A stretch of DNA of 64,000 nucleotides, from the NCBI RefSeq assembly GCF_025457605.1, contig NZ_JAMZFY010000002.1:868001-932000 (forward strand), read 5' to 3'. The position numbers were made by a program, and so were the translations under genes. The stretch comes from Haloarcula laminariae (lineage in GTDB: Archaea; Halobacteriota; Halobacteria; Halobacteriales; Haloarculaceae). The notes beneath the pieces were generated by a model. The model worked only from the letters and a program-made list of their open reading frames with translations, had not been told where the DNA came from and made no database searches. This document shows positions 1-64,000 of the stretch, piece by piece (within the stretch, counting starts at the first letter, position 1; every line of letters begins with the position of its first letter).

Positions 1-11
1 GAGGACGAATA

Positions 12-299
12 ATGCCACTGACACCCGAGACGCTCACACGACACGAACTCGTCGGCCTCGACGTCGAGGTCGTCGCCGCGTCCAACCCGGACGCAGTCGG
101 TATCAGCGGCTCGGTCGTCATGGAGACGACCCAGCTGCTGACGGTAGAGCGAGACGCTCGGGTGTGGCACGTGCCGAAGGCGGACGCGACGTTCGCGTTC
201 ACGCTCGACTCGGACGAGACAGTCCGTGTCGAGGGCGAGCGACTCGTCGACCGTCCCGCCCGACGCACAGCGAACGCAGGTGATTCCAAATGGCGCTAG
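12..299 (+). CDS. rnp1: Ribonuclease P protein component 1 (Rpp29/Pop4 family)
   Basis: 95 aa. Protein subunit of the archaeal RNase P ribonucleoprotein, which trims the 5' leader of pre-tRNAs. The sequence shows a short start (LTRHELVGLDVEV) followed by a small beta-barrel with the family pattern GISGSVVMETTQLLTVE and a C-terminal FTLDSDETVRVEGERL. Its ATG overlaps a TAA stop (TAATG), so an upstream gene, presumably L29, ends at base 12. Its 3' end overlaps the S17 start by 10 bp, which places it inside the ribosomal operon, as is usual in archaea. Length fits the family. Confidence 0.93.
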   Translation: MPLTPETLTRHELVGLDVEVVAASNPDAVGISGSVVMETTQLLTVERDARVWHVPKADATFAFTLDSDETVRVEGERLVDRPARRTANAGDSKWR

Positions 300-616
300 G
301 ACTGAACGTACAGGAACCGGAGACGGCCTGTTCCGACCAGAACTGCCCCTTCCACGGAGAGCTCTCCGTGCGCGGGCAGACACTGGAAGGAGAGGTCGCC
401 TCCACTGACATGGAGAAGACCGTCGTCGTCGAACGCGAGTACGACGTGAAGGTGCCCAAATACGACCGCTTTATGAAGCGGCGGAGCCGCGTCCCGGCTC
501 ACGCACCCGACTGTCTCGACCTCGCGGTCGGTGACACGGTCACGATAGCAGAGTGTCGACCGCTCTCGAAGACAAAGAGCCACGTCGTTGTGGCTATCGA
601 GGACGGTGAGCAATAA
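290..616 (+). CDS. rps17: 30S ribosomal protein S17
   Basis: 108 aa. Small-subunit protein that binds 16S rRNA early in assembly. It has an OB-fold with [28 protein letters not shown] and the family signature [21 protein letters not shown] near the C-terminus. The archaeal N-terminal extension contains Cys residues ([11 protein letters not shown]). The ATG lies inside the end of rnp1. The stop shares one base with the L14 start (TAATG), suggesting translational coupling. Confidence 0.96.
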
Positions 617-1014
617 TGGAGGCGCTCAACGCCGACGTCACCCAGGGCCTGGAGAAGGGCTCGCTGATCACGTGTGCCGACAACACCGGCGCACGCCAGC
701 TGAAAGTCATCTCCGTTCACGGCTACTCGGGGACGAAGAACCGCCATCCGAAGGCGGGGCTGGGCGACAAGATCACGGTCTCGGTCACCAAGGGGACACC
801 CGAAATGCGTCGCCAGGTGCTCGAAGCCGTCGTCGTCCGCCAGCGCAAACCCATCCGCCGTCCCGACGGCACCCGCGTCAAGTTCGAAGACAACGCGGCC
901 GTCATCGTGGACGAGAACGAGGACCCGCGCGGGACCGAGCTGAAAGGCCCCATCTCGCGGGAAGTCGCCGAACGGTTCGGGAGTGTCGCCTCCGCAGCGA
1001 CGATGATTGTATAG
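616..1014 (+). CDS. rpl14: 50S ribosomal protein L14
   Basis: 132 aa. Large-subunit protein at the subunit interface. It contains the L14 signature ([24 protein letters not shown]), the basic segment [25 protein letters not shown], and the conserved end [22 protein letters not shown]. Length is normal for archaea. It lies between S17 (1-base overlap) and L24 in the expected spc order. Confidence 0.97.
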
Positions 1015-1018
1015 AACC

Positions 1019-1381
1019 ATGACAACACAACCAGACAAACAGCGAAAGAGCGATCGAGACGCCCCGCTGCACGAGCGACACAAGCAGGTGCGGGCCACGC
1101 TGTCGGCCGACCTCCGCGAGGAGTACGGCCAGCGCAACGTCCGCGTCAACGCCGGGGACACCGTCGAGGTGCTCCGTGGCGACTACGCCGGCGAGTCGGG
1201 CGAGGTCCTCACCGTCGACCTCTCGGATGCCGTCATCCACGTGGAGGACGTCACCCTGGAGACCACCGACGGCGAGGAAGTTCCCCGCCCGCTCGACGCC
1301 TCGAACGTTCGGGTCACGGACCTGAACACCGAGGACGAGCGCCGCGAGGCGCGTCTCGAATCGGAGGATGATTCCGCATGA
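1019..1381 (+). CDS. rpl24: 50S ribosomal protein L24
   Basis: 120 aa from the ATG at 1019. An in-frame ATG at 1007 lies inside L14, and the shorter form [12 protein letters not shown] matches the family start better. Assembly-initiating large-subunit protein with a KOW motif ([25 protein letters not shown]) in its first half and an acidic halophilic tail ([18 protein letters not shown]). The stop overlaps the S4e ATG by four bases (ATGA). Confidence 0.95.
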
Positions 1382-2082
1382 GCAAGCATCAGAAGCGCCT
1401 GTCGGTGCCAAACAGCTGGCCCGTCGAGCGCAAGACGGCAACGTTTACGGTCAAGGCCGGTGCCGGCCCGCACGGTGAGTCGGGGGTCCCCCTGCTCATC
1501 GTCCTGCGGGACGTGCTGGGCTACGCCGACAACCGCAAGGAAGCGCGCTACGCGCTCAACGAGGACAACGTCCTCATCAACGGGAAGGCCGTCTCCGACG
1601 AGGAACGGCCCGTCGGGATGTTCGACATCATGGCCTTCACCGAGCGCGAGGAGTACTACCGCGTCTTCCCCGGCGAGGGCGGACGGCTGGCGCTGACGGC
1701 CATCGAGGCCGACGCCGCCGAGTCCAAGCTCGGGAAGATCGCCACCAAGACCAACGTCGCCGGCGGCGACGTCCAGCTCGGTCTCCACGACGGTGAGACG
1801 CTCATCGTCGAGGACGGCGACCAGTACTCGGGCGGCGACTCCGTCGTCGTCGACAACGAGACCAGCGAGGTCATCGCCCACTTCGAGTACGAAGAGGGCG
1901 CGCTGGTCACGGCCGTCGACGGCGCCCACGCGGGCGAGATCGGCACCGTCGACGAGATTCAGGTCACCCCCGGCTCGGCCCAGAACAACGTCCTCGTCGA
2001 ACAGGACGAGGGCGAGGGCTTCGAGACGGTCGAGGAGTACGTCGTCGTCATCGACGAGAACTTCACGGGTGATGACGAATGA
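1378..2082 (+). CDS. rps4e: 30S ribosomal protein S4e
   Basis: 234 aa. Archaeal/eukaryotic-type small-subunit protein. Order of parts: N-terminal S4e region ([29 protein letters not shown]), S4-like RNA-binding segment ([22 protein letters not shown]), central domain (GMFDIMAF...YYRVF) and a C-terminal KOW region ([13 protein letters not shown]). This gene in the spc operon is diagnostic for archaea. It overlaps both neighbours by four bases. Confidence 0.97.
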
Positions 2083-2612
2083 GCTCGGATAGCGAATCCG
2101 GCGCCGACTTCCACGAGATGCGCGAACCGAGCATCGAGAAGGTCGTCGTCCACATGGGCATCGGCCACGGTGGCCAGGACCTGGCTAACGCCGAGGACAT
2201 CATCACCGAGATTACGGGACAGAGCCCGGTTCGAACCCGGGCCAAGAAGACCGTCGGCGAGTTCGACATCCGGCAGGGCGACCCCATCGGTACGAAGGTC
2301 ACCCTCCGCGGTGACGACGCCGAGGCGTTCCTCGAGACCGCGCTGCCGCTCGCCGAACTGGCCGCGAGCCAGTTCGACGACACCGGCAACTTCAGCTTCG
2401 GTATCGAGGAACACACCGAGTTCCCGAGCCAGGAGTACGACCCGAGCATCGGAATCTACGGGCTGGACGTGACGGTCAACCTCGTCCGCCCCGGCTATCG
2501 CGTCGCCAAGCGGGACAAGGCGTCCCGCTCGATTCCGTCGAACCACCGACTCAACCCGGCGGACGCAGTCGCCTTCATCGAGTCGACCTTCGACGTTGAG
2601 GTGAGCGAATGA
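2079..2612 (+). CDS. rpl5: 50S ribosomal protein L5
   Basis: 177 aa. Binds 5S rRNA in the central protuberance. Visible features: [52 protein letters not shown] and the C-terminal [21 protein letters not shown]. The last codons overlap the start of S14 (ATGA). Length and position are typical. Confidence 0.97.
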
Positions 2613-2770
2613 GCGAAAGCGAGACCCAACAGACCGAACGGACCGGCCAGCTCGAGTCCTGTCAGCGCTGCGGGCGCGAGCAGGGACTCGTCGGCAAGTA
2701 CGACATCTGGCTGTGTCGCCAGTGCTTCCGGGAGATCTCCCGAGGCATGGGCTTCAGGAAGTACAGCTAA
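2609..2770 (+). CDS. rps14: 30S ribosomal protein S14, zinc-binding type
   Basis: 53 aa, short enough to miss in automatic scans. Small-subunit head protein. Two CxxC pairs (CQRC near residues 18-21 and CRQC near 36-39) form the zinc site, followed by the conserved basic tail [14 protein letters not shown]. The ATG overlaps the L5 stop by four bases. The next gene (S8) starts two bases after its stop. Confidence 0.96.
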
Positions 2771-2772
2771 CA

Positions 2773-3165
2773 ATGACAGGAAACGACCCATTCGCCAACG
2801 CACTGTCGGCACTCAACAACGCCGAGAGCGTCGGGCATCTGGAGCAGACGGTATCGCCCGCCTCGAACGAGATCGGTAGCGTACTCGAGGTCTTCTACGA
2901 CCGCGGGTACATCGACGGGTTCACATTCGTCGACGACGGCAAAGCCGGTGAGTTCGAGGTCGAACTGAAAGGAGCCATCAACGAGTGTGGCCCGGTCAAG
3001 CCCCGCTACTCTGCGGGCGCAGACGAGTTCGAGAAGTGGGAGAAGCGGTTCCTCCCCGCCCGTGACTACGGGACCCTCGTCGTGACGACCAGCCACGGAG
3101 TCATGAGCCACTACGAGGCTCGTGAGGAAGGCGTCGGTGGCCAAGTAATCGCGTACGTGTACTAA
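2773..3165 (+). CDS. rps8: 30S ribosomal protein S8
   Basis: 130 aa from the ATG at 2773. A longer in-frame reading back to 2713 would run through S14. The start MTGNDPFANALSALNNAESVG matches the S8 family start. Primary 16S rRNA-binding protein. The C-terminal signature LVVTTSHGVMSHYEAREEGVGGQVIAYVY is clear. It has a haloarchaeal acidic composition and sits two bases from S14 and from L6. Confidence 0.96.
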   Translation: MTGNDPFANALSALNNAESVGHLEQTVSPASNEIGSVLEVFYDRGYIDGFTFVDDGKAGEFEVELKGAINECGPVKPRYSAGADEFEKWEKRFLPARDYGTLVVTTSHGVMSHYEAREEGVGGQVIAYVY

Positions 3166-3167
3166 CA

Positions 3168-3704
3168 ATGCCACGAGTAGAACTGGAGATTCCGGAGGAC
3201 GTGTCCGTCTCCCAGGACCATCTCGACCTCACGGTCGAGGGTCCCAACGGGGCGGTCACACGTCGGCTCTGGTATCCCGACATCGACGTCACAGTCGCGG
3301 ACGACGTCGTCGCGGTCGAGTCCGACGAGGACGACGCCAAGACGATGTCGACCATCGGGACCTTCGAGAGCCACATAGAGAACATGTTCCACGGCGTCGT
3401 CGAGGGGTGGGAGTACGAGATGGAAGTCTTCTACTCTCACTTCCCGATGCAGGTCGACGTCAACGGTGACGAGGTCGTCATCGAGAACTTCCTCGGCGAG
3501 AAGGCCGCCCGTCGGACCACCGTTCACGGTGACACCGACGTGTCGGTCGACGGCGAGGAACTGACCGTGACCGGCCCCGACATCGAGGCCGTCGGCCAGA
3601 CCGCCGCGGACATCGAACAGCTCACACGCATCAACGACAAGGACGTGCGCGTGTTCCAGGACGGGGTGTACATCACCCAGAAACCGTCCCGAGGTGACGC
3701 CTGA
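3168..3704 (+). CDS. rpl6: 50S ribosomal protein L6
   Basis: 178 aa. Large-subunit protein near the factor-binding site. It has two L6 repeats: [32 protein letters not shown] at the N-terminus and a C-terminal half with [36 protein letters not shown]. The stop shares one base with the L32e start (TGATG). Order and length are as expected. Confidence 0.96.
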
Positions 3705-4411
3705 TGGCGGACAACGACGAATACGACGAACTCACCGATATCAGCGGCGTCGGCGAGGCAAAGGCCGACGCACTTCGCGAAGCGGGCTTCCAGACGGTCG
3801 ACGACATCCGCGGGGCCGACCAGTCGGAACTGGCCGAAGCCCAGGGTGTCGGCAACGCGCTGGCCGCCCGAATCAAGGCCGACGTCGGCGGGCTCGAAGT
3901 CGAGACCGAGACCGACGCCGAAGTCGAAGAGGAAGGCGAAGACGAGTCCGAGGCCGACGAGGACGTGGAGACGGAGCTCCAGCCCCGCGGTCTCGCCGAC
4001 AAGACGCCGGACCTGGACGACGAGACGGCCCGACTGCTGGCCCAGCGACACCGCGTCGGCGGCCCGCAGTTCAACCGGCAGGACCACCACAAGAAAAAGC
4101 GCGTCCCGACCTCCTGGCGCAAGCCGCGCGGCGACCTCTCGAAACAGCGCCGCGGTATCAAGGGGAAGGGCGACACCGTCGAGGCGGGCTTCCGCTCGCC
4201 GAAGGCGGTCCGTGGCAAACACCCCTCGGGCTTCGAGGAAGTCCGTGTCCACAACACGGACGACCTGGAGGGCGTCGACGGCGACGTCGAGGCCGTCCGC
4301 ATCGCCTCGAAGGTCGGCGCCCGCAAGCGCGAGCGCATCGAGGAGGAAGCCGAGGACGCGGGTATCCGCGTGCTCAACCCCACCTACGAGGAAGTCGAGG
4401 TGAGTGAGTAA
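3704..4411 (+). CDS. rpl32e: 50S ribosomal protein L32e with N-terminal helix-hairpin-helix extension
   Basis: 235 aa, much longer than non-halophilic L32e (about 130 aa). Residues about 8-60 form a helix-hairpin-helix type segment ([19 protein letters not shown] and [20 protein letters not shown]), followed by an acidic linker (about 62-90). The L32e core starts near residue 110 ([29 protein letters not shown]). The HhH extension is known in haloarchaeal L32e. It overlaps L6 and L19e by one base each. Confidence 0.95.
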
Positions 4412-4860
4412 TGACGGATCTGTCCGCACAGAAGCGACTCGCATCGGACATCCTCGACGTCGGGAAGAACCGCGTCTGGTTCAACCCCGACCGCCAGGGT
4501 GACATCGCCGACGCCATCACTCGCGAGGACGTTCGCGAGCTGGTCGAGGAGGGTGCCATCACGGCCAAGGACAAGAAGGGCAACTCCCGCGGTCGCGCCC
4601 GCGAACGCAAGGAGAAGCAGGCCTACGGCCACCAGAAGGGAGCCGGTTCCCGGAAGGGCAAGGCCGGCGCCCGACAGAATGAAAAGGAGAACTGGGAGTC
4701 CCGCATTCGCGCACAGCGAAAGAAGCTCCGCGAACTGCGTGACGACGTCACGCTCTCGACCTCCGCCTACCGCGACCTCTACGACAAGGCCGGCGGTGGC
4801 GAGTTCGACAGCGTCGCCGATCTCGAACGATACATCGACGCAAACCACGGTGACGAATAA
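4411..4860 (+). CDS. rpl19e: 50S ribosomal protein L19e
   Basis: 149 aa. Archaeal/eukaryotic large-subunit protein. It begins with the family pattern LSAQKRLASDILDVGKNRVWFNPDRQGDIADAITREDVRELVEEGAI, followed by a very basic helical middle (RGRARERKEKQAYGHQKGAGSRKG) and a long C-terminal helix. The stop overlaps the L18 start (TAATG). Confidence 0.97.
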   Translation: MTDLSAQKRLASDILDVGKNRVWFNPDRQGDIADAITREDVRELVEEGAITAKDKKGNSRGRARERKEKQAYGHQKGAGSRKGKAGARQNEKENWESRIRAQRKKLRELRDDVTLSTSAYRDLYDKAGGGEFDSVADLERYIDANHGDE

Positions 4861-5423
4861 TGGCGACAGGACCACGATACAAGGTGCCGATGCGGCGACG
4901 CCGCGAGGCCCGAACGGATTACCATCAGCGGTTGCGCCTGCTGAAATCCGGCAAGCCCCGCCTTGTCGCTCGAAAGAGCAACAAGCACACCAGGGCGCAG
5001 CTGGTGACTCTCGGACCAAACGGCGACCGCACGCTGGCGGCAGCACAGTCGGGCGACCTCGAGGAGTACGGCTGGGAGGCGCCGACGGGCAACATGCCCG
5101 CGGCCTACCTCACCGGTCTGCTCGCCGGGCTTCGCGCGCTGGACGCTGGCGTCGAGGAAGCGGTGCTCGACATCGGCCTTAACACCCCGACCCCCGGAAG
5201 CAAAGTGTTCGCAATACAGGAAGGCGCTATCGACGCCGGCCTCGAAATCCCCCACAACGACGACGTGCTCGCGGACTGGCAGCGCACGCGCGGTGCCCAC
5301 ATCGCCGAGTACGACGAGATGCTGGACGAGCCGCTGTACAGCGGGGACTTCGACGCTGCAGACCTCCCGGAGCATTTCGACGACATTCGGGAGACACTAC
5401 TGGAAGGTGACATCGAACTATGA
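4860..5423 (+). CDS. rpl18: 50S ribosomal protein L18
   Basis: 187 aa. Binds 5S rRNA. Visible signature: [43 protein letters not shown], then [14 protein letters not shown] and [31 protein letters not shown]. The extended acidic C-terminus is archaeal. It overlaps S5 by four bases. Confidence 0.97.
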
Positions 5424-6058
5424 GTGGTAACAACGGCTGGGAACCCCGCACACGCCTCGGCAAGCAGGTCGTCGAGGGCGAGATCGACTCCATGCAGGAG
5501 GCGCTCAACTCCGGGCTTCCCCTGAAAGAATCGGAAGTCGTCGACCAGCTCGTTCCCGACCTGGAAGACGAAGTGCTGGACATCAACATGGTCCAGCGGA
5601 TGACCGACTCCGGCCGGCGGGTGAAGTTCCGCTGTGTCGTCGCGGTCGGTAACCGCGACGGGCTGGTCGGCTACGCCGAGGGGCGTGACGACCAGGTCGG
5701 CGGCGCCATCCAGAAGGCCATCGACGTGGCCAAACTGAACATCATCGACGTCTCCCGCGGCTGTGGGTCCTGGGAGTGTGGCTGTGGCCGTCCGCACACG
5801 GTCGCGCTGCGCACCGAGGGCAAGGCCGGGAGCGTCGAGGTCGAGCTCCAGCCGGCCCCGCGCGGGCTGGGCCTTGCCGGCGGGGAGACCGTCCGCAAGG
5901 TGCTCGAACTCGCCGGCATCGAGGACATCTGGACCCGTTCGAGCGGGAACACCCGGACCACGGTCAACTTCGCGAAGGCTACCTTCAACGCCCTCCAGAA
6001 CACGGCCGAGGCCCGCGTCCCCGAGCGCACCTTCGAGAAACGAGAGGTGATTGAGTGA
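5420..6058 (+). CDS. rps5: 30S ribosomal protein S5
   Basis: 212 aa. Small-subunit protein involved in decoding accuracy. It has the S5 double-stranded-RNA-binding N-domain ([35 protein letters not shown]) and the C-domain ([31 protein letters not shown]). The segment [16 protein letters not shown] is Cys-rich, as in archaeal S5. It overlaps L18 and L30 by four bases. Confidence 0.97.
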
Positions 6059-6522
6059 TGCAAGCACTCGTCCAGATCCGCGGCGACGTGAACATGGATA
6101 CGGACATCCACGACACGCTGAAGATGCTGAACATCCACCACGTCAACCACTGTACGTTCGTCCCGGACACGGACGCGTACAACGGCATGGTGTCGAAGGT
6201 CAACGACTTCGTGGCCTTCGGCGAGCCCAGCCAGGACACCGTCGAACTCCTGCTCGAGACCCGCGCCGAGCCCGCCGAGGGCGACGCCGACGTCGACGAC
6301 GAGTGGATCGCCGAGAACACCGAGTTCGACGACATCGAGGGGCTGGCCTGGGCGCTGGTCTCCGAGGAGACGACGCTGCAGGAGCAGGGTCTCTCCCCGA
6401 CACTCCGTCTGCACCCGCCGCGTGGCGGCCACGACGGCATCAAACACCCGACCAAGGAGGGCGGTGAACTCGGGCGACACGACACCGAGGGCATCGACGC
6501 GCTCCTGGAGGCGATGCGATAA
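6055..6522 (+). CDS. rpl30: 50S ribosomal protein L30
   Basis: 155 aa, the longer archaeal/eukaryotic form. It begins [52 protein letters not shown] (the L30 fold) and ends with a C-terminal region containing [25 protein letters not shown]. The stop shares one base with the L15 start (TAATG). Confidence 0.97.
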
Positions 6523-7016
6523 TGACGAGCAAGAAACGACGACAGCGCGGTTCGCGCACGCACGGTGGCGGCTCGCACAAGAACCGACGCGGCGCCGGAC
6601 ACCGCGGTGGCCGCGGGGCCGCCGGCCGCGACAAACACGAGTTCCACAACTACGAGCCGCTGGGCAAGAGCGGATTCAAGCGCCCCGAACAGGCTCAGGA
6701 AGAGGTCGCGACGGTCGACGTCCGCGAGCTCGACGAGAACGCCGTGCTGTACGCGGCCGACGGGCTCGCCGAGGAGGACGGCGACGGCTACGTCATCGAC
6801 GCCCGCGAGGTCGTCGACGAGGCCGAGGACGCCGACCTGGTGAAGGTACTCGGTGCGGGGCAGGTCCGCAACGAGCTCACCCTCATCGCCGACGAGTTCT
6901 CGGCCGGCGCAGTCGAGAAAGTCGAGGACGCCGGCGGCACCGCAAAGTTGACGGACCTCGGTGAGGAACGGCAGGCAGATGCCGACACCGAAGGCGAATC
7001 GGACGACGAGGAATAA
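6522..7016 (+). CDS. rpl15: 50S ribosomal protein L15
   Basis: 164 aa. Large-subunit assembly protein. The glycine/arginine-rich N-terminus (RQRGSRTHGGGSHKNRRGAGHRGGRG) and the C-terminal L15 signature (VKVLGAGQVRNELTLIADEFSAGAVEKVEDAGGTAKLTDL) are clear. It is the last ribosomal gene here. secY starts 9 bases after the stop, with GGAACAACA between them. Confidence 0.96.
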   Translation: MTSKKRRQRGSRTHGGGSHKNRRGAGHRGGRGAAGRDKHEFHNYEPLGKSGFKRPEQAQEEVATVDVRELDENAVLYAADGLAEEDGDGYVIDAREVVDEAEDADLVKVLGAGQVRNELTLIADEFSAGAVEKVEDAGGTAKLTDLGEERQADADTEGESDDEE

Positions 7017-7025
7017 GGAACAACA

Positions 7026-8501
7026 ATGAGTTGGAAGGACACCGCCGAACCACTGCTCGTGCGGATGCCGGCAGTCCGCCGTCCGGAAGGACACGTCCCG
7101 TTCAAGCGCAAACTCGCGTGGACGGGGGGCGTGTTGGTACTGTATTTCTTCCTGACGAACGTGAAGCTGTTCGGCCTCGACATCGACGCGAGCCAGCAGG
7201 TCTTCGGCCGATTCGGGTCGATTCTGGCCTCCGGCCAGGGGAGTATCATGCAGCTGGGTATCGGGCCCATCGTCACCGCGTCCATCGTGTTGCAGCTACT
7301 CGGTGGAGCGAACCTGCTCGGGTTGAACACGCAGGACGACCCGCGGGACCAGATCCTCTACCAGGGGCTCCAGAAGCTGCTGGTGCTCGTGATGATCTGC
7401 CTGACCGGCATCCCGATGGTGTTTGCGGCGAACTTCCTGCCGCCGGACGCGGCCGTGGCCCAGTCGCTGGGCATCGGTACGACCGGCGTGCAGGCGCTCA
7501 TCTTCGCCCAGATGTTCGTCGGCGGTGTCCTCATCCTGTTCATGGACGAGGTCATCTCGAAGTGGGGCGTCGGCTCCGGTATCGGCCTGTTCATCGTCGC
7601 CGGCGTGAGCCAGCGACTGCTGGGCGGACTGCTGTCGACCCCCTTCATCGGGAACCAGAACGGGATCGTCTACACGTGGTATCTCTACATCACTGGCCAG
7701 CAGGCTACGGGGTCGCTGTTTACCGCGTCTGGTATCCAGACCCTGTTCCTCTCGCCCGGTGGCGGCCGACTGCTCGCGTTGATTACGACGGTGCTCATCT
7801 TCTCCATCGTCGTCTACGCGGAGTCGGTCCGCGTCGAGATACCCCTCTCGAACGCGCGGGTCAAGGGCGCGCGCGGTCGCTTCCCCGTGAAGCTCATCTA
7901 CGCGAGCGTCCTGCCGATGATCCTCGTCCGCGCGCTCCAGGCCAACATCCAGTTCCTGGGGCGTATCCTCGACCAGCAGCTCGCGAACCTGCCGGGCTGG
8001 ATCGGGACCTACAACAACGCCGGGCAGCCGGTGAGTGGCGTGTTCTACTACCTGGCACCCATCCAGTCGCCCGGCGACTGGATGTGGTTCCTCGACGCGA
8101 CGACCCAGCCGGTCTGGCAGATACTCGTCCGCATCGGCGTGGACCTCACCTTCATGCTGATCGGCGGGGCTATCTTCGCCGTCTTCTGGGTCGAGACCAC
8201 CGATATGGGCCCCGAGGCGACGGCGAAACAGATCCACAACTCCGGGATGCAGATTCCCGGCTTCCGGCAGAACGTCGGCGTCATCGAGAAGGTGCTCGAA
8301 CGCTACATCCCGCAGGTCACCGTCATCGGCGGTGCCCTCGTCGGACTGCTGGCTGTCATGGCCAACATGATGGGTACTATCGGCAACGTCTCCGGGACGG
8401 GGCTGTTGCTTACGGTCTCTATCACGTACAAGCTGTACGAGGAGATCGCCGAGGAGCAGCTCATGGAGATGCACCCGATGATGCGCCAGATGTTCGGCTG
8501 A
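7026..8501 (+). CDS. secY: Protein translocase subunit SecY (Sec61 alpha)
   Basis: 491 aa. Channel subunit of the Sec translocon in the cytoplasmic membrane. About ten membrane segments are visible (for example LAWTGGVLVLYFFLTNVKLFGLD and AFWVETTDMG-type loops). The plug/TM2 area reads FGSILASGQGSIMQLGIGPIVTASIVLQLLGGA, and the cytosolic loop has ARVKGARGRFPVKLIYASVLPMILV. Last gene of the ribosomal operon. Its final 21 bases, encoding MRQMFG-stop, are repeated exactly at 29008-29028: an element has inserted at the 3' end without changing the protein. Confidence 0.97.
   Translation: MSWKDTAEPLLVRMPAVRRPEGHVPFKRKLAWTGGVLVLYFFLTNVKLFGLDIDASQQVFGRFGSILASGQGSIMQLGIGPIVTASIVLQLLGGANLLGLNTQDDPRDQILYQGLQKLLVLVMICLTGIPMVFAANFLPPDAAVAQSLGIGTTGVQALIFAQMFVGGVLILFMDEVISKWGVGSGIGLFIVAGVSQRLLGGLLSTPFIGNQNGIVYTWYLYITGQQATGSLFTASGIQTLFLSPGGGRLLALITTVLIFSIVVYAESVRVEIPLSNARVKGARGRFPVKLIYASVLPMILVRALQANIQFLGRILDQQLANLPGWIGTYNNAGQPVSGVFYYLAPIQSPGDWMWFLDATTQPVWQILVRIGVDLTFMLIGGAIFAVFWVETTDMGPEATAKQIHNSGMQIPGFRQNVGVIEKVLERYIPQVTVIGGALVGLLAVMANMMGTIGNVSGTGLLLTVSITYKLYEEIAEEQLMEMHPMMRQMFG
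8481..8501 (+). repeat. attL core (last 21 bases of secY)
   Basis: 21-bp direct repeat, identical to 29008-29028. It starts ATGCGCCAGATG, ends GGCTGA and includes the secY stop codon. The bases just outside differ between copies (g before and g after here; c before and c after in the right copy), so the identity is exactly 21 bp. Confidence 0.88.
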
Positions 8502-8502
8502 G

Positions 8503-8521
8503 CTTACTACGATTCAGTAAG
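8503..8521. repeat. Inverted repeat next to attL (possible recombinase arm site)
   Basis: CTTACT, 7-base spacer, AGTAAG: a perfect 6-bp inverted repeat starting one base after the attL core. A related palindrome (TATTACTA-ATG-TAGTAATA) lies 10 bp inside the right core. The shared TTACT/AGTAA pattern suggests sites bound by integrase or an accessory factor. Confidence 0.4.
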
Positions 8522-8531
8522 ACTGACAATT

Positions 8532-8552
8532 TTGCCGCTTTACTTTTTCTCT
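8532..8552 (+). terminator. T-rich terminator supplied by the element after secY
   Basis: T-rich stretch (gccgctttactttttctct) about 35 bases after the secY stop, of the type that ends archaeal transcripts. It probably replaces the native T-tract now located after attR (29039-29048). Confidence 0.4.
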
Positions 8553-8579
8553 AGTAACTCCCGCCGATAGTTGTACGTA

Positions 8580-9176
8580 ATGTCTGATTCTGATGAGTCA
8601 CTCCCATCGCCTCACACATCACTAAAAATCGATAGAGAAGAGAAGAAAGAGTGGATGGAGGCAGTTGACGATGGAGATTACGACACCCTAAGTGACTTAA
8701 TCAAAACTTCTGTTCGTCACGAATTAGACGATAATTTCGGGTTCGTTGAGAACCATACAGAGCAAAGCAACACCCAAGAAGTCGACGTAGACCTCTCTGG
8801 AATCGAAGATAGACTCGATGTTTTAGCTCAACAGATATCTCGTGTTGAATCAGACCTGGGGCGTGTCTCTGACGGTGATGACGAAGATATCATAGACCCC
8901 AACTCTGATGAATTTTATCGAATTCAGGGAGAAGTTGAAAACGCGCTACCGTTGGTCGAAAGTGAAGAGCAAATGAAAGACTTGGAATTGGCTATGGAGC
9001 TTCCTATCTCCGAGAGAGCACGTGTTACAGGGTATGTCAGTGATATCGCTGCTGCCTTGGATGAACCTGAGGATGCCGTCAGACAAGCGTGCATGAACCT
9101 CAAAGAACAGAAGACTCGTGTGCAGGTGATAGTGGATGATAGTGGTAAGCGTCGATTCTTCGAGGTGGAGCGATGA
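8580..9176 (+). CDS. Unrecognised acidic protein co-transcribed with the integrase
   Basis: 198 aa from the ATG at 8580 (a TTG at 8571 is also in frame). The N-terminus (residues about 20-50) looks like a short helical segment (DREEKKEWMEAVDDGDYDTLSDLIKTSVRHEL). Residues about 75-105 could form a coiled coil (IEDRLDVLAQQISRVESDLGRV). The last 75 residues resemble a winged-helix unit (ELPISERARVTGYVSDIAAALDEPEDAVRQACMNLKEQ...VQVIVDDSGKRRFFEVER). It overlaps the integrase start by four bases (ATGA), so the two are made together. A DNA-binding partner or recombination directionality factor is a reasonable inference. Confidence 0.75.
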   Translation: MSDSDESLPSPHTSLKIDREEKKEWMEAVDDGDYDTLSDLIKTSVRHELDDNFGFVENHTEQSNTQEVDVDLSGIEDRLDVLAQQISRVESDLGRVSDGDDEDIIDPNSDEFYRIQGEVENALPLVESEEQMKDLELAMELPISERARVTGYVSDIAAALDEPEDAVRQACMNLKEQKTRVQVIVDDSGKRRFFEVER

Positions 9177-10303
9177 GCGACAAAAACGCACCTCCTGAGT
9201 CCACCACTACTATTCCAGAAGCCCACGAGCTCAATGAGAATCACGAGAGCTTGTTCACGGATTTTTTCGAGGCTAGAAGTTACGAAGACACGTCTGTTGG
9301 AACGCGAGAAAGCGATATACGAGCATATCTCGACTGGTGTGAAAGGAATGATGTAGAAGCTGATGATGCAGATGATAGTGATATCCACCAATACATCACA
9401 TCGATAAAAGACGAGAAAGCAGGGCAGACTGTCATCAGTCGAGTCAACAGTGTCTCTATCTTTTACGTGGTCTTGGGGAACGTCGGAGAAGTTGATATCG
9501 AGAACCCGTGTGCCTCAATCAACTTACGAGAAGACTACGAGATTAAATCTAACCAGACCAAGCAACTCCAGGTCATCGTAGATAAAACTCGTAGCACAGA
9601 CGACCCAGGAGCAAAATTAGCACTCAAACCAGAGCAGTTCGAGAAAATATTCGACCACGCTCCGAACCCCAAAATTCGAAACGAATTGATGATGAGACTC
9701 GCGTTTGAATGTGGTTTGAGGCCTATAGAAATCAGCCGTCTCAAGGTCAGAGACGTAGATAGAGAGAATCAACATCTTACGGTTGACAGTGCGAAAATCA
9801 AGGACCAAGAGGATGAGTTGTACTTCAGGGACCAGTGGTGGACTTCCGACCGAACAGATTATCTGATGTATCGATGGTTGGCTGAGAAACGGCCAGACCT
9901 ACCGACTGCAAGTGACCCTGATGACCCTCTGAACCTCGATTATGAGGACGATGATAGCAACGATGAATATCTGGATGAACAGTTGTTCCTAACTTCGCAC
10001 AATGATGAACTCCGACCGTCTTATTTCGGTCGGCTCATACGTGAGACTGCCTGTAAGGACGAAGTTGGTTTGAATGAAGTCTTGTACATAGATGGTAACG
10101 GAAAGAAGCGATGGTTGGTATCTGGGCACTCTGCTCGTATTAGCTACATCACGTATATGGCTAATCACTCACCTGTGAAAATCCCAGTATTAGCCTCTCT
10201 CTGCGGACATAAGAAGGTTGAGACGACGTATAGCTATGTCTATACTGATGATGACACGCTAGAGCTGAACCAGAAAGAGTACGCTCCACTCTCTGACGAT
10301 TGA
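9173..10303 (+). CDS. int: Tyrosine recombinase / integrase of the element
   Basis: 376 aa. Site-specific recombinase expected to integrate and excise the element at the secY 3' end. The N-terminal core-binding domain covers residues about 25-125 (SVGTRESDIRAYLDWCERND). The catalytic domain has all expected residues: R183 in ECGLRPIEIS, a Lys near 208-210, H319 and R322 in SGHSARISY, H346 in SLCGHKKVE, and Tyr 355 in TTYSYVY as likely nucleophile. It lies about 670 bp from attL and is transcribed away from secY. Confidence 0.93.
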   Translation: MSDKNAPPESTTTIPEAHELNENHESLFTDFFEARSYEDTSVGTRESDIRAYLDWCERNDVEADDADDSDIHQYITSIKDEKAGQTVISRVNSVSIFYVVLGNVGEVDIENPCASINLREDYEIKSNQTKQLQVIVDKTRSTDDPGAKLALKPEQFEKIFDHAPNPKIRNELMMRLAFECGLRPIEISRLKVRDVDRENQHLTVDSAKIKDQEDELYFRDQWWTSDRTDYLMYRWLAEKRPDLPTASDPDDPLNLDYEDDDSNDEYLDEQLFLTSHNDELRPSYFGRLIRETACKDEVGLNEVLYIDGNGKKRWLVSGHSARISYITYMANHSPVKIPVLASLCGHKKVETTYSYVYTDDDTLELNQKEYAPLSDD

Positions 10304-10343
10304 GACCAGTAGTTTCTAGTTCTGACTGACCGAATTTTCAGAC

Positions 10344-10676
10344 ATGAACAACGAAGAGCATCTGCGCCACCAAATCCGACAGTTGCGCGAGGCCATAGTC
10401 TCGATAGAAAACAAGAACAACGGGAGGACTGGCATGCGCCCATCTGAGCTGTGGACTATGATTGCATCAGGTAATGACCCGCTTCACCCGCGATTAGAAC
10501 GGATGCTTCAGGGACACGTGAGCGTTCAGTCGCTGAAGACAGGACTGGCACGTCTTGAAAATGACCTGGACGACCTTCAACAGAATTCTCTATCACACAG
10601 TCCGAAATACACATTTGAGGAGACTGACGAGAGCGACGAGACCGAAGGATTTGGTCAATATGAAAGAACTGACTGA
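10344..10676 (+). CDS. Unrecognised small protein with helical ends
   Basis: 110 aa. Two predicted helical stretches (HLRHQIRQLREAIVSIENKNN and QSLKTGLARLENDLDDLQQ) flank a region (MRPSELWTMIASGNDPLHPRLERMLQGHVS) that could be helix-turn-helix-like. The acidic tail ends YERTD. It follows the integrase by 40 bases and overlaps the next gene by 17 bases, so it is probably in the same transcript. No family recognised. Confidence 0.65.
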   Translation: MNNEEHLRHQIRQLREAIVSIENKNNGRTGMRPSELWTMIASGNDPLHPRLERMLQGHVSVQSLKTGLARLENDLDDLQQNSLSHSPKYTFEETDESDETEGFGQYERTD

Positions 10677-10908
10677 CGATACCAGTCCACGGCTTCGGGG
10701 GACTGGAATCACTGTTCTCGATATTTACAGAGCGTATGCGAGAGACGGATACGAGCCGCCAGAGATAGCCCACGCATACGGTCTCGGATTAGACGATGTG
10801 CACTACGCGCTGGCACATTACTATTCTCACGCTCCTGATTTGCGCGATTTAGATTACGAAGAGTACACTGTTGACGAAGCACTTTCTGAATCTGGAAGAG
10901 AGCGCTGA
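10660..10908 (+). CDS. DUF433-like small HTH protein (antitoxin type)
   Basis: 82 aa from the ATG at 10660. The longer open frame back to 10555 lies inside the preceding gene and lacks family similarity. It shows the DUF433 pattern PRLRGTGITVLDIYRAYARDGYEPPEIAHAYGLGLDDVHYALAHYYSH, a small helix-turn-helix fold often found as an antitoxin-like partner of PIN or DUF5615 toxins. No toxin gene lies next to it. A second member of the family is at 19760. Confidence 0.8.
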   Translation: MKELTDDTSPRLRGTGITVLDIYRAYARDGYEPPEIAHAYGLGLDDVHYALAHYYSHAPDLRDLDYEEYTVDEALSESGRER

Positions 10909-11000
10909 AAACGACGAGTGGGGTGGTGAAAGAAGGCTTGACAGAGATAGAATCCTATCTGGTCTGTTGTTCCTGTGTCCATATACATAATCCCCGCTAG

Positions 11001-11032
11001 CTGATGACGCTAAGGGAATAGCGTCAAATCAG
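11001..11032. terminator. Hairpin between convergent genes
   Basis: CTGAT-GACGCTA, a 6-base loop (agggaa), TAGCGTC-aa-ATCAG: a 7-bp stem extended by 5 more pairs across a small bulge. It lies between the ends of a plus-strand gene (10908) and a minus-strand ORF (11029) and could serve both as a terminator. It could also be a protein-binding site. Confidence 0.45.
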
Positions 11033-11277
11033 TAGAATTGGTATCTGACTCGACCATCTGAACCTATCCTCTTGACGCAAATATCTGCATCTAAGCTACT
11101 CTGGAGATACGTCTCTGTAGTTGATAATCCGCCTGAAATAATGTCATTCCACTGTTGCCGCAACAAGGGCTCGTCGATTCTGTGAGTGACGAGATTGAAA
11201 CGCTCACCAAAGGCTAATTGTCTATTTAAATTGCCCTCAGTCGTGTCCACGATATCCCTATATCCCTCATACATCAC
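11029..11277 (-). CDS. Possible small protein, unrecognised
   Basis: 82 aa at most, starting at either of two adjacent Met codons. The sequence (GERFNLVTHRIDEPLLRQQWNDIISGGLSTTETYLQSSLDADICVKRIGSDGRVRYQFY) has the composition of a real small domain and ends in a basic, aromatic-rich strand-like stretch. No family recognised. No clear ribosome-binding or TATA signal was found in front, so it may be a truncated gene. Confidence 0.4.
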   Translation of the reverse strand: MMYEGYRDIVDTTEGNLNRQLAFGERFNLVTHRIDEPLLRQQWNDIISGGLSTTETYLQSSLDADICVKRIGSDGRVRYQFY

Positions 11278-11518
11278 CGACCACCCGTACTTTCCTGTAT
11301 ATCGAATTTTTCGTCTTTGTTTACTCTGTGTGATGCGACTGAAACTGTAGCGGTATGGGACTCGCTTCGCCTATCTTGTACGTTCATAGTTTCTATCGTG
11401 TATTTTGTCAGTTTGAAGTATCACCTCCGCCGCAGTGGGCCCCGTGGCCCGAAGACCGTCAATGGGAATCGAACCTATTTGAAGCACCAGTATAGTTGTG
11501 TTCTCACTGAATCTAATC

Positions 11519-11932
11519 TCAAATGAACTTCTCAGCAGCCACCCAATCGAACACAGTCTCCCATTTCGCTTCGCTATGCTCAATCGCAGTACCTGTGTCG
11601 ATAGGCCAGTTTTTCAATCGGTCCTCCAAACACTTCTGAGCGGCTTCATCAATATCTTCAATATCTACAATATTTGTGAATCGCTCGTGGTAACAGTCTT
11701 CGACAATAATTGCATCCTCTCCTTCTTTATCTAATATGACTTTTATAAACGCTCGTGTATCTTCTTCAAATCTGTCTTCAGGTGGTTTTCCAATTTTAAC
11801 TGTCTCTATTTCATCAGAATCTCGGTTCTGAATTATCTCTCGGACAAAACTATCTGTTAGCTGTGCACCGCCAGAGTGGGGACTTGTTAAACCCATAGGA
11901 CCGTCGAGAGAGTCGAACTCCCGTATCGCCAT
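11519..11932 (-). CDS. Unrecognised acidic protein
   Basis: 137 aa. Acidic, mixed alpha/beta composition: SFVREIIQNRDSDEIETVKIGKPPEDRFEEDTRAFIKVILDKEGEDAIIVEDCYHERFTNIVDIEDIDEAAQKCLEDRLKNW. No family recognised. Its first codons (MAIREFDSLDGPMGL) fall in a segment that resembles a tRNA T-arm on the same strand, so the start may be artificial or derived from an older junction. Confidence 0.55.
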   Translation of the reverse strand: MAIREFDSLDGPMGLTSPHSGGAQLTDSFVREIIQNRDSDEIETVKIGKPPEDRFEEDTRAFIKVILDKEGEDAIIVEDCYHERFTNIVDIEDIDEAAQKCLEDRLKNWPIDTGTAIEHSEAKWETVFDWVAAEKFI

Positions 11933-11962
11933 CGCTCACGGTCGTTGTGTTCGGAAATCTGC

Positions 11963-12556
11963 TCAGATGAATTCAACAGTAGCCGCAAATTCACCTCGTT
12001 CAGTGCCGTTTATCGACGGAACGCAAACTGAGAATTCTTCTGTACCCTCATCGACATATGCAGGAAAATAGTCATCGTTACCCCATGATATCGTCTTTTT
12101 ACCTGTCATTGATGTCGTGTAATCACTGTGTAGTTCATCAGGTGCTCCTTCCTCACACCAGATTTCTATTTGCTCCGCTGTTGTCTCTAAGATTTTATTT
12201 GCCGTCACATCAATATCCTCAGCCAGTTCTTCGGCATCGACACGATGATGGTCTAAGTCATCAGCATCGATATTTCGGGCGTTAACAAATCGTAATTCAC
12301 CACCAACGTCAGTCACGTGGTAGCGCAATCGTCCAGGTCGTGTCGCCTGTGTATCTCCTGCGCTAAGATGTGCAAACCGCCCGTCATCCATCTTCACGAT
12401 GGTATATCTGCCATTAGCAGGACCAGTACCACTTGTAGCTGCTAATAACTCCCACGAGTCTGGAATCTGGTCATCAAAGTAGTCGCCTTCTTCGATTTCA
12501 GCAGTGTCTATCTGTGTATCCTGTGCGTCGTCATCAGCGTTTTTTGTTGCGTTCAT
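11963..12556 (-). CDS. Unrecognised acidic protein, leaderless transcript
   Basis: 197 aa. A charged N-terminal tail (residues 1-30) is followed by a region rich in beta-strand patterns: WELLAATSGTGPANGRYTIVKMDDGRFAHLSAGDTQATRPGRLRYHVTDVGGELRFVNARNI. It ends WGNDDYFPAYVDEGTEEFSVCVPSINGTERGEFAATVEFI. No signal peptide or membrane segment. A TATA-like TTATAAAA at 12581-12588 sits about 25 bases before the ATG, so the mRNA is probably leaderless. Function unknown. Confidence 0.7.
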   Translation of the reverse strand: MNATKNADDDAQDTQIDTAEIEEGDYFDDQIPDSWELLAATSGTGPANGRYTIVKMDDGRFAHLSAGDTQATRPGRLRYHVTDVGGELRFVNARNIDADDLDHHRVDAEELAEDIDVTANKILETTAEQIEIWCEEGAPDELHSDYTTSMTGKKTISWGNDDYFPAYVDEGTEEFSVCVPSINGTERGEFAATVEFI

Positions 12557-12580
12557 CGTATCTAAATAGAGGGGTGCAAG

Positions 12581-12588
12581 TTATAAAA
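12581..12588 (-). promoter_or_regulatory. TATA box of the 197-aa gene
   Basis: TTATAAAA on the plus strand (TTTTATAA on the coding strand), about 25 bases upstream of the ATG at 12556. This is the spacing expected for a haloarchaeal leaderless transcript. Confidence 0.5.
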
Positions 12589-12750
12589 GTTTAATCCTGT
12601 TTGAAATAGCTAGAATTTCTGGACAATCGGGCGTGTGTATAATTTGATTGGGCTCCAATCTTCAGGAAAGTGCACTAAATTGCTTTGTCAGCACGAAGCT
12701 ATTAGATACGGATGTCTGAATCTGTAGTACGCAAGAAATGATTCTATGAG

Positions 12751-12948
12751 TCAATATCTATGGTCTGCTAATTCGTGCATCTTGTCGATTTTCTCACTGG
12801 GGAAGATGAAATCGGCTAATTTCGCTTCTCCGTTGAAATCTGATGGGCTATGTAGCCACAGCTCGTCTTTGTGATAGGCCGCGACTAATGTTCCCTGCAT
12901 CCATACTTCTCTATACGGTTCTTCTGAGTCTGATTTAATTCGTCTCAT
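12751..12948 (-). CDS. Small unrecognised protein
   Basis: 65 aa: begins MRRIKSDSEEPYREVWMQGTLVAAYHKDELWLHSPSDF, then a helix-prone acidic end (FIFPSEKIDKMHELADHRY). It looks like a compact beta-strand-rich domain. Followed downstream by a 190-bp stretch with no gene. Its start borders the candidate replication origin. No family recognised. Confidence 0.55.
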   Translation of the reverse strand: MRRIKSDSEEPYREVWMQGTLVAAYHKDELWLHSPSDFNGEAKLADFIFPSEKIDKMHELADHRY

Positions 12949-12959
12949 GCATATCTAGA

Positions 12960-13260
12960 ATATATCCAGAATCCTAACTGTGGTACGGTTCAACAAGAAG
13001 TCAGCCTGAATTACACCTGTGTTACGTCAAAATCACACCAAAATAACACCCCTGTAACCACCAGAAGGCGCTAGGAATACTACACATGCTACACCAAATC
13101 TGGGGGTGTGTAGGTGCATGAAGACAAATTTAGAGAGATGTCCATAATATACACCCCCCTAAATTAAGTGTAGTAAGTGTAGTACTTCTACCCCCGTCTT
13201 TCGATTATAGGGGTGTAAATCTGGTGTAGTACTACTACACTTACTACACCTGGGAGTTGA
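12960..13260. other. Candidate replication origin / iteron region next to the primase-helicase
   Basis: A gene-free, A+T-rich stretch between 12949 and 13340 is packed with GTGTA/TACAC motifs. Two nested inverted repeats are exact: GTGTAGTAAGTGTAG at 13168-13182 with its complement at 13235-13249, and TACACCCC at 13150-13157 with GGGGTGTA at 13210-13217. Further TACAC(C) units occur in 13080-13130 and ACACC units in 13020-13060. The primase-helicase gene ends just beyond it. This resembles an iteron origin, though a regulatory or packaging site is possible. Confidence 0.55.
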
Positions 13261-13340
13261 ATCAGATAGATGTCACTCAGGAACGAGCGTTCAATTCTAA
13301 AATAGTACTGCGAGAAAGTGAATCAGTCAGAAGGTAGAAT

Positions 13341-16013
13341 CTATCGTTCAAAAGCTTTGTAGTCGAATCCATCTACCTGCTCTGCTGCTTTTTCGGTTGA
13401 TATTGCTACGCAACGGTTGAGGTCGTTGTGAACCTTGGAAGTGTCCTCGACATAGCTATCAGAGTCCTTCTCAGCTTCCTTGAGTCGGTCTCTGTAGTCT
13501 CTGTGGTTGTCGAATACGTCTGCACTGATATCGTGCTCACGGATGTACTTACGGACAGCGTGATGCACCTGGTCGAGCTTGATACAGAGCTGTTCATCTG
13601 GCTTGCCTGCGTTCACGATAGCGTAGTGAGTTTTCGCTTCAGCGTCGTTCACACGTGCTGCAGACGAGATGAATGAAACGAATTCATCAAGATGACTCTC
13701 TCTGTTCTCCAAGCCACTGTTTCCAGCGATATAATGCAGACTTCGGTCTATATCTTCATTTTCGATATCTGGCTCAGCTCCGACTGAATCTGCGAAGTGC
13801 TGGTAGATAGCGAGGCCAAATTTGACCATCGCAAGAGCAACGATTTCGAGATTCTCAAGGTCTTCTACACCTGATTCAGACGCAATCTCATAGGCGTACT
13901 CTTTCGAATCTCTCCACACACTTCGGACCATCTCTTTGTCCAACCCAAGGATATAATTCCAGTATGCAGGGGCGTGCTCTGAGAGCTCGTGACCATCGTA
14001 ATGCGTGATTTCACCGTTGTCTTCGATGGTTCCGCCAACCAACTCCATCCATTTCTCCTCAGTCTCTCCTTCTGTTGATGCCTTACGTAGCTTGATGGGT
14101 ATCATACGACGGTTTTCAGCACCCCCGTGAATCACTTGTTCACCGCTCACGACAACAGGTGATTTGAAAATGAAACTATCTTCAGATTTGTCTGGATTAC
14201 CTGAATTTGCTACGCCGCCTTTCGTGGCTGTTCTGATAAATTCGTGGAGCATATCTACCTTCCAATTCTTCATCTTAGATGGCTTGTATTCGTCAATCCA
14301 CAGAGGGATGTTAGTCGTCGCTGCAAAGTGCTGCTCGTGACTAAATTTCGATGATGATGTTGTTGAGAACGGCTCTGGACTCATTCCTATCATCCTCGAC
14401 AGAGTCTCTAGCGTACTGGTTTTACCACTCCCAGTTTCCCCGAATACTCCAAGGAACGGTATCTCATTATCCCAGTTGCGAATATATGGCGTCAGCATTG
14501 ATGCGTACCACCAGCCGATGACAGGATAGAAACGCTCCGCATCTCGCACCTCAGGCAGTAATTCGAGGATTTGAGCGACCTCTTCTTCATCGTATTCTTC
14601 GACCTGTTCGAGCTGGAACTTCGACTCCATAGCGATGTTCTTCTTCACATATCTGTGACTCTGCTCGTCAGCCCCTAACACACCATCTTGCGTAATTATC
14701 TCGTCGTCGTGGAGACCGAGCTTAGTAGTCTTCTGGAGTTTATCTGCAGCTTGATGACCGACGATAAGACGTATATCACTGAGGTCATGAGATGACCCTG
14801 TGAACGTCGTTGTCCTCCCCGTGACAACGTGTTTCTTGAACTTCCGCTTCTCGTTGAACACAGTCCACGGGACTACTACATCATACGATTCTTCAGCATC
14901 TGATGAAGGATATACCCGTAGGTCCACGTGTTCATCCCCGTGTCCATCTATCACGAACGCGCGAGCATCAAGCGTGAATGTTGTTACATTCTTCCAGATG
15001 CGCTCGTCGTCTTCGGTAAACTCCCAGTGACCGTACTGGTCGTATGCTTCTTCGATATTCGTTTCAACACTATCAGGGATGCTTGTGATGAAAACCTCGT
15101 ATCCTCGCCCCCGAGCAGCTTTGAATATTTCTTCCCACTCATCATCAGAAATTTCGTTATCTCCAACCCAGTCACCACAGCTTATAATTTCCTCTTGCAT
15201 CCCAATCATGTGCATCGCGTTGCCTGTACACCCGTGATTCCAGCAACGCCACGTTTCATCAGCTCTAATTCCTGCTTCTTCATCTCTATCGTTTATCTGG
15301 AAGTTCTTCCCAGTAGAGCTCCCATGGATTGGATGAGATAATTTTTCTCCTACTGGATATCCTTCTACAACGTCAGATACAGCGATATCGATATCATCAT
15401 ATTCACCGTCGTGCTCATCTATTTCACTCGAATCTGACGAACTCGAACCTCCATCGTACCACTTGTTGTATAGACCTCTGACTGCGATTCCCTGTTGTCT
15501 TATCTCACCAGATGACTCTTCGATTTCATCGGCAGTGAAGGTAAAGTATTGACCATCTTGGTACATTTCGAAATGCTCCTCATCCACCGTGTCAACTGTG
15601 TCCTGAGGGATATCCATATCAGCAATAACAACCCCATGAAGCCCTGTACCGCTTGGACTGATTTCCCAATAGGTGTCTATCTCATCAATAAATTCCTGTG
15701 CCCAGTCGGATACCTCTCCAGTTTTCTTGTTTCGACAGTCATCAAGGTCTATACCCATGATAGCGTCGTTTGGTGAAAGACCTAATCCGACACCCTCCAA
15801 TTCATCGACTTCTTCTGTTGCTTCCTGAGCTCTTTCGAGAGTATACCAGTTTTCAGGGTCTGTACCGTCCATTCGGTAGCCTTCAAAATGACGAGGCGCT
15901 TTGTCGTCTACGTTGCTGTAATTCAGCCACCGCTCTTCGTTCCTAAATTGCGATACTACACCGTTCGTACCACCGTCTCTGGTGGTGGGAGATGGTTGTT
16001 CCATCTGTGACAT
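13341..16013 (-). CDS. Primase-helicase replication protein (AEP primase domain plus SF3-like ATPase)
   Basis: 890 aa, the largest gene of the element. Residues about 75-185 look like an archaeo-eukaryotic primase: acidic metal motif GIDLDD (D89, D91), SPSGTGLHG with H126, and YFTFTADEIEE. Residues about 257-268 hold a Cys/His cluster (CWNHGC...H) likely to bind zinc. From about 515 there is an ATPase: Walker A GETGSGKTS (525-533), Walker B-like PLWIDEY (570-576) and VVVSGEQ. The C-terminal 150 residues are charged and helical. It should prime and unwind the element DNA. A TATA box at 16034-16040 implies a leaderless transcript. Confidence 0.85.
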   Translation of the reverse strand: MSQMEQPSPTTRDGGTNGVVSQFRNEERWLNYSNVDDKAPRHFEGYRMDGTDPENWYTLERAQEATEEVDELEGVGLGLSPNDAIMGIDLDDCRNKKTGEVSDWAQEFIDEIDTYWEISPSGTGLHGVVIADMDIPQDTVDTVDEEHFEMYQDGQYFTFTADEIEESSGEIRQQGIAVRGLYNKWYDGGSSSSDSSEIDEHDGEYDDIDIAVSDVVEGYPVGEKLSHPIHGSSTGKNFQINDRDEEAGIRADETWRCWNHGCTGNAMHMIGMQEEIISCGDWVGDNEISDDEWEEIFKAARGRGYEVFITSIPDSVETNIEEAYDQYGHWEFTEDDERIWKNVTTFTLDARAFVIDGHGDEHVDLRVYPSSDAEESYDVVVPWTVFNEKRKFKKHVVTGRTTTFTGSSHDLSDIRLIVGHQAADKLQKTTKLGLHDDEIITQDGVLGADEQSHRYVKKNIAMESKFQLEQVEEYDEEEVAQILELLPEVRDAERFYPVIGWWYASMLTPYIRNWDNEIPFLGVFGETGSGKTSTLETLSRMIGMSPEPFSTTSSSKFSHEQHFAATTNIPLWIDEYKPSKMKNWKVDMLHEFIRTATKGGVANSGNPDKSEDSFIFKSPVVVSGEQVIHGGAENRRMIPIKLRKASTEGETEEKWMELVGGTIEDNGEITHYDGHELSEHAPAYWNYILGLDKEMVRSVWRDSKEYAYEIASESGVEDLENLEIVALAMVKFGLAIYQHFADSVGAEPDIENEDIDRSLHYIAGNSGLENRESHLDEFVSFISSAARVNDAEAKTHYAIVNAGKPDEQLCIKLDQVHHAVRKYIREHDISADVFDNHRDYRDRLKEAEKDSDSYVEDTSKVHNDLNRCVAISTEKAAEQVDGFDYKAFER

Positions 16014-16033
16014 AAGATTGGTAGCTAATACCC

Positions 16034-16040
16034 TTTATAT
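16034..16040 (-). promoter_or_regulatory. TATA box of the primase-helicase gene
   Basis: TTTATAT on the plus strand, 21-27 bases before the ATG at 16013, matching leaderless haloarchaeal promoters. The upstream 16041-16140 is also very A+T-rich. Confidence 0.45.
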
Positions 16041-16205
16041 TCTTCCTCGATTTGTTGAGGAAATCTATAATATCGCTATAATTGTGTTATAACCGAACTA
16101 CAAAGAACTTATAACCTTACAGATGTTAGTAACTAGTGGGAGATGGGTGTTCTGCAGTGCGGTCTTTTCACCCTTCTTGATAACTTCTGAGCGCCAGCTC
16201 TAAGC

Positions 16206-16421
16206 TCACCCAACAAGCCAGAAGAAAATCAATCCGAGCACCACGAACTGTATCACCAGGACTCCGTAGACCAGTAGAAATACTGCTGAGAAAAAGTACC
16301 CAACAAGCTTCAGAGCTGTCTTAGAGCTAAAAATCAGCGCGATAGGACCAAGCAGTATAACAGCTTGAACCAACCATCTGATGACCCAATGTTGCGTAGC
16401 AAACCAAGTCTCTAGAAACAT
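16206..16421 (-). CDS. Small membrane protein
   Basis: 71 aa. Two strongly hydrophobic segments, VIRWLVQAVILLGPIALIF and LVGYFFSAVFLLVYGVLVIQFVVLGLIFFWLVG, with few charges. No other domain. It lies alone between the primase-helicase and the lipoprotein remnant. Two-span proteins of this type are common on haloarchaeal viruses and plasmids, but no specific family was recognised. Confidence 0.6.
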   Translation of the reverse strand: MFLETWFATQHWVIRWLVQAVILLGPIALIFSSKTALKLVGYFFSAVFLLVYGVLVIQFVVLGLIFFWLVG

Positions 16422-16512
16422 ACATATAAATCGCTAGTGAGGAACCTAGAAAGCTTGGATTTGAAATACTGATAAGATGATAGCCTTTAATAATTAGGTG
16501 CTAGTCATAACC

Positions 16513-17119
16513 ATGCGACGACGTACTTTCGTCGGCACGCTGGGTGTTGGGGCAGTGACCGCAATTGCTGGCTGTGGTGGTACGGACGATACTGGGCCTA
16601 GTCCTACTCCGCCTGAAGAGAGTGATACGCCGTCTGGAGATACGCCATCTGGTGATACTCCGTCTGGTGAGAGTGACACTCCTGAAGGACAGACGACGGA
16701 TACTCCAACTGAGGGGACTGGAGACGAGCAGGCGTCCTATGACTCGTATCCGTTCAGCATCCTGACGGACAATCAGGAGGACCTCATGACGGGCCTCCCT
16801 CATTTCGATGGGTTCGATGACCGACGTGGTGATGGGACTGTGACTGTCGAGCAGGGTCGAACTGGTGAGGGTGAGACGTACTCGTTCTTCTACCCGCCTG
16901 CTGTGTGGCTTGATGTGGGTCAGACGGTTGACTTCACTGTGGGCGATGATGAGAGCGGTGATTACAACGTCCAGCACAGACAGGTTCGTGTCTGGGGACC
17001 ACGATGAGGGAGGCGAGTTCTCTCATACCTTCGAGACTGCAGGTGTGTACCTGTATGAGTGTGCCGCCAATCAGACTCTCGGAGGTTTCGGCATTATCGT
17101 AGTCAGTCGTCCAGAGTAG
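16513..17119 (+). pseudogene. Frameshifted halocyanin-like lipoprotein
   Basis: The first frame (16513-17007) gives a Tat lipoprotein signal (MRRRTFVGTLGVGAVTAIAGCGG, lipobox AIAGC), a Thr/Pro/Ser linker with three TPSGD repeats, and VWLDVGQTVDFTVGDDESGDYNVQ. The second frame continues it: TDRFVSGDHDEGGEFSHTFETAGVYLYECAANQTLGGFGIIVV. Together they make a cupredoxin/halocyanin-type domain broken by one base near 16974-16980. Three of the four copper ligands are also missing (Tyr for the first His, C+3 is Asn, C+8 is Gly), so even the joined protein would not bind type I copper normally. A sequencing error cannot be excluded for the shift. Confidence 0.7.
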
Positions 17120-17317
17120 TCAAATTAAAATCAACGACGTATCTCCTGCTGAAACCCTTCTCTCTCCTCTGTAAATACCGCTCCTGATGGCTCTTGACCA
17201 GCGTTGGAGGTTTACCTGTTGTAACTCGAAAAGACGCTCAAATAGCGTTGAAACACGATTGTCGGCTCCCTGGTCATCGCGGTCTTTGGTGTCGGCCAGC
17301 TCCTGCTCGATGCCCAT
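17120..17317 (-). CDS. Doubtful small ORF
   Basis: 65 aa: begins MGIEQELADTKDRDDQ and includes VSTLFERLFELQQVNLQRWSRAIRSGIYRGERR. The composition is protein-like, with a likely amphipathic helix in the middle. It ends exactly where the lipoprotein remnant ends. No family or promoter recognised. It may be a remnant. Confidence 0.3.
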   Translation of the reverse strand: MGIEQELADTKDRDDQGADNRVSTLFERLFELQQVNLQRWSRAIRSGIYRGERRVSAGDTSLILI

Positions 17318-17388
17318 TATGCAACGCTCGTGTGTATTGTATACGTGTGAATCAGTTCATTTGAGTTCGGGGCCAGTATCTAAAGAAC

Positions 17389-17655
17389 TCATCTTGATGA
17401 CTCACCTGTGATTTGCTCCGTTATGGTTCCAACGTCGTAATCGTCTTTCTGTGGTGATTTTACTAAACCCAAATCCGATTTTTCAAGCAAATGAAGAAGT
17501 ATTTCTTCTTTCAAGTCTCTCGAACTTATGTGACGATGCTCTCTCTGTATCAACTGCTCAATCGCAGTTTTAGCCGTACAGTCTCTGTCTTCCAGTATAT
17601 CGCGTAATTTTTCTCTCGATTCTGTCGAAATCGTAATGGTTGATTTGTCAGACAT
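17389..17655 (-). CDS. Small ribbon-helix-helix-like regulator (possible antitoxin)
   Basis: 88 aa from the ATG at 17655. A longer frame to 17814 has an unlikely N-terminus. The start SDKSTITISTESREKLRDILEDRDCTAKTAIEQLIQREHR has the strand-helix-helix pattern of CopG/Arc-type DNA-binding proteins. The rest is a charged tail. The upstream sequence is A+T-rich (tattataatata at 17661-17672). Regulator or antitoxin is inferred from the fold pattern only. Confidence 0.6.
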   Translation of the reverse strand: MSDKSTITISTESREKLRDILEDRDCTAKTAIEQLIQREHRHISSRDLKEEILLHLLEKSDLGLVKSPQKDDYDVGTITEQITGESSR

Positions 17656-17812
17656 TACGGTATTATAATATATCGTGTATCCTATCACTCCGTCGCTGAT
17701 TCGATTGGATTTTATCGACTCTAAGGGTAGTGGTAGCGGTGCGTATAGTCCGTTCGTGTGGCAAGGATATGTTATCGACTGAATGGGGTCGGTACACAGG
17801 TGATTCTCAGCC

Positions 17813-17953
17813 ATGACTGACTACGACCAATGTGCGTACTGTGGTAAATGTGATATCCTACGGTACACGCCTGAAATCGTGGATTATTGCCTAATATGTA
17901 ATTACGCATTCGAGAAAATCAGATGGCGCAAGGGTGGTGAGAATGGGTGCTGA
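17813..17953 (+). CDS. 46-aa zinc microprotein
   Basis: 46 aa: MTDYDQCAYCGKCDILRY..., with CxxC pairs at residues 7-10 and 26-29, separated by 15 residues, and a basic C-terminus (FEKIRWRKGG). This spacing suits a single zinc ribbon, typical of haloarchaeal small zinc-finger proteins. It overlaps the next gene by 11 bases, so the two are probably co-translated. Confidence 0.6.
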   Translation: MTDYDQCAYCGKCDILRYTPEIVDYCLICNYAFEKIRWRKGGENGC

Positions 17954-18182
17954 CTTATCTGACTTCACCTCTGAAGAAACCCAGGTCTACTACGAACGAG
18001 AGTTCGAAGGCCACAGTATCACTGTGACCGACACTGAAGACGGTATCAAGACGGTTGTCTCGACGGAACACAGTTCCATTTCACTCGACGGCTCCGACGT
18101 TCTTGAGCTGGATTACAGTGTATCCAAGGCGTGTGATGTAGTGGTCGATAAGCAGCAGTCTCGATTGGATGGCTGGTCTTGA
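17943..18182 (+). CDS. Small unrecognised protein after the zinc microprotein
   Basis: 79 aa from the ATG at 17943 (GTG codons three and two codons earlier are also in frame). Predicted beta-rich: EETQVYYEREFEGHSITVTDTEDGIKTVVSTEHSSISLDGSDVLELDYSVSKACDVVVDKQQ. It overlaps the upstream zinc microprotein. No family recognised. Confidence 0.55.
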   Translation: MGADLSDFTSEETQVYYEREFEGHSITVTDTEDGIKTVVSTEHSSISLDGSDVLELDYSVSKACDVVVDKQQSRLDGWS

Positions 18183-18319
18183 GACTGAATTCTCCTCTCT
18201 TCTTTTTCTCCTAGAAATTACCATCAGTTATAGCTAGCGAGATTACAGCAGTGAAACCTATACGCTGATGCGTATTGTCGGCAGCAGCCTGTTCCACGGA
18301 TTAACCATATAACCATTGA

Positions 18320-18337
18320 ATATCTTATATAAGATAT
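18320..18337. promoter_or_regulatory. 18-bp palindrome over a start codon (operator)
   Basis: ATATCTTATATAAGATAT is a perfect 18-bp palindrome covering the first two bases of the ATG at 18336. A TATA-like CATATAAC lies about 25 bases upstream. A protein bound here would block both the transcript start and translation of the regulator gene that follows, so autoregulation is likely. Confidence 0.55.
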
Positions 18338-18851
18338 GCAACAGAAAAATAATGCATATCAACGGTTGAGTAAACGCCAAGATTCGCTATTGATTAATTT
18401 GTTCGCTTTCGGGCGTCAGAAGCTTGCTGAGATAGATGAGACAGGAGAGTTTGAAGTTAGCAAGGATACGCTTCGGGCAGACCTCAATGAAATGGAAGGC
18501 ATCGGTTTCGTTGAAATTTCTGAAGAGAGAGTCGGTGGCGAGGCCAATGACGCGTTCGTGTACGAGCTCACAGACCGAGGAACACAGCACGCGTACGCCA
18601 TCCAAGTGAGTGATGATGACAAGTCCGTACAACGGCGTCTCGATGATTTAGAGCGTGAATTAGCGGAGATTCGGGCAGAGAGAAACCAACTTAGAGATGA
18701 ACAAGAAGAATTGCTGGAGAACCAGAAGGTGCTAAAAAAAGACATCAGAAAGTTACGAGACTACTTCAAGCACCAACTTGACCAGATTACCTATGCTCTG
18801 GACAAACTGGGACACCCGATTGTACCGTACCTTGAAGAAGATGAGAACTGA
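18336..18851 (+). CDS. Winged-helix protein with coiled coil
   Basis: 171 aa. Residues about 8-90 look like a winged helix (LSKRQDSLLINLFAFGRQKLAEIDETGEFEVSKDTLRADLNEMEGIGFVEISEER...VYELTDRG). Residues about 97-160 form a long coiled coil (VQRRLDDLERELAEIRAERNQLRDEQEELLENQKVLKKDIRKLRDYF). Probable dimeric DNA-binding regulator of the element. A perfect palindrome overlaps its own start codon, so it may repress itself. Confidence 0.75.
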   Translation: MQQKNNAYQRLSKRQDSLLINLFAFGRQKLAEIDETGEFEVSKDTLRADLNEMEGIGFVEISEERVGGEANDAFVYELTDRGTQHAYAIQVSDDDKSVQRRLDDLERELAEIRAERNQLRDEQEELLENQKVLKKDIRKLRDYFKHQLDQITYALDKLGHPIVPYLEEDEN

Positions 18852-18891
18852 GAACGGAACTTTCTAGTTACCTATCTTCGAAATTTCACCT

Positions 18892-19056
18892 ATGACCGTC
18901 CTGGTGTCTGATGGTGTGTGCGCTAATACACGAGAGTGCCCAGATTGCTCACCTGGGAAACTTAATCTGAAGGACGCACACGGCAACAAGGTCCAGTGCG
19001 ACTGCTGTGGCTCCGAGTTTGAGATTGACTCTCTCACGTATTTGAAACGCGCATGA
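18892..19056 (+). CDS. 54-aa zinc-ribbon protein
   Basis: 54 aa: MTVLVSDGVCANTRECPDCSPGKLNL..., with CPDC at residues 16-19 and CDCC at 36-39, a classic zinc ribbon. It ends LTYLKRA. The stop overlaps the next start (ATGATG/TGA). It lies 40 bases after the coiled-coil regulator and is probably in the same transcript. Confidence 0.6.
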   Translation: MTVLVSDGVCANTRECPDCSPGKLNLKDAHGNKVQCDCCGSEFEIDSLTYLKRA

Positions 19057-19223
19057 TGGAAAGAAGCGAAGTGGAAGACCTCGCTCGAAAGAGCGGAATG
19101 ACGGCTGAGGAATACTGCTTAGCTCGAATTGACGAATGGGAATCGATGTTGGCTAACTACAGAGATGACTATCGTTCCCTTTCTGACCAGGAGTTCGAGG
19201 AGCTGGCTAATGGCGATTCGTGA
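19053..19223 (+). CDS. 56-aa helical protein
   Basis: 56 aa: MMERSEVEDLARKSGMTAEEYCLARIDEWESMLANYRDDYRSLSDQEFEELANGDS read as overlapping short segments; mostly helical and acidic. The ATG overlaps the stop of the zinc-ribbon gene by four bases. This tight coupling supports both being real. Function unknown. Confidence 0.55.
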   Translation: MMERSEVEDLARKSGMTAEEYCLARIDEWESMLANYRDDYRSLSDQEFEELANGDS

Positions 19224-19508
19224 CTACTCTTTTCGACCTACTTCAACTGGAATATCGCTATCTTGGTGATAGTCCATAATCCGTTTTATCGCTCCCTCTA
19301 ACGTATAGTGCTCGTATACTTTATCTTCGATTTCGAAGACCTCACCAACTTTATTACCGTATTCGACTGTCACCCAATAGCGACCATCTCCATATTCTGA
19401 TAGTTTAATTGTCCGTCCGACTGGTTTCCCGTATTCTACGGCAACATCGTCTCGGCGGAACTTTAGCCCATCTTCATCAGGGTACTGCTCATCAGTTAGT
19501 ATTGACAT
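19224..19508 (-). CDS. Unrecognised small protein
   Basis: 94 aa from the ATG at 19508. Beta-rich middle: VGRTIKLSEYGDGRYWVTVEYGNKVGEVFEIEDKVYEHYTLEGAIKRIMDYHQD. It ends one base after the convergent plus-strand gene. No signal peptide or zinc motif. Not recognised. Confidence 0.6.
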   Translation of the reverse strand: MSILTDEQYPDEDGLKFRRDDVAVEYGKPVGRTIKLSEYGDGRYWVTVEYGNKVGEVFEIEDKVYEHYTLEGAIKRIMDYHQDSDIPVEVGRKE

Positions 19509-19597
19509 CACTACTAGTTCGGTTTGTAATAGTTTTAAAACTCCCGATTTGAATTTACAAACAAAACAATTTCTAGCTCTTAGTGAGCATATGTTTT

Positions 19598-19639
19598 ATT
19601 CAGACATCTGAATTAGCGTCTCTCACATATCTGAATTAG
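19598..19639. repeat. Inverted and direct repeats upstream of the second DUF433 gene
   Basis: ATTCAG-acat-CTGAAT (19598-19613) is an inverted repeat. The 11-mer ATCTGAATTAG occurs twice, at 19606-19616 and 19629-19639, 23 bp apart (about two helical turns). A possible operator for the antitoxin-like gene at 19760. Confidence 0.35.
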
Positions 19640-19759
19640 AATAGAGAGATTGTGATGTCATCAAGGTGTGAGCCACTACCTCGCTCCTCTCAACAGGCGG
19701 TCCTAGACCACCCCGAACCCTACCTCAGACATTTGTATCTCTGACTTCATATATGAAAC

Positions 19760-20002
19760 ATGGACCAGAACCGCCATTTGGACCTAAACGGCAGTGAACC
19801 CATGATATATGGTATGCGTATCAGCGTCCTTGACGTATATTATGTAGATTCAGAATTAGAGCCTGAGGAAGCAGAAAAGACGTTATTTGACGATTGGGAT
19901 TTGAACGAAGAGCAGGTTGATGCAGCTCTCGAATACTACCGAAATAACGAGGCCGAAATGAAGCATATACAAGCTCGGAAAACCGAAATCGCCAATTCAT
20001 AA
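19760..20002 (+). CDS. Second DUF433-like protein (antitoxin type)
   Basis: 80 aa. The pattern GSEPMIYGMRISVLDVYYVDSELEPEEAEKTLFDDWDLNEEQVDAALEYYRNNEAEM matches DUF433, small HTH proteins often paired with toxins. No toxin-like gene flanks it. The next ORF (20009) is only 67 aa and unlike a PIN domain. Compare 10660-10908. A nearby repeat cluster (19598-19639) may be its operator. Confidence 0.75.
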   Translation: MDQNRHLDLNGSEPMIYGMRISVLDVYYVDSELEPEEAEKTLFDDWDLNEEQVDAALEYYRNNEAEMKHIQARKTEIANS

Positions 20003-20008
20003 TCAGCC

Positions 20009-20212
20009 ATGGATACTGACAACATTACGGAGCATCCGCCAGATATAGATATCGACCAATATGTCCCCAATACGAATTTTCGGATTGAACGGATGTCTGA
20101 GTCCAGTATATGGGTTTGCGCATATACTGATGATGACGAGGCCGACCATCACTACGACATCAGCGTAACAGACGATGGAGGTCTAAAAATCACACACCGC
20201 CGAGAAGACTGA
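20009..20212 (+). CDS. Small unrecognised protein paired with the DUF433 gene
   Basis: 67 aa: a disordered acidic start, then FRIERMSESSIWVCAYTDDDEADHHYDISVTDDGGLKITHRRED, a likely three-strand sheet. It begins six bases after the DUF433 gene, so the two are in one transcript. Too short and unlike known toxins to assign. Confidence 0.5.
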   Translation: MDTDNITEHPPDIDIDQYVPNTNFRIERMSESSIWVCAYTDDDEADHHYDISVTDDGGLKITHRRED

Positions 20213-20257
20213 AATCGTCTGCCCACGGAATTGATTTTTGAAATCTACAATAAACCA

Positions 20258-20851
20258 CTACAGCCAGTCTACTTTGCTAATCTCTCGACTCTGTTTCTCA
20301 GCAGTGAACTTCTGGAGATAGTGCTCTCGAAAGGTAATCCAATCGTCCCAAGACCCCCATTCCATCACCTGCAACGGAGAAACATCGTTATCAAGTAGAC
20401 TGTTTGCCCACGTACGCCGACCGTCGTGAAGCCGAACATGCTGCCACCCTTCATCTCCGTTTTCTTCTTGCAGCTCGGCGGCTGCTTGCTTCAGATGCCG
20501 CGTACAGGTGCGCATCGATTGTTGGATTATAGTATCGTCAGGATTCACTTCACCTGTCTCCTGGACTGTGTTAATCCGAACAGCGACAGAATGGGGAATA
20601 GGTGTCTCTCGGTACTTCCCTCTCTTAGCCCCATCTTCCCAGACTCTCAGAATCCAGTCTCCAGTCTCTCTCTTCCGAACGTCTCTGAAACGCACGTGCT
20701 CGATTTCTTGTCTGCGTAGGCCACAGTACGAAGCTAATTGCCAACTGATACTGCTATGAGTATTTTCTATCTCTTCTGCCAAGTCTGACCGTTCAGTCGT
20801 AGTGAGAACAACTCGATATCCATCTTGATTGTCGTAGTTTTCTAATTGCAT
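20258..20851 (-). CDS. Tyrosine recombinase, catalytic domain only
   Basis: 197 aa from the ATG at 20851 (MQLENYDNQDGYRVVLT; an earlier in-frame Met at 20881 is less likely). No N-terminal core-binding domain. Catalytic motifs: R46 in YCGLRRQEIE, H142-x-x-R145 in VRLHDGRRTWA, Tyr 178 in TFREHYL. The usual second His is W168 (GSWDDW), a change tolerated in some family members. It faces the two plus-strand small genes. It may act as a second resolvase, invertase or regulator. Confidence 0.8.
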   Translation of the reverse strand: MQLENYDNQDGYRVVLTTTERSDLAEEIENTHSSISWQLASYCGLRRQEIEHVRFRDVRKRETGDWILRVWEDGAKRGKYRETPIPHSVAVRINTVQETGEVNPDDTIIQQSMRTCTRHLKQAAAELQEENGDEGWQHVRLHDGRRTWANSLLDNDVSPLQVMEWGSWDDWITFREHYLQKFTAEKQSREISKVDWL

Positions 20852-20997
20852 CGTAGTCCATAATACAATCTTTACAGACAAATAACTATTGGATTGTTGT
20901 CATTTTTGGCTATATGCGAGATTTGAATCGTCTCAGAAGACTCTGAACCCTACCTTCAACAAGATATAGTCCAACAATACAGGAAACTTAGACAACG

Positions 20998-21165
20998 CTA
21001 ATCGGACAGATACGAGGCGACAGCATCCACCAAATTCCCAAGCGCCTCTTCTCTTGTCGTTCCACTGGAAGAAATGGGAGTGCCAAACCCTGAATAGTGC
21101 GAAGACCACTGCTCACTATCTGAATCGAATTCCAGCTCGACGTTCGAATTGATTCGGTCACTCAT
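20998..21165 (-). CDS. HicB-like small protein (antitoxin fold)
   Basis: 55 aa: a strand (NVELEFDSDSEQWSSHYSGFG) and then GTTREEALGNLVDAVASYLSD, the short HicB-type pattern. The start shares a base with the stop of the upstream gene (TGATG), so the two are coupled. No HicA-type RNase motif is evident in the partner, so this is an orphan or has a new partner. Confidence 0.6.
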   Translation of the reverse strand: MSDRINSNVELEFDSDSEQWSSHYSGFGTPISSSGTTREEALGNLVDAVASYLSD

Positions 21166-21476
21166 CACCAATCAACTCCATCAATCCCTTGCTCACTCAC
21201 CTCTCTCGTGTGTTTGTAGATATCCTCAGAGACAGGCAGACCCTTGTTTTTAGCGACCTCGACGGCATGCTCCGCAGCTTCTTCTCTCCTCATATATCCA
21301 TGGACATCAGGGCGACGATTAGCGTCATAAATGACCACATCGTGTGCTCTGTCCAGACCAGCGATATCAGCACCTGGAAGCCAAAAAATGATTATAAAGC
21401 CACTATCAGTCGGCTCTCCGATGGTCTCGATATCGCTCGTCTCAACGAAATCCGATATCTTAGCTACTCGTTTCAT
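21165..21476 (-). CDS. Unrecognised partner of the HicB-like protein
   Basis: 103 aa: MKRVAKISDFVETSDIETIGEPTDSGFIIIFWLPGADIAGLDRAHDVVIYDANRRPDVHGYMRREEAAEHAVEVAKNKGLPV in segments. The hydrophobic strand GFIIIFWLPG and a helical end suggest a compact alpha/beta fold. It is translationally coupled to the HicB-like gene (TGATG) and starts two bases after the stop of the gene at 21479, so the three minus-strand genes form one transcript. It does not look like HicA. Could be a different toxin; unproven. Confidence 0.55.
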   Translation of the reverse strand: MKRVAKISDFVETSDIETIGEPTDSGFIIIFWLPGADIAGLDRAHDVVIYDANRRPDVHGYMRREEAAEHAVEVAKNKGLPVSEDIYKHTREVSEQGIDGVDW

Positions 21477-21478
21477 CG

Positions 21479-21694
21479 TTAGTTATCCTCGACGACCTCG
21501 TATTCTCCGTCTTCTCCGATGTTGTCCAATGGTACCAACAGCGTATCGGGGCTCAATTCAGATTTGACGATATACGCAAATCTCTCTCCTGAAGCCTCAT
21601 CTCGCAAGATTTTGTCAACTATTCCCTCGACGTAGCTATGTTCATCATCCAGCCAATCGCTGTTGTATCTGAGTCTGTCTCCGACCTGTACCAT
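21479..21694 (-). CDS. Small beta-barrel-like protein, family copy 1
   Basis: 71 aa: MVQVGDRLRYNSDWLDDEHSYVEGIVDKILRDEASGERFAYIVKSELSPDTLLVPLDNIGEDGEYEVVEDN in segments. The pattern GDRLRY...VDKILRDE..G.R.AYIV....G..GEYEVVED recurs at 24478-24696 and, broken, at 23938-24051. KOW/SH3-like small barrel is inferred from the strand pattern. Confidence 0.65.
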   Translation of the reverse strand: MVQVGDRLRYNSDWLDDEHSYVEGIVDKILRDEASGERFAYIVKSELSPDTLLVPLDNIGEDGEYEVVEDN

Positions 21695-21767
21695 GCAGGA
21701 ACAACGAACGCCAACGGTCTAGGTTTTGTGGTCTCTCCGACAGAACTAATTGATGACAATCTAGTAA

Positions 21768-22247
21768 ATGACCATGAGACGTAGACAGTATATCACAGCT
21801 ATTTCTGCTGGTTCAGTGCTCAGTATATCTGGCTGTTCTGAAATATCTTCACTCACCGATTCTGAACCAGAAAATGAGATTAAGACTATAGAGCCAGAGG
21901 ACTCATACTTCACGAAAATTGCACTCTACGAAAACGGAGATGCGGAAATCACGCTAACAGAAGACCACGGTGAATGGGCTCGTATTGCAATCACACACGC
22001 TAATAACGAGCTGACTTACGATTCCAGTGGACAGGACGAAGATGCATATGCTGTCTGGGATGCACCGCAGTTTGAAGGTCCAGTAACTGTCGATATGAAA
22101 TCTGCAATCCAAGACAATGGTCCGTATCCGTCCCCGACATTTAAACTGAAACTCCGACCACCAGAAGGAGAGAATATCATCGATATCGGTGGTGGTCCAT
22201 CGATTGCAACGGAATTTGAGGTCCCAAAGTCATACATGCCTGAATAA
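21768..22247 (+). CDS. Tat lipoprotein, unrecognised
   Basis: 159 aa. N-terminal twin-arginine signal (RRRQYITAISAGSVLSISGCS; lipobox SISGC), then an acidic linker and a beta-rich extracellular domain: SYFTKIALYENGDAEITLTEDHGEWARIAITHANNEL...YAVWDAPQFEGPVTVDMKSAIQDNG...FKLKLRPPEGENII. It would be anchored to the outside of the membrane. Either of two ATGs (21768 or 21774) is possible. No family recognised. Confidence 0.7.
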   Translation: MTMRRRQYITAISAGSVLSISGCSEISSLTDSEPENEIKTIEPEDSYFTKIALYENGDAEITLTEDHGEWARIAITHANNELTYDSSGQDEDAYAVWDAPQFEGPVTVDMKSAIQDNGPYPSPTFKLKLRPPEGENIIDIGGGPSIATEFEVPKSYMPE

Positions 22248-22292
22248 ATCTATTGACAAACTAGCGTTGGATTCTTGATTCTACAGAAGGCA

Positions 22293-22303
22293 TTTATATT
22301 ATA
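22293..22303 (+). promoter_or_regulatory. TATA box of the 28-aa membrane peptide gene
   Basis: TTTATATTATA about 20-29 bases upstream of the ATG at 22322; suits a leaderless transcript. Confidence 0.4.
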
Positions 22304-22321
22304 AAACCATACAATATCAAT

Positions 22322-22408
22322 ATGCAACAAGGTTACTTGCCAGACTGGGCTTTCATAGCAGCAGTTCTAATCGTGTTGGGAGCTGCAGTGTTCTTCTTAG
22401 TTGGCTAA
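22322..22408 (+). CDS. 28-aa single-span membrane peptide
   Basis: 28 aa: MQQGYLPDWAFIAAVLIVLGAAVFFLVG in two parts, MQQGYLPDW followed by an 18-residue hydrophobic helix ending VFFLVG. A good TATA box at the right distance makes it credible despite its size. Role unknown. Confidence 0.45.
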   Translation: MQQGYLPDWAFIAAVLIVLGAAVFFLVG

Positions 22409-22433
22409 GATTGGTGCGAGATTCAGAAGTCTC

Positions 22434-23024
22434 TCAATCTAGTTCTTGTGGTCTATACTGTTTTCCCAATGAGAACCCATCAATGTTCTCTAACGCGTAA
22501 TCCATAGTCTTCATCATATATGCAATGGACTTCATCAGTTCATCTTTGTCTGCAGTATCGATGACTAACATTATTTGAACGTCTTCTTGGTTGAGAACTT
22601 CCACATCCCCTATTTCTATGTTATATCCTAGCTCTGCAACTGGTTCAAACAGATTAGTGTCTCTCAGTCCTTCATCAAAAGTGAAGTTTGCTATGACTGA
22701 AACAGAAGATTCCCCCTCAAACCGACCGAGACCATACTTTTTGAACGCATAAAATATCCCAGAGGATTCAATAACACGGATATCATCGCATTCCATCTTC
22801 AACGGTCGTTCGAACCATTGTCGGCCAGATAGTCGGTCATTGAGGTACTGCTCTCTATCTGTTTTCGATTCAAGATTGCTGAGTCTATAGTATACTGCTC
22901 CAAGGCAGATACCCAAAGCCGTGAGCGTCACCGACGGGTTCTCTACTGATTTATCTACTATGGCAGTAGCATTTGTAGGCACTTGTAACAGCTCTGCGAA
23001 CAGCGATATCATCTCAGAGGTCAC
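22434..23024 (-). CDS. Membrane-anchored unrecognised protein
   Basis: 196 aa. One hydrophobic segment near residues 30-47 (SVTLTALGICLGAVYYRL), then a soluble domain with RQWFERPLKMECDDIRVIESSGIFYAFKKYGLGRFEGESSVSVIANFTFDEG and VEVLNQEDVQIMLVIDTADKDELMKSIAYMM. Convergent with the 28-aa peptide gene. No family recognised. Confidence 0.65.
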   Translation of the reverse strand: MTSEMISLFAELLQVPTNATAIVDKSVENPSVTLTALGICLGAVYYRLSNLESKTDREQYLNDRLSGRQWFERPLKMECDDIRVIESSGIFYAFKKYGLGRFEGESSVSVIANFTFDEGLRDTNLFEPVAELGYNIEIGDVEVLNQEDVQIMLVIDTADKDELMKSIAYMMKTMDYALENIDGFSLGKQYRPQELD

Positions 23025-23043
23025 AATTTAGGATATGAGAGAG

Positions 23044-23529
23044 CTAGTCGTGTATTCCGACACGGTTGAGTTCTTCTTGCCCATAGCCGTTCATACTGTA
23101 CACATAGTGGTGGTTCGAGCCTTCTTTGATGCGCTCGCGTTCCACAAGACGGCGGTCGTACAGATTCGACAACGCCGCGTATACCGACTCTTCCTTGATT
23201 TGGTCGGACTTGTGGTTATAGATATCATTACTACTCGCAGGGGTCTTATCCGCTTCATCTAGCTCCTTGAGCCCTGTCAAGACGATATGGTGGTTCGTGT
23301 TCGCACGAATTTGCTTCAACTCTCTATCGTCCGTGGGGTCCGCAGACTTCTCATTTCCCTCGTCTTGTACCTCTTGCTCTTCGACTAATTCCACGGAAAT
23401 ACGTTTTACTGAGCCCTGTATTTCATAATTACTGAGAATGGTCTTTGCGGTCTCAAGTGCTCTATCTCCCTCGAACTCGAACGACTGCTTTGCAGTGGGC
23501 ATGGCGACTAGTCTTTCCGCGAGATTCAT
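23044..23529 (-). CDS. Winged-helix transcriptional regulator
   Basis: 161 aa. The C-terminal half looks like a PadR/winged-helix unit (HHIVLTGLKELDEADKTPASSNDIYNHKSDQIKEESVYAALSNLYDRRLVERERIKEGSNHHYVYSMNGYGQEEL), with recognition helix SVYAALSNLYDRRLV and a wing. The N-terminal half is acidic. It sits just upstream of the membrane-anchored gene, in the same direction, with 19 bases between them. Likely regulator. Confidence 0.7.
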   Translation of the reverse strand: MNLAERLVAMPTAKQSFEFEGDRALETAKTILSNYEIQGSVKRISVELVEEQEVQDEGNEKSADPTDDRELKQIRANTNHHIVLTGLKELDEADKTPASSNDIYNHKSDQIKEESVYAALSNLYDRRLVERERIKEGSNHHYVYSMNGYGQEELNRVGIHD

Positions 23530-23664
23530 ACTTAGTCTTTGGGGGCCAACTCTACAAAATTTACAAAACTGGCGTATGAGGTAGCATATAGACAGAGCAA
23601 GAGGTATTAGGTGAAAAACTATTTAAATACCTTATCAATATATCGTGCTAGCATACCATATGAT

Positions 23665-23928
23665 TCAGCGCCTTGTAGTCTCTGTCAGTATGATATCGTA
23701 GTCAACACTCCCGTCTTCATTAGCACCATTATATAACGGGCGGAATTCGATTTTATCGAATCCGTTGATATTATGCTCAGGGCTGAGTTCATCTGGTGCA
23801 TGAGTTATTGAACAACCAATTAGGAAATCATCATCACCACTGACTTCGGAGATTTCCCAATCTGCAACGCCAGACTTGTCGTCTAATACCTGTTCAACGG
23901 CGTCTATCGCATCTTGTCGTGTAGGCAC
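23665..23928 (-). CDS. Unrecognised small protein
   Basis: 87 aa: a helical N-terminus (QDAIDAVEQVLDDKSG), then beta strands (VADWEISEVSGDDDFLIGCSITHAPDELSP, FDKIEFRPLYNG, SVDYDIILTETTRR). Ten bases after the broken copy at 23938-24051 on the same strand. No family recognised. Confidence 0.55.
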   Translation of the reverse strand: MPTRQDAIDAVEQVLDDKSGVADWEISEVSGDDDFLIGCSITHAPDELSPEHNINGFDKIEFRPLYNGANEDGSVDYDIILTETTRR

Positions 23929-23937
23929 AAGTTAAAC

Positions 23938-24051
23938 CTAAGTCGCCTTTACGTATAAACCGTCCTTCGGAACTAAATACGCGTACAGCTCGCCTGTCTC
24001 CGTATCTTCGAGTATCTTGTCTATAGTGCCCTCGATGACACCTTCAGAGTC
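23938..24051 (-). pseudogene. Remnant of the 71/72-aa barrel family (copy 3)
   Basis: The minus strand translates as DSEGVIEGTIDKILEDTETGELYAYLVPKDGLYVKAT and stops. It aligns with the middle of the proteins at 21479-21694 and 24478-24696 (VDKILRDE..G.R.AY.V). An in-frame TAA lies directly before it and no start is available; the conserved GEYEVVED end is missing. A decayed third copy. Confidence 0.7.
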
Positions 24052-24069
24052 TTAAGACACACTGCAAAT

Positions 24070-24336
24070 CTAAATTTCTCTGGCAGTCAGCTTGTCCCCA
24101 TTTGGGGTCTGAACACGGAACTCATCACCACTCCCTTGAATATCGTAGCCTCTCTTTTTTAATAATCGAACAGCCATCCCTTCGGTGCTAATCGAACCAA
24201 AATCACTTGTGTCAATTTCTTCTCTGCGATAGCTGGCTACCAATTTGAGGAGTTTTTGGTCGTCAGCATCCTGCAGCATCTCAAAATCGAGTTTGGTTTG
24301 ACCGAATATCTCATCAGGAGATAGGTTATCATCCAT
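24070..24336 (-). CDS. Unrecognised small protein
   Basis: 88 aa: SPDEIFGQTKLDFEMLQDADDQKLLKLVASYRREEIDTSDFGSISTEGMAVRLLKKRGYDIQGSGDEFRVQTPNGDKLTAREI. A helical N-terminal half and a C-terminal strand-turn-strand that could be a small wing. A+T-rich upstream sequence (aatatatttat near 24350-24360). No family recognised. Confidence 0.55.
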   Translation of the reverse strand: MDDNLSPDEIFGQTKLDFEMLQDADDQKLLKLVASYRREEIDTSDFGSISTEGMAVRLLKKRGYDIQGSGDEFRVQTPNGDKLTAREI

Positions 24337-24477
24337 AGGACAAATGTTTATGGAATAGTAATATATTTATCCATCGTTTCATTCGAGAACCGATAGAAAA
24401 TCTCCGACAGCGAGAGTGAGAGTGAACTCAATGCCCATATCGTAATGTGTTCGTTCAGTTCCTCAGTGAGTATATCA

Positions 24478-24696
24478 TCACCTATCCTCGACGACCTCGT
24501 ATTCGCCCTCCATTCCGATATCGCTAATCGGTATCAGCTCTGTCTTAGGATTATTCGACACAGGAACTAAGTATGCGTATCTGATGCCCGTATTCTCGTC
24601 TCGCAGTATCTTATCGACTCTTCTAGGGGTTCGTTCAATTCCATCAGTAGTCCACTGAGATGAGTCTCGAACCTTGTCTCCGACTTGAATATCCAT
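24478..24696 (-). CDS. Small beta-barrel-like protein, family copy 2
   Basis: 72 aa: MDIQVGDKVRDSSQWTTDGIERTPRRVDKILRDENTGIRYAYLVPVSNNPKTELIPISDIGMEGEYEVVEDR in segments. It shares VGD-VR, VDKILRDE, AYLV and GEYEVVED with the protein at 21479-21694. Two intact and one broken copies within 3.2 kb point to tandem duplication and decay inside the element. Confidence 0.65.
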   Translation of the reverse strand: MDIQVGDKVRDSSQWTTDGIERTPRRVDKILRDENTGIRYAYLVPVSNNPKTELIPISDIGMEGEYEVVEDR

Positions 24697-24785
24697 ACTA
24701 AAACTATGGACGCCAGATGTCTAGTTGTTATGTTCTCACGGCTCATCAGATGTGTTCCATGTTCCGAAGAACCCGACTAACTGAG

Positions 24786-25337
24786 TCACGTCGATTCAAT
24801 CACCTCCTGAAGCTTTTGATAGAGTGATTCAAATTCATCTTCAGCATTTTCGGGGTCTGTTACCCCTGAGAGTGTTACTTTTCCTGTCGCAAATATCTTA
24901 AAAAGCCCTTCATATTCGGGAGGACGGTAGTCCAGTGCAGGAAAAGACTCAGGCTCATACTCGATATTCTCTATCCCAAGGAAGGGTATTAACGCTTCAA
25001 GCCGTAATTTAGAACCGAAGTCACCTCGATAGACAAGATTTCTCAACTCGCATGTATTTTTGACCTCAATTTCTCTCTCAAGCATATTTGACACTTGTCT
25101 CACAAATTTTCTATGGGTAGCATACAACTCAACAATCGACTCTGCCCCCGCAATATTGTATTTCCCAGAAGAGAATACCATGATAGTTGCGCCGTCTTCC
25201 TCAAATTGAAGACATAATCCAGGGTATGATGCTGGCTCGTATTTTTTATTTTTAGCCTCGATATCAGCATAAAGAGAAGGAAGATTCAACTCAATACCGA
25301 GGTCGTCACCCCCAACAACACTCACTACTTCAGGCAT
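24786..25337 (-). CDS. Divergent TATA-binding-protein-like factor
   Basis: 183 aa, close to the usual TBP length. Two direct repeats about 94 residues apart: EPASYPGLCLQF...IMVFSSGKYNIAGA (about 34-64) and EPESFPALDY...LFKIFATGKVTLSGV (about 128-159), each like the TBP pattern FPGL-Y...LIFSSGKI-TGA. The N-terminus VVSVVGGDDLGIELNLPSL matches the TBP start VNVVASxDLG. Of the DNA-kinking Phe positions, one is Tyr (Y38); F55, F132 and F149 remain. Strongly diverged from chromosomal TBPs. It lies 131 bases downstream of the restriction cassette on the same strand. Confidence 0.8.
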   Translation of the reverse strand: MPEVVSVVGGDDLGIELNLPSLYADIEAKNKKYEPASYPGLCLQFEEDGATIMVFSSGKYNIAGAESIVELYATHRKFVRQVSNMLEREIEVKNTCELRNLVYRGDFGSKLRLEALIPFLGIENIEYEPESFPALDYRPPEYEGLFKIFATGKVTLSGVTDPENAEDEFESLYQKLQEVIEST

Positions 25338-25468
25338 TAATAGGGTTCAAGCGTCGAGACACTTTGCTGTTTCTTGGGGGACTCAAGATTCCAATCTTGA
25401 GAAAATCACCTTTGATAAGTTAGATATTCTCTCATCTGGAGGCCAGAACAAATCTTGACTCCCTTTGA

Positions 25469-26449
25469 CTATTTAAATTGGTCAAAGCCTGACTGTGACT
25501 CACCACCATCAGAAGATGCTTGCGGCTCTTTTTCGCCTTCTAACGCTTCTTCGTCAATCACATCGTCGGATTCACTTACAGGGTCAGAAAGCACCCAATC
25601 TTCAGAGATTCGAGCGTCCAGCATGTCCAACGTGCAGACTTTCACATTTTCTGCTGATTCTTCGATGCGGGCATAGTCGTCCCACATGCTCCCAAGAAGA
25701 AGGCCAGGACCATCATTGACAAAAAGCACTTTCAAGTCCAAGTTGTGTTCTTGGCTGTACTCGGTGATTCTGGTCACAGTGTTGGCGTTGCCACCCGTTC
25801 GGTCATCTTCTTGTGCTCCACCTCTGTCGGAGTCATACCGTGCGAAACCTACCAGTTCGGGGTCGCCTGTTGGTCCGTAGAGTACAAAATCGGCAGGTGT
25901 CTTATGCTCGTAGCCTTCAAGTACGTCATTCAGTTCAATATCTCGTCCCGCTCCTCGGGGTCCTTTCAGCTCGTAGTCGTCGCTGAAATTCTCTTCGAAC
26001 CACTTGAATACTTGCTCTTCTACCCAATATCCTTTGAACCCCCTATCGGAGTGCTGGTCTAGTAAAGCAGCAAGGGTACCGTCGGGCTGTGGACGACTAT
26101 TCCAGTTATCACGCACATCTTCTATATCACGGAATTTGTGTCCGAAGTCATCGATAACCATTGACTCGTTCTTTTTCTTCTTCATCATCTCTACGCTGGT
26201 GTCTGGAGAGATATATCGGCGGAAGATACGGAGGAGTTGAGTGCGTTGCTTCTCCGTCGTAGTCCATTCATTGTTTATGATACGAAGAACGTCGGCGGAG
26301 GAGTCAGCTCGCTCTATGAGTTTACCGAACTGTTCCATATCCTCCTTGTACTTCTCTTTCGCAGGTATGAGATAGTCGGGGTAGTAATCGGCTTCAACGA
26401 AGGTAATCCAGTCTTGGCCTTCGTCTTTGTAGTCACCGAAAGTTGGCAT
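25469..26449 (-). CDS. Putative restriction endonuclease, copy A
   Basis: 326 aa. Downstream of the methyltransferase in the same direction (55-base gap). Conserved blocks shared with copy B: DWITF-E-DYYPDYL (13-27), QLLRIFRRY (71-79), KGYWVEEQVFKWFE (139-152), GPRGAGRDIELN (163-174), TPADFVLYGP (184-193), GFARYDSDRGG (201-211) with QEDDRTGGN (213-221), and VLFVNDGPGLLLG (241-253). D170, D187, E198 and the DSDRGG region could form a nuclease active site, but a textbook PD-(D/E)XK lysine is not obvious. Assignment rests on context and the two-copy comparison. Confidence 0.6.
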   Translation of the reverse strand: MPTFGDYKDEGQDWITFVEADYYPDYLIPAKEKYKEDMEQFGKLIERADSSADVLRIINNEWTTTEKQRTQLLRIFRRYISPDTSVEMMKKKKNESMVIDDFGHKFRDIEDVRDNWNSRPQPDGTLAALLDQHSDRGFKGYWVEEQVFKWFEENFSDDYELKGPRGAGRDIELNDVLEGYEHKTPADFVLYGPTGDPELVGFARYDSDRGGAQEDDRTGGNANTVTRITEYSQEHNLDLKVLFVNDGPGLLLGSMWDDYARIEESAENVKVCTLDMLDARISEDWVLSDPVSESDDVIDEEALEGEKEPQASSDGGESQSGFDQFK

Positions 26450-26504
26450 TATAACCTAGGCATAGTTCATGCCTTCATAAACCCTCGGGGAGTATCGCTA
26501 GAAA

Positions 26505-27662
26505 TTACTGCATTTCGTAGACTTCGAACGGTGAGTGTCCGCTACCCTCTTTCATTCGCTCCTGAGTAACCTCAAACGCCTCATCTCCCTTGTCCATTCC
26601 CAACCAGTTCCGATTGAGTTTATCTGCTGCTGCGAGCGTCGTTCCACTTCCCATAAACGCATCCATCACCAAGTCACCCTCGTTCGAAGAAGCCTCTACA
26701 ATCCGTTCAAGCAGGTCAATATTCTTCTCGGTGGGGTATCCCGTGATAGCCTGTTGTTGGTTGTAGTAATCGCGTTTATCGAGCCACATATCGGTCACAG
26801 GAACACCATCCCGCTGGTCGTAGTAGACTTTCTTTCTCGGGTTGCCGCTGTCCGAGAATACAATCAGTCCCTCCTCAGCCATCTCCTCCAGTTTCTCGGG
26901 CGGGTACGTCCAGTGTTTACCCTCAGGTGGTTCCATTTCACGCCACGGTTCGCCTGTTTCACCGTCTCTTTCCCCAGGGGCGTGGATTGGAACTTTCATA
27001 TATTTCCTTCCTGTCTCCTCTTCTTCATACCGATATTCCTTCATGGCTCGTTCCTTCTCCTCCTTGGTCGGCGGTCGAGACGGTCGCTCCCAGGTCTTTT
27101 TATCGCTGTTTTTAGCGTAGAAGAAGATGAAGTCCTGAACATTCCCGTATCGCTTCTTCGTGGCATTCTTTGAGTGGCACTTTTTACGTGAGATGGTATT
27201 CTCGTAGTTCTCCCGCCCGAACACATCGTCAAGAATAATTTTGACGTGAGCCATCATCTCCTCACCAATATGTACATAGATGGACCCGTCTTCAGCAAGC
27301 AACTCGTGGATAAGCACTAAACGCTCCCGAAGGTATTCGAGATACTCAGCGTCCTCAAAACTATCTCTATAAGTCGGATTGGTTCGGCCACCACCACGGG
27401 ATTCAAAAGCGTGGTCAGCGGCGTATGGTGGGTCAATATAACAGAGTGTGACCTCGCCAGCCATATCCTGCTCTTTAATGAGATAATTCATTACATCAAG
27501 ATTGTCACCGTGGTAGAGTTGGTTCGGTCGGTCACGCTCCCCCGAAGAGTACTCGTCAAGTCCAATAGTGCCAGAAATGTCAGCAACTAGTTCGACATCA
27601 GGCGGCTCTTCATTCAGCAGCTCTTGCTTCAGTGTTTCAACAGAATCTGGCCGAGCTAACAT
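26505..27662 (-). CDS. DNA methyltransferase (beta-class, DPPY)
   Basis: 385 aa. Catalytic motif IV IDPPY at residues 76-80 comes before the SAM-binding motif I DAFMGSGTT at 334-342, the order of beta-class amino-methyltransferases. DPPY suggests adenine-N6 (or cytosine-N4) methylation. Other motifs: QLYHGDNLDVMNYL (48-61) and GSIYVHIGEEM (126-136); the middle (about 180-300) is a likely target-recognition region. It protects host DNA from the putative endonucleases on either side. Confidence 0.88.
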   Translation of the reverse strand: MLARPDSVETLKQELLNEEPPDVELVADISGTIGLDEYSSGERDRPNQLYHGDNLDVMNYLIKEQDMAGEVTLCYIDPPYAADHAFESRGGGRTNPTYRDSFEDAEYLEYLRERLVLIHELLAEDGSIYVHIGEEMMAHVKIILDDVFGRENYENTISRKKCHSKNATKKRYGNVQDFIFFYAKNSDKKTWERPSRPPTKEEKERAMKEYRYEEEETGRKYMKVPIHAPGERDGETGEPWREMEPPEGKHWTYPPEKLEEMAEEGLIVFSDSGNPRKKVYYDQRDGVPVTDMWLDKRDYYNQQQAITGYPTEKNIDLLERIVEASSNEGDLVMDAFMGSGTTLAAADKLNRNWLGMDKGDEAFEVTQERMKEGSGHSPFEVYEMQ

Positions 27663-27979
27663 CCTTGTCCTCCGTTTCTTCGTAATACCCTAAGTACCCT
27701 GTGTTCTGAGATATTTGATTAAGATGTAGCGGAACCAGTCAGATAAGCACCCTTTCTGAGAAAGGATTCTATGCCCAAAATCCCCTCAATGGCTTGCTAG
27801 CGGTTTTCTACTCGGACTCTCTCATTAGTTGAATTTTTCCTCTCCTCCATTCATGGTTTTTGAGAAGAACACGACACTCAATTTTCCCTGGTAGCTAACT
27901 GTGGTTCTGTTTTCATTTCGACTTTTCATTTTGTAAGTAAGCCGCAAGAGTTACTCCCGTTTGACCTGCATTCGTTGTC
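27663..27979. other. Intergenic promoter region between methyltransferase and endonuclease B
   Basis: 317 bp between two divergent genes. A+T-rich, with several T-tracts; no ORF of note, no obvious palindrome. It must hold both promoters and any control of methylase-before-endonuclease expression. Confidence 0.5.
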
Positions 27980-28900
27980 ATGCCCAACTTCGCCGATTTT
28001 GAAGATGAAGGAGTAGATTGGATTACCATTCTTGAAGAGGATTATTATCCCGATTACTTGGAGGATGCAGTTGAGCGTCATGAGGAAGACCTCCGAAAAT
28101 TTAAACAGATTGTACATAAGGTAGATTCGTCCGCTAAAATTCTAACATATATTAATAGCAACTGGAAGACGACAGGAGATGAAGGCAAGGAGAGAAGACA
28201 ACTTCTCCGAATTTTCCGCAGATACGTCTTGCCTGTCGCATCTGTCGAAATGACCTCAGTCAAAAGTAATCATGATATGGTAGTAAATGACTTTGCTGAA
28301 TTCATTAGGCCGATAGACGAGGTAAGGGAAGTATTGAACGGTCGAGAGTTCCCTGACGAGGCTCTGGCAGGTATTCTAGACCAGCACGATGACCGTGGTG
28401 AGAAAGGCTATTGGGTGGAAGACAAAATATTTGAATGGTTTGAAACCAACTTTGGGGACGAATTCAACATCGAGGGTCCAAGAGGGGCGGGCTCGGATAT
28501 TTACCTGAATGAAGAATTCAGTGGGTACGAGCACGAAACGCCTGCAGATTTTATTGTATACGGGCCCACGGACGAACCCGAAATAATTGGCTTTGCACGG
28601 TATGACTCAGATAGAGGCGGAGGACAGGAGGACGACAGAACAGGTGGAAATGATGATAAGGTTCAGAAAATAACGGAGTACAGTAAGGAACACGACTATG
28701 ATATAAAAATACTGTTTATAGCTGAGGGTCCAGGTCTTCTTCTCGGTGATATGTGGCAGAGTAATGCAAGAACTGAACAGAAAGCGCAGAATGTCAAGGT
28801 TTGCACTCTTAAAATGATGGACGAGCGTATCTCTGAGGATTGGGTTACTTCGGACCCGATTTCTGAATCAAGCGGACCAATTATTCAAGGTGAAAAATAG
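27980..28900 (+). CDS. Putative restriction endonuclease, copy B
   Basis: 306 aa, homologous to copy A over nearly its whole length (well over half of aligned residues identical by eye) but on the opposite strand, beyond the methyltransferase. Shared blocks: DWIT-E-DYYPDYL, RRQLLRIFRRY, KGYWVEDKIFEWFE, GPRGAGSDIYLN, TPADFIVYGP, GFARYDSDRGG and QEDDRTGGN, EGPGLLLGDMW. Differences: GYEHE instead of GYEHK before TPADF, and a shorter C-terminus. Both copies look intact, which argues for heterodimeric action or two related specificities rather than a dead duplicate. Confidence 0.6.
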   Translation: MPNFADFEDEGVDWITILEEDYYPDYLEDAVERHEEDLRKFKQIVHKVDSSAKILTYINSNWKTTGDEGKERRQLLRIFRRYVLPVASVEMTSVKSNHDMVVNDFAEFIRPIDEVREVLNGREFPDEALAGILDQHDDRGEKGYWVEDKIFEWFETNFGDEFNIEGPRGAGSDIYLNEEFSGYEHETPADFIVYGPTDEPEIIGFARYDSDRGGGQEDDRTGGNDDKVQKITEYSKEHDYDIKILFIAEGPGLLLGDMWQSNARTEQKAQNVKVCTLKMMDERISEDWVTSDPISESSGPIIQGEK

Positions 28901-28978
28901 TAGAGGTTACTGAAAAAGTGACAATGGATAGAAATTCGGCTTTCTAGGCCAGCACAGAGCCAGAATATATTGCCTCTA

Positions 28979-28997
28979 TATTACTAATGTAGTAATA
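28979..28997. repeat. Palindrome inside attR
   Basis: TATTACTA-ATG-TAGTAATA, a perfect 8-bp inverted repeat 10 bp before the right attachment core. Resembles the CTTACT...AGTAAG repeat next to attL; likely a recombinase or accessory-factor site. Confidence 0.45.
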
Positions 28998-29007
28998 CTT
29001 GCGTAAC

Positions 29008-29028
29008 ATGCGCCAGATGTTCGGCTGA
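29008..29028 (+). repeat. attR core (duplicate of secY 3' end)
   Basis: Exact 21-bp copy of 8481-8501. Beyond it the sequence returns at once to the G+C-rich chromosomal style. Confidence 0.88.
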
Positions 29029-29035
29029 CCCGGCG

Positions 29036-29050
29036 GCCCGCTTTTTCGTC
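29036..29050 (+). terminator. Probable original secY terminator, now displaced
   Basis: G+C-rich run followed by a T-tract (CGGCCCGCTTTTTCG) directly after the right copy of the secY end. It would have followed secY before insertion. Confidence 0.45.
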
Positions 29051-29100
29051 TTTCGGCGTGTAGCGGCTGCACCGTTCGGCCGCGACACGCGGGCGTCTCT

Positions 29101-29241
29101 TCACTGGAGACGGTAGCTGGCGATGCTGTCGCTCTCACAGGTCGGGCACCGCGTCGCTGTCGCTGGGACAGTAGTACCACAGCGGCGACACTCGTGGACC
29201 GTCTCGGACGGGGACAGACAGTGTCGAAATATCTCAAGCAT
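29101..29241 (-). CDS. 46-aa zinc-ribbon protein
   Basis: 46 aa from the ATG at 29241 (MLEIFRHCLSPSETVHECRRCGTTVPATATRCPTCESDSI in parts). Two CxxC pairs (CRRC, CPTC) ten residues apart make a short zinc ribbon of the type common in haloarchaea. A longer frame upstream (to 29382) is arginine-rich and not protein-like. First gene after the element. Confidence 0.6.
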   Translation of the reverse strand: MLEIFRHCLSPSETVHECRRCGTTVPATATRCPTCESDSIASYRLQ

Positions 29242-29505
29242 GTGTTTCGGAACAGCCAGTGTTGAGCGCGACCGGTGTCTGGTCGCCGTCCATGGGCCGT
29301 TGCCTGTCGGTCGGTGAGACGCGAAGCGGTGACATGACGGACGATAGCCTATCCGTGTGCCGGCTCCGTTAGTAAACGGCACCTTCCGGGTAGCCGGCTG
29401 GAGAGAAGCCGTCGCGCGGCGCGTTTCACCAGGTGATAACTGACGTATCGCGGCCTGAAAACGGGGGACGGCGCCGGGTGGAGTCGTTGAAACTGGACGT
29501 GGGGC

Positions 29506-32049
29506 TCAGCTCTCGGCTTCCCAGCTGAACAGCTCAGCCTCGACCTCGTTGTTCAGCGCCCGCAGGCTGTCGCCGACGTCCTCGCCGACGGGCATCTCCG
29601 CGCGGGCCCGCTCGATGATACCGCGGACTTCCGGGAACGGTCCCATCTGTGCGCCGTTGGTCGCGGGCGTGTCCGAAGAGTCCTGGAACTGGTCGAACGC
29701 GGTGGCGAAGTGCGGGTTCTCGTCGAACCATCCCTCGCTGCGAAGCAGGTCGGCGGCGCCGTCACAGACCGGGAAGTAGCCGGTCTCGCGATGCCAGCGG
29801 GCCTGCTGTTCGGGCTGGAGGAGCCACGCGAGGAACTCGCCGACGGCCTGTTCGACCGACGGGTCGAGGTTGTCGCCGATCCACAGCGAGGCCCCGCCGA
29901 CGAGGACGCCGTTGCGGTCGTCCAGCACGGGGAGGTAGCCTGTCTTCAGGTCGAACTCGGCGCCCGACTCGATGGAGCCCAGCGACGACGTCGAGCCGAT
30001 GAGCATGGCGGCTCGCCCGTCGTGGAAGGTCTTCTTGGCCGTCCCGCGGGCCTTGATACCGGTGTTGTGATAGAGCCCGTCGGCCTCCATGTCGGTCCAC
30101 CACTGGAAGAGCTCGTGGGCGAAGTCGCTATCGAGGTAAGCCTGGTCGGGGACGCCGCTGCGGCCGTTGTCCTCGTTGACGAGCTCCTGGCCGGCTTCGG
30201 CGAACCACTGTTCGACGAACCAGGAGTAGTTCGCGAAGGTGATGCCGTAGTCGACGACGCCCGCGTCGACGAGCTGTTGGCTGGCCTCGCGGACCTCCGC
30301 GAAGGTCTCGGGCGGGTTCTCCGGGTTCAGCCCGGCGGCCTCGAAGGCGTCCCTGTTGATACACAGCACGGGGTTCGAGGAGTTGAACGGCACCGATTGT
30401 AGCTCCCCGTCGACGGTGTAGTAGTCCGAGACGGAGTCGGTCAGTGACGCTTTCGCCGACTCCGGGATGATGCGTTCGGCGGGCTTGAACGCCCCCGACA
30501 GCCGGGCCTTCATGCTCCCTATCTCGTTTATCTGGGCGATGGCCGGCATCTCGTCGGTTCCGGACGACGCCAGACTCTCGTCTAAGACCCCGTCGTAGCT
30601 GCCCAGCGAGGAGAGCCGGAAGTGGACGGAGCCGTGTTCCTCCTCGAACTCGCGTGCGAAATCGTGCAAGAGCAGGGACTTCGCGCCGCCCATCGCGTGC
30701 CAGAAGTCGACGACGGTGTCGCCTTTCGACATCGTGTGTTTCTGCCGCTCGCCGGTCGTGAACTGCGCGGCCGTCGAGCCCAGCTCCTCGGCCCGCTGGG
30801 ACATCACGCCGACCTCCTGGGTGACGTCCGTGAGCGAGTCGGCCTGGCTCTCGGCCGCCTCGGCCACCGTCTCGGCCTCCGTGGTGGTCTCCTCGCTGAC
30901 GGCGCTGACCTCGTCGACCATCGAGACGACCGACTGCGTGGTCTGGGCCTGCTGGTCGACCGCGTCGTCTATCTCCTTGATGGAGGTGTTGACCTGCTCG
31001 ATCATGTGTACCACGTCGTCGAGCCCGTCGATGGTCGAGTCGACCGCGCTGCCGGCCTGGGAGACGACCTCCTGGGTCTCGTACATGTTCTCGACGGTGG
31101 TCTCGGTCTGCTCTCGCACCTCGGAGACGGTCGAGCTTATCTCGTCGGTCGCTTCCTTGGTCTCGTTGGCGAGGTCCTTGACCTCGTTTGCGACGACGGC
31201 AAAGCCCGAGCCCGCTTCGCCCGCCCGCGCCGCCTCGATGTTGGCGTTCAGCGCGAGCATGTTCGTGTCGTCGGCCACGTCGTTGATGAACTCGGTAATC
31301 TCCTCGATGTCGCCCATCAGATTCGAGAGCTGTTCGACCTGCTGGACCATCTCCTCGGTCTTTGCCTCCATCGCTTCGAGGTCCTCGATGGCCTTGGTCG
31401 CGGCCTCCTGTGCGTTGTCGCCGCTCTCGACGGAGTCCTCGGCGGTGTTTGCCACCTCGGTCGCCGAGGCCGCAACCTCCTCGATGGTCGCGGAGATAGA
31501 GCGCATCTCGTCGCCGACCTGCTGGAGGTGTTCGTTTTGCTCGTGGGCCCCGTCGGCGATTTCGCTGATGGACTGGCTCACCTGTTCGCTTTCCCGCTCG
31601 ACGTTCTCGACCTCCGACTCGACGTCGGAGGTGGACTCGTCGACCGACGTGCTGACCTCCTTGACCTGCTTCAACATCGTGTTCCACTCGTCGAGCATCC
31701 GGTTGTAGCTGGAGACAAAATCGACGACGGAGTCGACGTTGGAGTCGATGTCGGCCCGGCGTGTCAGATCGCCCGAGGCGTTGGCGTTGACGACGCCCTG
31801 TAGCTCGGCGAGGGACCCTTCGAGGTCGTAGAGGCGATGTTGCTGGTCCTCGACGGTGTCTTCGAGCTCATCGACGCGGTCGCGGGCCTGGTCGCGCTCG
31901 TTTCGCACCTCCCGGAACTTCGCACGCAGCTCGCTGTCCGACAGCGACTCGACGTCGACGCTATCGTCGGGCTCCGCCTCCGACTCGACTACACCGCCGT
32001 CGGGAGCCGCGTCGGCCCCTGCGCTCTCGTCACTGCGGTTATCGCTCAT
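29506..32049 (-). CDS. Soluble chemotaxis transducer fused to a solute-binding-protein domain
   Basis: 847 aa, no signal peptide and no membrane segment, so cytoplasmic. Order: acidic N-tail (1-37); coiled coil (38-85); HAMP-like stretch (about 80-125, ASGDLTRRADID); methyl-accepting signalling domain (about 130-435) with the conserved tip NMLALNANIEAARAGEAGSGFAVVANEV (263-290) that contacts CheA/CheW; then from about 444 a type 1 ABC solute-binding fold (VVDFWHAMGGAKSLLLHDFAREFEEEHG, LQSVPFNSSNPVLCINRDAFEAAGLNPENPPETFAEV, GYFPV). It would sense a ligand inside the cell and steer the flagella. The fusion order is unusual. Confidence 0.88.
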   Translation of the reverse strand: MSDNRSDESAGADAAPDGGVVESEAEPDDSVDVESLSDSELRAKFREVRNERDQARDRVDELEDTVEDQQHRLYDLEGSLAELQGVVNANASGDLTRRADIDSNVDSVVDFVSSYNRMLDEWNTMLKQVKEVSTSVDESTSDVESEVENVERESEQVSQSISEIADGAHEQNEHLQQVGDEMRSISATIEEVAASATEVANTAEDSVESGDNAQEAATKAIEDLEAMEAKTEEMVQQVEQLSNLMGDIEEITEFINDVADDTNMLALNANIEAARAGEAGSGFAVVANEVKDLANETKEATDEISSTVSEVREQTETTVENMYETQEVVSQAGSAVDSTIDGLDDVVHMIEQVNTSIKEIDDAVDQQAQTTQSVVSMVDEVSAVSEETTTEAETVAEAAESQADSLTDVTQEVGVMSQRAEELGSTAAQFTTGERQKHTMSKGDTVVDFWHAMGGAKSLLLHDFAREFEEEHGSVHFRLSSLGSYDGVLDESLASSGTDEMPAIAQINEIGSMKARLSGAFKPAERIIPESAKASLTDSVSDYYTVDGELQSVPFNSSNPVLCINRDAFEAAGLNPENPPETFAEVREASQQLVDAGVVDYGITFANYSWFVEQWFAEAGQELVNEDNGRSGVPDQAYLDSDFAHELFQWWTDMEADGLYHNTGIKARGTAKKTFHDGRAAMLIGSTSSLGSIESGAEFDLKTGYLPVLDDRNGVLVGGASLWIGDNLDPSVEQAVGEFLAWLLQPEQQARWHRETGYFPVCDGAADLLRSEGWFDENPHFATAFDQFQDSSDTPATNGAQMGPFPEVRGIIERARAEMPVGEDVGDSLRALNNEVEAELFSWEAES

Positions 32050-32215
32050 ACCGGTATATCTCTAATGTGCGTATTAAGGCTCGCGTTCGCATTTCACGGA
32101 TTAATAATCGGACGCGACACATGCTGGAGAAACCCCTGAATCGTGAGGCTTCGACCTCGGGGCGAGCCCGTCCCGTTTGACTCTCCCTCGAAGGCAACGC
32201 GGTCGGCCCGAGGCC

Positions 32216-34453
32216 TTAGAACAACCGTTCGAGCAGTCCGCGGTCGCGGTGTTTCTCGGCCAGCAGCACCGAACACTCCACGTCGTCGACGACGTCCAGG
32301 ACGAGCGAGTCCGAGACGAGCCGCCGAAGCAGACCCTCCTCGGTCGCGCCGATGATGAGCAGCGTCGCGTCCGCGGCGGCGTCCTCGATGGCGGTCTCCA
32401 CGTCGCCGGACTCCACGAGCAGTTCGGCGTCGCCGAGCCCGTTGTCGGCGGCCCATTCTTCGAGGAAGGCTTGACCGGTCGCTCGGTCGTCGGCGACGTT
32501 GAGCAGCGTTATTTCCGAGCCGTACTCGGCCTGGAGCAGTTTCGCAATCGATGCCGACAGCTCCGAATCGGGACCGCCGGCGGTCGGCAGCAGTATCTTC
32601 GAGGGGTCGAGGTCGCGGTCCCGGAGTACGAGGAAGTCACAGGGAACCGCTTCGGTGAGCTCGTCTATGGCCGACTCCGCCCGGCCGGGCGAGCCGTGTG
32701 CGTCGGGCCCCCACCCCATCACGACCTGGTCCGCGTCGTGGGTGCGGGCGGCGTCGAAGATGGCCTCGTAGGACTTGTGGGAGATGATGGTGTGGGTCTC
32801 GACGTCGACGCCGAACGTCTCGGCGTCCTCGCGGGCGCTCGCCAGCAGGCGTTCGGAGCTCGCGTCGATTTCGCCGGTCTTCTCGGCCGCTCCGGCCAGG
32901 GCCGTCTGGTCGGGCACCGTGACGATATGGGTCGCGACGACCGTCCCGCCGCGCTGCTTGGCGATGGCGCTGGCGAGCGTGATGAGTTGCTGCTCGTTTT
33001 CCGGATTGGCCAGGGGGACCATCACGCGGTACTGTCCGCCGTCGGGCTGTACGCCGGCGGCCGCGCTGACGGCGGCGTCGGGCAGCTCCTCGGAGCGAGA
33101 GAGGACGTGTTTCGAGAGGATGCCCTGCTTTTCGGTTCGGGTGCGGGCGTAGAGCCCGTACCACAGTATCGCCGCGGCGGCGATACCGAAGGAGAGCAAG
33201 AGCGCGTCACCCGCGACGAACACGAGCAGGGCAAAGGAGAGGACGACGCCAAGAATCGGCATGAGCGGGTAGAGCGGCACGACGAAATCGGGGGTGTACT
33301 CCTCCGGGTTCACATAGCGCATCACGAGCAAGGCGAGGTTCAGCAGGCCGTAGATGATGAGGTGGAGCCCCGAGGCCGCGCCCGAGAGCAGCGTCAGGTC
33401 GCCGATAACGATGAAAAGGAGGATGAGCCCGCCGGTGATACCGATGGCCCGGTAGGGCGTCCCGAACCGGGGATGGATTTCGTTGAGCGCCGGCGCTACG
33501 ATCCGGTCCCGCCCCATCGCGAAGTTGATGCGGGAGGACGCGAGGATGGAGGCGTTCGCGCTGGAGGCAGTGGCGAGCAGGCCGCCAAACAGCAGCGCCC
33601 CGCCCATCGCGGCCCCCTGGAGGTACTGGCCGACCTCGACGACGGCGATGGGGTTCTCGGCGTCGGAGGTGATGACGTCGGCGATAAAGCCCTGCGGGAC
33701 GGCCGCGCTCATGATGACGAGCACCAGCGCGTAGATGACCGTCACGATGACGACGCTGCCGATGACCGCCCGCGGGAGGTTCTTGCCGGGGTCCTTTATC
33801 TCCTCGGCGACGCTCGTAATCTGGACGAAGCCGAGATAGGAGACGAAGATGAGCCCCGTCGTCTCCAGTGTCGTGATGACGCCGCGGGCCTCGGGGAGGT
33901 TCCCCGGCTCGGCCCGCAGCGTTCCCAGAAAGGTAAATACCGCCAGAATCGCCACCAGCAGGACGACGATGATATTCTGTAGCCGCCCGGTCTCTTTCGC
34001 GCCCACGTAGTTGATGAGAACGAAGAAGGCGCCCCCGACCAGTGCGATTATTTTCACGACGGTTATCGAGACGGGCCCGAGCCCGACCGACCCCGAGAGC
34101 CCGAAGATACGGGCGATGTAGCGCCCAAAGCCGACCATGTAGAAGGCGCTGGCGAAGGCGAGTCCGAGCCAGTTGGCCCAGCCGGCGACCGAGCCAAAGA
34201 GCGGGCCCAGCGCGTGGTTGACGTAGTAGTACGCCCCGCCAGAGCGGGGCATCGCGGTCCCGAGCTCGCTGGCCGACAGCGCGGTGAACATCGCGATGAC
34301 GCCGCCGAGCACGAACGCAACCGCCGCCATCGAGCCGGCGTTGAGGATGGCCTCCCCGGGCAGGACGAAGATGCCAGCCCCGATCATCGTCCCGACGCCG
34401 ATGGTCAGGGCCGCGAGCGGACCGAGGTCCTTCGCGAGGTCCTCCTCACTCAT
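32216..34453 (-). CDS. Amino-acid permease (APC family) with two universal-stress domains
   Basis: 745 aa. Residues about 1-440 are a 12-segment transporter of the cationic amino acid/APC type (LTIGVGTMIGAGIFVLPGEAILNAGSMAAVAFVLGG, SGGAYYYVNHALGP, NLPRAVIGSVVIVTVIYALVLVIM). Residues about 475-745 form two UspA-like nucleotide-binding domains (YRVMVPLANPENEQQLITLASAIAKQRGGTVVATHIV and SKILLPTAGGPDSELSASIAKLL...LLIIGATEEG). It overlaps the upstream universal-stress gene by eight bases. Substrate cannot be told from sequence alone. Confidence 0.88.
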   Translation of the reverse strand: MSEEDLAKDLGPLAALTIGVGTMIGAGIFVLPGEAILNAGSMAAVAFVLGGVIAMFTALSASELGTAMPRSGGAYYYVNHALGPLFGSVAGWANWLGLAFASAFYMVGFGRYIARIFGLSGSVGLGPVSITVVKIIALVGGAFFVLINYVGAKETGRLQNIIVVLLVAILAVFTFLGTLRAEPGNLPEARGVITTLETTGLIFVSYLGFVQITSVAEEIKDPGKNLPRAVIGSVVIVTVIYALVLVIMSAAVPQGFIADVITSDAENPIAVVEVGQYLQGAAMGGALLFGGLLATASSANASILASSRINFAMGRDRIVAPALNEIHPRFGTPYRAIGITGGLILLFIVIGDLTLLSGAASGLHLIIYGLLNLALLVMRYVNPEEYTPDFVVPLYPLMPILGVVLSFALLVFVAGDALLLSFGIAAAAILWYGLYARTRTEKQGILSKHVLSRSEELPDAAVSAAAGVQPDGGQYRVMVPLANPENEQQLITLASAIAKQRGGTVVATHIVTVPDQTALAGAAEKTGEIDASSERLLASAREDAETFGVDVETHTIISHKSYEAIFDAARTHDADQVVMGWGPDAHGSPGRAESAIDELTEAVPCDFLVLRDRDLDPSKILLPTAGGPDSELSASIAKLLQAEYGSEITLLNVADDRATGQAFLEEWAADNGLGDAELLVESGDVETAIEDAAADATLLIIGATEEGLLRRLVSDSLVLDVVDDVECSVLLAEKHRDRGLLERLF

Positions 34454-34886
34454 CGGTGTCCTCGTGGGGGAGCGCGATTACGGGGATGTCGGCGTTCGTG
34501 ACCAGCTTCAGGGAGAGGTCGCCCGAGAGGAACTGCATCAGCCGGCCGCCGCCGCGCGAGCGGTAGGCGATGGCGCTGGCCTCGACTTCTTCGGCGGCCT
34601 CGAATATCTCGGCCGCGACGTCGCGCCCGTACGCGGTGTGGTCGTCGGCGTCGGGGAACACCGACCGGACGGCGGCGTAAGACGCCTCGGCCAGCTCTTC
34701 GGACTGCTTGACCGGCGTCTTGTCGGGAACGCCAGCCCCTTTTTCGACGACGTGCAGCGCTGTCACGCGCGCCGGCTCGTACGGTTCGAGCGCCGTGGCC
34801 GTGGCCTGGGCGTCGTCTTCGTTGGCGACCGGGAGGAGGACGTGCGCCAGAAGGTTGCGGTTCCCGTCTCTGGGGCCACTGTTCAT
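34446..34886 (-). CDS. Universal stress protein (UspA family)
   Basis: 146 aa: LLAHVLLPVANEDDAQATATALEPYEPARVTALHVVEKG, then EASAIAYRSRGGGRLMQFLSGDLSLKLVTNADIPVIALP, the Usp alpha/beta fold with a C-terminal ATP-binding loop variant. The stop lies inside the first codons of the permease-Usp gene, so the two are co-expressed, and this protein probably pairs with the permease's Usp domains. Confidence 0.85.
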   Translation of the reverse strand: MNSGPRDGNRNLLAHVLLPVANEDDAQATATALEPYEPARVTALHVVEKGAGVPDKTPVKQSEELAEASYAAVRSVFPDADDHTAYGRDVAAEIFEAAEEVEASAIAYRSRGGGRLMQFLSGDLSLKLVTNADIPVIALPHEDTDE

Positions 34887-34944
34887 ACTGTGGCCTTCGG
34901 GTACTATCTGTTAAGCGTGTATGTCTCGATTCCGGCCGCCGGCG

Positions 34945-36633
34945 TTACGGGTTCAGCCCGTACACCGCCGACCGGACGAACACGAGCACCGGGATGATTT
35001 CCAGCCGACCGATCCACATGTTGAACAGGAACATCGTCTCCGCCACCGGGTGCATCGACGGGCCGGTGATACCCGTCGACAGGCCGACGTTGCCCTGGGC
35101 GCTGGCGACCTCGAAGAGGGCGTCGGCGTAGCCGAAGTCGGGCCCGGCGAGGTTGACGAGCACGAGGCTGGTGACGCCGAGGAACAGCACCCACAGCAAG
35201 GTCACGATAGCGGCCTCGCTGAACTCGTGTTCCATCTCCTCGCGGTCGAGTATCCGGCCGTCGATGCGCGCGGTGACGACCGCGTTCTTCGGGAGGAACA
35301 CCCGGGAGAACTGCCAGATGATACCGCGGACGACGGTGTACCCCCGGATTATCTTGATTCCGCCGACCGTCGACCCGGCTGCCCCGCCCAGCGTCATCGC
35401 ACCGACGAGCATCACCTTGCCACCGGCGACCCAGCGGCCGATGGGCGCCGACTGGAACCCGGTACAGGACAGCGCCGACACCCATTGGAAGACGGAATCG
35501 CGAACCGCGTCGAACTGCCCGCCGCTGACCAGCGGCACCGAGACGGGGAGAACGGACTCCGCGGCGAAGGCGTCGGCCGTTGCCGAGACCGTCAGCGCGT
35601 TCTGCAGCGAGAGGACGACGACCCCCGCTCCGAGCAGCAAGAACAGCCAGCGCGTCTGGAGGTCGGTGACCAGTTCACGCCACTGCCGGTCGTGAAGCAC
35701 CAGGTAGTGGACGGGGAAGGCGACGGCGCCCAGTATCATGATAGGCAACAGGACGAGCTCGACCAGCGGCGAATCGTACGTCGCGATGGAGTTGTCCGTA
35801 ACGGAGAACCCGCCCGTGGTGAGCCCGGTCATCGCGTGGTTGAGCGCCTGCCAGGCGGCCTCCCACAGCGGGAGCGTGCTCCCGTAGTCGCTGGCGGTAA
35901 TCGCCCAGAAGAGGAGGAGGAAGGCAAACAGGGTGTAGCCGACGACGAGCTTCCAGACCGTCCGCACCGTGGAGACGATGCTCGGGTGTATCTTCTCCTC
36001 GCGGGCCTCGCTCCGGTAGAGCGCGTAGCTCCCGCTCCCGGGCCGTGCGAGAATCGAGACCGTCAGGACGATGACGCCGACGCCGCCGACCCACTGGATG
36101 AACGAGCGCCACCACTGGACGGCGCGGGGCAGGGAGGGCTCGTGAATGGCCATGGTCAGCCCGCTGCCGGTCCAGCCGCTCATGCTCTCGAAGAGGGCGT
36201 GCAGCGGGTTCCGGAAGTACGCGAGACTCGACACCGTCGTCGTCCCGCCGACGCTGATTGGCTCCCAAGCGCTCGTGTCCGTGCCGGCCGGGACGAACGT
36301 CGCCATCACCTCCGGCGGCGTGAACCACGCCGTCAGGAAAAACGGGAGCCCCCCGAAGACCGCCACCATGAACCAGCCGCCCGCGGCGATGACCATCCCG
36401 TGTTTCAGCCCCGGAACCGGAGCGTCGGCAAAGCGGTGGTTCGCCAGCCCGCCGACGCCCGCGGTGAGCCCGCCGGCCGTGATGAACCCGAACGCGGCGT
36501 GGAACTCCCGGAACCCCAGCGCTATCACCGCGGTGATGACCATCAGCCCCGCCTCCATCAACAGGAGCGAGCCGATGTCGCGGGCGATTATTCGGAGGTC
36601 CGTCCGAGACGCCCAGTCGGTCCGTCGGGTCAT
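34945..36633 (-). CDS. trkH: Potassium uptake protein TrkH (first copy)
   Basis: 562 aa. Ion-conducting membrane subunit of the Trk potassium system. Four MPM repeats with selectivity-filter-like loops are visible: WTGSGLTM, GLTTGGFS, SCTGFQSAP and AQGNVGLSTG, with many membrane helices. It starts one base after the stop of a TrkA regulator gene on the same strand, forming a trkA-trkH pair. A second, divergent pair lies next to it. Confidence 0.92.
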   Translation of the reverse strand: MTRRTDWASRTDLRIIARDIGSLLLMEAGLMVITAVIALGFREFHAAFGFITAGGLTAGVGGLANHRFADAPVPGLKHGMVIAAGGWFMVAVFGGLPFFLTAWFTPPEVMATFVPAGTDTSAWEPISVGGTTTVSSLAYFRNPLHALFESMSGWTGSGLTMAIHEPSLPRAVQWWRSFIQWVGGVGVIVLTVSILARPGSGSYALYRSEAREEKIHPSIVSTVRTVWKLVVGYTLFAFLLLFWAITASDYGSTLPLWEAAWQALNHAMTGLTTGGFSVTDNSIATYDSPLVELVLLPIMILGAVAFPVHYLVLHDRQWRELVTDLQTRWLFLLLGAGVVVLSLQNALTVSATADAFAAESVLPVSVPLVSGGQFDAVRDSVFQWVSALSCTGFQSAPIGRWVAGGKVMLVGAMTLGGAAGSTVGGIKIIRGYTVVRGIIWQFSRVFLPKNAVVTARIDGRILDREEMEHEFSEAAIVTLLWVLFLGVTSLVLVNLAGPDFGYADALFEVASAQGNVGLSTGITGPSMHPVAETMFLFNMWIGRLEIIPVLVFVRSAVYGLNP

Positions 36634-36634
36634 C

Positions 36635-37327
36635 TCAGTTGCGGTCCTCGGTGTGGCCGAACACGTCCGTCACCTCGGGCGTCGCTCCCGTCGCGGAGTA
36701 GACGGTAAGCAAGTCGTCGGCTTCGATACGCGTGCCCCCTCGCGGCGTTATCGGCTCGTCAGTCCCCTCCCGCTCGATGGCGACGATGAGTACGTCCGGA
36801 CCAAGGAGGTCGCTTGCAGTGGCTTCCTGGAGCGTCTTGCCCGCTATCGGTGCCGACTGCTTGACCGTTATCTCGAACACCTCGGCCTGTTCGCCGATAC
36901 GCATGAAGTCGACGATAGACGGGCGCTTGACGGCTCGGTAGAGGTACTCCGCGATGAGCCGCTGTGGGTTCTGCATCGTGTTCACGCCGATCTGAGCGAA
37001 CAGCCCCATGTGTTCGGGGTTGTGGACCACCGAGACCACCTCGGGCACGTCGAGTTCCTGGGCCAGCAGACAGACCATGATGTTGGTCGCGTCCTGGTCG
37101 GTCGTCGAGATGAGCGCGTCGGCCCGGTCAGCGCCGGCGTCCGCGAGGGTCTCCTTCGACGTCGCGTCGTCGTTGATGACCAGACAGTCGAACGCCCGCG
37201 ACGCCTGCTCGGCCTTGGCCGTGTCCCGCTCGATGACGACGACCTCGTTGCCCCCGGCCGTCGCTATCTCGATGAGCGGCGTACCGATGTCACCAGCCCC
37301 AACGATGACGATGTACATTCGTCCCAT
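36635..37327 (-). CDS. trkA: TrkA potassium regulatory protein (first copy)
   Basis: 230 aa: an NAD-binding RCK_N domain (MYIVIVGAGDIGTPLIEIATAGGNEVVVIERD, GxGxxG) and a C-terminal RCK_C domain (about 140-220, FEITVKQSAPIAGKTLQEATAS...ADDLLTVYS). The start may be the Met at 37318. Regulates TrkH, likely by ligand-dependent gating. Separated by one base from trkH. Confidence 0.9.
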   Translation of the reverse strand: MGRMYIVIVGAGDIGTPLIEIATAGGNEVVVIERDTAKAEQASRAFDCLVINDDATSKETLADAGADRADALISTTDQDATNIMVCLLAQELDVPEVVSVVHNPEHMGLFAQIGVNTMQNPQRLIAEYLYRAVKRPSIVDFMRIGEQAEVFEITVKQSAPIAGKTLQEATASDLLGPDVLIVAIEREGTDEPITPRGGTRIEADDLLTVYSATGATPEVTDVFGHTEDRN

Positions 37328-37449
37328 CGTTCCGAACCGACCAATGAAAGAGTACCGCTCTCCGCGGCTCCGAGCCCGTCCGGCAGATGGAAATACACTT
37401 GTCCGGTCCGACGGAACGGGTCAGACATGAATACGGCAGAGGGTCCCCG

Positions 37450-38781
37450 ATGTACGTCGTAATCGTCGGTGCCGGGGAAGTCGGGTCGGCCATCGCCGAG
37501 AGCCTCGCGGGGAATCACGACGTCGCCGTCATCGACATCGACGGCGACCGCGTGGAGCAGCTGATGTACGACGCCGACGTGCTGGGCATCGAGGGGGACG
37601 GGGCGGACCTCGACACCCTCAGGGAGGCGAACATCGGCCAGGCCGACATCGTCATCGCCAGCACGGACGACGACGAGACGAACATCGTCACCTGCGGGAC
37701 GACGATGACCGTCACGGACGCCTTCAGCATCTCGCGGGTCAAGAGCGCGAAGTTCCTCCGGACCTGGCAACAGTCAGAGCGGGCCTTCGGCGTCGACCAC
37801 ATGGTCGCGACGAACCTGCTGACCGCCGAGTCCATCGCCCGCGTGGTCGGGCTGCCGGCGGCACAGGACGTCGAGACCTTCGCCGACGGCGCGGTCCAGA
37901 TGGCGGAGTTCGAGATTGCCGAATCGAGCCCGGTCGCCAACCTGACCGTCGAGGAGGCCGACCAGTACGAGTCGCTCACCTTCGCGGCCGTCCTCCGGGA
38001 GGACAGCGTCGTCATCCCCGACGGCGATACGGTGCTGGAGCCCGGGGACGACGTGGTCGTCATCGGGAGTCCCGAGAGCGTCCAGACCTTCTCACACGAA
38101 CTCGAACCCGACAGCGACGGTGCACGCAACATCCTCATCGTCGGCGGGAGCGACGTCGGCTATCACACCGCTCGACTGCTCCAGAACCGGGGACTGAAAC
38201 CCCGACTCGTCGAACGCGACCCCGAGCGGGCCCGGGAAATCGCCGAGGAGCTCAGCGGGACCACCGTCCTGGAGAGCGACGCGACCGACCGGGAGTTCCT
38301 TGAACGGGAGCACATCGAGGACGTCGACATCGTCATCACGGCCCTGGAAAACGACGAGAAGAACCTGCTTGCCGGACTGCTCGCCAAGCGTCTGGGGGCG
38401 GAGCGCGCCGTCGCCGTCGTCGACGCGGGAGAGTACGTCCCGCTGTTCGAGGCCGTCGGCGTCGACGTGGCCGTCAACCCGCGCGAAGCGACCGCCGAGG
38501 AGATAACCCGCTTCACCCGCGAGCAACACGCCGAGAACGTCGCCATCATCGAGTCCGACCGCGCCGAGGTCATGGAAATCGAGATAGACGCGGAGAGCGT
38601 CCTCGTCGACCGTCCCATCCGCGAGTCGGTCGCCGACCTCCCCGACGGCGTGGTCATCGGCGCCATCACCCGCGACGGCGGGCGTATCATCCCCCGCGGT
38701 GACACGGTCATCGAGCTCGGGGACCACGTCGTCGTGTTCGTCGACGTGACGGACCTGGACGAGGCTACCGCCAAACTCTGA
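37450..38781 (+). CDS. trkA: TrkA potassium regulatory protein, double length (second copy)
   Basis: 443 aa from the ATG at 37450 (an earlier in-frame ATG at 37387 gives an unlikely N-terminus). Two complete RCK_N+RCK_C units: the first starts MYVVIVGAGEVGSAIAESLAGNHDVAVIDID, the second near residue 227 with ILIVGGSDVGYHTARLLQNRGLKPRLVERD. This is the classic TrkA/KtrA layout in one chain. Followed after 63 bases by trkH. Confidence 0.92.
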   Translation: MYVVIVGAGEVGSAIAESLAGNHDVAVIDIDGDRVEQLMYDADVLGIEGDGADLDTLREANIGQADIVIASTDDDETNIVTCGTTMTVTDAFSISRVKSAKFLRTWQQSERAFGVDHMVATNLLTAESIARVVGLPAAQDVETFADGAVQMAEFEIAESSPVANLTVEEADQYESLTFAAVLREDSVVIPDGDTVLEPGDDVVVIGSPESVQTFSHELEPDSDGARNILIVGGSDVGYHTARLLQNRGLKPRLVERDPERAREIAEELSGTTVLESDATDREFLEREHIEDVDIVITALENDEKNLLAGLLAKRLGAERAVAVVDAGEYVPLFEAVGVDVAVNPREATAEEITRFTREQHAENVAIIESDRAEVMEIEIDAESVLVDRPIRESVADLPDGVVIGAITRDGGRIIPRGDTVIELGDHVVVFVDVTDLDEATAKL

Positions 38782-38844
38782 ACCGAGAACGGGAAGTTTT
38801 TCGCAGTCGCGCCTGGAGTGTCCGCCAATGGACGGTGTTCGGTG

Positions 38845-40383
38845 ATGTCGGTCCGCGTCGACTGGCGCCAGAGCGTCGCGTTTACCGGCACGATAATCAA
38901 GTACCTCGCCGTCGCGATGCTGATTCCGCTGGCCACCGCCGTCATCTACGGCGAGGGCGTCCCGACGTTTCTCGCCTCTATCGCCATCACGGTCGCAGTC
39001 GGCGTCGCGCTGGAGCGCCTCGACGACGACCACCAGCTCGGCACCCGCGAAGCGCTGTTGCTCGTGGCGCTGTCGTGGGGTGCCGTCGCCGTCATCGGTG
39101 CGGTCCCGTACGTCATCGCGGGCTACGGCACCGAGTCGACCCTTCGCCATCCGATAAACGCCCTCTTCGAGTCGATGTCCGGGTTTACGACGACCGGGGC
39201 CACTGTCACCGGGGAGATATCCTTCCAGCGCCACTCCCACGCGCTGTTGATATGGCGCCAGCTCACTCAGTGGCTGGGCGGGATGGGTATCATCGTCCTG
39301 ATGGTCGCTATCCTCCCGGAGGCCGCGGTCAACGGGGCCCAGCTCATCGACTCGGAGGCGCCCGGGCCGGAACTCCAGAAGCTGACGCCGAAAATCGCCG
39401 AGACGGCGCGGCTGCTCTGGCTGTTCTATCTCGGTTTCACGGTTCTGTACGCCGTTCTGTTGGTGGGACTCCACTACGCGGGGCTGGCCCCGGAGATGAA
39501 CCTCTACAACGCTATCGCCCACGCCTTCACGACCCTGCCGACCGGCGGGTTCTCACCGCAGGCCCAGAGTATCGCCTACTTCTCCCCGGCCGTCCAGTGG
39601 CTCGTCATCCCGTTCATGCTCATCGCCGGGATGAACTTCGCCCTGTTCTATTTCCTGTTGCAGGACGACTACGCGGCCTTCCTCAAGGACCGCGAGCTTC
39701 AGGCGTATCTCGGTGCCAACGCCGGGATGGCGCTCATCCTCTGGGGCTTTCTCTTTACCGGCTCGGCACCGCCGCTCGGCGACCTCGGCGGCGTCACGCA
39801 GGGCGCCGTCGAAAACGCGCTGCGTCAGGCGACGTTCCAGGTCGCGTCGCTGCTCAACTCCACCGGTTACGCGACGAGTGACTTCGCCCAGTGGGACACG
39901 ACGTCGCAGGCGCTGCTGGTGTTTGCGATGTTCATCGGCGGCTCGGCCGGGTCCACGGGCGGCGGGGTGAAGGTCGTCCGCTGGCTGGTCGTCCTGAAGT
40001 CCATCCGCCGGCAACTGTTCACCACTGCCCACCCCAGCGCCGTCAAACCGGTCCGGCTGGGCGGGCACGTCATCGACGAGGACGTCATCGGCGCCATCTA
40101 CGGGTTCACGCTGCTGTACCTGCTCACCTTCGGGGTGGCGACCATGCTTCTCATGCTCGATGCGAGCCGCGTCGGCCTGGAGATGACGCTGCTCGAAGCG
40201 CTCAGTGCGAGCCTGGCGACCATCGGGAACATCGGTCCCGGCTTCGGATTCCTCGGGCCGTTCGGGAGCTACGTCGAGTTCCCGACGACGAGCAAGCTCC
40301 TGATGATATTCCTGATGTGGATCGGCCGTCTGGAGATAATCCCGGTCTTCGTGATGTTCACCGGGGCGTTCTGGAACGAGTAA
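38845..40383 (+). CDS. trkH: Potassium uptake protein TrkH (second copy)
   Basis: 512 aa from the ATG at 38845 (a GTG at 38818 is also in frame). Four pore-loop regions: SGFTTTGAT, FTTLPTGGFS, LLNSTGYATSD and ATIGNIGPGFG. It forms a divergent counterpart of the first trkA-trkH pair. Membrane potassium transporter. Confidence 0.92.
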   Translation: MSVRVDWRQSVAFTGTIIKYLAVAMLIPLATAVIYGEGVPTFLASIAITVAVGVALERLDDDHQLGTREALLLVALSWGAVAVIGAVPYVIAGYGTESTLRHPINALFESMSGFTTTGATVTGEISFQRHSHALLIWRQLTQWLGGMGIIVLMVAILPEAAVNGAQLIDSEAPGPELQKLTPKIAETARLLWLFYLGFTVLYAVLLVGLHYAGLAPEMNLYNAIAHAFTTLPTGGFSPQAQSIAYFSPAVQWLVIPFMLIAGMNFALFYFLLQDDYAAFLKDRELQAYLGANAGMALILWGFLFTGSAPPLGDLGGVTQGAVENALRQATFQVASLLNSTGYATSDFAQWDTTSQALLVFAMFIGGSAGSTGGGVKVVRWLVVLKSIRRQLFTTAHPSAVKPVRLGGHVIDEDVIGAIYGFTLLYLLTFGVATMLLMLDASRVGLEMTLLEALSASLATIGNIGPGFGFLGPFGSYVEFPTTSKLLMIFLMWIGRLEIIPVFVMFTGAFWNE

Positions 40384-40431
40384 CGACCCCACCGGTACGC
40401 CTATACACCGTCTCTCCCACACTGCAGATAC

Positions 40432-41097
40432 ATGTCGCGTGACACGTTCGAAGCGAGACTCGACGCCCTTCAGGCCGACGTCTGCGAGATGGGCCGCGAC
40501 GTGACTGACCGGCTCGACCGCGTCGTCGTCGCCTACGAACAACGCGACCCCGCGGCGGGTCGGGCCGTCGCCGCGACCGACGACGAGATAAACGAGCGCT
40601 ATCTCGCCCTCGAATCGGAGTGTATCGACCTGCTCGCGCTTCGACAGCCGGTCGCGTCGGACCTCCGGCTCGTCGTCGCCTCGTTCAAGATACTCACCGA
40701 CCTCGAACGCGTCGGCGACCTGGCGACCAACCTCGGCGGCTACGTCGACGCGATGGCCGGCGACGCGGTCCCGTCGGTGCCAATCACCGACATCGGCGAG
40801 ATGGCGCTGGCCCAGCTGGAGGGGGCCCTCGACGCCTACGAGTCGGGCGACCCGGAGCGCTGTCGCGACGTCGCCGCCGCCGACACCGACCTCGACCAGC
40901 GCTGTGGCGCCGCCGCGGACGACCTCGTGCGTTCGCTGGTGAACCGCCCGCCCGACGACGACGTGGCCGCGACGCTCGCCGACACCAAGCGGTATCTGCT
41001 GACCGTTCGGGACCTCGAACGCGTCGGCGACCACGCCGTCAACATCGCCGCCCGCACGCTGTACATGGTCGAAAACGACGCCGCGCTCATCTACTGA
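40432..41097 (+). CDS. phoU: PhoU-like protein 1
   Basis: 221 aa, two three-helix PhoU units: motifs DLERVGDLATNLGGYV (about 85-100) and DLERVGDHAVNIAARTLYM (about 190-208), with ERxGD metal-binding cores. PhoU usually regulates phosphate uptake, but no pst genes are near. Here it follows trkH, so a role with the Trk system is a plausible inference (PhoU and TrkA-C domains are found fused in some proteins). Confidence 0.88.
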   Translation: MSRDTFEARLDALQADVCEMGRDVTDRLDRVVVAYEQRDPAAGRAVAATDDEINERYLALESECIDLLALRQPVASDLRLVVASFKILTDLERVGDLATNLGGYVDAMAGDAVPSVPITDIGEMALAQLEGALDAYESGDPERCRDVAAADTDLDQRCGAAADDLVRSLVNRPPDDDVAATLADTKRYLLTVRDLERVGDHAVNIAARTLYMVENDAALIY

Positions 41098-41204
41098 ACC
41101 GGTTCGCCGCAGGACACCGCCCCTGAACGGCTGTGGCCGCCAGAACGACGGCGGGTATTGAGAAAAGGGAAAGGCTGATACGGCCGGCCCGGGGAGTCCC
41201 GACA

Positions 41205-41885
41205 ATGGCACGCGAATCGTATCAGGACCTCCTGGAGTCCCTCCGCGAGGACGTTCTCTACATGTCCGAACTCGTCTTGGACCGACTCCGCCTGGGTCTC
41301 TCCGCGCTCGAACAGAAAGACGAGGAGCTCGCCTGGGAGGTCATCGAGGGCGACGACGAGATAAACCAGCTCTATCTCGACCTCGAACAGGACTGCATCG
41401 ACCTGCTCGCGCTCCAGCAGCCGGTCGCGTCGGACCTGCGCTTTATCGCCGCCTCGTTCAAGATTATCACCGACCTCGAACGAATCGGTGACCTGGCGAC
41501 GAACCTCGGAGAGTACTCCCTGGAGGCCGAACGCGACGTCTTCCCGGAGGTCGACATCCAGGACATCGCGGAGGTCGTCATCGAGATGGTCGAAGACTCG
41601 ATGGCCGCTTATGACGGTGAGGACCCGGAGCTGTGTCACGCTATCAGCGAGACCGACGACGTGGTCGACGACCGCTGCGAGGCGGCCTCGGAGGCCGTGG
41701 TCCGTGACCTCATCGAACGGGAGATAGACGCCGACTCCAGCGGCGAGGAGATAGAGCAGCTGATGACTGATGTTTCCAGGCTCCTGCTGACGATTCGGGA
41801 CATCGAGCGCGTCGGCGACCACGCCGTCAACATCGCCGCACGCACGCTGTACATGGCCGAGAACGACGCCGAACTCATCTACTAA
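41205..41885 (+). CDS. phoU: PhoU-like protein 2
   Basis: 226 aa from the ATG at 41205; upstream residues in the open frame look non-coding. Same two ERxGD motifs as its neighbour (DLERIGDLATNLGEYS, DIERVGDHAVNIAARTLYM). Clearly a tandem duplicate. Two PhoU genes in a row next to Trk genes suggest hetero-oligomers or two conditions of use. Confidence 0.88.
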   Translation: MARESYQDLLESLREDVLYMSELVLDRLRLGLSALEQKDEELAWEVIEGDDEINQLYLDLEQDCIDLLALQQPVASDLRFIAASFKIITDLERIGDLATNLGEYSLEAERDVFPEVDIQDIAEVVIEMVEDSMAAYDGEDPELCHAISETDDVVDDRCEAASEAVVRDLIEREIDADSSGEEIEQLMTDVSRLLLTIRDIERVGDHAVNIAARTLYMAENDAELIY

Positions 41886-41948
41886 ACCCCCTCGAACACT
41901 GTCGCCGCGCCACGGGGGCGTGTCAGCGCGCGCCGACTGCTGTCGTTG

Positions 41949-42668
41949 TCAGTCCAGATTTCGCGTCGGCTCGGCGGTCTCCTCGCCGGCCAGTCCCGCG
42001 TCGGTAATCGAGAACTGGACAGTGTCGCCGGCGGCCTTGGCGCGGTGTTTCTCCAGTGTGGCCCGGCGGTTGCCGCCCCGGAACCGGTCGAGCCGGAGGA
42101 TAGCGCCGGACCAGTGGTTCAGCGTGTGGCCGCCAAGCGCCGTCGAGCGGTCGCTGTCGGGGTCGGTGAACACCTGGTTCGTGAAGACGACGGCGATGTC
42201 GTGTTTGCGGGCCAGCGAGAGCAGGTGGGTGATCTGTCGGGCCACGTCCCGCAGTGTCTCGCCGCCGTCGTCGTCGTCGCGCCGGAGGCGATAGAAACCG
42301 GTCGCGCTGTCCAACACGATGAGTTCGACCTCCGCGGCGAACTCGGCGGCGTCCTGGACGGCCTCGGTCTGTTCGTCGTAGTCGTAGGCCTCCGAGACGA
42401 TGAGCCGGCCGGCGAGGTCGTCGACGGTCTGGTTCGTCCCCTCGGCCCGGCCCCGCGCAATCTGGGCCATCCGGTCGGGCGAGAGCCCCTCCGTGTCGAT
42501 GTAGAGGGCGGCGTCGCCCGCTGCCGCGACCTCGATGGCCGCCGACAGCGCCAGGTTCGTCTTGCCGGCGGCCGGCGGGCCGTACACCTGCGTGACGGCG
42601 CCGCGTTCGAGCCCCCCGCCCAGCAGCTCGTCGACCGGGCTACAGCCGGTCGGCACGTAGTCGCTCAC
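41949..42668 (-). CDS. radB: DNA repair and recombination protein RadB
   Basis: 239 aa if started at the GTG at 42668 (VSDYVPTGCSPVDELLGG); an ATG at 42707 gives 13 more residues that lack family character. RecA-fold ATPase: Walker A GPPAAGKTN, Walker B ELIVLDSATG, and conserved end LGGHTLNHWSGAILRLDRFRGGNRRATLEKHR. A RadA paralogue in archaea that helps homologous recombination. Confidence 0.9.
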   Translation of the reverse strand: MSDYVPTGCSPVDELLGGGLERGAVTQVYGPPAAGKTNLALSAAIEVAAAGDAALYIDTEGLSPDRMAQIARGRAEGTNQTVDDLAGRLIVSEAYDYDEQTEAVQDAAEFAAEVELIVLDSATGFYRLRRDDDDGGETLRDVARQITHLLSLARKHDIAVVFTNQVFTDPDSDRSTALGGHTLNHWSGAILRLDRFRGGNRRATLEKHRAKAAGDTVQFSITDAGLAGEETAEPTRNLD

Positions 42669-42713
42669 GGCCGCCGATTGGGCGTATTCGGGTATAAACG
42701 CTCGCACCCGCGG

Positions 42714-43544
42714 TCAGGCCGCTCGGAGGTACTGCCCGAGGGCGGCCTCGACGGCTTCGGGGTCGTCGAGGTCCGCGAGCGCGAACCGGATGTCCACTCT
42801 CCGGGGGCGGTGGAGGACGAGCGCGTCGTCGGTCCGGCTGTACCCGCGGAAGGCGTCCCAGGTGGTGAGTCGCCGCGCGACCGGCAGCCGCTGTTCCAGG
42901 CCGGCGGGGCTGACGGTGTAGTCCCGCTCCTCGGTCGAGCTGTAGCTGACGACTCCGAGCGGGAGCAGTAGCTGGCCGGCGAGCTGGAGCGCGAACCAGT
43001 CGGCCAGGAGACCGACGACGAGACAGGCGCCCGTGACGAGCGTGAACGCGCCGACAGCGAGGGCCAGCCGCTTCCGCAACGGGGCCGGCCAGCCCGCCCG
43101 AAACTCGCACGCGATGTCGTCGCTGTCGAGGACCGAATCGGTGTGGCGGGTGCGGGCCATCACCCCGAGGACGAGGCCGACGACCATCGCACCCAGCCCG
43201 CCGAAGAACGCCAGCACGCCGGCGGTACCGGTGGCAGACCGGCTGGCGAAACCACCGAGCGCGTAGGCCACGGGTATCGCAGCCGGAAGCCACCGTACTC
43301 GTGTCGCGCCGAGTCGGATAGCCGCTCTGTCCCAGTGTACCGTCGCCAACCAGCCGAGTCCCACGGCGCCGGCGAACACGACGACGGAGGCACCGTACAG
43401 CACACCCGCTCCGTCCATCCCGAGACCCACGGCTCCGAACACCGCGAGCGGCGCGACCAGCAGGCCGAGGTACGTTCCGACGAGGACGCCCCAGAGCGGG
43501 TCACCCGACTGCTCGGACGCAGGCGATTCGGTGGAGGGACACAT
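42714..43544 (-). CDS. Unrecognised membrane protein
   Basis: 276 aa. About six hydrophobic segments: VLVGTYLGLLVAPLAVFGAVGLG, VLYGASVVVFAGAVGLGWLATV, a middle pair near 90-130, then ALAVGAFTLVTGACLVVGLL and LLLPLGVVSYSS. A soluble C-terminal domain of about 70 residues follows (ERDYTVSPAGLEQRLPVARRLTTWDAFRGYSRTDDALVLHRP) that resembles DUF-type PH-like membrane proteins. No family assigned. Confidence 0.75.
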   Translation of the reverse strand: MCPSTESPASEQSGDPLWGVLVGTYLGLLVAPLAVFGAVGLGMDGAGVLYGASVVVFAGAVGLGWLATVHWDRAAIRLGATRVRWLPAAIPVAYALGGFASRSATGTAGVLAFFGGLGAMVVGLVLGVMARTRHTDSVLDSDDIACEFRAGWPAPLRKRLALAVGAFTLVTGACLVVGLLADWFALQLAGQLLLPLGVVSYSSTEERDYTVSPAGLEQRLPVARRLTTWDAFRGYSRTDDALVLHRPRRVDIRFALADLDDPEAVEAALGQYLRAA

Positions 43545-43659
43545 GGGTTCGACTTTACAGCGGGGCGAAAAAACAGTTGTCTGTCAGGCGGCGTCTATCT
43601 CGGGCTGCTGGGCCCGAAAAGCCAGCAGTCGTAAGTGGTCACCGGCCCAACTTCGATGC

Positions 43660-44430
43660 GTGATAGTCGTCGCCACGGACGATTTCGAGCTCTACCACGG
43701 CGTGGTCACGGAGCTGCGCGACCGCGGCGTCGAGTTCACCACTATCGAACCCGGCGACGAGTGGCCCGACGGCGCCGCCGTCGCCGTGGCGGCGGCCGGC
43801 GAGCGAGTCGAGATTCCCGACGGCGTCGAACTCGTCTCGGCGGACCCCGAGCGGCCCCGGCGCGCGGTCGAGGCCGCTATCGAGGCGCTGCGTGGGGAGT
43901 CGGGCCGGACCGTCGTCGGTATCGACCCCGGCGAGCGGCCGGGCATCGCAGTGTTGCACGGCGAGACGGTCGTCGCGGCCTTCCAGGTGCCCGCGGCCGA
44001 CACCGCCGAGGTGGTCCGCCGCGAGGTCGGGGACGCCGCCGACCCGCTCGTGCGTATCGGCGACGGCGCCCGGCTGGTCGGCTCGCGGGTCATCGACGAC
44101 ATCGCGGACCTCCCGGTCGAACTGGTCGACGAGACCGGGACGACGCCGTATCTCGGCAGCGGCGCCCGCGGGATGGGCGACGTGCTGGCGGCGGCCAACA
44201 TCGCCCGCCGCGAGGGCGAGGCGATAACGAGCCGGGACATCGAACCCACGGCGGGCGAACTCCAGCGCATCAAGGACCGCTCCCGCGCGGCGAGCGACAC
44301 CAACCGGGAAATCGACGCCGACCTCGCTCGTCGGGTCGCCGTCGGCGAACTCACCGTCGAGGAGGCGCTGGCCGAACACGGCGGAACGCCGGTCGACGAG
44401 GGCGGCGGCCCGGACCCGACCGACCGCTGA
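43660..44430 (+). CDS. Conserved haloarchaeal protein with RNase H-like motif
   Basis: 256 aa from the GTG at 43660 (VIVVATDDFELYHGVV). The N-terminal 80 residues form an alpha/beta unit. The middle has TVVGIDPGERPGIAVLHGETVVAAFQV, which looks like the first strand and acidic residue of an RNase H/RuvC fold. The C-terminus is helical (REGEAITSRDIEPTAGELQRIKDRSR). Could be a nuclease or a degenerate relative; only one catalytic acid is evident. Confidence 0.65.
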   Translation: MIVVATDDFELYHGVVTELRDRGVEFTTIEPGDEWPDGAAVAVAAAGERVEIPDGVELVSADPERPRRAVEAAIEALRGESGRTVVGIDPGERPGIAVLHGETVVAAFQVPAADTAEVVRREVGDAADPLVRIGDGARLVGSRVIDDIADLPVELVDETGTTPYLGSGARGMGDVLAAANIARREGEAITSRDIEPTAGELQRIKDRSRAASDTNREIDADLARRVAVGELTVEEALAEHGGTPVDEGGGPDPTDR

Positions 44431-44445
44431 CGCGGTTGGGCGGAC

Positions 44446-45747
44446 TCACTTTCGGACCAGCTCTTCGGCCCGGCGCACGAGTTCCCGGACCGGCACGTCC
44501 GTCTCCGCCGCGACGGCCGCCGCGTCGTCGAACTCACAGCTCACGTCGTACACCTCGCCGTCGGCGTCGCTCGCGACCTTCACCGTCACCTCGTAGCTGT
44601 CGCCGTCGACGGCGAGCGTGACCGTCTCGAAGGCCCGTTCGGCGACCCACCGGTGGCCCGCGCCGTGCTCTCGAATCCCCAGCGTCCCCGTCTCCTCGGC
44701 GAGCCGCCGGGCCACCCGGTCGGCGTCGTCGGGCTTGCAGATGACCTTCACCAGGTGGCCGGGACGGGACTTCTTCATCGTCAGCGGGACGACGGAGATG
44801 TCACGCGCGCCCACCGACGACAGCGAGCGCTGGAGGTCGCCCAGTACTTCCGGCGGTGCGTCGTCGAGGTTCGTCTCCAGGACGGTGATGTCGTCCCGCC
44901 GGAGCCCGCCCGCGCCGTCGCCGACCACTGCCCGCAGGACGTTCGGGTGGTCGGGGAACTCGCGCGCCCCGGCACCGTAGCCCGACGCGTCGACAGTCAG
45001 CGACGGGAGCCGCTCGACGCCCTCGGCCAGGTGGGCCAGAATCGCGGCGCCGGTCGGCGTCAGCAGTTCGGTCTCGACCGGTCCGCCCCGCAGCGACCAG
45101 TCGGCCCGCTCGGCGATTTCGACGACCGCCGGTGTCGGCACTGGGTAGGTACCGTGACTCATTCCGACGGTCCCCCCGCCGGTCGACACCGGCGTCGTCA
45201 CCACCCGCTCGACGTCGAGGTCCGCACACAGGAGCGCCGCGCCCACCACGTCGGCGATGGCGTCGTCGGCCCCGACCTCGTGGAAGTGGGTGTCGTCGAG
45301 GTCGGTCCCGTGGACTGCCGCCTCCGCTTCACCGAGAATCTCGAAGATGGCGAGTGCGTCGGCCCTGACCGGGTCGGGAAGGTCCATCCCCTCGACGATG
45401 TCGACGACCTCCGTGTAGCTCCGGTGTGGCCCGTGACCCTCCGCGTGGGTATGGTCGGTTCCGTCATCGTGGCTGTGGTCGTGGCCTTCGTCGCCGTGGT
45501 CGTGGTCACCGGCGTGACTGTGCGTGTGTTCGTCGTCGTGTCCGCCGTCCGTCGCCGGGTCGGTGAGTACGACTTCGACGCCGGTGGCGCTGATACCGTT
45601 TCGGTCGACCGTCGAGACGACGTACTCTACGTCGAGCGCCCGCTCTACTGGCTCCAAGGCGTCGCGGTCGGCACCGGCGGCGAGTAAGGCACCGAGAATC
45701 ATGTCGCCGGCAGCGCCCATCCGGCCGTCGAAGGCGAGTGTTCGCAT
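44446..45747 (-). CDS. larC: Nickel-pincer cofactor biosynthesis protein LarC
   Basis: 433 aa. LarC/DUF111: TLAFDGRMGAAGDMILGALLAAGAD start, FHEVGADDAIADVVGAALLCADL, GPVETELLTPTGAAILAHLAEG, LETNLDDAPPEVLGDLQRSL. A long His/Asp-rich linker (about residues 69-108, HDDEHTHSHAGDHDHGDEGH) fits nickel binding. LarC inserts nickel into the pincer cofactor used by lactate racemase-type enzymes. No LarB or LarE is visible nearby. Confidence 0.9.
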   Translation of the reverse strand: MRTLAFDGRMGAAGDMILGALLAAGADRDALEPVERALDVEYVVSTVDRNGISATGVEVVLTDPATDGGHDDEHTHSHAGDHDHGDEGHDHSHDDGTDHTHAEGHGPHRSYTEVVDIVEGMDLPDPVRADALAIFEILGEAEAAVHGTDLDDTHFHEVGADDAIADVVGAALLCADLDVERVVTTPVSTGGGTVGMSHGTYPVPTPAVVEIAERADWSLRGGPVETELLTPTGAAILAHLAEGVERLPSLTVDASGYGAGAREFPDHPNVLRAVVGDGAGGLRRDDITVLETNLDDAPPEVLGDLQRSLSSVGARDISVVPLTMKKSRPGHLVKVICKPDDADRVARRLAEETGTLGIREHGAGHRWVAERAFETVTLAVDGDSYEVTVKVASDADGEVYDVSCEFDDAAAVAAETDVPVRELVRRAEELVRK

Positions 45748-45848
45748 ACCCGCACCTCGCCCTATAGGCTGAAAAATCTACCACACCGGCTCTCCGGATG
45801 TCTCTGCAACGAACGGAACTGCAATCACTCAACCGGACACCGCAACTC

Positions 45849-46265
45849 CTAGGTCCGGCGGACGATGTGGACGTCGTAGGCGTCCGCGTCGTCGAGTTCG
45901 GAGATGGGGACGACGACGTCGTCGGTGTCGGCGCTGCCGAGGAACACGACCTCGGCGTCGACGTCGCGGGCCACCTGACGGATGGTCTCGGAGAGCTCGC
46001 TGGCCGAGTAGGCGCTGACGTCCTCGTAGTTGAGTTCGGCGTCGTCGGTCGCTTCCTCGATTTTCCGCCGGAGGTCGCTCGCCGCGGTCTCGGCCGCGAA
46101 GTCCTCGCTGGGGTCGACCCGCAGCCGGCGCACGGCGTAGTCCGCACCGGTCGGGACGAGACTGACCGCCACCACGTCGGTGTCCATCGCGGCCGCGTAG
46201 TCGACTGCGCGGTCGAGCGCTGCGTCGGCCAGCGGCGAACCGTCGAAGGGGACGAGAAATACCAT
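45849..46265 (-). CDS. Universal stress protein (UspA family)
   Basis: 138 aa from the ATG at 46265 (MVFLVPFDGSPLADAALDRAVDYAAAMDTDVVAVSLVP), ending VVFLGSADTDDVVVPISELDDADAYDVHIVRRT. A single Usp domain. The open frame continues upstream to 46562, but that part is arginine-rich and not conserved-looking. Confidence 0.85.
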   Translation of the reverse strand: MVFLVPFDGSPLADAALDRAVDYAAAMDTDVVAVSLVPTGADYAVRRLRVDPSEDFAAETAASDLRRKIEEATDDAELNYEDVSAYSASELSETIRQVARDVDAEVVFLGSADTDDVVVPISELDDADAYDVHIVRRT

Positions 46266-46547
46266 ACCGCCGCTTCCGTGTCCAGCCTTATCAAACGCGG
46301 CGGTGGCGGCAGTCAGTGTCGCCTTTCGGGCCCGGGCGGGGTGACGGGACGACCCGCGACTGCCGCCCGGAAATCCGGCGCGCCGGGACGGTCCCCGGCG
46401 GACGCGAACGGCAAGTAGATGGCCTATAGGTGCCCTGAACGTGACGTGTGATAGCAGTACCCATATAAACCCGTCGCTGCTCGTCGCACCCGCCGGTAGC
46501 ATAAAGCATATCTCCCGCGGTGACGGACCTCTTGGTAGTCTCACTCT

Positions 46548-48773
46548 ATGAACGAAGTGCAACTAGAAGTGGCGAAAGCGTACCCGAACGACTCGGGTCG
46601 TGGCATCGCCCGTCTTGACCCCGATACGTTGTTGCATCTCAAGCTCTCGCCCGGTGATATCATCGAAATCGAGGGCAGCGATACGACGGCTGCGAAGGTG
46701 TGGCGTGCGGACCGGCAGGACTGGAACACGGACACGGTACGCATCGACGGGTTCACGCGACAGAACGCCGACGTGGGCATCGGCGAGCGCGTGACCATTC
46801 GGAAAGCGGAGGCCGAAAAGGCCGACAAGCTCGTGCTGGCACCGCCCGAGGAGGCGTCGGTGCAGTTCGGCTCCGACGCCGCGGGCATGGTCAAACGCCA
46901 GATTCTCAAGCGGCCGGTCGTCGAGCGCGACATCGTTCCCGTGATGTCCAGTACGAACCACCCGTTCATGCGCTCGCCCGGGCAGGCGATTCCGCTCATC
47001 GCCGTCGAGACCGAGCCCGACGGCGTCTGTCTCATCACCGAGGACACCGAGGTCGAGCTACGGGAGGAGCCGATTTCGGGCTTCGAGAAGACCGGCGGCG
47101 GCATCACCTACGAGGACATCGGCGGGCTCCAGAACGAGATTCAGCGGGTCCGCGAGATGGTCGAGCTGCCGATGAAACACCCCCAGATATTCAAGAAGCT
47201 CGGCATCGAGCCGCCACAGGGGGTCCTGCTCCACGGTCCGCCGGGCACCGGGAAGACCCTGCTCGCCAAAGCGGTCGCCAACGAGACCTCCGCTAGCTTC
47301 TTCTCTATCGCCGGCCCCGAAATCATCTCGAAGTACTACGGGGAGTCCGAACAGCAGTTACGCGAGATATTCGAGGACGCCAGCGAGGAGTCCCCCGCTA
47401 TCATCTTCATCGACGAACTGGACTCCATCGCGCCCAAGCGCGAGGACGTCACCGGCGAGGTCGAGCGCCGCGTCGTCGCCCAGCTGCTGACGATGATGGA
47501 CGGCCTGGAGAGTCGGGGCCAGGTCATCGTCATCGCCGCCACTAACCGCGTCGACAGCGTGGACCCGGCGCTTCGCCGCCCGGGTCGGTTCGACCGCGAA
47601 ATCGAAATCGGCGTCCCCGACGAGGTTGGCCGCGAGGAGATTCTCCAGATTCACACCCGCGGGATGCCCCTCTCGGACGACGTGACTCTCTCGAAGCTCG
47701 CGACCGACACCCACGGCTTCGTCGGCGCCGACATCGAGAGCCTCACGAAGGAGGCGGCGATGAAGGCGCTGCGCCGCTACCTCCCGGAAATCGACCTCGA
47801 CGAGGAGGACATCCCGCCGAGCCTCATCGACCGGATGATAATCAAGCGCGAGGACTTCAAGGGCGCGCTCAACGAGGTGAGTCCATCGGCGATGCGGGAG
47901 GTGCTAGTCGAGCTCCCGAAGATGTCCTGGGACAGCGTCGGCGGCCTCAACGAGGCCAAAGAGCAGGTCCAGGAGGCCGTCGAGTGGCCGATGAGCTCCC
48001 CCGAGAAGTTCGAGCGGATGGGCGTCACGCCGCCCTCCGGCGTGTTGCTGTACGGCCCGCCCGGCACCGGGAAGACGCTGATGGCCAAGGCCGTCGCCAA
48101 CGAGACCGACGCCAACTTCATCTCGGTGCGTGGGCCGCAGCTGCTCTCCAAGTGGGTCGGCGAGTCGGAGAAGGCCATCCGCCAGACCTTCCGCAAGGCG
48201 CGGCAGGTCGCCCCGACCATCATCTTCTTCGACGAGCTCGACTCCCTGGCGCCGGGCCGGGGCGGGGAGATGGGGTCGAACGTCTCCGAGCGCGTCGTCA
48301 ACCAGCTCCTGACGGAGCTCGACGGCCTGGAGGAGATGGAGGACGTGATGGTCATCGGTGCCACCAACCGCCCCGACATGATAGACCCCGCGCTGATTCG
48401 CTCGGGTCGGTTCGACCGCCTCGTCATGATCGGCGAACCGGACGTCGACGGCCGCGAGCAGATTCTGCGCATCCACACCGACGACACCCCGCTGGCACCC
48501 GACGTGAGCCTGCGGGAGCTGGCCGAACGCTCCAGCGGCTTCGTCGGGTCGGACCTCGAATCCATCACCCGGGAGGCGGCCATCGAGGCCCTGCGCGAGT
48601 CCGACGACGCCGAGGAAGTGGAGATGCGCCACTTCCGGCAGGCGATGGAGGGCGTCAGACCGACCATCACCGACGACATCCGCGAGTACTACGAGCAGAT
48701 GCAAGAGGAGTTCAAGGGCGGTTCAAGTCCGCAGCGCCAGCCCGGCGGGAGCGGCCGCATCGGCTTCCAGTGA
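46548..48773 (+). CDS. cdc48: CDC48/VCP-like AAA ATPase
   Basis: 741 aa. N-domain (about 1-180), then two AAA modules: D1 Walker [11 protein letters not shown] (about 228-237) with Walker [14 protein letters not shown], and D2 Walker [11 protein letters not shown] (about 502-511) with Walker [14 protein letters not shown]; both SRH arginine motifs ([16 protein letters not shown] and [19 protein letters not shown]) are present. Unfoldase that works with the proteasome. CATATAAA at about 46463-46470 is a possible promoter with an 80-base leader. Confidence 0.96.
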
Positions 48774-49166
48774 CCCGTCTTCACTCGTCCGAGAGGGCGT
48801 AGCGCTCTCCTGATGCCGGACGGCGCCGTACGCCGTCCGAACTCCGTCGGATTTGCCCGTACGGTGCGACCCACTTCTCGAAACGGACGGTGATATCGGT
48901 CGCCGACCTCGCCTCCCGTGAAACGGCAGCGGCGCTGCCGGACGCTCACAGTTGCAGCCCTGTCCGTGTCGCCCTGCGATTCTCCTGGCAGTCCCCTCGA
49001 GTGTACGTAACAGCTGCGGATACAGTCCGGTAGCCGGTCCACTGTCGTCCCGGCGGTGTGGGCGTCCGCCGGGGTACCGGGCAGTTGGCACACGCTCCAG
49101 TGGTGGCAAGCGCAAGGCCAGCGTTTACGCACATGTCCTGATTACGACCTGACGGAGCAAACTAGT
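48774..49166. other. 393 bp without a supported gene
   Basis: G+C-rich, several overlapping open frames on both strands but none with protein-like composition. A few near-palindromic runs; nothing assignable. Confidence 0.5.
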
Positions 49167-49763
49167 ATGTCAGATGACAGTAGCCAGACACTGCTCGACC
49201 GTATCGGCGACTCCAGACGTAATTTCCTCCAGAAAGGCGCGGTCGCTTCGGGCGCCCTTCTGCTGGGGTCCTCGGGAACTGCCATGGCCCAGCAAGACGA
49301 CGACGGGGCCCTGGAGGACAGCTGGAAAGCGCTCGTCTTCATCGACAACTTCCACCCCAACGCCCGGTTCACGTTCGTCTCGGGGGTCATCGAGTGGGTG
49401 CCGAACTACGGGGACGTCCGGGACAGCTTCTTCAGCGACTACAACACCTACCAGATTCGCTGGCTGAACACGGACGAAGTCGTCCCGCTGTTTGTCGCCC
49501 AGGACGCCCCAGTCGGCGAGTACGACGCGGACCTCGGGTTCATTCCGGACGAGGACGGCGACTCGAACCAGCCCCAGGTTTACGAGATGAACCGCGAGTA
49601 CACGCCCTTCGGCGACAACGAGCGCCTCATCACCGTCAACGCCAGCCCAGTCGGTGAAGAGGTAGAAGACCAGATTCTCGAAAACGAGGACTGGTGGCGG
49701 GAGTCCGATACCGCGCCATCCGGCGACGGGACGACGCCGACCGGCAACAGTACGTCGAACTGA
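49167..49763 (+). CDS. Tat-exported calycin-like or unknown protein
   Basis: 198 aa from the ATG at 49167. The twin-arginine signal SRRNFLQKGAVASGALLLGSSGTAMA ends at a likely AMA|QQ cleavage site. The mature part is acidic with aromatic residues: WKALVFIDNFHPNARFTFVSGVIEWVPNYGDVRDSFFSDYNTYQIRWL and a Thr/Ser-rich tail. Exported, function unknown; the family named in the call is only a guess from its strand pattern. Confidence 0.7.
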   Translation: MSDDSSQTLLDRIGDSRRNFLQKGAVASGALLLGSSGTAMAQQDDDGALEDSWKALVFIDNFHPNARFTFVSGVIEWVPNYGDVRDSFFSDYNTYQIRWLNTDEVVPLFVAQDAPVGEYDADLGFIPDEDGDSNQPQVYEMNREYTPFGDNERLITVNASPVGEEVEDQILENEDWWRESDTAPSGDGTTPTGNSTSN

Positions 49764-49766
49764 GCG

Positions 49767-50903
49767 CTACAGCTCGCCGAGCTTCCGCAGCAACTGGCCG
49801 CGATACTCCTCGTCGGCCTGGACGCCTTTCCGTTCGAGGACGTTGCGCTCTAGCTTGTCGAGCGCGACGTTGAAGGCCATCTCGGCGCCGTATCCTTCAC
49901 CGGAGCCGGCGGCCTGTCCCTTGTTGGTCCGCAGGCGGATCTGGCACTGGATGAGCGGGGTGCCACGGAGCTTCTCCTTGTGCTCGTGGAAGCGGACGTG
50001 GGCGTGCTGGACCTGCATCGCCTGGTACTTGTCCGCAACCTGGCTGATGTCGGCGCGGATGTCCTCCCGGGAGATGGTGTCCAGCAGGGAGATGTTCGTG
50101 ATCTGGACGTCCATGTGGTCCTCCTCGGTGAACGTCAGCGCCCGGAGCACGTCGGTCTTGGTGACGATACCGATGACGTGGTTCCCTTCGTCGGTCACCA
50201 CCAGGCCGCCGAAGTCCCGCTCCAGCATCCGGGCGACGGCGTCCCGAACGGAGTCGCTCGGCTCGGCCGTCTCGACCGGGCTGCTCATGATGTCGTAGAC
50301 GGGCATGTCCAGCACCCGCTCGATTTCGCCCGAGCGGTCCCCGCGGGTGGCCTTGTCCATGTCCCGGACCACGACGTCGACGATGTCGTGGCGGGTGACC
50401 ATGCCGGTGAGGCCGTCGGCCTCGTCCAGCACCGGCAGCCGGGAGATGCTGTGTTTCCGGAGCAGATTGACGATCTGTCCGACGTTGGTGTCTTCCTCGA
50501 TAGTGATGACGTCCTCCGTGTAGATCTGCTCGATAGTCAGCGCGTCGAGGTTTTCGAGGACGGCCTCCAGAATGGCGTCCTCGGTGATGATGCCCCACAG
50601 CTCCTCGCCCTGGAACACCGGTGCCACCTTGGTCCCGCCCTCGACGAGGACGCGGGCGACCTTGCGCACGTCGGCCGTCCGCTCGACTTTCGGCGCCGAA
50701 CGGACCATCGCCCCCGCCTTCGCGTCGTCCTCGACGTGGGACTGCACCAACTGTTTCTGCGTGATGACGCCGGCGTACTCGCCGCCCTCGGTGACGATGA
50801 TGCCCTTCGGGTTCTCCCGCTCGAAGATGGCACGCACCTTCCCGAGCCGCTTGTTGGCGTCGACCTCGACAAACTCTCTCGTGGCAATGTCAGAAATATC
50901 CAT
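49767..50903 (-). CDS. Four-CBS-domain protein with ribosome-factor-like C-terminus
   Basis: 378 aa. Four CBS motifs in residues 1-260 (MDISDIATREFVEVD, APVFQGEELWGIITEDAI, LPVLDEADGLTGMVTRHDIVDVVVRD, VVTDEGNHVIGIVTKTDVLRAL), which usually bind adenine nucleotides. The last 115 residues (MDVQITNISLLDTISREDIRADI...HVRFHEHKEKLRGTPLIQCQIRLRTNKGQAAGSGEGYGAEMAFNVALDKLERNVLERKG) look like the hibernation-factor (S30AE/RaiA) fold. Could link energy state to ribosome dormancy; inferred. Confidence 0.8.
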   Translation of the reverse strand: MDISDIATREFVEVDANKRLGKVRAIFERENPKGIIVTEGGEYAGVITQKQLVQSHVEDDAKAGAMVRSAPKVERTADVRKVARVLVEGGTKVAPVFQGEELWGIITEDAILEAVLENLDALTIEQIYTEDVITIEEDTNVGQIVNLLRKHSISRLPVLDEADGLTGMVTRHDIVDVVVRDMDKATRGDRSGEIERVLDMPVYDIMSSPVETAEPSDSVRDAVARMLERDFGGLVVTDEGNHVIGIVTKTDVLRALTFTEEDHMDVQITNISLLDTISREDIRADISQVADKYQAMQVQHAHVRFHEHKEKLRGTPLIQCQIRLRTNKGQAAGSGEGYGAEMAFNVALDKLERNVLERKGVQADEEYRGQLLRKLGEL

Positions 50904-51011
50904 CGTGCCTCACAACTTGGAGGTAATACGTGAAGGGTTATCAAGGTTGGTTTAGTTCCCGCCGTACGAAAGCGGGGATAACGTTTAGGAGCGCCGAGCC
51001 GTCTGTGAGTT

Positions 51012-51311
51012 ATGCTCCCCGACATCGGCGTGTTCGGTCCCTACACCTACCTGGTGACGGAAGTCGTCTGGGGAACCGTCGCGCTGGCCCTGCTGTGGCG
51101 AGTCGACGCGCTGGAACGGGCCGGCAAGACCATCCTCGCGCTGTACCCTATCGCCTACGTCTGGGACTGGTACACGCTGGAAGTCGGCGTCTTCGCTATC
51201 GAACTCCGGACCGGCGTCGACCTGCTCGGCATCCCCATCGAGGAACACATCTTCATGGTCGTCGTCCCCGCGCTCGTCATCGGCCTCCACGAGACGCTCC
51301 ACGGCGACTAG
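51012..51311 (+). CDS. Lycopene-cyclase-domain membrane protein, single unit
   Basis: 99 aa, three hydrophobic helices. The pattern PYTYLVTEVVWGTVALALLW... YPIAYVWDWYTLEVGVFAIE ...GIPIEEHIFMVVVPALVIGLHETL matches the lycopene cyclase domain (PxEE motif). Full archaeal lycopene beta-cyclases carry two such units; this has only one and could act as a homodimer or serve another carotenoid step. Confidence 0.7.
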   Translation: MLPDIGVFGPYTYLVTEVVWGTVALALLWRVDALERAGKTILALYPIAYVWDWYTLEVGVFAIELRTGVDLLGIPIEEHIFMVVVPALVIGLHETLHGD

Positions 51312-51423
51312 GGGCGCCGTCGGCCCCCTTCCACACCAGGTTTAAGGTGATTATATCCTCCGGAGAGGTCCATACAGTACCCACGGAACGTATATGTAGG
51401 TCTGTAATCACGTTTCCGATAGC

Positions 51424-51909
51424 ATGACCCAGACCGAGCCCTACGTCGAACTGTACGTCCGCTCGATGCTCCCCGACGGCGCCGGGTCGCGCCAGGAGGC
51501 CGTCATCGACCGGCTGGAGGAACTGGAACGCCGCGAGGAGATAGCCGGCTACAACGTCGTCGTCTGGGGCAAGCAGATTGCCCCCGAGTCCGCCGCCGCC
51601 AACACGGAGGAGGGCCGCTACATCCTCAACCGCGTCGCCGAGTTCAAGCAGTGGGCCCTCTCGAACAACGTCTCCCTGGAGTCGTTCTACCAGCGGACCG
51701 AGGTCGACTCCGAGGCCGCGGACTCGGCCCACGAGGCGATGGTGCTTCCGGTGATGGGGCTGGCGGAGTACGACGGCGACGAACTGGCACACGTCGCGCC
51801 GTGTGCCGACGGCGAGGACGTCCACACCGTCACCGACCGACTGGAGACGCTCGAGGCCGGCGAGCCGTCGACGCTCGAACAGCGGTCGGCCAGTGCGAGT
51901 TTCGTCTAG
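51424..51909 (+). CDS. Conserved haloarchaeal protein, possible HTH
   Basis: 161 aa: TEPYVELYVRSMLPDGAGSRQEAVIDRLEELERREEIAGYNVVVWGKQI is the start, with a helical middle (EEGRYILNRVAEFKQWALSNNVSLESFYQRTEVDSE). It ends TLEQRSASASFV. Commonly seen in haloarchaea; function unknown. Its 3' end overlaps the convergent gene by four bases. Confidence 0.7.
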   Translation: MTQTEPYVELYVRSMLPDGAGSRQEAVIDRLEELERREEIAGYNVVVWGKQIAPESAAANTEEGRYILNRVAEFKQWALSNNVSLESFYQRTEVDSEAADSAHEAMVLPVMGLAEYDGDELAHVAPCADGEDVHTVTDRLETLEAGEPSTLEQRSASASFV

Positions 51910-52253
51910 CCGAGCGACTGTGCGTAGGAGCCGACCGCGTCGTCACCGGTCAGCGCGGACACGACTTCGTCCGCCTCGACAGCCAGTTCGTAGGCCGGTC
52001 GGCCCTTGCCGACCGCGTCCTCGGTCTCCGCCTTCGCCAACAGCCCGGTCTCCGATAGCGACCCCAGCGCCGAGATGACTTCCTGGCGCTCGATACCGCC
52101 GAAGGCGTCGCGTTCGATGTCGTCGAGGCGCTCCTTTGCCGTCTTGGTCACGTCGTAGGAGTGGGCCGGGGTCTCGTCAGCCGACGACAGCTCGGTGACG
52201 GAGAGCAGGACGAACTGCTCGAACGACTGGACCGAGTCGAGTGCCGTGTCCAT
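51906..52253 (-). CDS. Small winged-helix protein
   Basis: 115 aa. A winged-helix core (QFVLLSVTELSSADETPAHSYDVTKTAKERL...IERQEVISALGSLSETGLLAKAETEDAVGKGRPAYELAVEADEVV) resembles the C-terminal domain of Cdc6/Orc1 and PadR-like factors. Convergent with the previous gene. Likely a DNA-binding protein. Confidence 0.7.
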   Translation of the reverse strand: MDTALDSVQSFEQFVLLSVTELSSADETPAHSYDVTKTAKERLDDIERDAFGGIERQEVISALGSLSETGLLAKAETEDAVGKGRPAYELAVEADEVVSALTGDDAVGSYAQSLG

Positions 52254-52508
52254 ACGTGTAACTCCGCTGGCCGGTGTAAGAAAGTACTGAATCGGAACAA
52301 CGTGGCGGCCATCTGAACATTCATACGGGATGCCGGGACCACCCTGGGCCGGGGATGGACTCTGTCACTGTTTGCCGAACTCTTCGTCCGGATACGCCCG
52401 GAACGACAGAGAATATGATGATACTTATTCTGACACTGAAGCCCAGCCTTGGCTAAAGAACGACTCTACCCTGCCTAGAAAACAAGAAGAAACGTGTAAA
52501 ACTGCGTA

Positions 52509-52583
52509 TGGGTTCGGGCGGATTTGAACCGCCGGCCTCCTCCATGTCAAGGAGGTGTCATAACCGACCTAGACCACGAACCC
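52509..52583 (-). tRNA. tRNA-Val (anticodon GAC)
   Basis: 75 nt. Acceptor stem GGGTTCG/CGAACCC pairs fully. Anticodon stem CCTCC/GGAGG with loop TTGACAT (GAC reads valine codons GTC and GTT). T-arm GGCGG-TTCAAAT-CCGCC. CCA is not encoded, as in most archaea. Upstream of trpD and facing away from it. Confidence 0.92.
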
Positions 52584-52698
52584 TCGCTGCCTCGTGCAAC
52601 CATTGCTTGCCGGGGGGTACAATTGAAGGTTTCGAATTCGAACCCGCACGTCGTCTGTTGGTTCGGCCCACACGAGAGGGGGACAGCGACCCCGGTAG

Positions 52699-52725
52699 GC
52701 TTAAGTCAGTGTGCAGATTTGTACA
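52699..52725 (+). promoter_or_regulatory. trpD promoter region with a TGTACA box
   Basis: A TATA-like GCTTAAG (52699-52705) and, 15 bases later, TGTACA (52720-52725). TGTACA is the box bound by the methanogen repressor TrpY, but such a regulator has not been shown here; the match may be chance. Confidence 0.35.
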
Positions 52726-52757
52726 TCACAACACGAAAGAGAACATTGGTGACCACT

Positions 52758-53753
52758 ATGCAGGATTACATCGAGCGCGTTACGGACGGCGAGGACCTGA
52801 CACAGGGCGAGGCACGCGAGGTCGCGACGCTCGTCTTCGAGGAAGCAACCGAGGCCCAGATCGGGGCGCTGCTGTCGGCGCTGCGGGCGAAAGGGGAGAC
52901 GGAGGCCGAAATCGCGGGCTTCGCCCAGGGGATGCGGGACGCGGCACGGACCATCCAGCCCGACCGCGAGGGGCTGGTCGACACCTGCGGCACGGGCGGC
53001 GACGACTACGACACCATCAACGTCTCGACGACCAGCGCCATCGTCGCGGCCGGTGCGGGCGTCCCCGTCGCCAAGCACGGCAACTACTCCGTCTCCTCGT
53101 CGTCGGGCAGCGCCGACGTGCTGGAGGTCGCGGGGGTCGACGTGGACGCCGAGCCGCCGGCGGTCGAGGAGCGCATCGAGCGCGACGGCATCGGGTTCAT
53201 GCTCGCGCCGGTCTTCCACCCGGCGATGAAGGCCGTCATCGGCCCGCGTCAGGAACTCGGGATGCGAACCGTCTTCAACATCCTCGGGCCGCTGACGAAC
53301 CCCGCGGGGGCGCGTGCGCAGGTGCTCGGGGTGTACGACCCCGACCTCGTCCCGGTGCTGGCGGAGGCGCTTGCCCGCCTCGACACCGAGCGGGCCCTCG
53401 TCGTCCACGGGAGCGGGCTGGACGAGATCGCCATCCACGGCGAGACGACCGTGGCGGAAGTCACCGGCGACTCCATCTCCGAGTACACCATCACGCCGGC
53501 GGACCTGGGGCTCGAACAGCGCGACATCGAGGCCGTCGCCGGCGGGTCGCCCGAGGAAAACGCCGAGGACCTCCGCGGTATCGTCTCCGGCGAGGTCACC
53601 GGCGCGAAGCGGGACATCATCCTCGCGAACGCGGGCGCGGCTATCTACGTCGCCGGCGTCGCCGAGAGCCACGAGGAGGGCGTCGACCTGGCCCGTGAGG
53701 CCATCGAGTCGGGCGACGCGGCCGCGAAGCTGGAGGACCTGATAGGGGCATGA
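52758..53753 (+). CDS. trpD: Anthranilate phosphoribosyltransferase
   Basis: 331 aa from the ATG at 52758 (MQDYIERVTDGEDLTQGEAREVATLVFEEATEAQIGALLSALRAKGET). Transfers phosphoribose to anthranilate, second step of tryptophan synthesis. Motifs DTCGTGGDDYDTINVSTTSAIVAAG and KHGNYSVSSSSGSADVLE are typical. The stop overlaps trpF by four bases. First gene of a D-F-E-G operon. Confidence 0.95.
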   Translation: MQDYIERVTDGEDLTQGEAREVATLVFEEATEAQIGALLSALRAKGETEAEIAGFAQGMRDAARTIQPDREGLVDTCGTGGDDYDTINVSTTSAIVAAGAGVPVAKHGNYSVSSSSGSADVLEVAGVDVDAEPPAVEERIERDGIGFMLAPVFHPAMKAVIGPRQELGMRTVFNILGPLTNPAGARAQVLGVYDPDLVPVLAEALARLDTERALVVHGSGLDEIAIHGETTVAEVTGDSISEYTITPADLGLEQRDIEAVAGGSPEENAEDLRGIVSGEVTGAKRDIILANAGAAIYVAGVAESHEEGVDLAREAIESGDAAAKLEDLIGA

Positions 53754-54397
53754 CGCGCGTGAAAATCTGTGGCGTCACCACGGGCGAGGACCGCGACGCC
53801 GTCGTCGCGGCCGGCGCCGACGCCGTCGGCGTTATCCACGGCGTCCCGGTGGATACCCCCCGAGCGGTGGACGAGGCCACCGCCCAGTCACTCGTCGCCG
53901 GGGTGCCGCCGCTCGTCACGAGCGTGCTGGTGACGATGCCGACGACGGTTCAGGAAGCCGTCAAGCGCATCGACGAAATCGAACCCGACGCCGTACAGGT
54001 CCACGACGGGCTGGCGCCGGCGGAGCTGGGTGCGCTCTCCCGGCGCGTGAGCCAGCGGCTCATCGCGGTCGTCGACCCCGAGGCTGACGCTATCGCGGAC
54101 TACGCCGACCACGCCGACGCGGTGCTGGTGGACTCGCTCGACGCTGACGGCGCCGGCGGCACCGGCGAGACCCACGACTGGGAGCGCGCCCGCGACCTCG
54201 TTGCCGACCTTGCTGTCCCCGTGATTCTGGCCGGCGGGCTCACCCCGGAGAACGTCGCCGAGGCGGTTCGGACCGTCGAGCCGTTCGCCGTGGACACGGC
54301 GAGCGGTGTCGAATCGAGCGGCGGTGTGAAAGACCACGACGCGGTCCGTCAGTTCGTCGCGAACGTCGCGGCCGCCGACGGGGAGGCCGCGGTATGA
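53750..54397 (+). CDS. trpF: Phosphoribosylanthranilate isomerase
   Basis: 215 aa, one TIM-barrel: MTRVKICGVTTGEDRDAVVAAGADAVGVI (catalytic Cys in KICG), VQVHDGLAP, VILAGGLTPENVAEAV, FAVDTASGVESSGGVKDHDAV. Third step of tryptophan synthesis. Overlaps trpD and trpE by four bases each. Confidence 0.95.
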   Translation: MTRVKICGVTTGEDRDAVVAAGADAVGVIHGVPVDTPRAVDEATAQSLVAGVPPLVTSVLVTMPTTVQEAVKRIDEIEPDAVQVHDGLAPAELGALSRRVSQRLIAVVDPEADAIADYADHADAVLVDSLDADGAGGTGETHDWERARDLVADLAVPVILAGGLTPENVAEAVRTVEPFAVDTASGVESSGGVKDHDAVRQFVANVAAADGEAAV

Positions 54398-56007
54398 CCC
54401 TCGACATCTCCCGCGAACAGTTCGTCGAACACGCCGAGGCCGACCGGCCGGTGGTGGTGCGGGCCGCGGCCGACCTCGCCGTCGACGTCGAACCGCTGTT
54501 GGCCTACGCGGCGCTGTCGGGCCGGACCAGCGACACCGTGGGGAGCGACTACACCTTCCTGCTCGAGAGCGCCGAGAAGGTCGCCTCCAGCGACCCGGAC
54601 GGCGCCTTCGCTCCCGAGACTGACGACCGCCACGCCCGCTTTTCCTTCGTCGGATACGACCCGCGTGCGGTCGTCACGGTCACGGGCGACGACACCGAGG
54701 TCGAGGTGTTCGACGACCGCTACGCGGACCTCGTCACGACCGACGGCGGCGACGCCCTCGACGACCTCCGTGCGGCGATGCCAGACGTCGAGCTTCGGGG
54801 GTTCCCCGAGATGGACCGCCAGCACCTCGACGGCGGGCTCGTGGGCTTTCTCGCCTACGACGCCGTCTACGACCTCTGGCTCGACGAGGTCGGGATGGAG
54901 CGGCCCGACTCGCGGTTCCCGGACGCGCAGTTCGTCCTGACCACGTCTACCCTCCGATTCGACCACGTCGAGGACGCCGTCGAGCTCGTCTTCACCCCCG
55001 TCGTCCGCGCCGACGAGGACGCCGGCGAACGCTACGACGAACTGCTCGCCGAAGCCGAACGGGTCGAGTCGGCGCTGGCCGGGGCCGACGAACTCGACAC
55101 CGGCGGCTTCACCCGCGAGGCCGAGGTGGCCGGACCCCAGGACGAGTACGAGGACGCCGTCGAGACCGCAAAGGAGTACGTCCTCTCGGGCGACATCTAC
55201 CAGGGCGTCATCTCCCGGACCCGGGAGCTGTACGGCGACATCGACCCGCTGGGACTGTACGCGGCCCTCCGGGACGTGAACCCCTCGCCGTACATGTATC
55301 TGCTCGGCCACGACGACCTGAGCATCGTCGGCGCCAGCCCGGAGACGCTGGTCTCGGTGGCCGGCGACCGCGTCGTCTCGAACCCCATCGCGGGGACCTG
55401 CCCACGGGGGAACTCCCCCGTCGAGGACCGCCGGCTGGCCGGGGAGATGCTCGCCGACGGGAAAGAGCGGGCCGAACACACGATGCTGGTCGACCTGGCC
55501 CGAAACGACGTGCGACGGGTCGCCGAGGCCGGTTCAGTCCGCGTCGAGGAGTTCATGAACGTCCTCAAGTACAGCCACGTCCAGCACATCGAGTCAACCG
55601 TGACGGGGACGCTCGCGCCGGAGGCTGACGCCTTCGACGCCGCGCGGGCGACCTTCCCCGCGGGGACGCTCTCGGGTGCGCCCAAGATACGGGCGATGGA
55701 GATAATCGACGAGCTGGAACGCTCCCCGAGGGGTCCCTACGGCGGCGGCGTGGGGTACTTCGACTGGGGCGGGGACACCGACTTCGCCATCGTCATCCGG
55801 TCGGCGACGGTCGAGGCGGGGGTCGCGCTCCCCGGCGGCGACGGCGGCCCGGACCACGACCGCGTCACCGTCCAGGCCGGCGCCGGTATCGTCGCGGACT
55901 CGGACCCCGAGAGCGAGTACGTCGAGACCGAACAGAAGATGGACGGCGTGCTGGCGGCCGTCGAGCGAATCGAGCGCTTGCCTGACGGCGCGGAGGTTGA
56001 GCGATGA
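54394..56007 (+). CDS. trpE: Anthranilate synthase component I
   Basis: 537 aa. Chorismate-binding fold: NPSPYMYLLGHDDLSIVGASPETLVSV, IAGTCPRGNSPVEDRRL, MLVDLARNDVRRVAEAGSVRVEEFMNVLKYSHVQHIESTVTG, GAPKIRAMEIIDELERSPRGPYGGGVGYFDWGGD. N-terminal feedback region includes the LLESAEK segment. Works with trpG. Overlaps both neighbours by four bases. Confidence 0.96.
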   Translation: MTLDISREQFVEHAEADRPVVVRAAADLAVDVEPLLAYAALSGRTSDTVGSDYTFLLESAEKVASSDPDGAFAPETDDRHARFSFVGYDPRAVVTVTGDDTEVEVFDDRYADLVTTDGGDALDDLRAAMPDVELRGFPEMDRQHLDGGLVGFLAYDAVYDLWLDEVGMERPDSRFPDAQFVLTTSTLRFDHVEDAVELVFTPVVRADEDAGERYDELLAEAERVESALAGADELDTGGFTREAEVAGPQDEYEDAVETAKEYVLSGDIYQGVISRTRELYGDIDPLGLYAALRDVNPSPYMYLLGHDDLSIVGASPETLVSVAGDRVVSNPIAGTCPRGNSPVEDRRLAGEMLADGKERAEHTMLVDLARNDVRRVAEAGSVRVEEFMNVLKYSHVQHIESTVTGTLAPEADAFDAARATFPAGTLSGAPKIRAMEIIDELERSPRGPYGGGVGYFDWGGDTDFAIVIRSATVEAGVALPGGDGGPDHDRVTVQAGAGIVADSDPESEYVETEQKMDGVLAAVERIERLPDGAEVER

Positions 56008-56621
56008 GCGCCGACGCCGCGTCCGGGGCGGCCGACGACCAGCCCCGCGTCCTCTTTGTCGACAACTTCGACTCCTTCACCTACAACCTCGTCGAGTACG
56101 TCTCCGAACACGCCCGGACCGAGGTCGTCCGAAACACGGCTTCCCTAGAGGACGTACGCGCCTTCGAGCCCGACGCAATCATCATCTCCCCTGGGCCGGG
56201 TCACCCAAAGAACGACCGGGACGTGGGCGTGACGATGGACGTGCTTCGGGAAGTCAGTCCCGAGGTGCCGACGCTCGGCGTCTGTCTCGGCCTGGAGGCG
56301 GCCGTCTACGCCTACGGCGGGACCGTCGGCCGTGCGCCGGAGCCGATTCACGGGAAGGCCTTCCCCATCGACCACGACGGCGAGGGGGTCTTCGCCGGGC
56401 TGGAGCAGGGGCTACAGGGCGGGCGGTATCACTCGCTGATAGCCACCGAGGTCCCCGACGAGTTCGAGGTAACGGCCACGACGACGACCGAGGAGGGGAC
56501 CGAGCTCGTGATGGGCGTGCGCCACCGCGACTACCCCATCGAAGCTGTCCAGTTCCACCCCGAATCAGTGCTCACGGCGGTCGGGCACGACGTCATCGAG
56601 AACTTCCTCGCGGACCTCTAG
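56004..56621 (+). CDS. trpG: Anthranilate synthase component II (glutaminase)
   Basis: 205 aa. Class I glutamine amidotransferase: VDNFDSFTYNLVEYV, IIISPGPGHPKN, LGVCLGLEAA (nucleophile Cys) and FHPESVLT (catalytic His and Glu). Supplies ammonia to TrpE. Last gene of the operon. Confidence 0.96.
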   Translation: MSADAASGAADDQPRVLFVDNFDSFTYNLVEYVSEHARTEVVRNTASLEDVRAFEPDAIIISPGPGHPKNDRDVGVTMDVLREVSPEVPTLGVCLGLEAAVYAYGGTVGRAPEPIHGKAFPIDHDGEGVFAGLEQGLQGGRYHSLIATEVPDEFEVTATTTTEEGTELVMGVRHRDYPIEAVQFHPESVLTAVGHDVIENFLADL

Positions 56622-56815
56622 AGGACGCCGAAGCCGAGCAGGCTCAGCAGCCACAGCACCGCGACGGCGATGATGGCGATGATGACGAGCCGCCACGCGA
56701 CTTTCATCACCAGGCGACCGACGAGCAGGACGACCGCGAGCAGGACGAGACCGATGAGTACCGCCGGAACGGTGCCGATCCCACCGAGTTGTAACAGGCC
56801 GAGCATACTCCCCAT
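56618..56815 (-). CDS. Small two-span membrane protein
   Basis: 65 aa from the ATG at 56815 (MGSMLGLLQLGGIGTVPAVLIGLVLLAVVLLVGRLVMKVAWRLVIIAIIAVAVLWLLSLLGFGVL read in parts): two hydrophobic helices joined by the short basic stretch GRLVMKVAWR. The last four bases overlap the trpG end. The longer frame upstream is Cys/Arg-rich and not convincing. Confidence 0.6.
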   Translation of the reverse strand: MGSMLGLLQLGGIGTVPAVLIGLVLLAVVLLVGRLVMKVAWRLVIIAIIAVAVLWLLSLLGFGVL

Positions 56816-57388
56816 GACACGAACCGGACACAAATACTTCGTGGCTCGCTCGGCGGCCGTGCAACCAACCTGATTCGCCACGCGGCGCGCACCGCAAGAC
56901 GGCGCCGGTCCGCACAACAAACCGCAAGACGGCGTCGCGTCTGACGGCGCCGCGGCTGGCAACATTTGCCGAAACTCGGCCGCGAATCTCCACCCGAAAC
57001 CCCCGCTAGTTTCCACTGGATTTCCGGGCTCTATCCGGCGGTTTTCCTCCCCGGAGCTCCACTTTCACTGCGGTCTGCTCACCATTATTAGCTAACCTAC
57101 GTTGCTAGTGGTTACACGCGGCTCTGCCGGACGGGTCGCCGCGTACGACTCACGCGGGGCGTTGTAGATTACACCCACACCGACACACCGGTATATCGCT
57201 ACAGCGACCCGTATCACACTGACCGTAGTCGCGACTCTCCGCCGACTGCGGCCGCCACCGAGCGCAGAAAAACAACCATTATACGATACCGATGAATACG
57301 TATTCGCCGTCAGAAATGACCGGAACATGGAACACGCCAGAACGGGGTATAGCCCGACAGCGCCACGCTGTCGCCGGAGGACAGACGC
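56816..57388. other. Gene-free region upstream of the ribonucleotide reductase
   Basis: 573 bp without a supported gene. The 14-mer ACCGCAAGACGGCG occurs at 56891-56904 and 56921-56934 (30 bp apart). A TATA-like ATTATACG lies at 57278-57285, and the perfect 12-bp palindrome GAATACGTATTC at 57294-57305, between that TATA and the reductase start; likely promoter and operator. Confidence 0.5.
57294..57305. promoter_or_regulatory. Palindrome downstream of the reductase TATA box (candidate operator)
   Basis: GAATACGTATTC, a perfect 12-bp palindrome 9-16 bases after ATTATACG and about 85 bases before the reductase ATG. A repressor site is the simplest reading. Confidence 0.35.
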
Positions 57389-60300
57389 ATGAGTAAGGGC
57401 GAACTCGGCGCCGACGACCTCACGCTTCCCATCAAGCGAACCGAGGGGGACACGCTCGAAGACCGGCTGACAGGAAACGCCTACAACAACATCCTGCCCG
57501 CCCGGTACCTTCGCAAGGACTCGAACGGGGACCTCGTCGAGGAGCCCGAGGACCTCTTCGAACGGGTCGCGAAGAACGTCGCCCTCGCCGAGGCCGTCTT
57601 CGAGGCGGACAAGCAGGACCTCGAAATCACGGTCACGCCCGACCAGGTCAAACCCGACCACCCGCGCCGGGACGAGCTCGCGGCCGAGGTCTTCGGTAAG
57701 GGGACCACCGTCGACGACGACGCCGAGACGACTCTCTCTGTCTACAACGTCAACAAGTTCGCCTACGACACCGTCGTCCCGGAGCTGCCCGACTCGGTCC
57801 GGGACCACGTCGAGACGACGGCCGACACGTTCCAGACGCAGATGGAGCACCTCTCGTTCATGCCGAACTCGCCGACGCTGATGAACGCCGGCGACGAGCT
57901 CCAGCAGCTCTCTGCGTGTTTCGTCGACTCGCCGGCCGACGACATCGACGACATCCACCAGACGGCCAAGGAAGCCGCCCAGGTGTTCCAGTCCGGCGGC
58001 GGGATGGGCTACGCGTTCTGGAAGCTGCGCCCCTACGGCGACCCCGTCGGCTCGACCGGCGGCATCGCCTCCGGTCCCATCACGTTCATGCGGACCTACG
58101 ACCAGATGTGCGAGACCATCGCTCAGGGCGGCGCCCGACGGGGCGCCCAGATGGGCGTCATGCGCGTCTCCCACCCGGACGTCATCCAGTTCATCCACGC
58201 CAAGAACAAGGACGTCTCCCTGGCCGAGACGCTGCGCCTGAACGACCCCGACGACTTCACGCACAACTCCTTCGCCGAAGCCCTCGAAGAGGCCCGCGAC
58301 CTCATCGACGACGACGGGAAGGTCCCGAAACACCTCCGCAACGCCGTCGAGGGCCACCTCTCGAATTTCAACATCTCTGTCGGTATCACCGACGACTTCA
58401 TGGAGGCCTACAAGAACGGCGAGGAGTTCACCTTCACCAACCCGCGCACGGAGGAGCCCCACATCGCCACCGCCGAGACCAAGGAGCTGTACGACATGTT
58501 CGACCTCGGCGAGTACGTCGAGGTCGGCGAAGTGCTCTCGATTCCGGCGGAGAAGCTGTTCGAGCGTATCGTCCAGGGCGCCCACGAGAACGGCGAACCG
58601 GGCGTCATCTACCTCGAACGCGTCAACAAGCAACACTCCTTCGACGTCGAGGAACACCCCGAGCACCAGATTCTCGCCACGAACCCCTGCGGCGAGCAGC
58701 CCCTGGAGGAGTACGAGGCCTGTAACCTCGGCCACATCAACCTCTCGACGCTCGCGTCGCTCGACGCCCCAGACTACCGCGTCTGGGCCGACGAGCACGG
58801 CGACGCGTACGACTCCCGGGAAGCGGCCATCTCGGCGTTCCTCGACGAGGCGCTCGACATGGACGAACTCGACGACCGCATCGAGACCGGGACGCGCTTC
58901 CTCGAGAACGTCGTCACGATGTCCGACTTCCCGGTCGAGAAAATCGAGCAGAAGGTTCGCGAGATGCGGAAGATCGGCCTGGGCATCATGGGGCTGGCCC
59001 AGCTGTACATCCAGCTCGGCGTCGAGTACGGCTCCCCCGAGGCCAACGAGATCGCCCGCCAGGTGATGCGCCACATCAACCACGGCTCCAAGCAGGCCAG
59101 CCACGAACTGGCCGAGGACCGTGGGACCTTCGAGGAGTGGGACAACTCCAAGTACGCCGACCCCACCGAGTACGCCGAGTGGTTCGAGAAACAGACCGGC
59201 GAGGACGCCGAGGACTGGGCCGACGGCTACCCCATCCGGAACCACAACACGACGACCATCGCGCCCACCGGCACCACGTCGATGATCGGCAACACCACCG
59301 GCGGGTGTGAGCCCATCTACAACGTCGCCTACTACAAGAACGTCTCCGACGACGTCCAGGGCGACGAGATGCTCGTCGAGTTCGACGACTACTTCCTCCG
59401 CGCGCTGGAGGAGAACGGCATCGACGTCGAGGCCGTCAAGGAGGAGGCCCAAGAGCAGATGGCCAACAACGAGTTCGACGGCGTCGACGGGCTGACGACG
59501 GTGCCCGACGCGCTGGGTGAGCTGTTCGTCACCACCGGCGACCTCTCGGCGCGGGACCACGCCGGCATCCAGGTCGCCTGCCAGGAGGGCGTCGACTCCG
59601 CCATCTCGAAGACGGTCAACGCCCCCAACGACTCGACCATCGAGGACGCCGCCGAGGTGTTCCAGTACATCTACGACCACGGCGGCAAGGGCGTCACCTA
59701 CTACCGCGACGGCACCCGCAGCAAGCAGGTGCTGACCACGCGGGCCCAGAACACCGAGTTCTCCGACATGGACACCGAGGAACTGGTCGCCCAGCTCGAG
59801 GAGATGTTCGGCGACATCGAGGGCTTCCTCGAGGACGACGCGGTCCAGGCCGCCCTCGACGAGTCCGTCCAGGGGATGCTGTCGGCCGCCGACGGCGAGG
59901 AGAGCGAGTTCGCCCGCAAGCGCTCCCGCCCCGACGTGCTCCACGGCGTCACCCAGCGCATCGACACCGGCTACGGGAAGCTGTACGTCAACATCAACGA
60001 GGACCCCGAGGCCGAGCGACCGTTCGAGCTCTTTGCCAACATCGGGAACTCCGGCGGCTTCACCGCCTCCTTCACCGAGGCGCTGGCAAAGACCATCTCG
60101 ACGGCGCTGCGCTCGGGCGTCGACCCCGAGGAGATAGCCGACGAGCTACAGGGCATCCGGTCGCCGAAGGTCGCCTGGGACAAGGGCGAGCAGATTCAGT
60201 CCATCCCGGACGCCATCGGCACGGCCCTGCGGCGCTACCTCGACGGCGACGTCGACAAGGCCTACCCGCAGCAGGTCACGCTTGAGGAGACCGCCGGGGA

Positions 60301-60523
60301 AGATGAGCGGAAGGCCAGCAGCCGCCAGACCGACGGCGGCCCGCAGGCAGGCGACGCTAACGTACAGACGGACGCGGGCCCGCAGGCCGACGCCGGGCAG
60401 GACGCCCAGCAGGACCTCATCGACGCCGGCGAGAGCCCGGAGTGTCCCGAGTGTGGCTCGATGTCGCTGTACTACTCGGAGGGGTGCAAGACCTGCGAGT
60501 CCTGTGGCTGGTCCGAGTGCTGA
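57389..60523 (+). CDS. nrdJ: Adenosylcobalamin-dependent ribonucleotide reductase (class II)
   Basis: 1044 aa. Makes deoxyribonucleotides without needing oxygen. Motifs: FMPNSPTLMNAGDELQQLSACFV (first redox Cys), GGGMGYAFWKLRPYG, NPCGEQPLEEYEACNLGHINLS (thiyl Cys and Glu), PTGTTSMIGNTTGGCEPIYN, TYYRDGTRSKQVL. The C-terminus has a Gln/Gly-rich linker (about 965-1010) and a Cys-rich tail (CPECGS...CKTCESCGWSEC) for redox regeneration. No intein. The opposite strand is open over most of the gene, but this is codon bias. Confidence 0.96.
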   Translation: MSKGELGADDLTLPIKRTEGDTLEDRLTGNAYNNILPARYLRKDSNGDLVEEPEDLFERVAKNVALAEAVFEADKQDLEITVTPDQVKPDHPRRDELAAEVFGKGTTVDDDAETTLSVYNVNKFAYDTVVPELPDSVRDHVETTADTFQTQMEHLSFMPNSPTLMNAGDELQQLSACFVDSPADDIDDIHQTAKEAAQVFQSGGGMGYAFWKLRPYGDPVGSTGGIASGPITFMRTYDQMCETIAQGGARRGAQMGVMRVSHPDVIQFIHAKNKDVSLAETLRLNDPDDFTHNSFAEALEEARDLIDDDGKVPKHLRNAVEGHLSNFNISVGITDDFMEAYKNGEEFTFTNPRTEEPHIATAETKELYDMFDLGEYVEVGEVLSIPAEKLFERIVQGAHENGEPGVIYLERVNKQHSFDVEEHPEHQILATNPCGEQPLEEYEACNLGHINLSTLASLDAPDYRVWADEHGDAYDSREAAISAFLDEALDMDELDDRIETGTRFLENVVTMSDFPVEKIEQKVREMRKIGLGIMGLAQLYIQLGVEYGSPEANEIARQVMRHINHGSKQASHELAEDRGTFEEWDNSKYADPTEYAEWFEKQTGEDAEDWADGYPIRNHNTTTIAPTGTTSMIGNTTGGCEPIYNVAYYKNVSDDVQGDEMLVEFDDYFLRALEENGIDVEAVKEEAQEQMANNEFDGVDGLTTVPDALGELFVTTGDLSARDHAGIQVACQEGVDSAISKTVNAPNDSTIEDAAEVFQYIYDHGGKGVTYYRDGTRSKQVLTTRAQNTEFSDMDTEELVAQLEEMFGDIEGFLEDDAVQAALDESVQGMLSAADGEESEFARKRSRPDVLHGVTQRIDTGYGKLYVNINEDPEAERPFELFANIGNSGGFTASFTEALAKTISTALRSGVDPEEIADELQGIRSPKVAWDKGEQIQSIPDAIGTALRRYLDGDVDKAYPQQVTLEETAGEDERKASSRQTDGGPQAGDANVQTDAGPQADAGQDAQQDLIDAGESPECPECGSMSLYYSEGCKTCESCGWSEC

Positions 60524-60590
60524 CGTAGCCACCGCCGCGGCCAACTGGAGCGTGTGACACCGGAGCCGTACTTCGCCGCCGCCCGCTTTT

Positions 60591-60881
60591 CTATTCCATT
60601 TCGACGACTTCGTAGACGCCGTCGACAGTCGTGAACTCGACCGTCGCCTCGATTTCGCTCCCCTCCTCGGCGCCCTCGTCAGCGACGAGCGTCACCGGCG
60701 TGATGGGGTCGCGCTTGAAGAAGGCGACCACCCGCTCGATAACCGACGGTTTGCCGCCCTCCCGGCAGACGAGGAGGTAGCGGGACTCGGCCAGTTCGGC
60801 GACGGTCCCGTCGAGTTCGTAGTCCCCGTGTTCGTCGGGCCCGACGACGTGGATGACCTCCCCCGTTATCTCTCTGGGCAT
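60591..60881 (-). CDS. Small conserved protein, possible OB/beta fold
   Basis: 96 aa from the ATG at 60881 (MPREITGEVIHVVGPDEHGDYELDGTVAELAESRYLLVCREGGKPSVIERVVAFFKRDPITPVTLVADEGAEEGSEIEATVEFTTVDGVYEVVEME in parts). Strand-rich, acidic, no metal motif. The frame upstream is proline/arginine-rich. Unknown. Confidence 0.55.
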   Translation of the reverse strand: MPREITGEVIHVVGPDEHGDYELDGTVAELAESRYLLVCREGGKPSVIERVVAFFKRDPITPVTLVADEGAEEGSEIEATVEFTTVDGVYEVVEME

Positions 60882-60961
60882 ACTCGCTGCTCGTGGCCGA
60901 GGCGGATGGGTGTTTCTGGTCGGGGGCGCCGTCGTCGCGCACGGGCCGACTGCGGCCGCGA

Positions 60962-62485
60962 CTACGACTGGAACTCCTTGGACACCCACCCGGACGGCCC
61001 GGTCGGCGGCGGGTTGGTCTCCTCGCTCGTCTGGACGTTGCCGTCGCGGTCGACCATCCGGACGACCGCCGTGTGTGCGGAGCCGGGCGTGTCGTAGCTG
61101 TATTTCCACTGTCGCCAGGCGTCCTCGGCGGGGCCGTCGCCCTCGGCGGCGGGGAGGGGGGCAGAGAGGGTCGCCTCGGACCACGAGGCGCCGCCGTCGG
61201 TCGAGACCTCGACCGCCGAGACGCCGCGGAGGCCGGCGTAGGCGTGGCCGGCCAGCTGGCGTCGGCCGTCATCGAGCACGGCGTCGTGTTTGAGCGTGGC
61301 CGTGGGTTTGACCGGGCCGGTCCCCTCCCAGCCGCGCTGCTCCCAGTAGCCGTCGACCTCGCGGTTCAACAGCTCGATTTCGGTGAGCCACTTCGTGTTG
61401 ACCTCGCCCCAGTGACCCGGAATCACGGCGCGGACGGGGTAGCCGTGGCCGCGGGGGAGCTCGTTGCCGTTCATCCCGTAGACGGCGAGGCCCCGGTTGA
61501 ACGCCTCCAGGGGGAACTCCACCTCGTAGCCGTCCTCGGCCCTAAGGAGGACACAGTCACAGTCGCTCTGTGGTCCGGCCGCTTCGACCAGTCGCCGGAG
61601 CGGGACGCCGGTCCAGAGCGCGGTGTCTATCTTGTTGCCGTTGAGTCGGTCCCCGACACAGCGAAGCGTCGAGAACTGGTTGACGGCCGCCATCTCCGTG
61701 AGCTCGTCGTAGCCGACGGTCACCTCCGACTCGACGGCGCCCGTTATCGAGAGCGCGTAGTCGCCGGTGTCGGGCTTCGGGTCGATGGAGTTGATGTCGA
61801 CCTCGTAGAAGTTCTCGCTCACCAGCGGCTCGATGCCGTCGATGTCGAAGGAGTCGCGCTCGGCGATGTCCAGCTTCGTCCGGATGTCCTCGTTGTCCAC
61901 GCCCGCCCCGTCGAGCGGCGGGGCCGCCTCCTCCGTCGACGACTGGCGCCGACCGACGCCGGCACCGACCGCGGTGGCGCCAAGCGCCACGCCGACCGTC
62001 GAGAGCGCGCGGCGACGCTTCGAGGATATCGGCTCCGCGGCCCCCCGGTAGGCGTCGAGCGCCTGTGCGAGCCCGACCACGGCGACCGCGGGGACGACCG
62101 GTCCCAGCGCCGGGAGGAGCGTCCGCGTGAGCCCGGCAGTGACGAGCCACGTGACCGCCGCCGTCCCGACTGTCGGAAGCAAGCGGTTGTGTGCCGCCCG
62201 ACCGACGAGCACGGCCGCGGTGATTCCCGCGGCAAACAGCAACCACGTCAGTACGACGGCCGCGGCCAGGTTCAGCTGCTGGCCGAGGCTGCCGAGATAC
62301 GTTATCGCCAGGGTGACTATCTCGCCCGGCATCGTCCGCGAGAGCGTTCGCTCGACCGGCGAGGCGACGAACGTCGGCGCGTAGCCGGTCGCGGCGTAGG
62401 AGCCGGCGACGCCGGCGGCCCCGGCGGCGAGACCGACCAGCAGCCGCCCGCCCCGGCTGTCGAGCAGCGCGTCGTTCACGCTCAC
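60962..62485 (-). CDS. Membrane-anchored molybdopterin oxidoreductase (sulfite oxidase family)
   Basis: 507 aa from the GTG at 62485 (VSVNDALLDSRGGRLLVGLAAG); GTG at 62479 is also possible. An N-terminal membrane part with about five segments (LLVGLAAGAAGVAGSY, IVTLAITYLG, NLAAAVVLTWLLFAAGITAAVLVG, VGTAAVTWLVTAGLTR, VPAVAVVGLAQAL), then KRRRALSTVGVALGATAVG resembling an internal signal. The molybdopterin domain has the Cys ligand in FSTLRCVGDRLNG, HGYPVRAVIPGHWGEVNTKWLTEIEL and a C-terminal dimerisation domain (VSAVEVSTDGGASWSEA). Substrate unknown. Confidence 0.85.
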   Translation of the reverse strand: MSVNDALLDSRGGRLLVGLAAGAAGVAGSYAATGYAPTFVASPVERTLSRTMPGEIVTLAITYLGSLGQQLNLAAAVVLTWLLFAAGITAAVLVGRAAHNRLLPTVGTAAVTWLVTAGLTRTLLPALGPVVPAVAVVGLAQALDAYRGAAEPISSKRRRALSTVGVALGATAVGAGVGRRQSSTEEAAPPLDGAGVDNEDIRTKLDIAERDSFDIDGIEPLVSENFYEVDINSIDPKPDTGDYALSITGAVESEVTVGYDELTEMAAVNQFSTLRCVGDRLNGNKIDTALWTGVPLRRLVEAAGPQSDCDCVLLRAEDGYEVEFPLEAFNRGLAVYGMNGNELPRGHGYPVRAVIPGHWGEVNTKWLTEIELLNREVDGYWEQRGWEGTGPVKPTATLKHDAVLDDGRRQLAGHAYAGLRGVSAVEVSTDGGASWSEATLSAPLPAAEGDGPAEDAWRQWKYSYDTPGSAHTAVVRMVDRDGNVQTSEETNPPPTGPSGWVSKEFQS

Positions 62486-62575
62486 TCGTAGGGGGCCCCG
62501 CTGAAAAGCTGTTTTTCCAACACTGTTCCAATTTCGTCCCAAAGAGCGATATAGGGACGGCCCGTTCGCGGTGGT

Positions 62576-62695
62576 ATGAGCGACGACGCCGGCCGGCCCT
62601 GCCCGCGCTGTGACCGGTCGATGTACCACCGACACTGCAAGTACGTCTGTCCGGAGCACGGCGTCGTCTACGACTGCGCCGACACGTTCTACTGA
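62576..62695 (+). CDS. 39-aa zinc-finger protein
   Basis: 39 aa: MSDDAGRPCPRCDRSMYHRHCKYVCPEHGVVYDCADTFY in parts: CPRC (9-12), HC...C (20-25), H28 and C34, enough for a zinc site. Similar to a small haloarchaeal zinc-finger family. Separated from its neighbours by more than 100 bases each side. Confidence 0.7.
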   Translation: MSDDAGRPCPRCDRSMYHRHCKYVCPEHGVVYDCADTFY

Positions 62696-62826
62696 GGCTG
62701 GTAGCTGGCCTCGTCCCGATGTTCGCGGCGCCGACGCCGGCAGTTCCGGACAGCCGCCCGTGGCGTGGCAGTCGGCCGAACCTGTCTGTTAACGGATTTA
62801 TAGGGCTGGGACCGTAGTATTGGGCA

Positions 62827-64000
62827 ATGAATAGCGACGGCGACATCCGCGTGCTCCACGTCGACGACGAGCCGGAGTTCGCGGAGGTCGCCGCACTGCA
62901 TCTCGAACGGGCCGACGACGGCCTGGACGTGGTCACCGAGTCCTCGGCCCGTGACGGGCTGGCGCGGCTCCGGACGACACCGGTAGACTGTGTCGTCAGC
63001 GACCACGATATGGCCGGGATGAACGGACTGGAGTTTCTGCGGGCCGTCCGCGAGGAGTTCGAGGCGCTGCCCTTCATCCTCTTTACCGGGAAGGGCAACG
63101 AAGAGATAGCGAGCGACGCAATCAGCGCCGGGGTCACGGAGTACCTCCAGAAGGACGTCGGCACCGACCAGTACACGGTCCTGGCCAACCGCATCAGGCG
63201 CGCTGTCGGCGAGACCCGGGCCAAGTCGGCGCTACAGGAGTCCGAGCGCCAGCTCTCGACGCTCATCTCGAACCTCCCGGGGATGGTGTACCAGGCGCGC
63301 AACGAGCCCGGCTGGCCGATGGCGTTCGTCAGCGACGGGGCCGAGGACCTGGTCGGCTACAGCGCCGAGGCCATCGAGTCCGGGGAGGTGGTGTGGGGGT
63401 CGCTCATCGACGACGAGGACGCCGACCGCATCGACCCGCAGGTCCAGCGGAGCATCAGTGACGGCGAACCGTTCGAGGTGACCTACCGGGTCACGACGGC
63501 GGACGGCGAGCGGCGCTGGCTCTGGGAACGGGGGCGGGTCGTCGGGCACGACGGCGACGTCGAACTACTGGAGGGGTTCGTCACCGACATCACCGCCCGC
63601 AAGGAGCACGAACGGGAGCTGAAACGGGAGCGGGAGTTCACCGAAACTCTCGTCGACACGCTGGACGACCTGTTCTACGTCATCAGCCCGAACGGCAAAG
63701 TACTGCGCTGGAACGACACCGCCAGTGAGGTACTGGGATACAGCGACGAGGAACTCTCGACGCTGACGGCGTACGACCTCGTCCCCGAGACGTTCCACGA
63801 CCGGCTCGACGCGGCTATCGAGCAGTCCGTCCGGACGGGCCAGGCCTCCTTCGAGGCCCCGCTCGTTACGAGCGACGGCGACCTGATACGCCACGAGTTC
63901 CGCGGGTCGCTCATCGAGGACGGGAGCGACGCTCCGCTCGGCGTCGCCGGTATCGCCCGCGATATCACCGACCGGAAGCAGCGCGACCGGGAGCTGGGCC
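62827..64000 (+). CDS. Response-regulator receiver with two PAS domains (partial)
   Basis: At least 391 aa, cut by the window end. Receiver domain 1-120: DD at 13-14, phosphate acceptor D59 in VSDHDMAGMNG, Lys in FTGKGNEEIA (about 91-96). Then two PAS domains (about 140-255 with NLPGMVYQARNEPGWPMAFVSDGAEDLVGYS and WLWERGRV; about 275-390 with LVDTLDDLFYVISPNGKVLRWNDTASEVLGYSDEEL). A kinase or GAF/HTH module probably follows. Confidence 0.88.
   Translation, partial: MNSDGDIRVLHVDDEPEFAEVAALHLERADDGLDVVTESSARDGLARLRTTPVDCVVSDHDMAGMNGLEFLRAVREEFEALPFILFTGKGNEEIASDAISAGVTEYLQKDVGTDQYTVLANRIRRAVGETRAKSALQESERQLSTLISNLPGMVYQARNEPGWPMAFVSDGAEDLVGYSAEAIESGEVVWGSLIDDEDADRIDPQVQRSISDGEPFEVTYRVTTADGERRWLWERGRVVGHDGDVELLEGFVTDITARKEHERELKREREFTETLVDTLDDLFYVISPNGKVLRWNDTASEVLGYSDEELSTLTAYDLVPETFHDRLDAAIEQSVRTGQASFEAPLVTSDGDLIRHEFRGSLIEDGSDAPLGVAGIARDITDRKQRDRELG

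What the first reader, a model, noticed from the sequence alone, without database searches (positions are those of the whole stretch)
24786..25337. A divergent TATA-binding-protein-like gene on the mobile element
The two-repeat TBP pattern is visible (EPxSYPG/EPESFPA, FSSGKY/FATGKV), but the protein has drifted, with Tyr in place of one of four DNA-kinking Phe positions. A mobile-element TBP could redirect host transcription or drive only element promoters.
Basis: partly seen in the sequence, partly recalled or inferred. Interest (0 to 1): 0.7.

Follow-up and report, generated by a model that had tools for sequence, protein, structure and literature searches.

The report
TATA-binding protein travelling with restriction-modification genes
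A gene for a variant TATA-binding protein, normally a general transcription factor, sits beside a BstEII-like DNA-cutting/marking system on a mobile element of a salt-loving archaeon, and its relatives nearly always sit beside such anti-invader systems, suggesting that archaea recruited a spare transcription factor as a dedicated switch or part for them.

Summary
ORF 24786-25337(-) encodes a genuine two-repeat TBP (Pfam E 5e-33; predicted saddle, TM 0.87 to DNA-bound TBPs). It lies on a 20.5-kb integrated element bounded by perfect 21-bp repeats at the secY 3' end. Tyr38 replaces one of the four kinking Phe. This is not private drift: the protein falls in a strongly supported haloarchaeal clade around TbpC, a paralogue of unknown role, in which the N-terminal Phe pair is replaced in 50 of 65 members while the C-terminal, TFB-facing half is kept.

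The new point is the company it keeps. The adjacent genes are two R.BstEII homologues and their methyltransferase. Across 34 genomes, 38 of 48 such TBPs have a DNA-methyltransferase domain within 5 kb (0.7 expected; 32 of 38 versus 2.4 expected on the same contigs); seven checked canonical TBPs have none within 90 kb. Partners differ: BstEII, EcoRV, type IIG, type I, BREX, methyltransferase-helicase and DUF1156 systems, in plasmids, chromosomes and two viruses, often in one operon.

Best reading: a dedicated initiation factor that, with host TFB, times expression of its restriction/defence module. Linkage is shown; mechanism is inferred (about 0.55). I found no paper describing the linkage.

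The parts
24786..25337 (-). divergent (TbpC-like) TATA-binding protein, 183 aa
   Evidence: Pfam PF00352 E 5e-33; PDB archaeal TBPs; AF2 pLDDT 92, Foldseek TM 0.87 to DNA-bound TBPs
25469..26449 (-). R.BstEII homologue 1 (type II restriction endonuclease), 326 aa, same strand as the TBP and 131 nt upstream of it
   Evidence: phmmer to PDB 9ibq BstEII E 1e-92; 52% identity to the Geobacillus stearothermophilus ATCC 12980 plasmid protein
26505..27662 (-). N6/N4 DNA methyltransferase of the BstEII-like system, 385 aa
   Evidence: PF01555 6e-46; PADLOC MTase_II 2e-115; best plasmid hit is the methyltransferase beside the BstEII gene, 49% identity
27980..28900 (+). R.BstEII homologue 2, divergent from the methyltransferase, 59% identical to homologue 1
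   Evidence: blastp 59% over 310 aa; second hit
25382..25401 (.). perfect 20-bp palindrome CTCAAGATT-CC-AATCTTGAG in the TBP promoter region; candidate operator, untested
   Evidence: read directly; the only copy in the window
8481..8501 (+). left attachment repeat, 3' end of secY including its stop codon
   Evidence: 21-bp perfect direct repeat, family D15; secY identified by DNA similarity to annotated secY
29008..29028 (+). right attachment repeat of the element
   Evidence: 21-bp perfect direct repeat, family D15
9173..10303 (+). tyrosine integrase of the element, next to the left repeat
   Evidence: PHROG integrase 8.5e-20; PF00589 4e-13
13341..16013 (-). primase/helicase-like replication protein of the element, 890 aa
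   Evidence: PHROG primase/helicase 3.5e-28
7026..8501 (+). host secY, in whose 3' end the element is integrated; reading frame intact
   Evidence: ORF of 491 aa; DNA match to annotated secY

Best explanation
The gene encodes a true TBP of the TbpC-like haloarchaeal clade, and this clade is a standard accessory of DNA restriction/modification and related defence modules. Here it accompanies a BstEII-like type II system (methyltransferase and two restriction endonuclease homologues) on an element integrated at secY. Most likely it is a dedicated initiation factor. Its conserved C-terminal half, with both kinking Phe and the stirrup glutamates that contact TFB, lets it dock with a host TFB. Its altered N-terminal half lets it bind different or weaker downstream TATA sequence. 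It thereby times or limits expression of the linked restriction genes, doing in an archaeal promoter system what C proteins or BrxR do in bacteria. Shown here: identity, fold, clade, asymmetric conservation, linkage. Inferred: TFB use, altered promoter choice, control of the linked genes.
For: TBP identity and fold. Clade of divergent TBPs apart from canonical ones, 100/98 support. Linkage: 38 of 48 within 5 kb of a DNA methyltransferase domain against 0.7 expected, and 32 of 38 against 2.4 expected on the same contigs; two counted misses (G447, G255) have methyltransferase genes of other families next door. Partners are of unrelated types: BstEII (84-86), EcoRV with D12 methyltransferase, BREX, methyltransferase-helicase, DUF1156, type IIG and Eco29kI in viruses. 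All three non-canonical TBPs of this genome have such neighbours. 29 of 68 gene copies follow a large gene on the same strand within 70 nt, many with overlapping ends, and 13 diverge from one within 200 nt, the place expected of a regulator. Stirrup glutamates are kept in 59 and 61 of 65, the C-terminal Phe pair in 58 of 65. The element region shows no TFB match; about ten TFB genes lie elsewhere in the genome.
Against: No promoter motif special to the linked genes was found: upstream A+T profile and TATA-like hexamers did not differ from other genes of the same loci. Many copies are the last gene of the operon, which suits a structural subunit as well as a regulator. The Halobacterium tbpC knockout had no apparent phenotype under standard conditions (PMC2121645), and tbpC transcript was reported as undetected in one strain (PMC4230888). 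Type II restriction works in bacteria without any TBP.
Confidence: 0.55

Rival explanations
1. The TBP is a structural part of the restriction/defence machinery: a DNA-bending or DNA-sensing subunit that recruits the methyltransferase, helicase or nuclease to target or foreign promoter DNA, in the manner of conflict systems (TOTE/TALON) that include TBPs.
For: Frequent end-of-operon position with 4-nt overlaps to helicase genes; TBPs are listed among TOTE and TALON conflict-system parts (PMC12458937); the same linkage occurs across many system types.
Against: Partners are structurally unrelated enzymes, some of which (BstEII, EcoRV, Eco29kI types) work alone in bacteria; TFB-contact residues stay conserved; copies divergent from the module look like regulators.
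Confidence: 0.22
2. The TBP redirects host or element-wide transcription, for example favouring element genes, and its position beside restriction genes reflects both living in mobile islands.
For: It lies on an integrated element with its own integrase and primase; TBP/TFB paralogues steer large gene sets in Halobacterium (PMC2121645).
Against: Island co-residence does not explain adjacency: 32 of 38 within 5 kb against 2.4 expected on the same contigs, with operon-like overlaps and chromosomal BREX examples. Module promoters showed nothing special.
Confidence: 0.1
3. A decoy or guard: the TBP binds viral promoters or competes with virus-encoded or host TBP during infection, complementing restriction as a transcription block.
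For: Defence-locus location; viruses also carry members of the clade; a weakened N-terminal half could give non-productive binding.
Against: No direct evidence; TFB-contact surface conserved, which favours productive complexes; viral copies also sit beside restriction genes.
Confidence: 0.08
4. Passenger or decaying paralogue without function, carried along by the restriction module.
For: Loss of the N-terminal Phe pair in many members, no phenotype of the tbpC knockout (PMC2121645); one own-genome copy has a degenerate first repeat.
Against: Most members keep an open frame and C-terminal DNA/TFB residues over deep divergence; the same gene has joined many unrelated module types; the window model is well folded.
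Confidence: 0.05

Closest known systems
TbpC of Halobacterium (pNRC100) and TbpC-like haloarchaeal TBPs (PMC4230888)
   Same: Same clade by phylogeny; altered N-terminal Phe positions, C-terminal pair kept; next to a methyltransferase-helicase pair on pNRC100.
   Different: 36.5% identity; the window protein lost only one of the two N-terminal Phe; its partner is a BstEII-like system; it has further changes on the DNA face (S6, N61, A63, K147, T155, S157).
Canonical archaeal TBP (TbpE type; Pyrococcus 1ais)
   Same: Two-repeat saddle, C-terminal kinking Phe, TFB-stirrup glutamates.
   Different: About 33% identity to canonical haloarchaeal TBPs; F99 replaced by Tyr; N69, V122, T124, V213, T215 positions changed; linked to restriction genes.
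TBP of G447 (L067), the closest relative found (42%)
   Same: End of a type II restriction operon: EcoRV-family endonuclease, D12 methyltransferase, TBP.
   Different: Different endonuclease and methyltransferase families; S in place of N69 shared, but His instead of Tyr at the F99 position.
BstEII restriction-modification system of Geobacillus stearothermophilus
   Same: R.BstEII homologue at E 1e-92 and neighbouring methyltransferase.
   Different: Window has two endonuclease genes, an archaeal host, and an added TBP gene.
Bacterial controller (C) proteins and BrxR
   Same: Works-like analogy only: small DNA-binding protein encoded within the restriction or BREX locus (from general knowledge).
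   Different: Other folds (helix-turn-helix type), no homology to TBP.
TOTE/TALON conflict systems (PMC12458937)
   Same: TBP encoded in a defence-type operon.
   Different: Described there for TALON in Bacillati with a TPR-cold-shock partner; no such partner among the window genes scanned.

Membership tests
TATA-binding protein (PF00352) | Two TBP repeats above the curated cut-off | tested here: met
   113.2 bits against 22.9, two stretches
TATA-binding protein (PF00352) | Saddle fold | tested here: met
   AF2 pLDDT 92.1, pTM 0.81; TM 0.87 to TBP-DNA complexes
TATA-binding protein (PF00352) | Four DNA-kinking Phe (typical of canonical TBPs; not required for family membership) | tested here: not met
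   Three of four; Tyr38 at F99. Conservative change, also common in the clade
TATA-binding protein (PF00352) | Binds TATA DNA and TFB | not testable with these tools
   Stirrup glutamates E128/E130 kept; binding itself not tested
TbpC-like haloarchaeal TBPs | Phylogenetic placement with TbpC | tested here: met
   Within the 66-row clade, support 100/98, that holds pNRC100 TbpC (L089)
TbpC-like haloarchaeal TBPs | Loss of the N-terminal Phe pair | tested here: inconclusive
   One of the two lost; a trait of most, not all, members (PMC4230888)
Restriction-linked TBPs (grouping proposed here) | DNA methyltransferase gene within 5 kb | tested here: met
   1,225 nt to the methyltransferase domain
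BstEII-type restriction-modification system | R.BstEII homologue with adjacent methyltransferase | tested here: met
BstEII-type restriction-modification system | Cleaves or methylates GGTNACC | not testable with these tools
   No such site in the element (0 against 3-4 expected) but not significant
TOTE/TALON conflict systems | TPR-cold-shock (OB) partner beside the TBP | tested here: not met
   No TPR or cold-shock domain among the window genes scanned; not every small ORF was scanned
C-protein-controlled restriction systems | Helix-turn-helix C protein | tested here: not met
   The linked gene is a TBP; similarity is of supposed role only

The most novel reading that the evidence does not exclude
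A whole clade of TBPs has been repurposed as a plug-in control factor (or working part) of archaeal restriction, BREX and related defence systems, passing between unrelated systems, plasmids and viruses. It would be a general transcription factor paralogue dedicated to immunity in archaea, and would explain the orphan TbpC.
Probability: 0.6. Interest if true: 0.85.

Novelty: new variant of a known kind. Interest (0 to 1): 0.72.

Why it matters
TbpC-like TBPs have been described as 'either nonfunctional' or of 'very specialized role' (PMC4230888), with a knockout of no apparent phenotype under standard conditions (PMC2121645). Their near-constant place beside restriction and BREX genes gives a directly testable role and says which assay to use: virus or plasmid challenge, not growth. 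It also suggests how restriction modules of bacterial type could be expressed safely in archaea, whose promoters need TBP and TFB, and adds a gene to look for when annotating archaeal defence systems.

Tried and rejected
(1) Viral-contig scan with the single protein gave nothing; with the alignment it gave seven loci, of which the four non-haloarchaeal ones placed in the tree form a separate clade. (2) Whole-element nucleotide searches of plasmids and phages found only the secY end; the R.BstEII homologue is absent from 390 other haloarchaeal genomes. (3) Promoter comparison between module genes and other genes: no difference. (4) GGTNACC avoidance in the element: 0 against about 3-4, P 0.04-0.07, and other palindromes are as rare, so not used as evidence. 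(5) The palindrome before the TBP gene has no second copy in the window. (6) Shared genes between the window element and the neighbourhoods of related TBPs: only integrases, one weak HTH match and a weak methyltransferase match, so the element itself is not the common factor. (8) Chance co-residence in islands was tested with a same-contig null and rejected, though the TBPs are not all independent by descent.

Full report
OBSERVATION. The ORF 24786-25337 on the minus strand is open from ATG to stop, 183 aa. Pfam TBP matches both halves at E 5e-33 and the nearest solved proteins are Pyrococcus TBPs. An AlphaFold2 model from the window sequence and 28 relatives has mean pLDDT 92; the first 44 Foldseek matches in the PDB are all TBPs, TM 0.79-0.88 by query length.

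ELEMENT. The window is from a haloarchaeal genome (G000:C2:868001-932000). From about 8.5 to 29 kb GC is 0.44-0.48 against about 0.65 outside. The 21-bp repeat ATGCGCCAGATGTTCGGCTGA occurs at 8481-8501, the 3' end of secY with its stop codon, and at 29008-29028. A tyrosine integrase lies just inside (9173-10303) and a primase/helicase-like protein at 13341-16013. It is an integrated element of 20.5 kb. There is no close copy in plasmids or phages. Sibling integrases occur in 8 of 390 other haloarchaeal genomes at 34-37% identity.

THE NEIGHBOURS. Upstream of the TBP gene and on the same strand are a 326-aa protein and a 385-aa methyltransferase; a second copy of the 326-aa protein (59% identical) points the other way. 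No Pfam family covers the 326-aa protein, but a PDB sequence search gives one hit, BstEII, at E 1e-92, and tblastn finds it at 52% on a plasmid of Geobacillus stearothermophilus ATCC 12980, next to a methyltransferase that is also the best plasmid match of the window methyltransferase. The TBP therefore sits beside a BstEII-like restriction-modification system of bacterial type, not seen in 390 other haloarchaeal genomes.

THE PATTERN. Relatives of the TBP are on 76 plasmid records and in the viruses HRTV-9 and HJTV-2. Reading their annotated surroundings showed a common theme: a type IIG gene 16 nt before the TBP in HRTV-9; an N4-cytosine methyltransferase and Eco29kI endonuclease in HJTV-2; methyltransferase-helicase-TBP with overlapping ends on pNRC100 and others (adjacent); TBP inside BREX loci; DUF1156, DUF499 and McrBC genes; type I genes nearby. 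Two plasmids fit less well: one next to nucS with no DNA methyltransferase identified in reach, and that TBP falls outside the clade, and one with a methyltransferase about 3 kb away.

STATISTICS. In 34 haloarchaeal genomes chosen because they hold such TBPs, I located three families of DNA methyltransferase. Of 48 divergent TBPs, 38 have one within 5 kb and 43 within 8 kb; 1.5% of these genomes lies within 5 kb of a methyltransferase, so 0.7 is expected. The seven canonical TBPs checked have none within 90 kb on their contigs. Because both gene kinds favour plasmids, I repeated the test by random placement on the same contig, for contigs of 80 kb or more: 32 of 38 observed, 2.4 expected, never reached in 200,000 draws. 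Two of the misses are false: the closest relative (42%) ends an operon of EcoRV-family endonuclease and D12 methyltransferase, and the next has a DUF1156 methyltransferase gene, interrupted by a transposase ORF, directly after the TBP. Pfam on 85 neighbouring proteins gave Eco57I 17, N6_Mtase 17 and ResIII 10 among the commonest; 46 neighbours of 33 canonical TBPs gave no restriction, BREX or DNA-methylase family (UPF0020 there is described as RMKL-like, an RNA-methylase type). TBPs are not independent by descent, so the counts overstate the number of events, but the partner systems are of at least six unrelated types. Selection of genomes by presence of the TBP does not bias the distance.

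OWN GENOME. G000 has five TBP genes. The two canonical ones are far from methyltransferases. The other three are all beside defence genes: this one; one on contig C4 after a DrmMI/IIG-like methyltransferase and a BrxHII/DrmD-like helicase; and one with a degenerate first repeat on C1 between PglZ and PglX genes.

PHYLOGENY AND RESIDUES. A maximum-likelihood tree of 101 TBPs puts the divergent haloarchaeal TBPs in one clade (100/98) apart from canonical ones; the window TBP is inside with the EcoRV-linked one (the bootstrap had not fully settled, and several rows are long). In 65 members the N-terminal Phe pair is fully replaced in 50, mostly by Tyr, while the C-terminal pair is intact in 58, and the stirrup glutamates that touch TFIIB/TFB (yeast E186, E188) in 59 and 61. 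This asymmetry argues for selection, not decay: the TFB-facing half is kept and the other half altered. The window protein has further changes on the DNA face (S6, N61, A63, K147, T155, S157).

MECHANISM. Shown: identity, fold, clade, linkage, asymmetric conservation, frequent operon-like or divergent arrangement (29 and 13 of 68 copies). Inferred: the protein pairs with one of about ten TFBs encoded elsewhere in the genome (none in the element) and sets when or how strongly the linked genes are transcribed. Such control is familiar in bacterial restriction systems (C proteins) and BREX (BrxR) from general knowledge. It suits modules that must enter a new host without cutting its DNA. Against it, promoter sequences of linked genes show no difference. 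The main rival is a structural role in the complex, since TBPs are parts of the TOTE/TALON conflict systems (PMC12458937).

PRIOR KNOWLEDGE. TbpC-like TBPs were recognised by Becker and co-workers (PMC4230888), who noted the lost N-terminal Phe pair and left function open. tbpC deletion is viable with no apparent phenotype (PMC2121645). Surveys of haloarchaeal or archaeal restriction systems do not mention TBP (PMC6471742, PMC10609329), and searches pairing TBP with restriction-modification or BREX found no description. Subscription papers are not in that library, so an earlier report cannot be excluded; the TOTE paper itself was not readable.

VERDICT. The gene is a new member of a known clade. 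The linkage of that clade to restriction and defence modules seems undescribed, and turns an orphan factor into a testable one.

Noticed in passing
L074, L075, L077, L078, L080, L085, L100, L103, L116, L118, L133: Two or three divergent TBP genes often lie within a few kb of each other at the same defence locus, sometimes head to head.
   Followed up: partly
L108:6630-7274 (own genome, C1): A TBP with a degenerate first repeat between PglZ- and PglX-like BREX genes; pairs in the tree with L077:8682 on a long branch.
   Followed up: partly
window 25469-26449 and 27980-28900: Two R.BstEII homologues, 59% identical, flank one methyltransferase; possibly a heterodimeric or duplicated endonuclease. 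Not found in 390 other haloarchaeal genomes.
   Followed up: partly
L078:8577-9401, L118:8921-9754: Longer TBPs (274-277 aa) with extra N-terminal sequence without a Pfam match, beside ordinary divergent TBPs.
   Followed up: no
L201, L202, L204, L205: TBPs on viral contigs that form their own clade, far from haloarchaeal TBPs.
   Followed up: no
window 13168-13249: Inverted repeat of 27-nt arms (89% complementary) just beyond the 3' end of the primase/helicase gene; possible replication origin.
   Followed up: no
window 20258-20881: A second, shorter integrase-like ORF (207 aa, catalytic part) inside the element; possible remnant of an older integration.
   Followed up: no
window 21479-21694 and 24478-24696: Two small proteins (71-72 aa), 51% identical, without family match.
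   Followed up: no
L068:10015-13368: A DUF1156-type methyltransferase gene beside a close relative of the TBP is split by a transposase-like ORF.
   Followed up: no

Follow-up and report, generated by a model that had tools for sequence, protein, structure and literature searches.

What might a solute-binding domain do when it stands at the C-terminus of a chemotaxis transducer that lacks any evident export signal? This question is raised by a gene on the minus strand of the window, the 64,000-nucleotide stretch of Haloarcula laminariae DNA analysed here, whose product (P0001) had been proposed in a sequence-only reading to combine a full methyl-accepting domain with a UgpB/MalE-like solute-binding fold in 847 aa without a signal or membrane helix, and to sense an internal metabolite. 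The analysis confirmed that P0001 is a soluble (cytosolic-class) methyl-accepting chemotaxis protein (MCP) with a C-terminal UgpB-type solute-binding domain, and its features in the window are as follows.

29506..32049, minus strand: gene of the MCP-UgpB fusion transducer (P0001), 847 aa, ATG start, uninterrupted translation
31777..31938, minus strand: N-terminal helix, residues 38-91, from the AlphaFold2 full-length model (pLDDT about 57-77)
31735..31776, minus strand: inter-helix break with a GDLT motif, residues 92-105, HAMP-like by motif only
30766..31734, minus strand: MCP signalling domain, a helical hairpin over residues 106-428 (helices 106-276 and 281-428), from Pfam and the model
31165..31281, minus strand: hairpin tip, residues 257-295, from sequence, with invariant columns across orthologs
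30718..30765, minus strand: flexible linker, residues 429-444 (pLDDT <50 at 428-440)
29509..30717, minus strand: UgpB-type solute-binding domain, residues 445-847, from Pfam, PDB sequence match, model and structure comparison
30595..30597, minus strand: Y485, equivalent of UgpB Tyr64 (predicted phosphate contact), unchanged in all 56 fused proteins
29623..29625, minus strand: R809, equivalent of UgpB Arg393 (predicted glycerol hydroxyl contact), unchanged in all 56 fused proteins

The full methyl-accepting domain was borne out by a Pfam MCPsignal match at residues 213-384 (1.9e-41) and by the helical hairpin modelled over residues 106-428, whose conserved tip (residues 257-295) we take to be the MCP CheA/CheW-contact region, and Pfam also placed SBP_bac_8 at residues 465-783 (3e-35). 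Two methylation-like motifs were observed, ATIEEVAA at 187 and AVSEETTT at 383. HAMP had no Pfam match in P0001; within the GDLT motif, G93 is invariant and D94 and L95 are nearly invariant in the alignment of fused orthologs. PADLOC matches to the fusion were weak, fell inside its coiled-coil region and were disregarded.

Neither a membrane helix nor an export signal or lipobox was found in P0001 by hydropathy and motif reading, and the highest 19-residue Kyte-Doolittle average of the whole protein is 0.77. The fusion ORF has a stop-to-stop frame of 851 codons, with a stop four codons upstream of the ATG, and lies 166 bp from the upstream permease gene, so that a hidden in-frame N-terminal extension is excluded; the signal peptide or anchor that a frameshift could have concealed was likewise not found. 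That a sequencing, frameshift or assembly artefact fused two genes, or that a mis-called start masks a signal peptide, has in our judgement a negligible chance, as it is contradicted by the upstream stop, by the 56 fused ORFs and by a single split between fused and free forms in the domain tree, and is refuted by full-length orthologs in other genomes that are 90-91% identical to P0001. Most of the 56 fused orthologs have similarly low hydropathy, the exceptions being four fused relatives (L047, L054, L057 and L081) with N-terminal hydrophobic stretches (1.8-2.4) and no extracellular domain, which are possibly membrane-tethered forms whose solute-binding domain still faces the cytosol.

An AlphaFold2 model of residues 440-847, built with an alignment of 52 haloarchaeal sequences, returned a solute-binding fold with very high confidence (mean pLDDT 95.4) and no other fold, and the proposed domain boundary at residue 444 agrees with the model, in which the linker ends there and the first strand of the domain starts at 445. 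The UgpB/MalE-like assignment could be narrowed to UgpB specifically, among the CUT1 solute-binding proteins: the top PDB sequence match was E. coli UgpB (5.9e-53), UgpB structures took Foldseek ranks 1-4, and VIA-align ranked the UgpB structures 6x84, 4aq4 and 9lff first to third with Z of 53.4, 49.0 and 48.4, against Z ≤41.6 for other solute-binding proteins, with an rmsd of 1.6 over 402 residues to 6x84. As modelled, the domain thus has the UgpB fold. The full-length model (pLDDT 79, pTM 0.53) revealed helix 38-91, break 92-105, hairpin 106-428, a disordered linker and the solute-binding domain from 445, while its relative placement of the MCP and solute-binding parts was set aside.

Nine contact residues by which Phaeobacter UgpB holds glycerol 1-phosphate (G1P) and glycerol 3-phosphate (G3P) are listed in PMC12718374, and were mapped onto P0001 by anchoring on the E. 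coli W169/W172 numbering. Their equivalents are Y485, E509, S558, N607, W610, S686 (UgpB Ser266), G719, Y758 and R809, and all except N607 are invariant in 56/56 fused proteins; with 64/408 positions invariant overall, the invariance of 8/9 contacts has a hypergeometric P of 2e-6. The position of Trp188, one of two clamp tryptophans in UgpB and N607 in P0001, carries Asn in 45/56 and Thr in 11/56 fused proteins, and Asn also in 25/25 free haloarchaeal relatives, so judging from the residues, affinity or ligand size may differ from UgpB. Beside the lost Trp, position 608 holds Tyr in 56/56 fused proteins, and most free relatives have His there. By their residues at 509 and 809, two types of free relative can be told apart, E/D-R and S-Q/S, and the S-Q/S type presumably binds other ligands.

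The solute-binding domain was sought in 391 Halobacteria genomes, with fused and free forms called by ORF length. This survey, which the sequence-only reading had suggested, revealed the fused ORF in 66 genomes and partial ORFs at contig ends in three more, for which only the solute-binding part was read, so that the fusion was counted in 69/391 sampled Halobacteria genomes, while a phylum-wide search gave matches at E 1e-20 only within the same order (21/295 genomes). In total, 56 fused loci, three of them from a separate contig search, and 25 free relatives were read; the genome-contig search provided four close relatives, and among relatives with a name Haloarcula rara (L031) is the closest. 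For 36 of the 56 fused proteins, full-length comparison with P0001 gave identities of mostly 39-54%. In all 25 free relatives the domain is preceded by a twin-arginine motif, a lipobox or both, and many of their downstream neighbours fall in two shared protein clusters (c3 and c1), the members of which in one free-relative locus (L105) are an ABC permease and an ATPase. Three free-relative loci (L097, L105 and L112) were confirmed to hold GDPD genes, and L105 also encodes a HAD hydrolase. In the tree of the domain, one branch (support 99) separates the whole free set from the fused forms, a single fused/free split that fits one fusion event in a tree with a poorly fixed root.

The neighbourhoods of the fused genes point to glycerol metabolism: in 28 genomes, from seven genera (g1, g4, g8, g34, g41, g46 and g47) and two families, no more than a few kb separate glpK from the fused gene. 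At the Haloarcula-type loci (L038-L045), the fused gene immediately precedes glpK on the same strand and has a divergent glpA on its other side, and the same glpK placement was observed in the short loci of 20 genomes (L004-L023), partly shared with the former; glpK is also within a few kb at L047, L049, L054, L055, L057, L073, L081 and L090. NCBIfam equivalogs identified GlpA, GlpC and GlpK in L041 and GlpB in L039. About 60% of the fused genomes are without close glpK linkage. Placement beside glp genes is spread over several distinct clades of the fused proteins, for which the tree requires four changes, and we infer that the glp-adjacent site is the ancestral position of the fused gene. 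Directly downstream of glpK in L041 (5614-6702) lies a gene for a 363-aa protein whose cluster spans seven other fused loci; neither Pfam nor NCBIfam matched this protein at the chosen cut-offs, and by eye it looks membrane-embedded.

The window gene is not beside glp genes; its neighbour is an amino-acid permease, and no ABC permease occurs among its annotated neighbours. Its genome has glpK and glpA on a different contig, separated by 934 bp and without the fusion, and a remnant of the fused gene in this 934-bp gap was rejected, there being no convincing tblastn match (best E 0.099). In another genome of the same genus (G188), a broken fused gene was found at the glpK-glpA site (L088:6010-7592). 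Elsewhere in the window, a group of three genes (25469-26449 and 26505-27662, minus strand; 27980-28900, plus strand) consists of an N6/N4 DNA methyltransferase gene with a 59%-identical pair of genes on its two sides, and the product of 27980-28900, the sole flanking gene compared, matches the restriction endonuclease BstEII in PDB (9ibq, 1.6e-76), so the locus at 25469-28900 looks like a type II restriction-modification system with a duplicated nuclease. A TATA-binding protein gene (Pfam TBP, 5.1e-33) is located at 24786-25337 on the minus strand.

CheA was detected in 69/69 fused genomes against 314/391 overall (P 6e-8) and GlpK in 69/69 against 347/391 (P 2e-4), with genomes matched between the lists by eye and both P values treating genomes as independent and ignoring kinship. 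The genome of the window encodes CheA, three CheW-domain proteins, archaellins, glpK and glpA. Given the contacts that are conserved and the closeness of related genes to glpK/glpABC, the internal metabolite proposed earlier can be narrowed to a putative G3P or G1P, with signalling through CheA remaining the likely output. P0001 is thus probably a cytosolic transducer for intracellular G3P, possibly also or instead G1P, that signals via CheA in a metabolism-linked glycerol taxis; here we infer the ligand, the direction of the response and the transmission step. The C-terminal UgpB-type domain would bind G3P (or G1P) in the cytosol, closure of its two lobes would be relayed by the short linker to where the MCP hairpin ends, and the change in the hairpin would alter CheA activity and thereby archaellum switching. 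Since GlpK makes G3P from imported glycerol and GlpABC consumes it, the receptor would report glycerol-catabolic flux, giving a metabolism-dependent glycerol taxis. It also seems reasonably likely that one ancient fusion brought an exported glycerol-phosphate binding protein into the haloarchaeal cytosol as a chemotaxis input, and that the resulting cytosolic chemoreceptor, responding to a phosphorylated metabolite of central metabolism, couples GlpK/GlpABC flux directly to archaellum control.

The same architecture might instead serve G1P, the archaeal lipid precursor, or a glycerophosphodiester, in which case the receptor would report how lipids are made or turned over and not how glycerol is broken down. 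We regard this as unlikely, even though the missing Trp188 clamp would make room for a larger ligand, the structural matches include a relative from M. tuberculosis that binds GPC (PMC12718374) and some free haloarchaeal relatives adjoin GDPD genes; bacterial UgpB, moreover, takes G1P and G3P with similar affinity (PMC12718374). The linkage of the fused gene to glpK/glpABC, makers and users of G3P, in seven genera weighs against it, and Tyr608, the invariant residue specific to the fused proteins beside the lost Trp, may reclose the pocket. It is far less probable still that the solute-binding domain no longer senses a small molecule and has become a module for structure or protein docking, one that might touch a transporter or a metabolic enzyme from inside the cell. 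Its C-terminal position behind a 16-residue disordered linker, with no obvious rigid signal path, would suit such a module, but a purely structural role does not predict 8/9 ligand contacts remaining invariant over 56 diverged fused proteins.

Taking P0001 as a sensor of intracellular glycerol phosphate, its nearest precedents, by analogy, would be Car and PacP. Car (Htr11) of H. salinarum is, like P0001, a haloarchaeal soluble MCP for an intracellular nutrient (predicted in the case of P0001), though its ligand is arginine, which feeds energy metabolism (PMC3579733), and not a phosphorylated C3 compound; the consulted passages of PMC3579733 mention no UgpB-type domain in Car. BasB/BasT and CosB/CosT of H. 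salinarum also use a solute-binding protein as the sensor in haloarchaeal chemotaxis (PMC3579733), yet BasB and CosB are separate periplasmic-type partners of a membrane transducer, whereas the domain of P0001 is fused, C-terminal and cytosolic. UgpB (4aq4, 6x84 and 9lff) shares the fold and 8/9 of the G1P/G3P contact residues, but is an exported ABC-transporter component, while P0001 is MCP-fused, has no export signals and has one clamp Trp replaced. A literature search covering titles and abstract openings, with most subscription journals outside it, found no description of an MCP-UgpB fusion, and chemoreceptors reporting glycerol in haloarchaea were not met in the search, mostly of titles and abstract openings. 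Glycerol is a preferred carbon source of Haloferax volcanii (PMC12366361), and the MCP-UgpB family offers a specific, testable answer to haloarchaeal glycerol sensing with named candidate binding residues, in which an extracytoplasmic solute-binding fold would be reused as an intracellular sensor. PacP and the sCache_PC3 chemoreceptors bind G3P, and PMC12395807 presents them as the first known chemoreceptors whose ligands are phosphorylated compounds; unlike P0001, they are bacterial and transmembrane, with a periplasmic sCache domain of a different family and an extracellular ligand. If the proposed role is true, P0001 would represent a way for archaea to sense phosphorylated C3 metabolites in the cytosol, alongside the bacterial periplasmic route of PacP.
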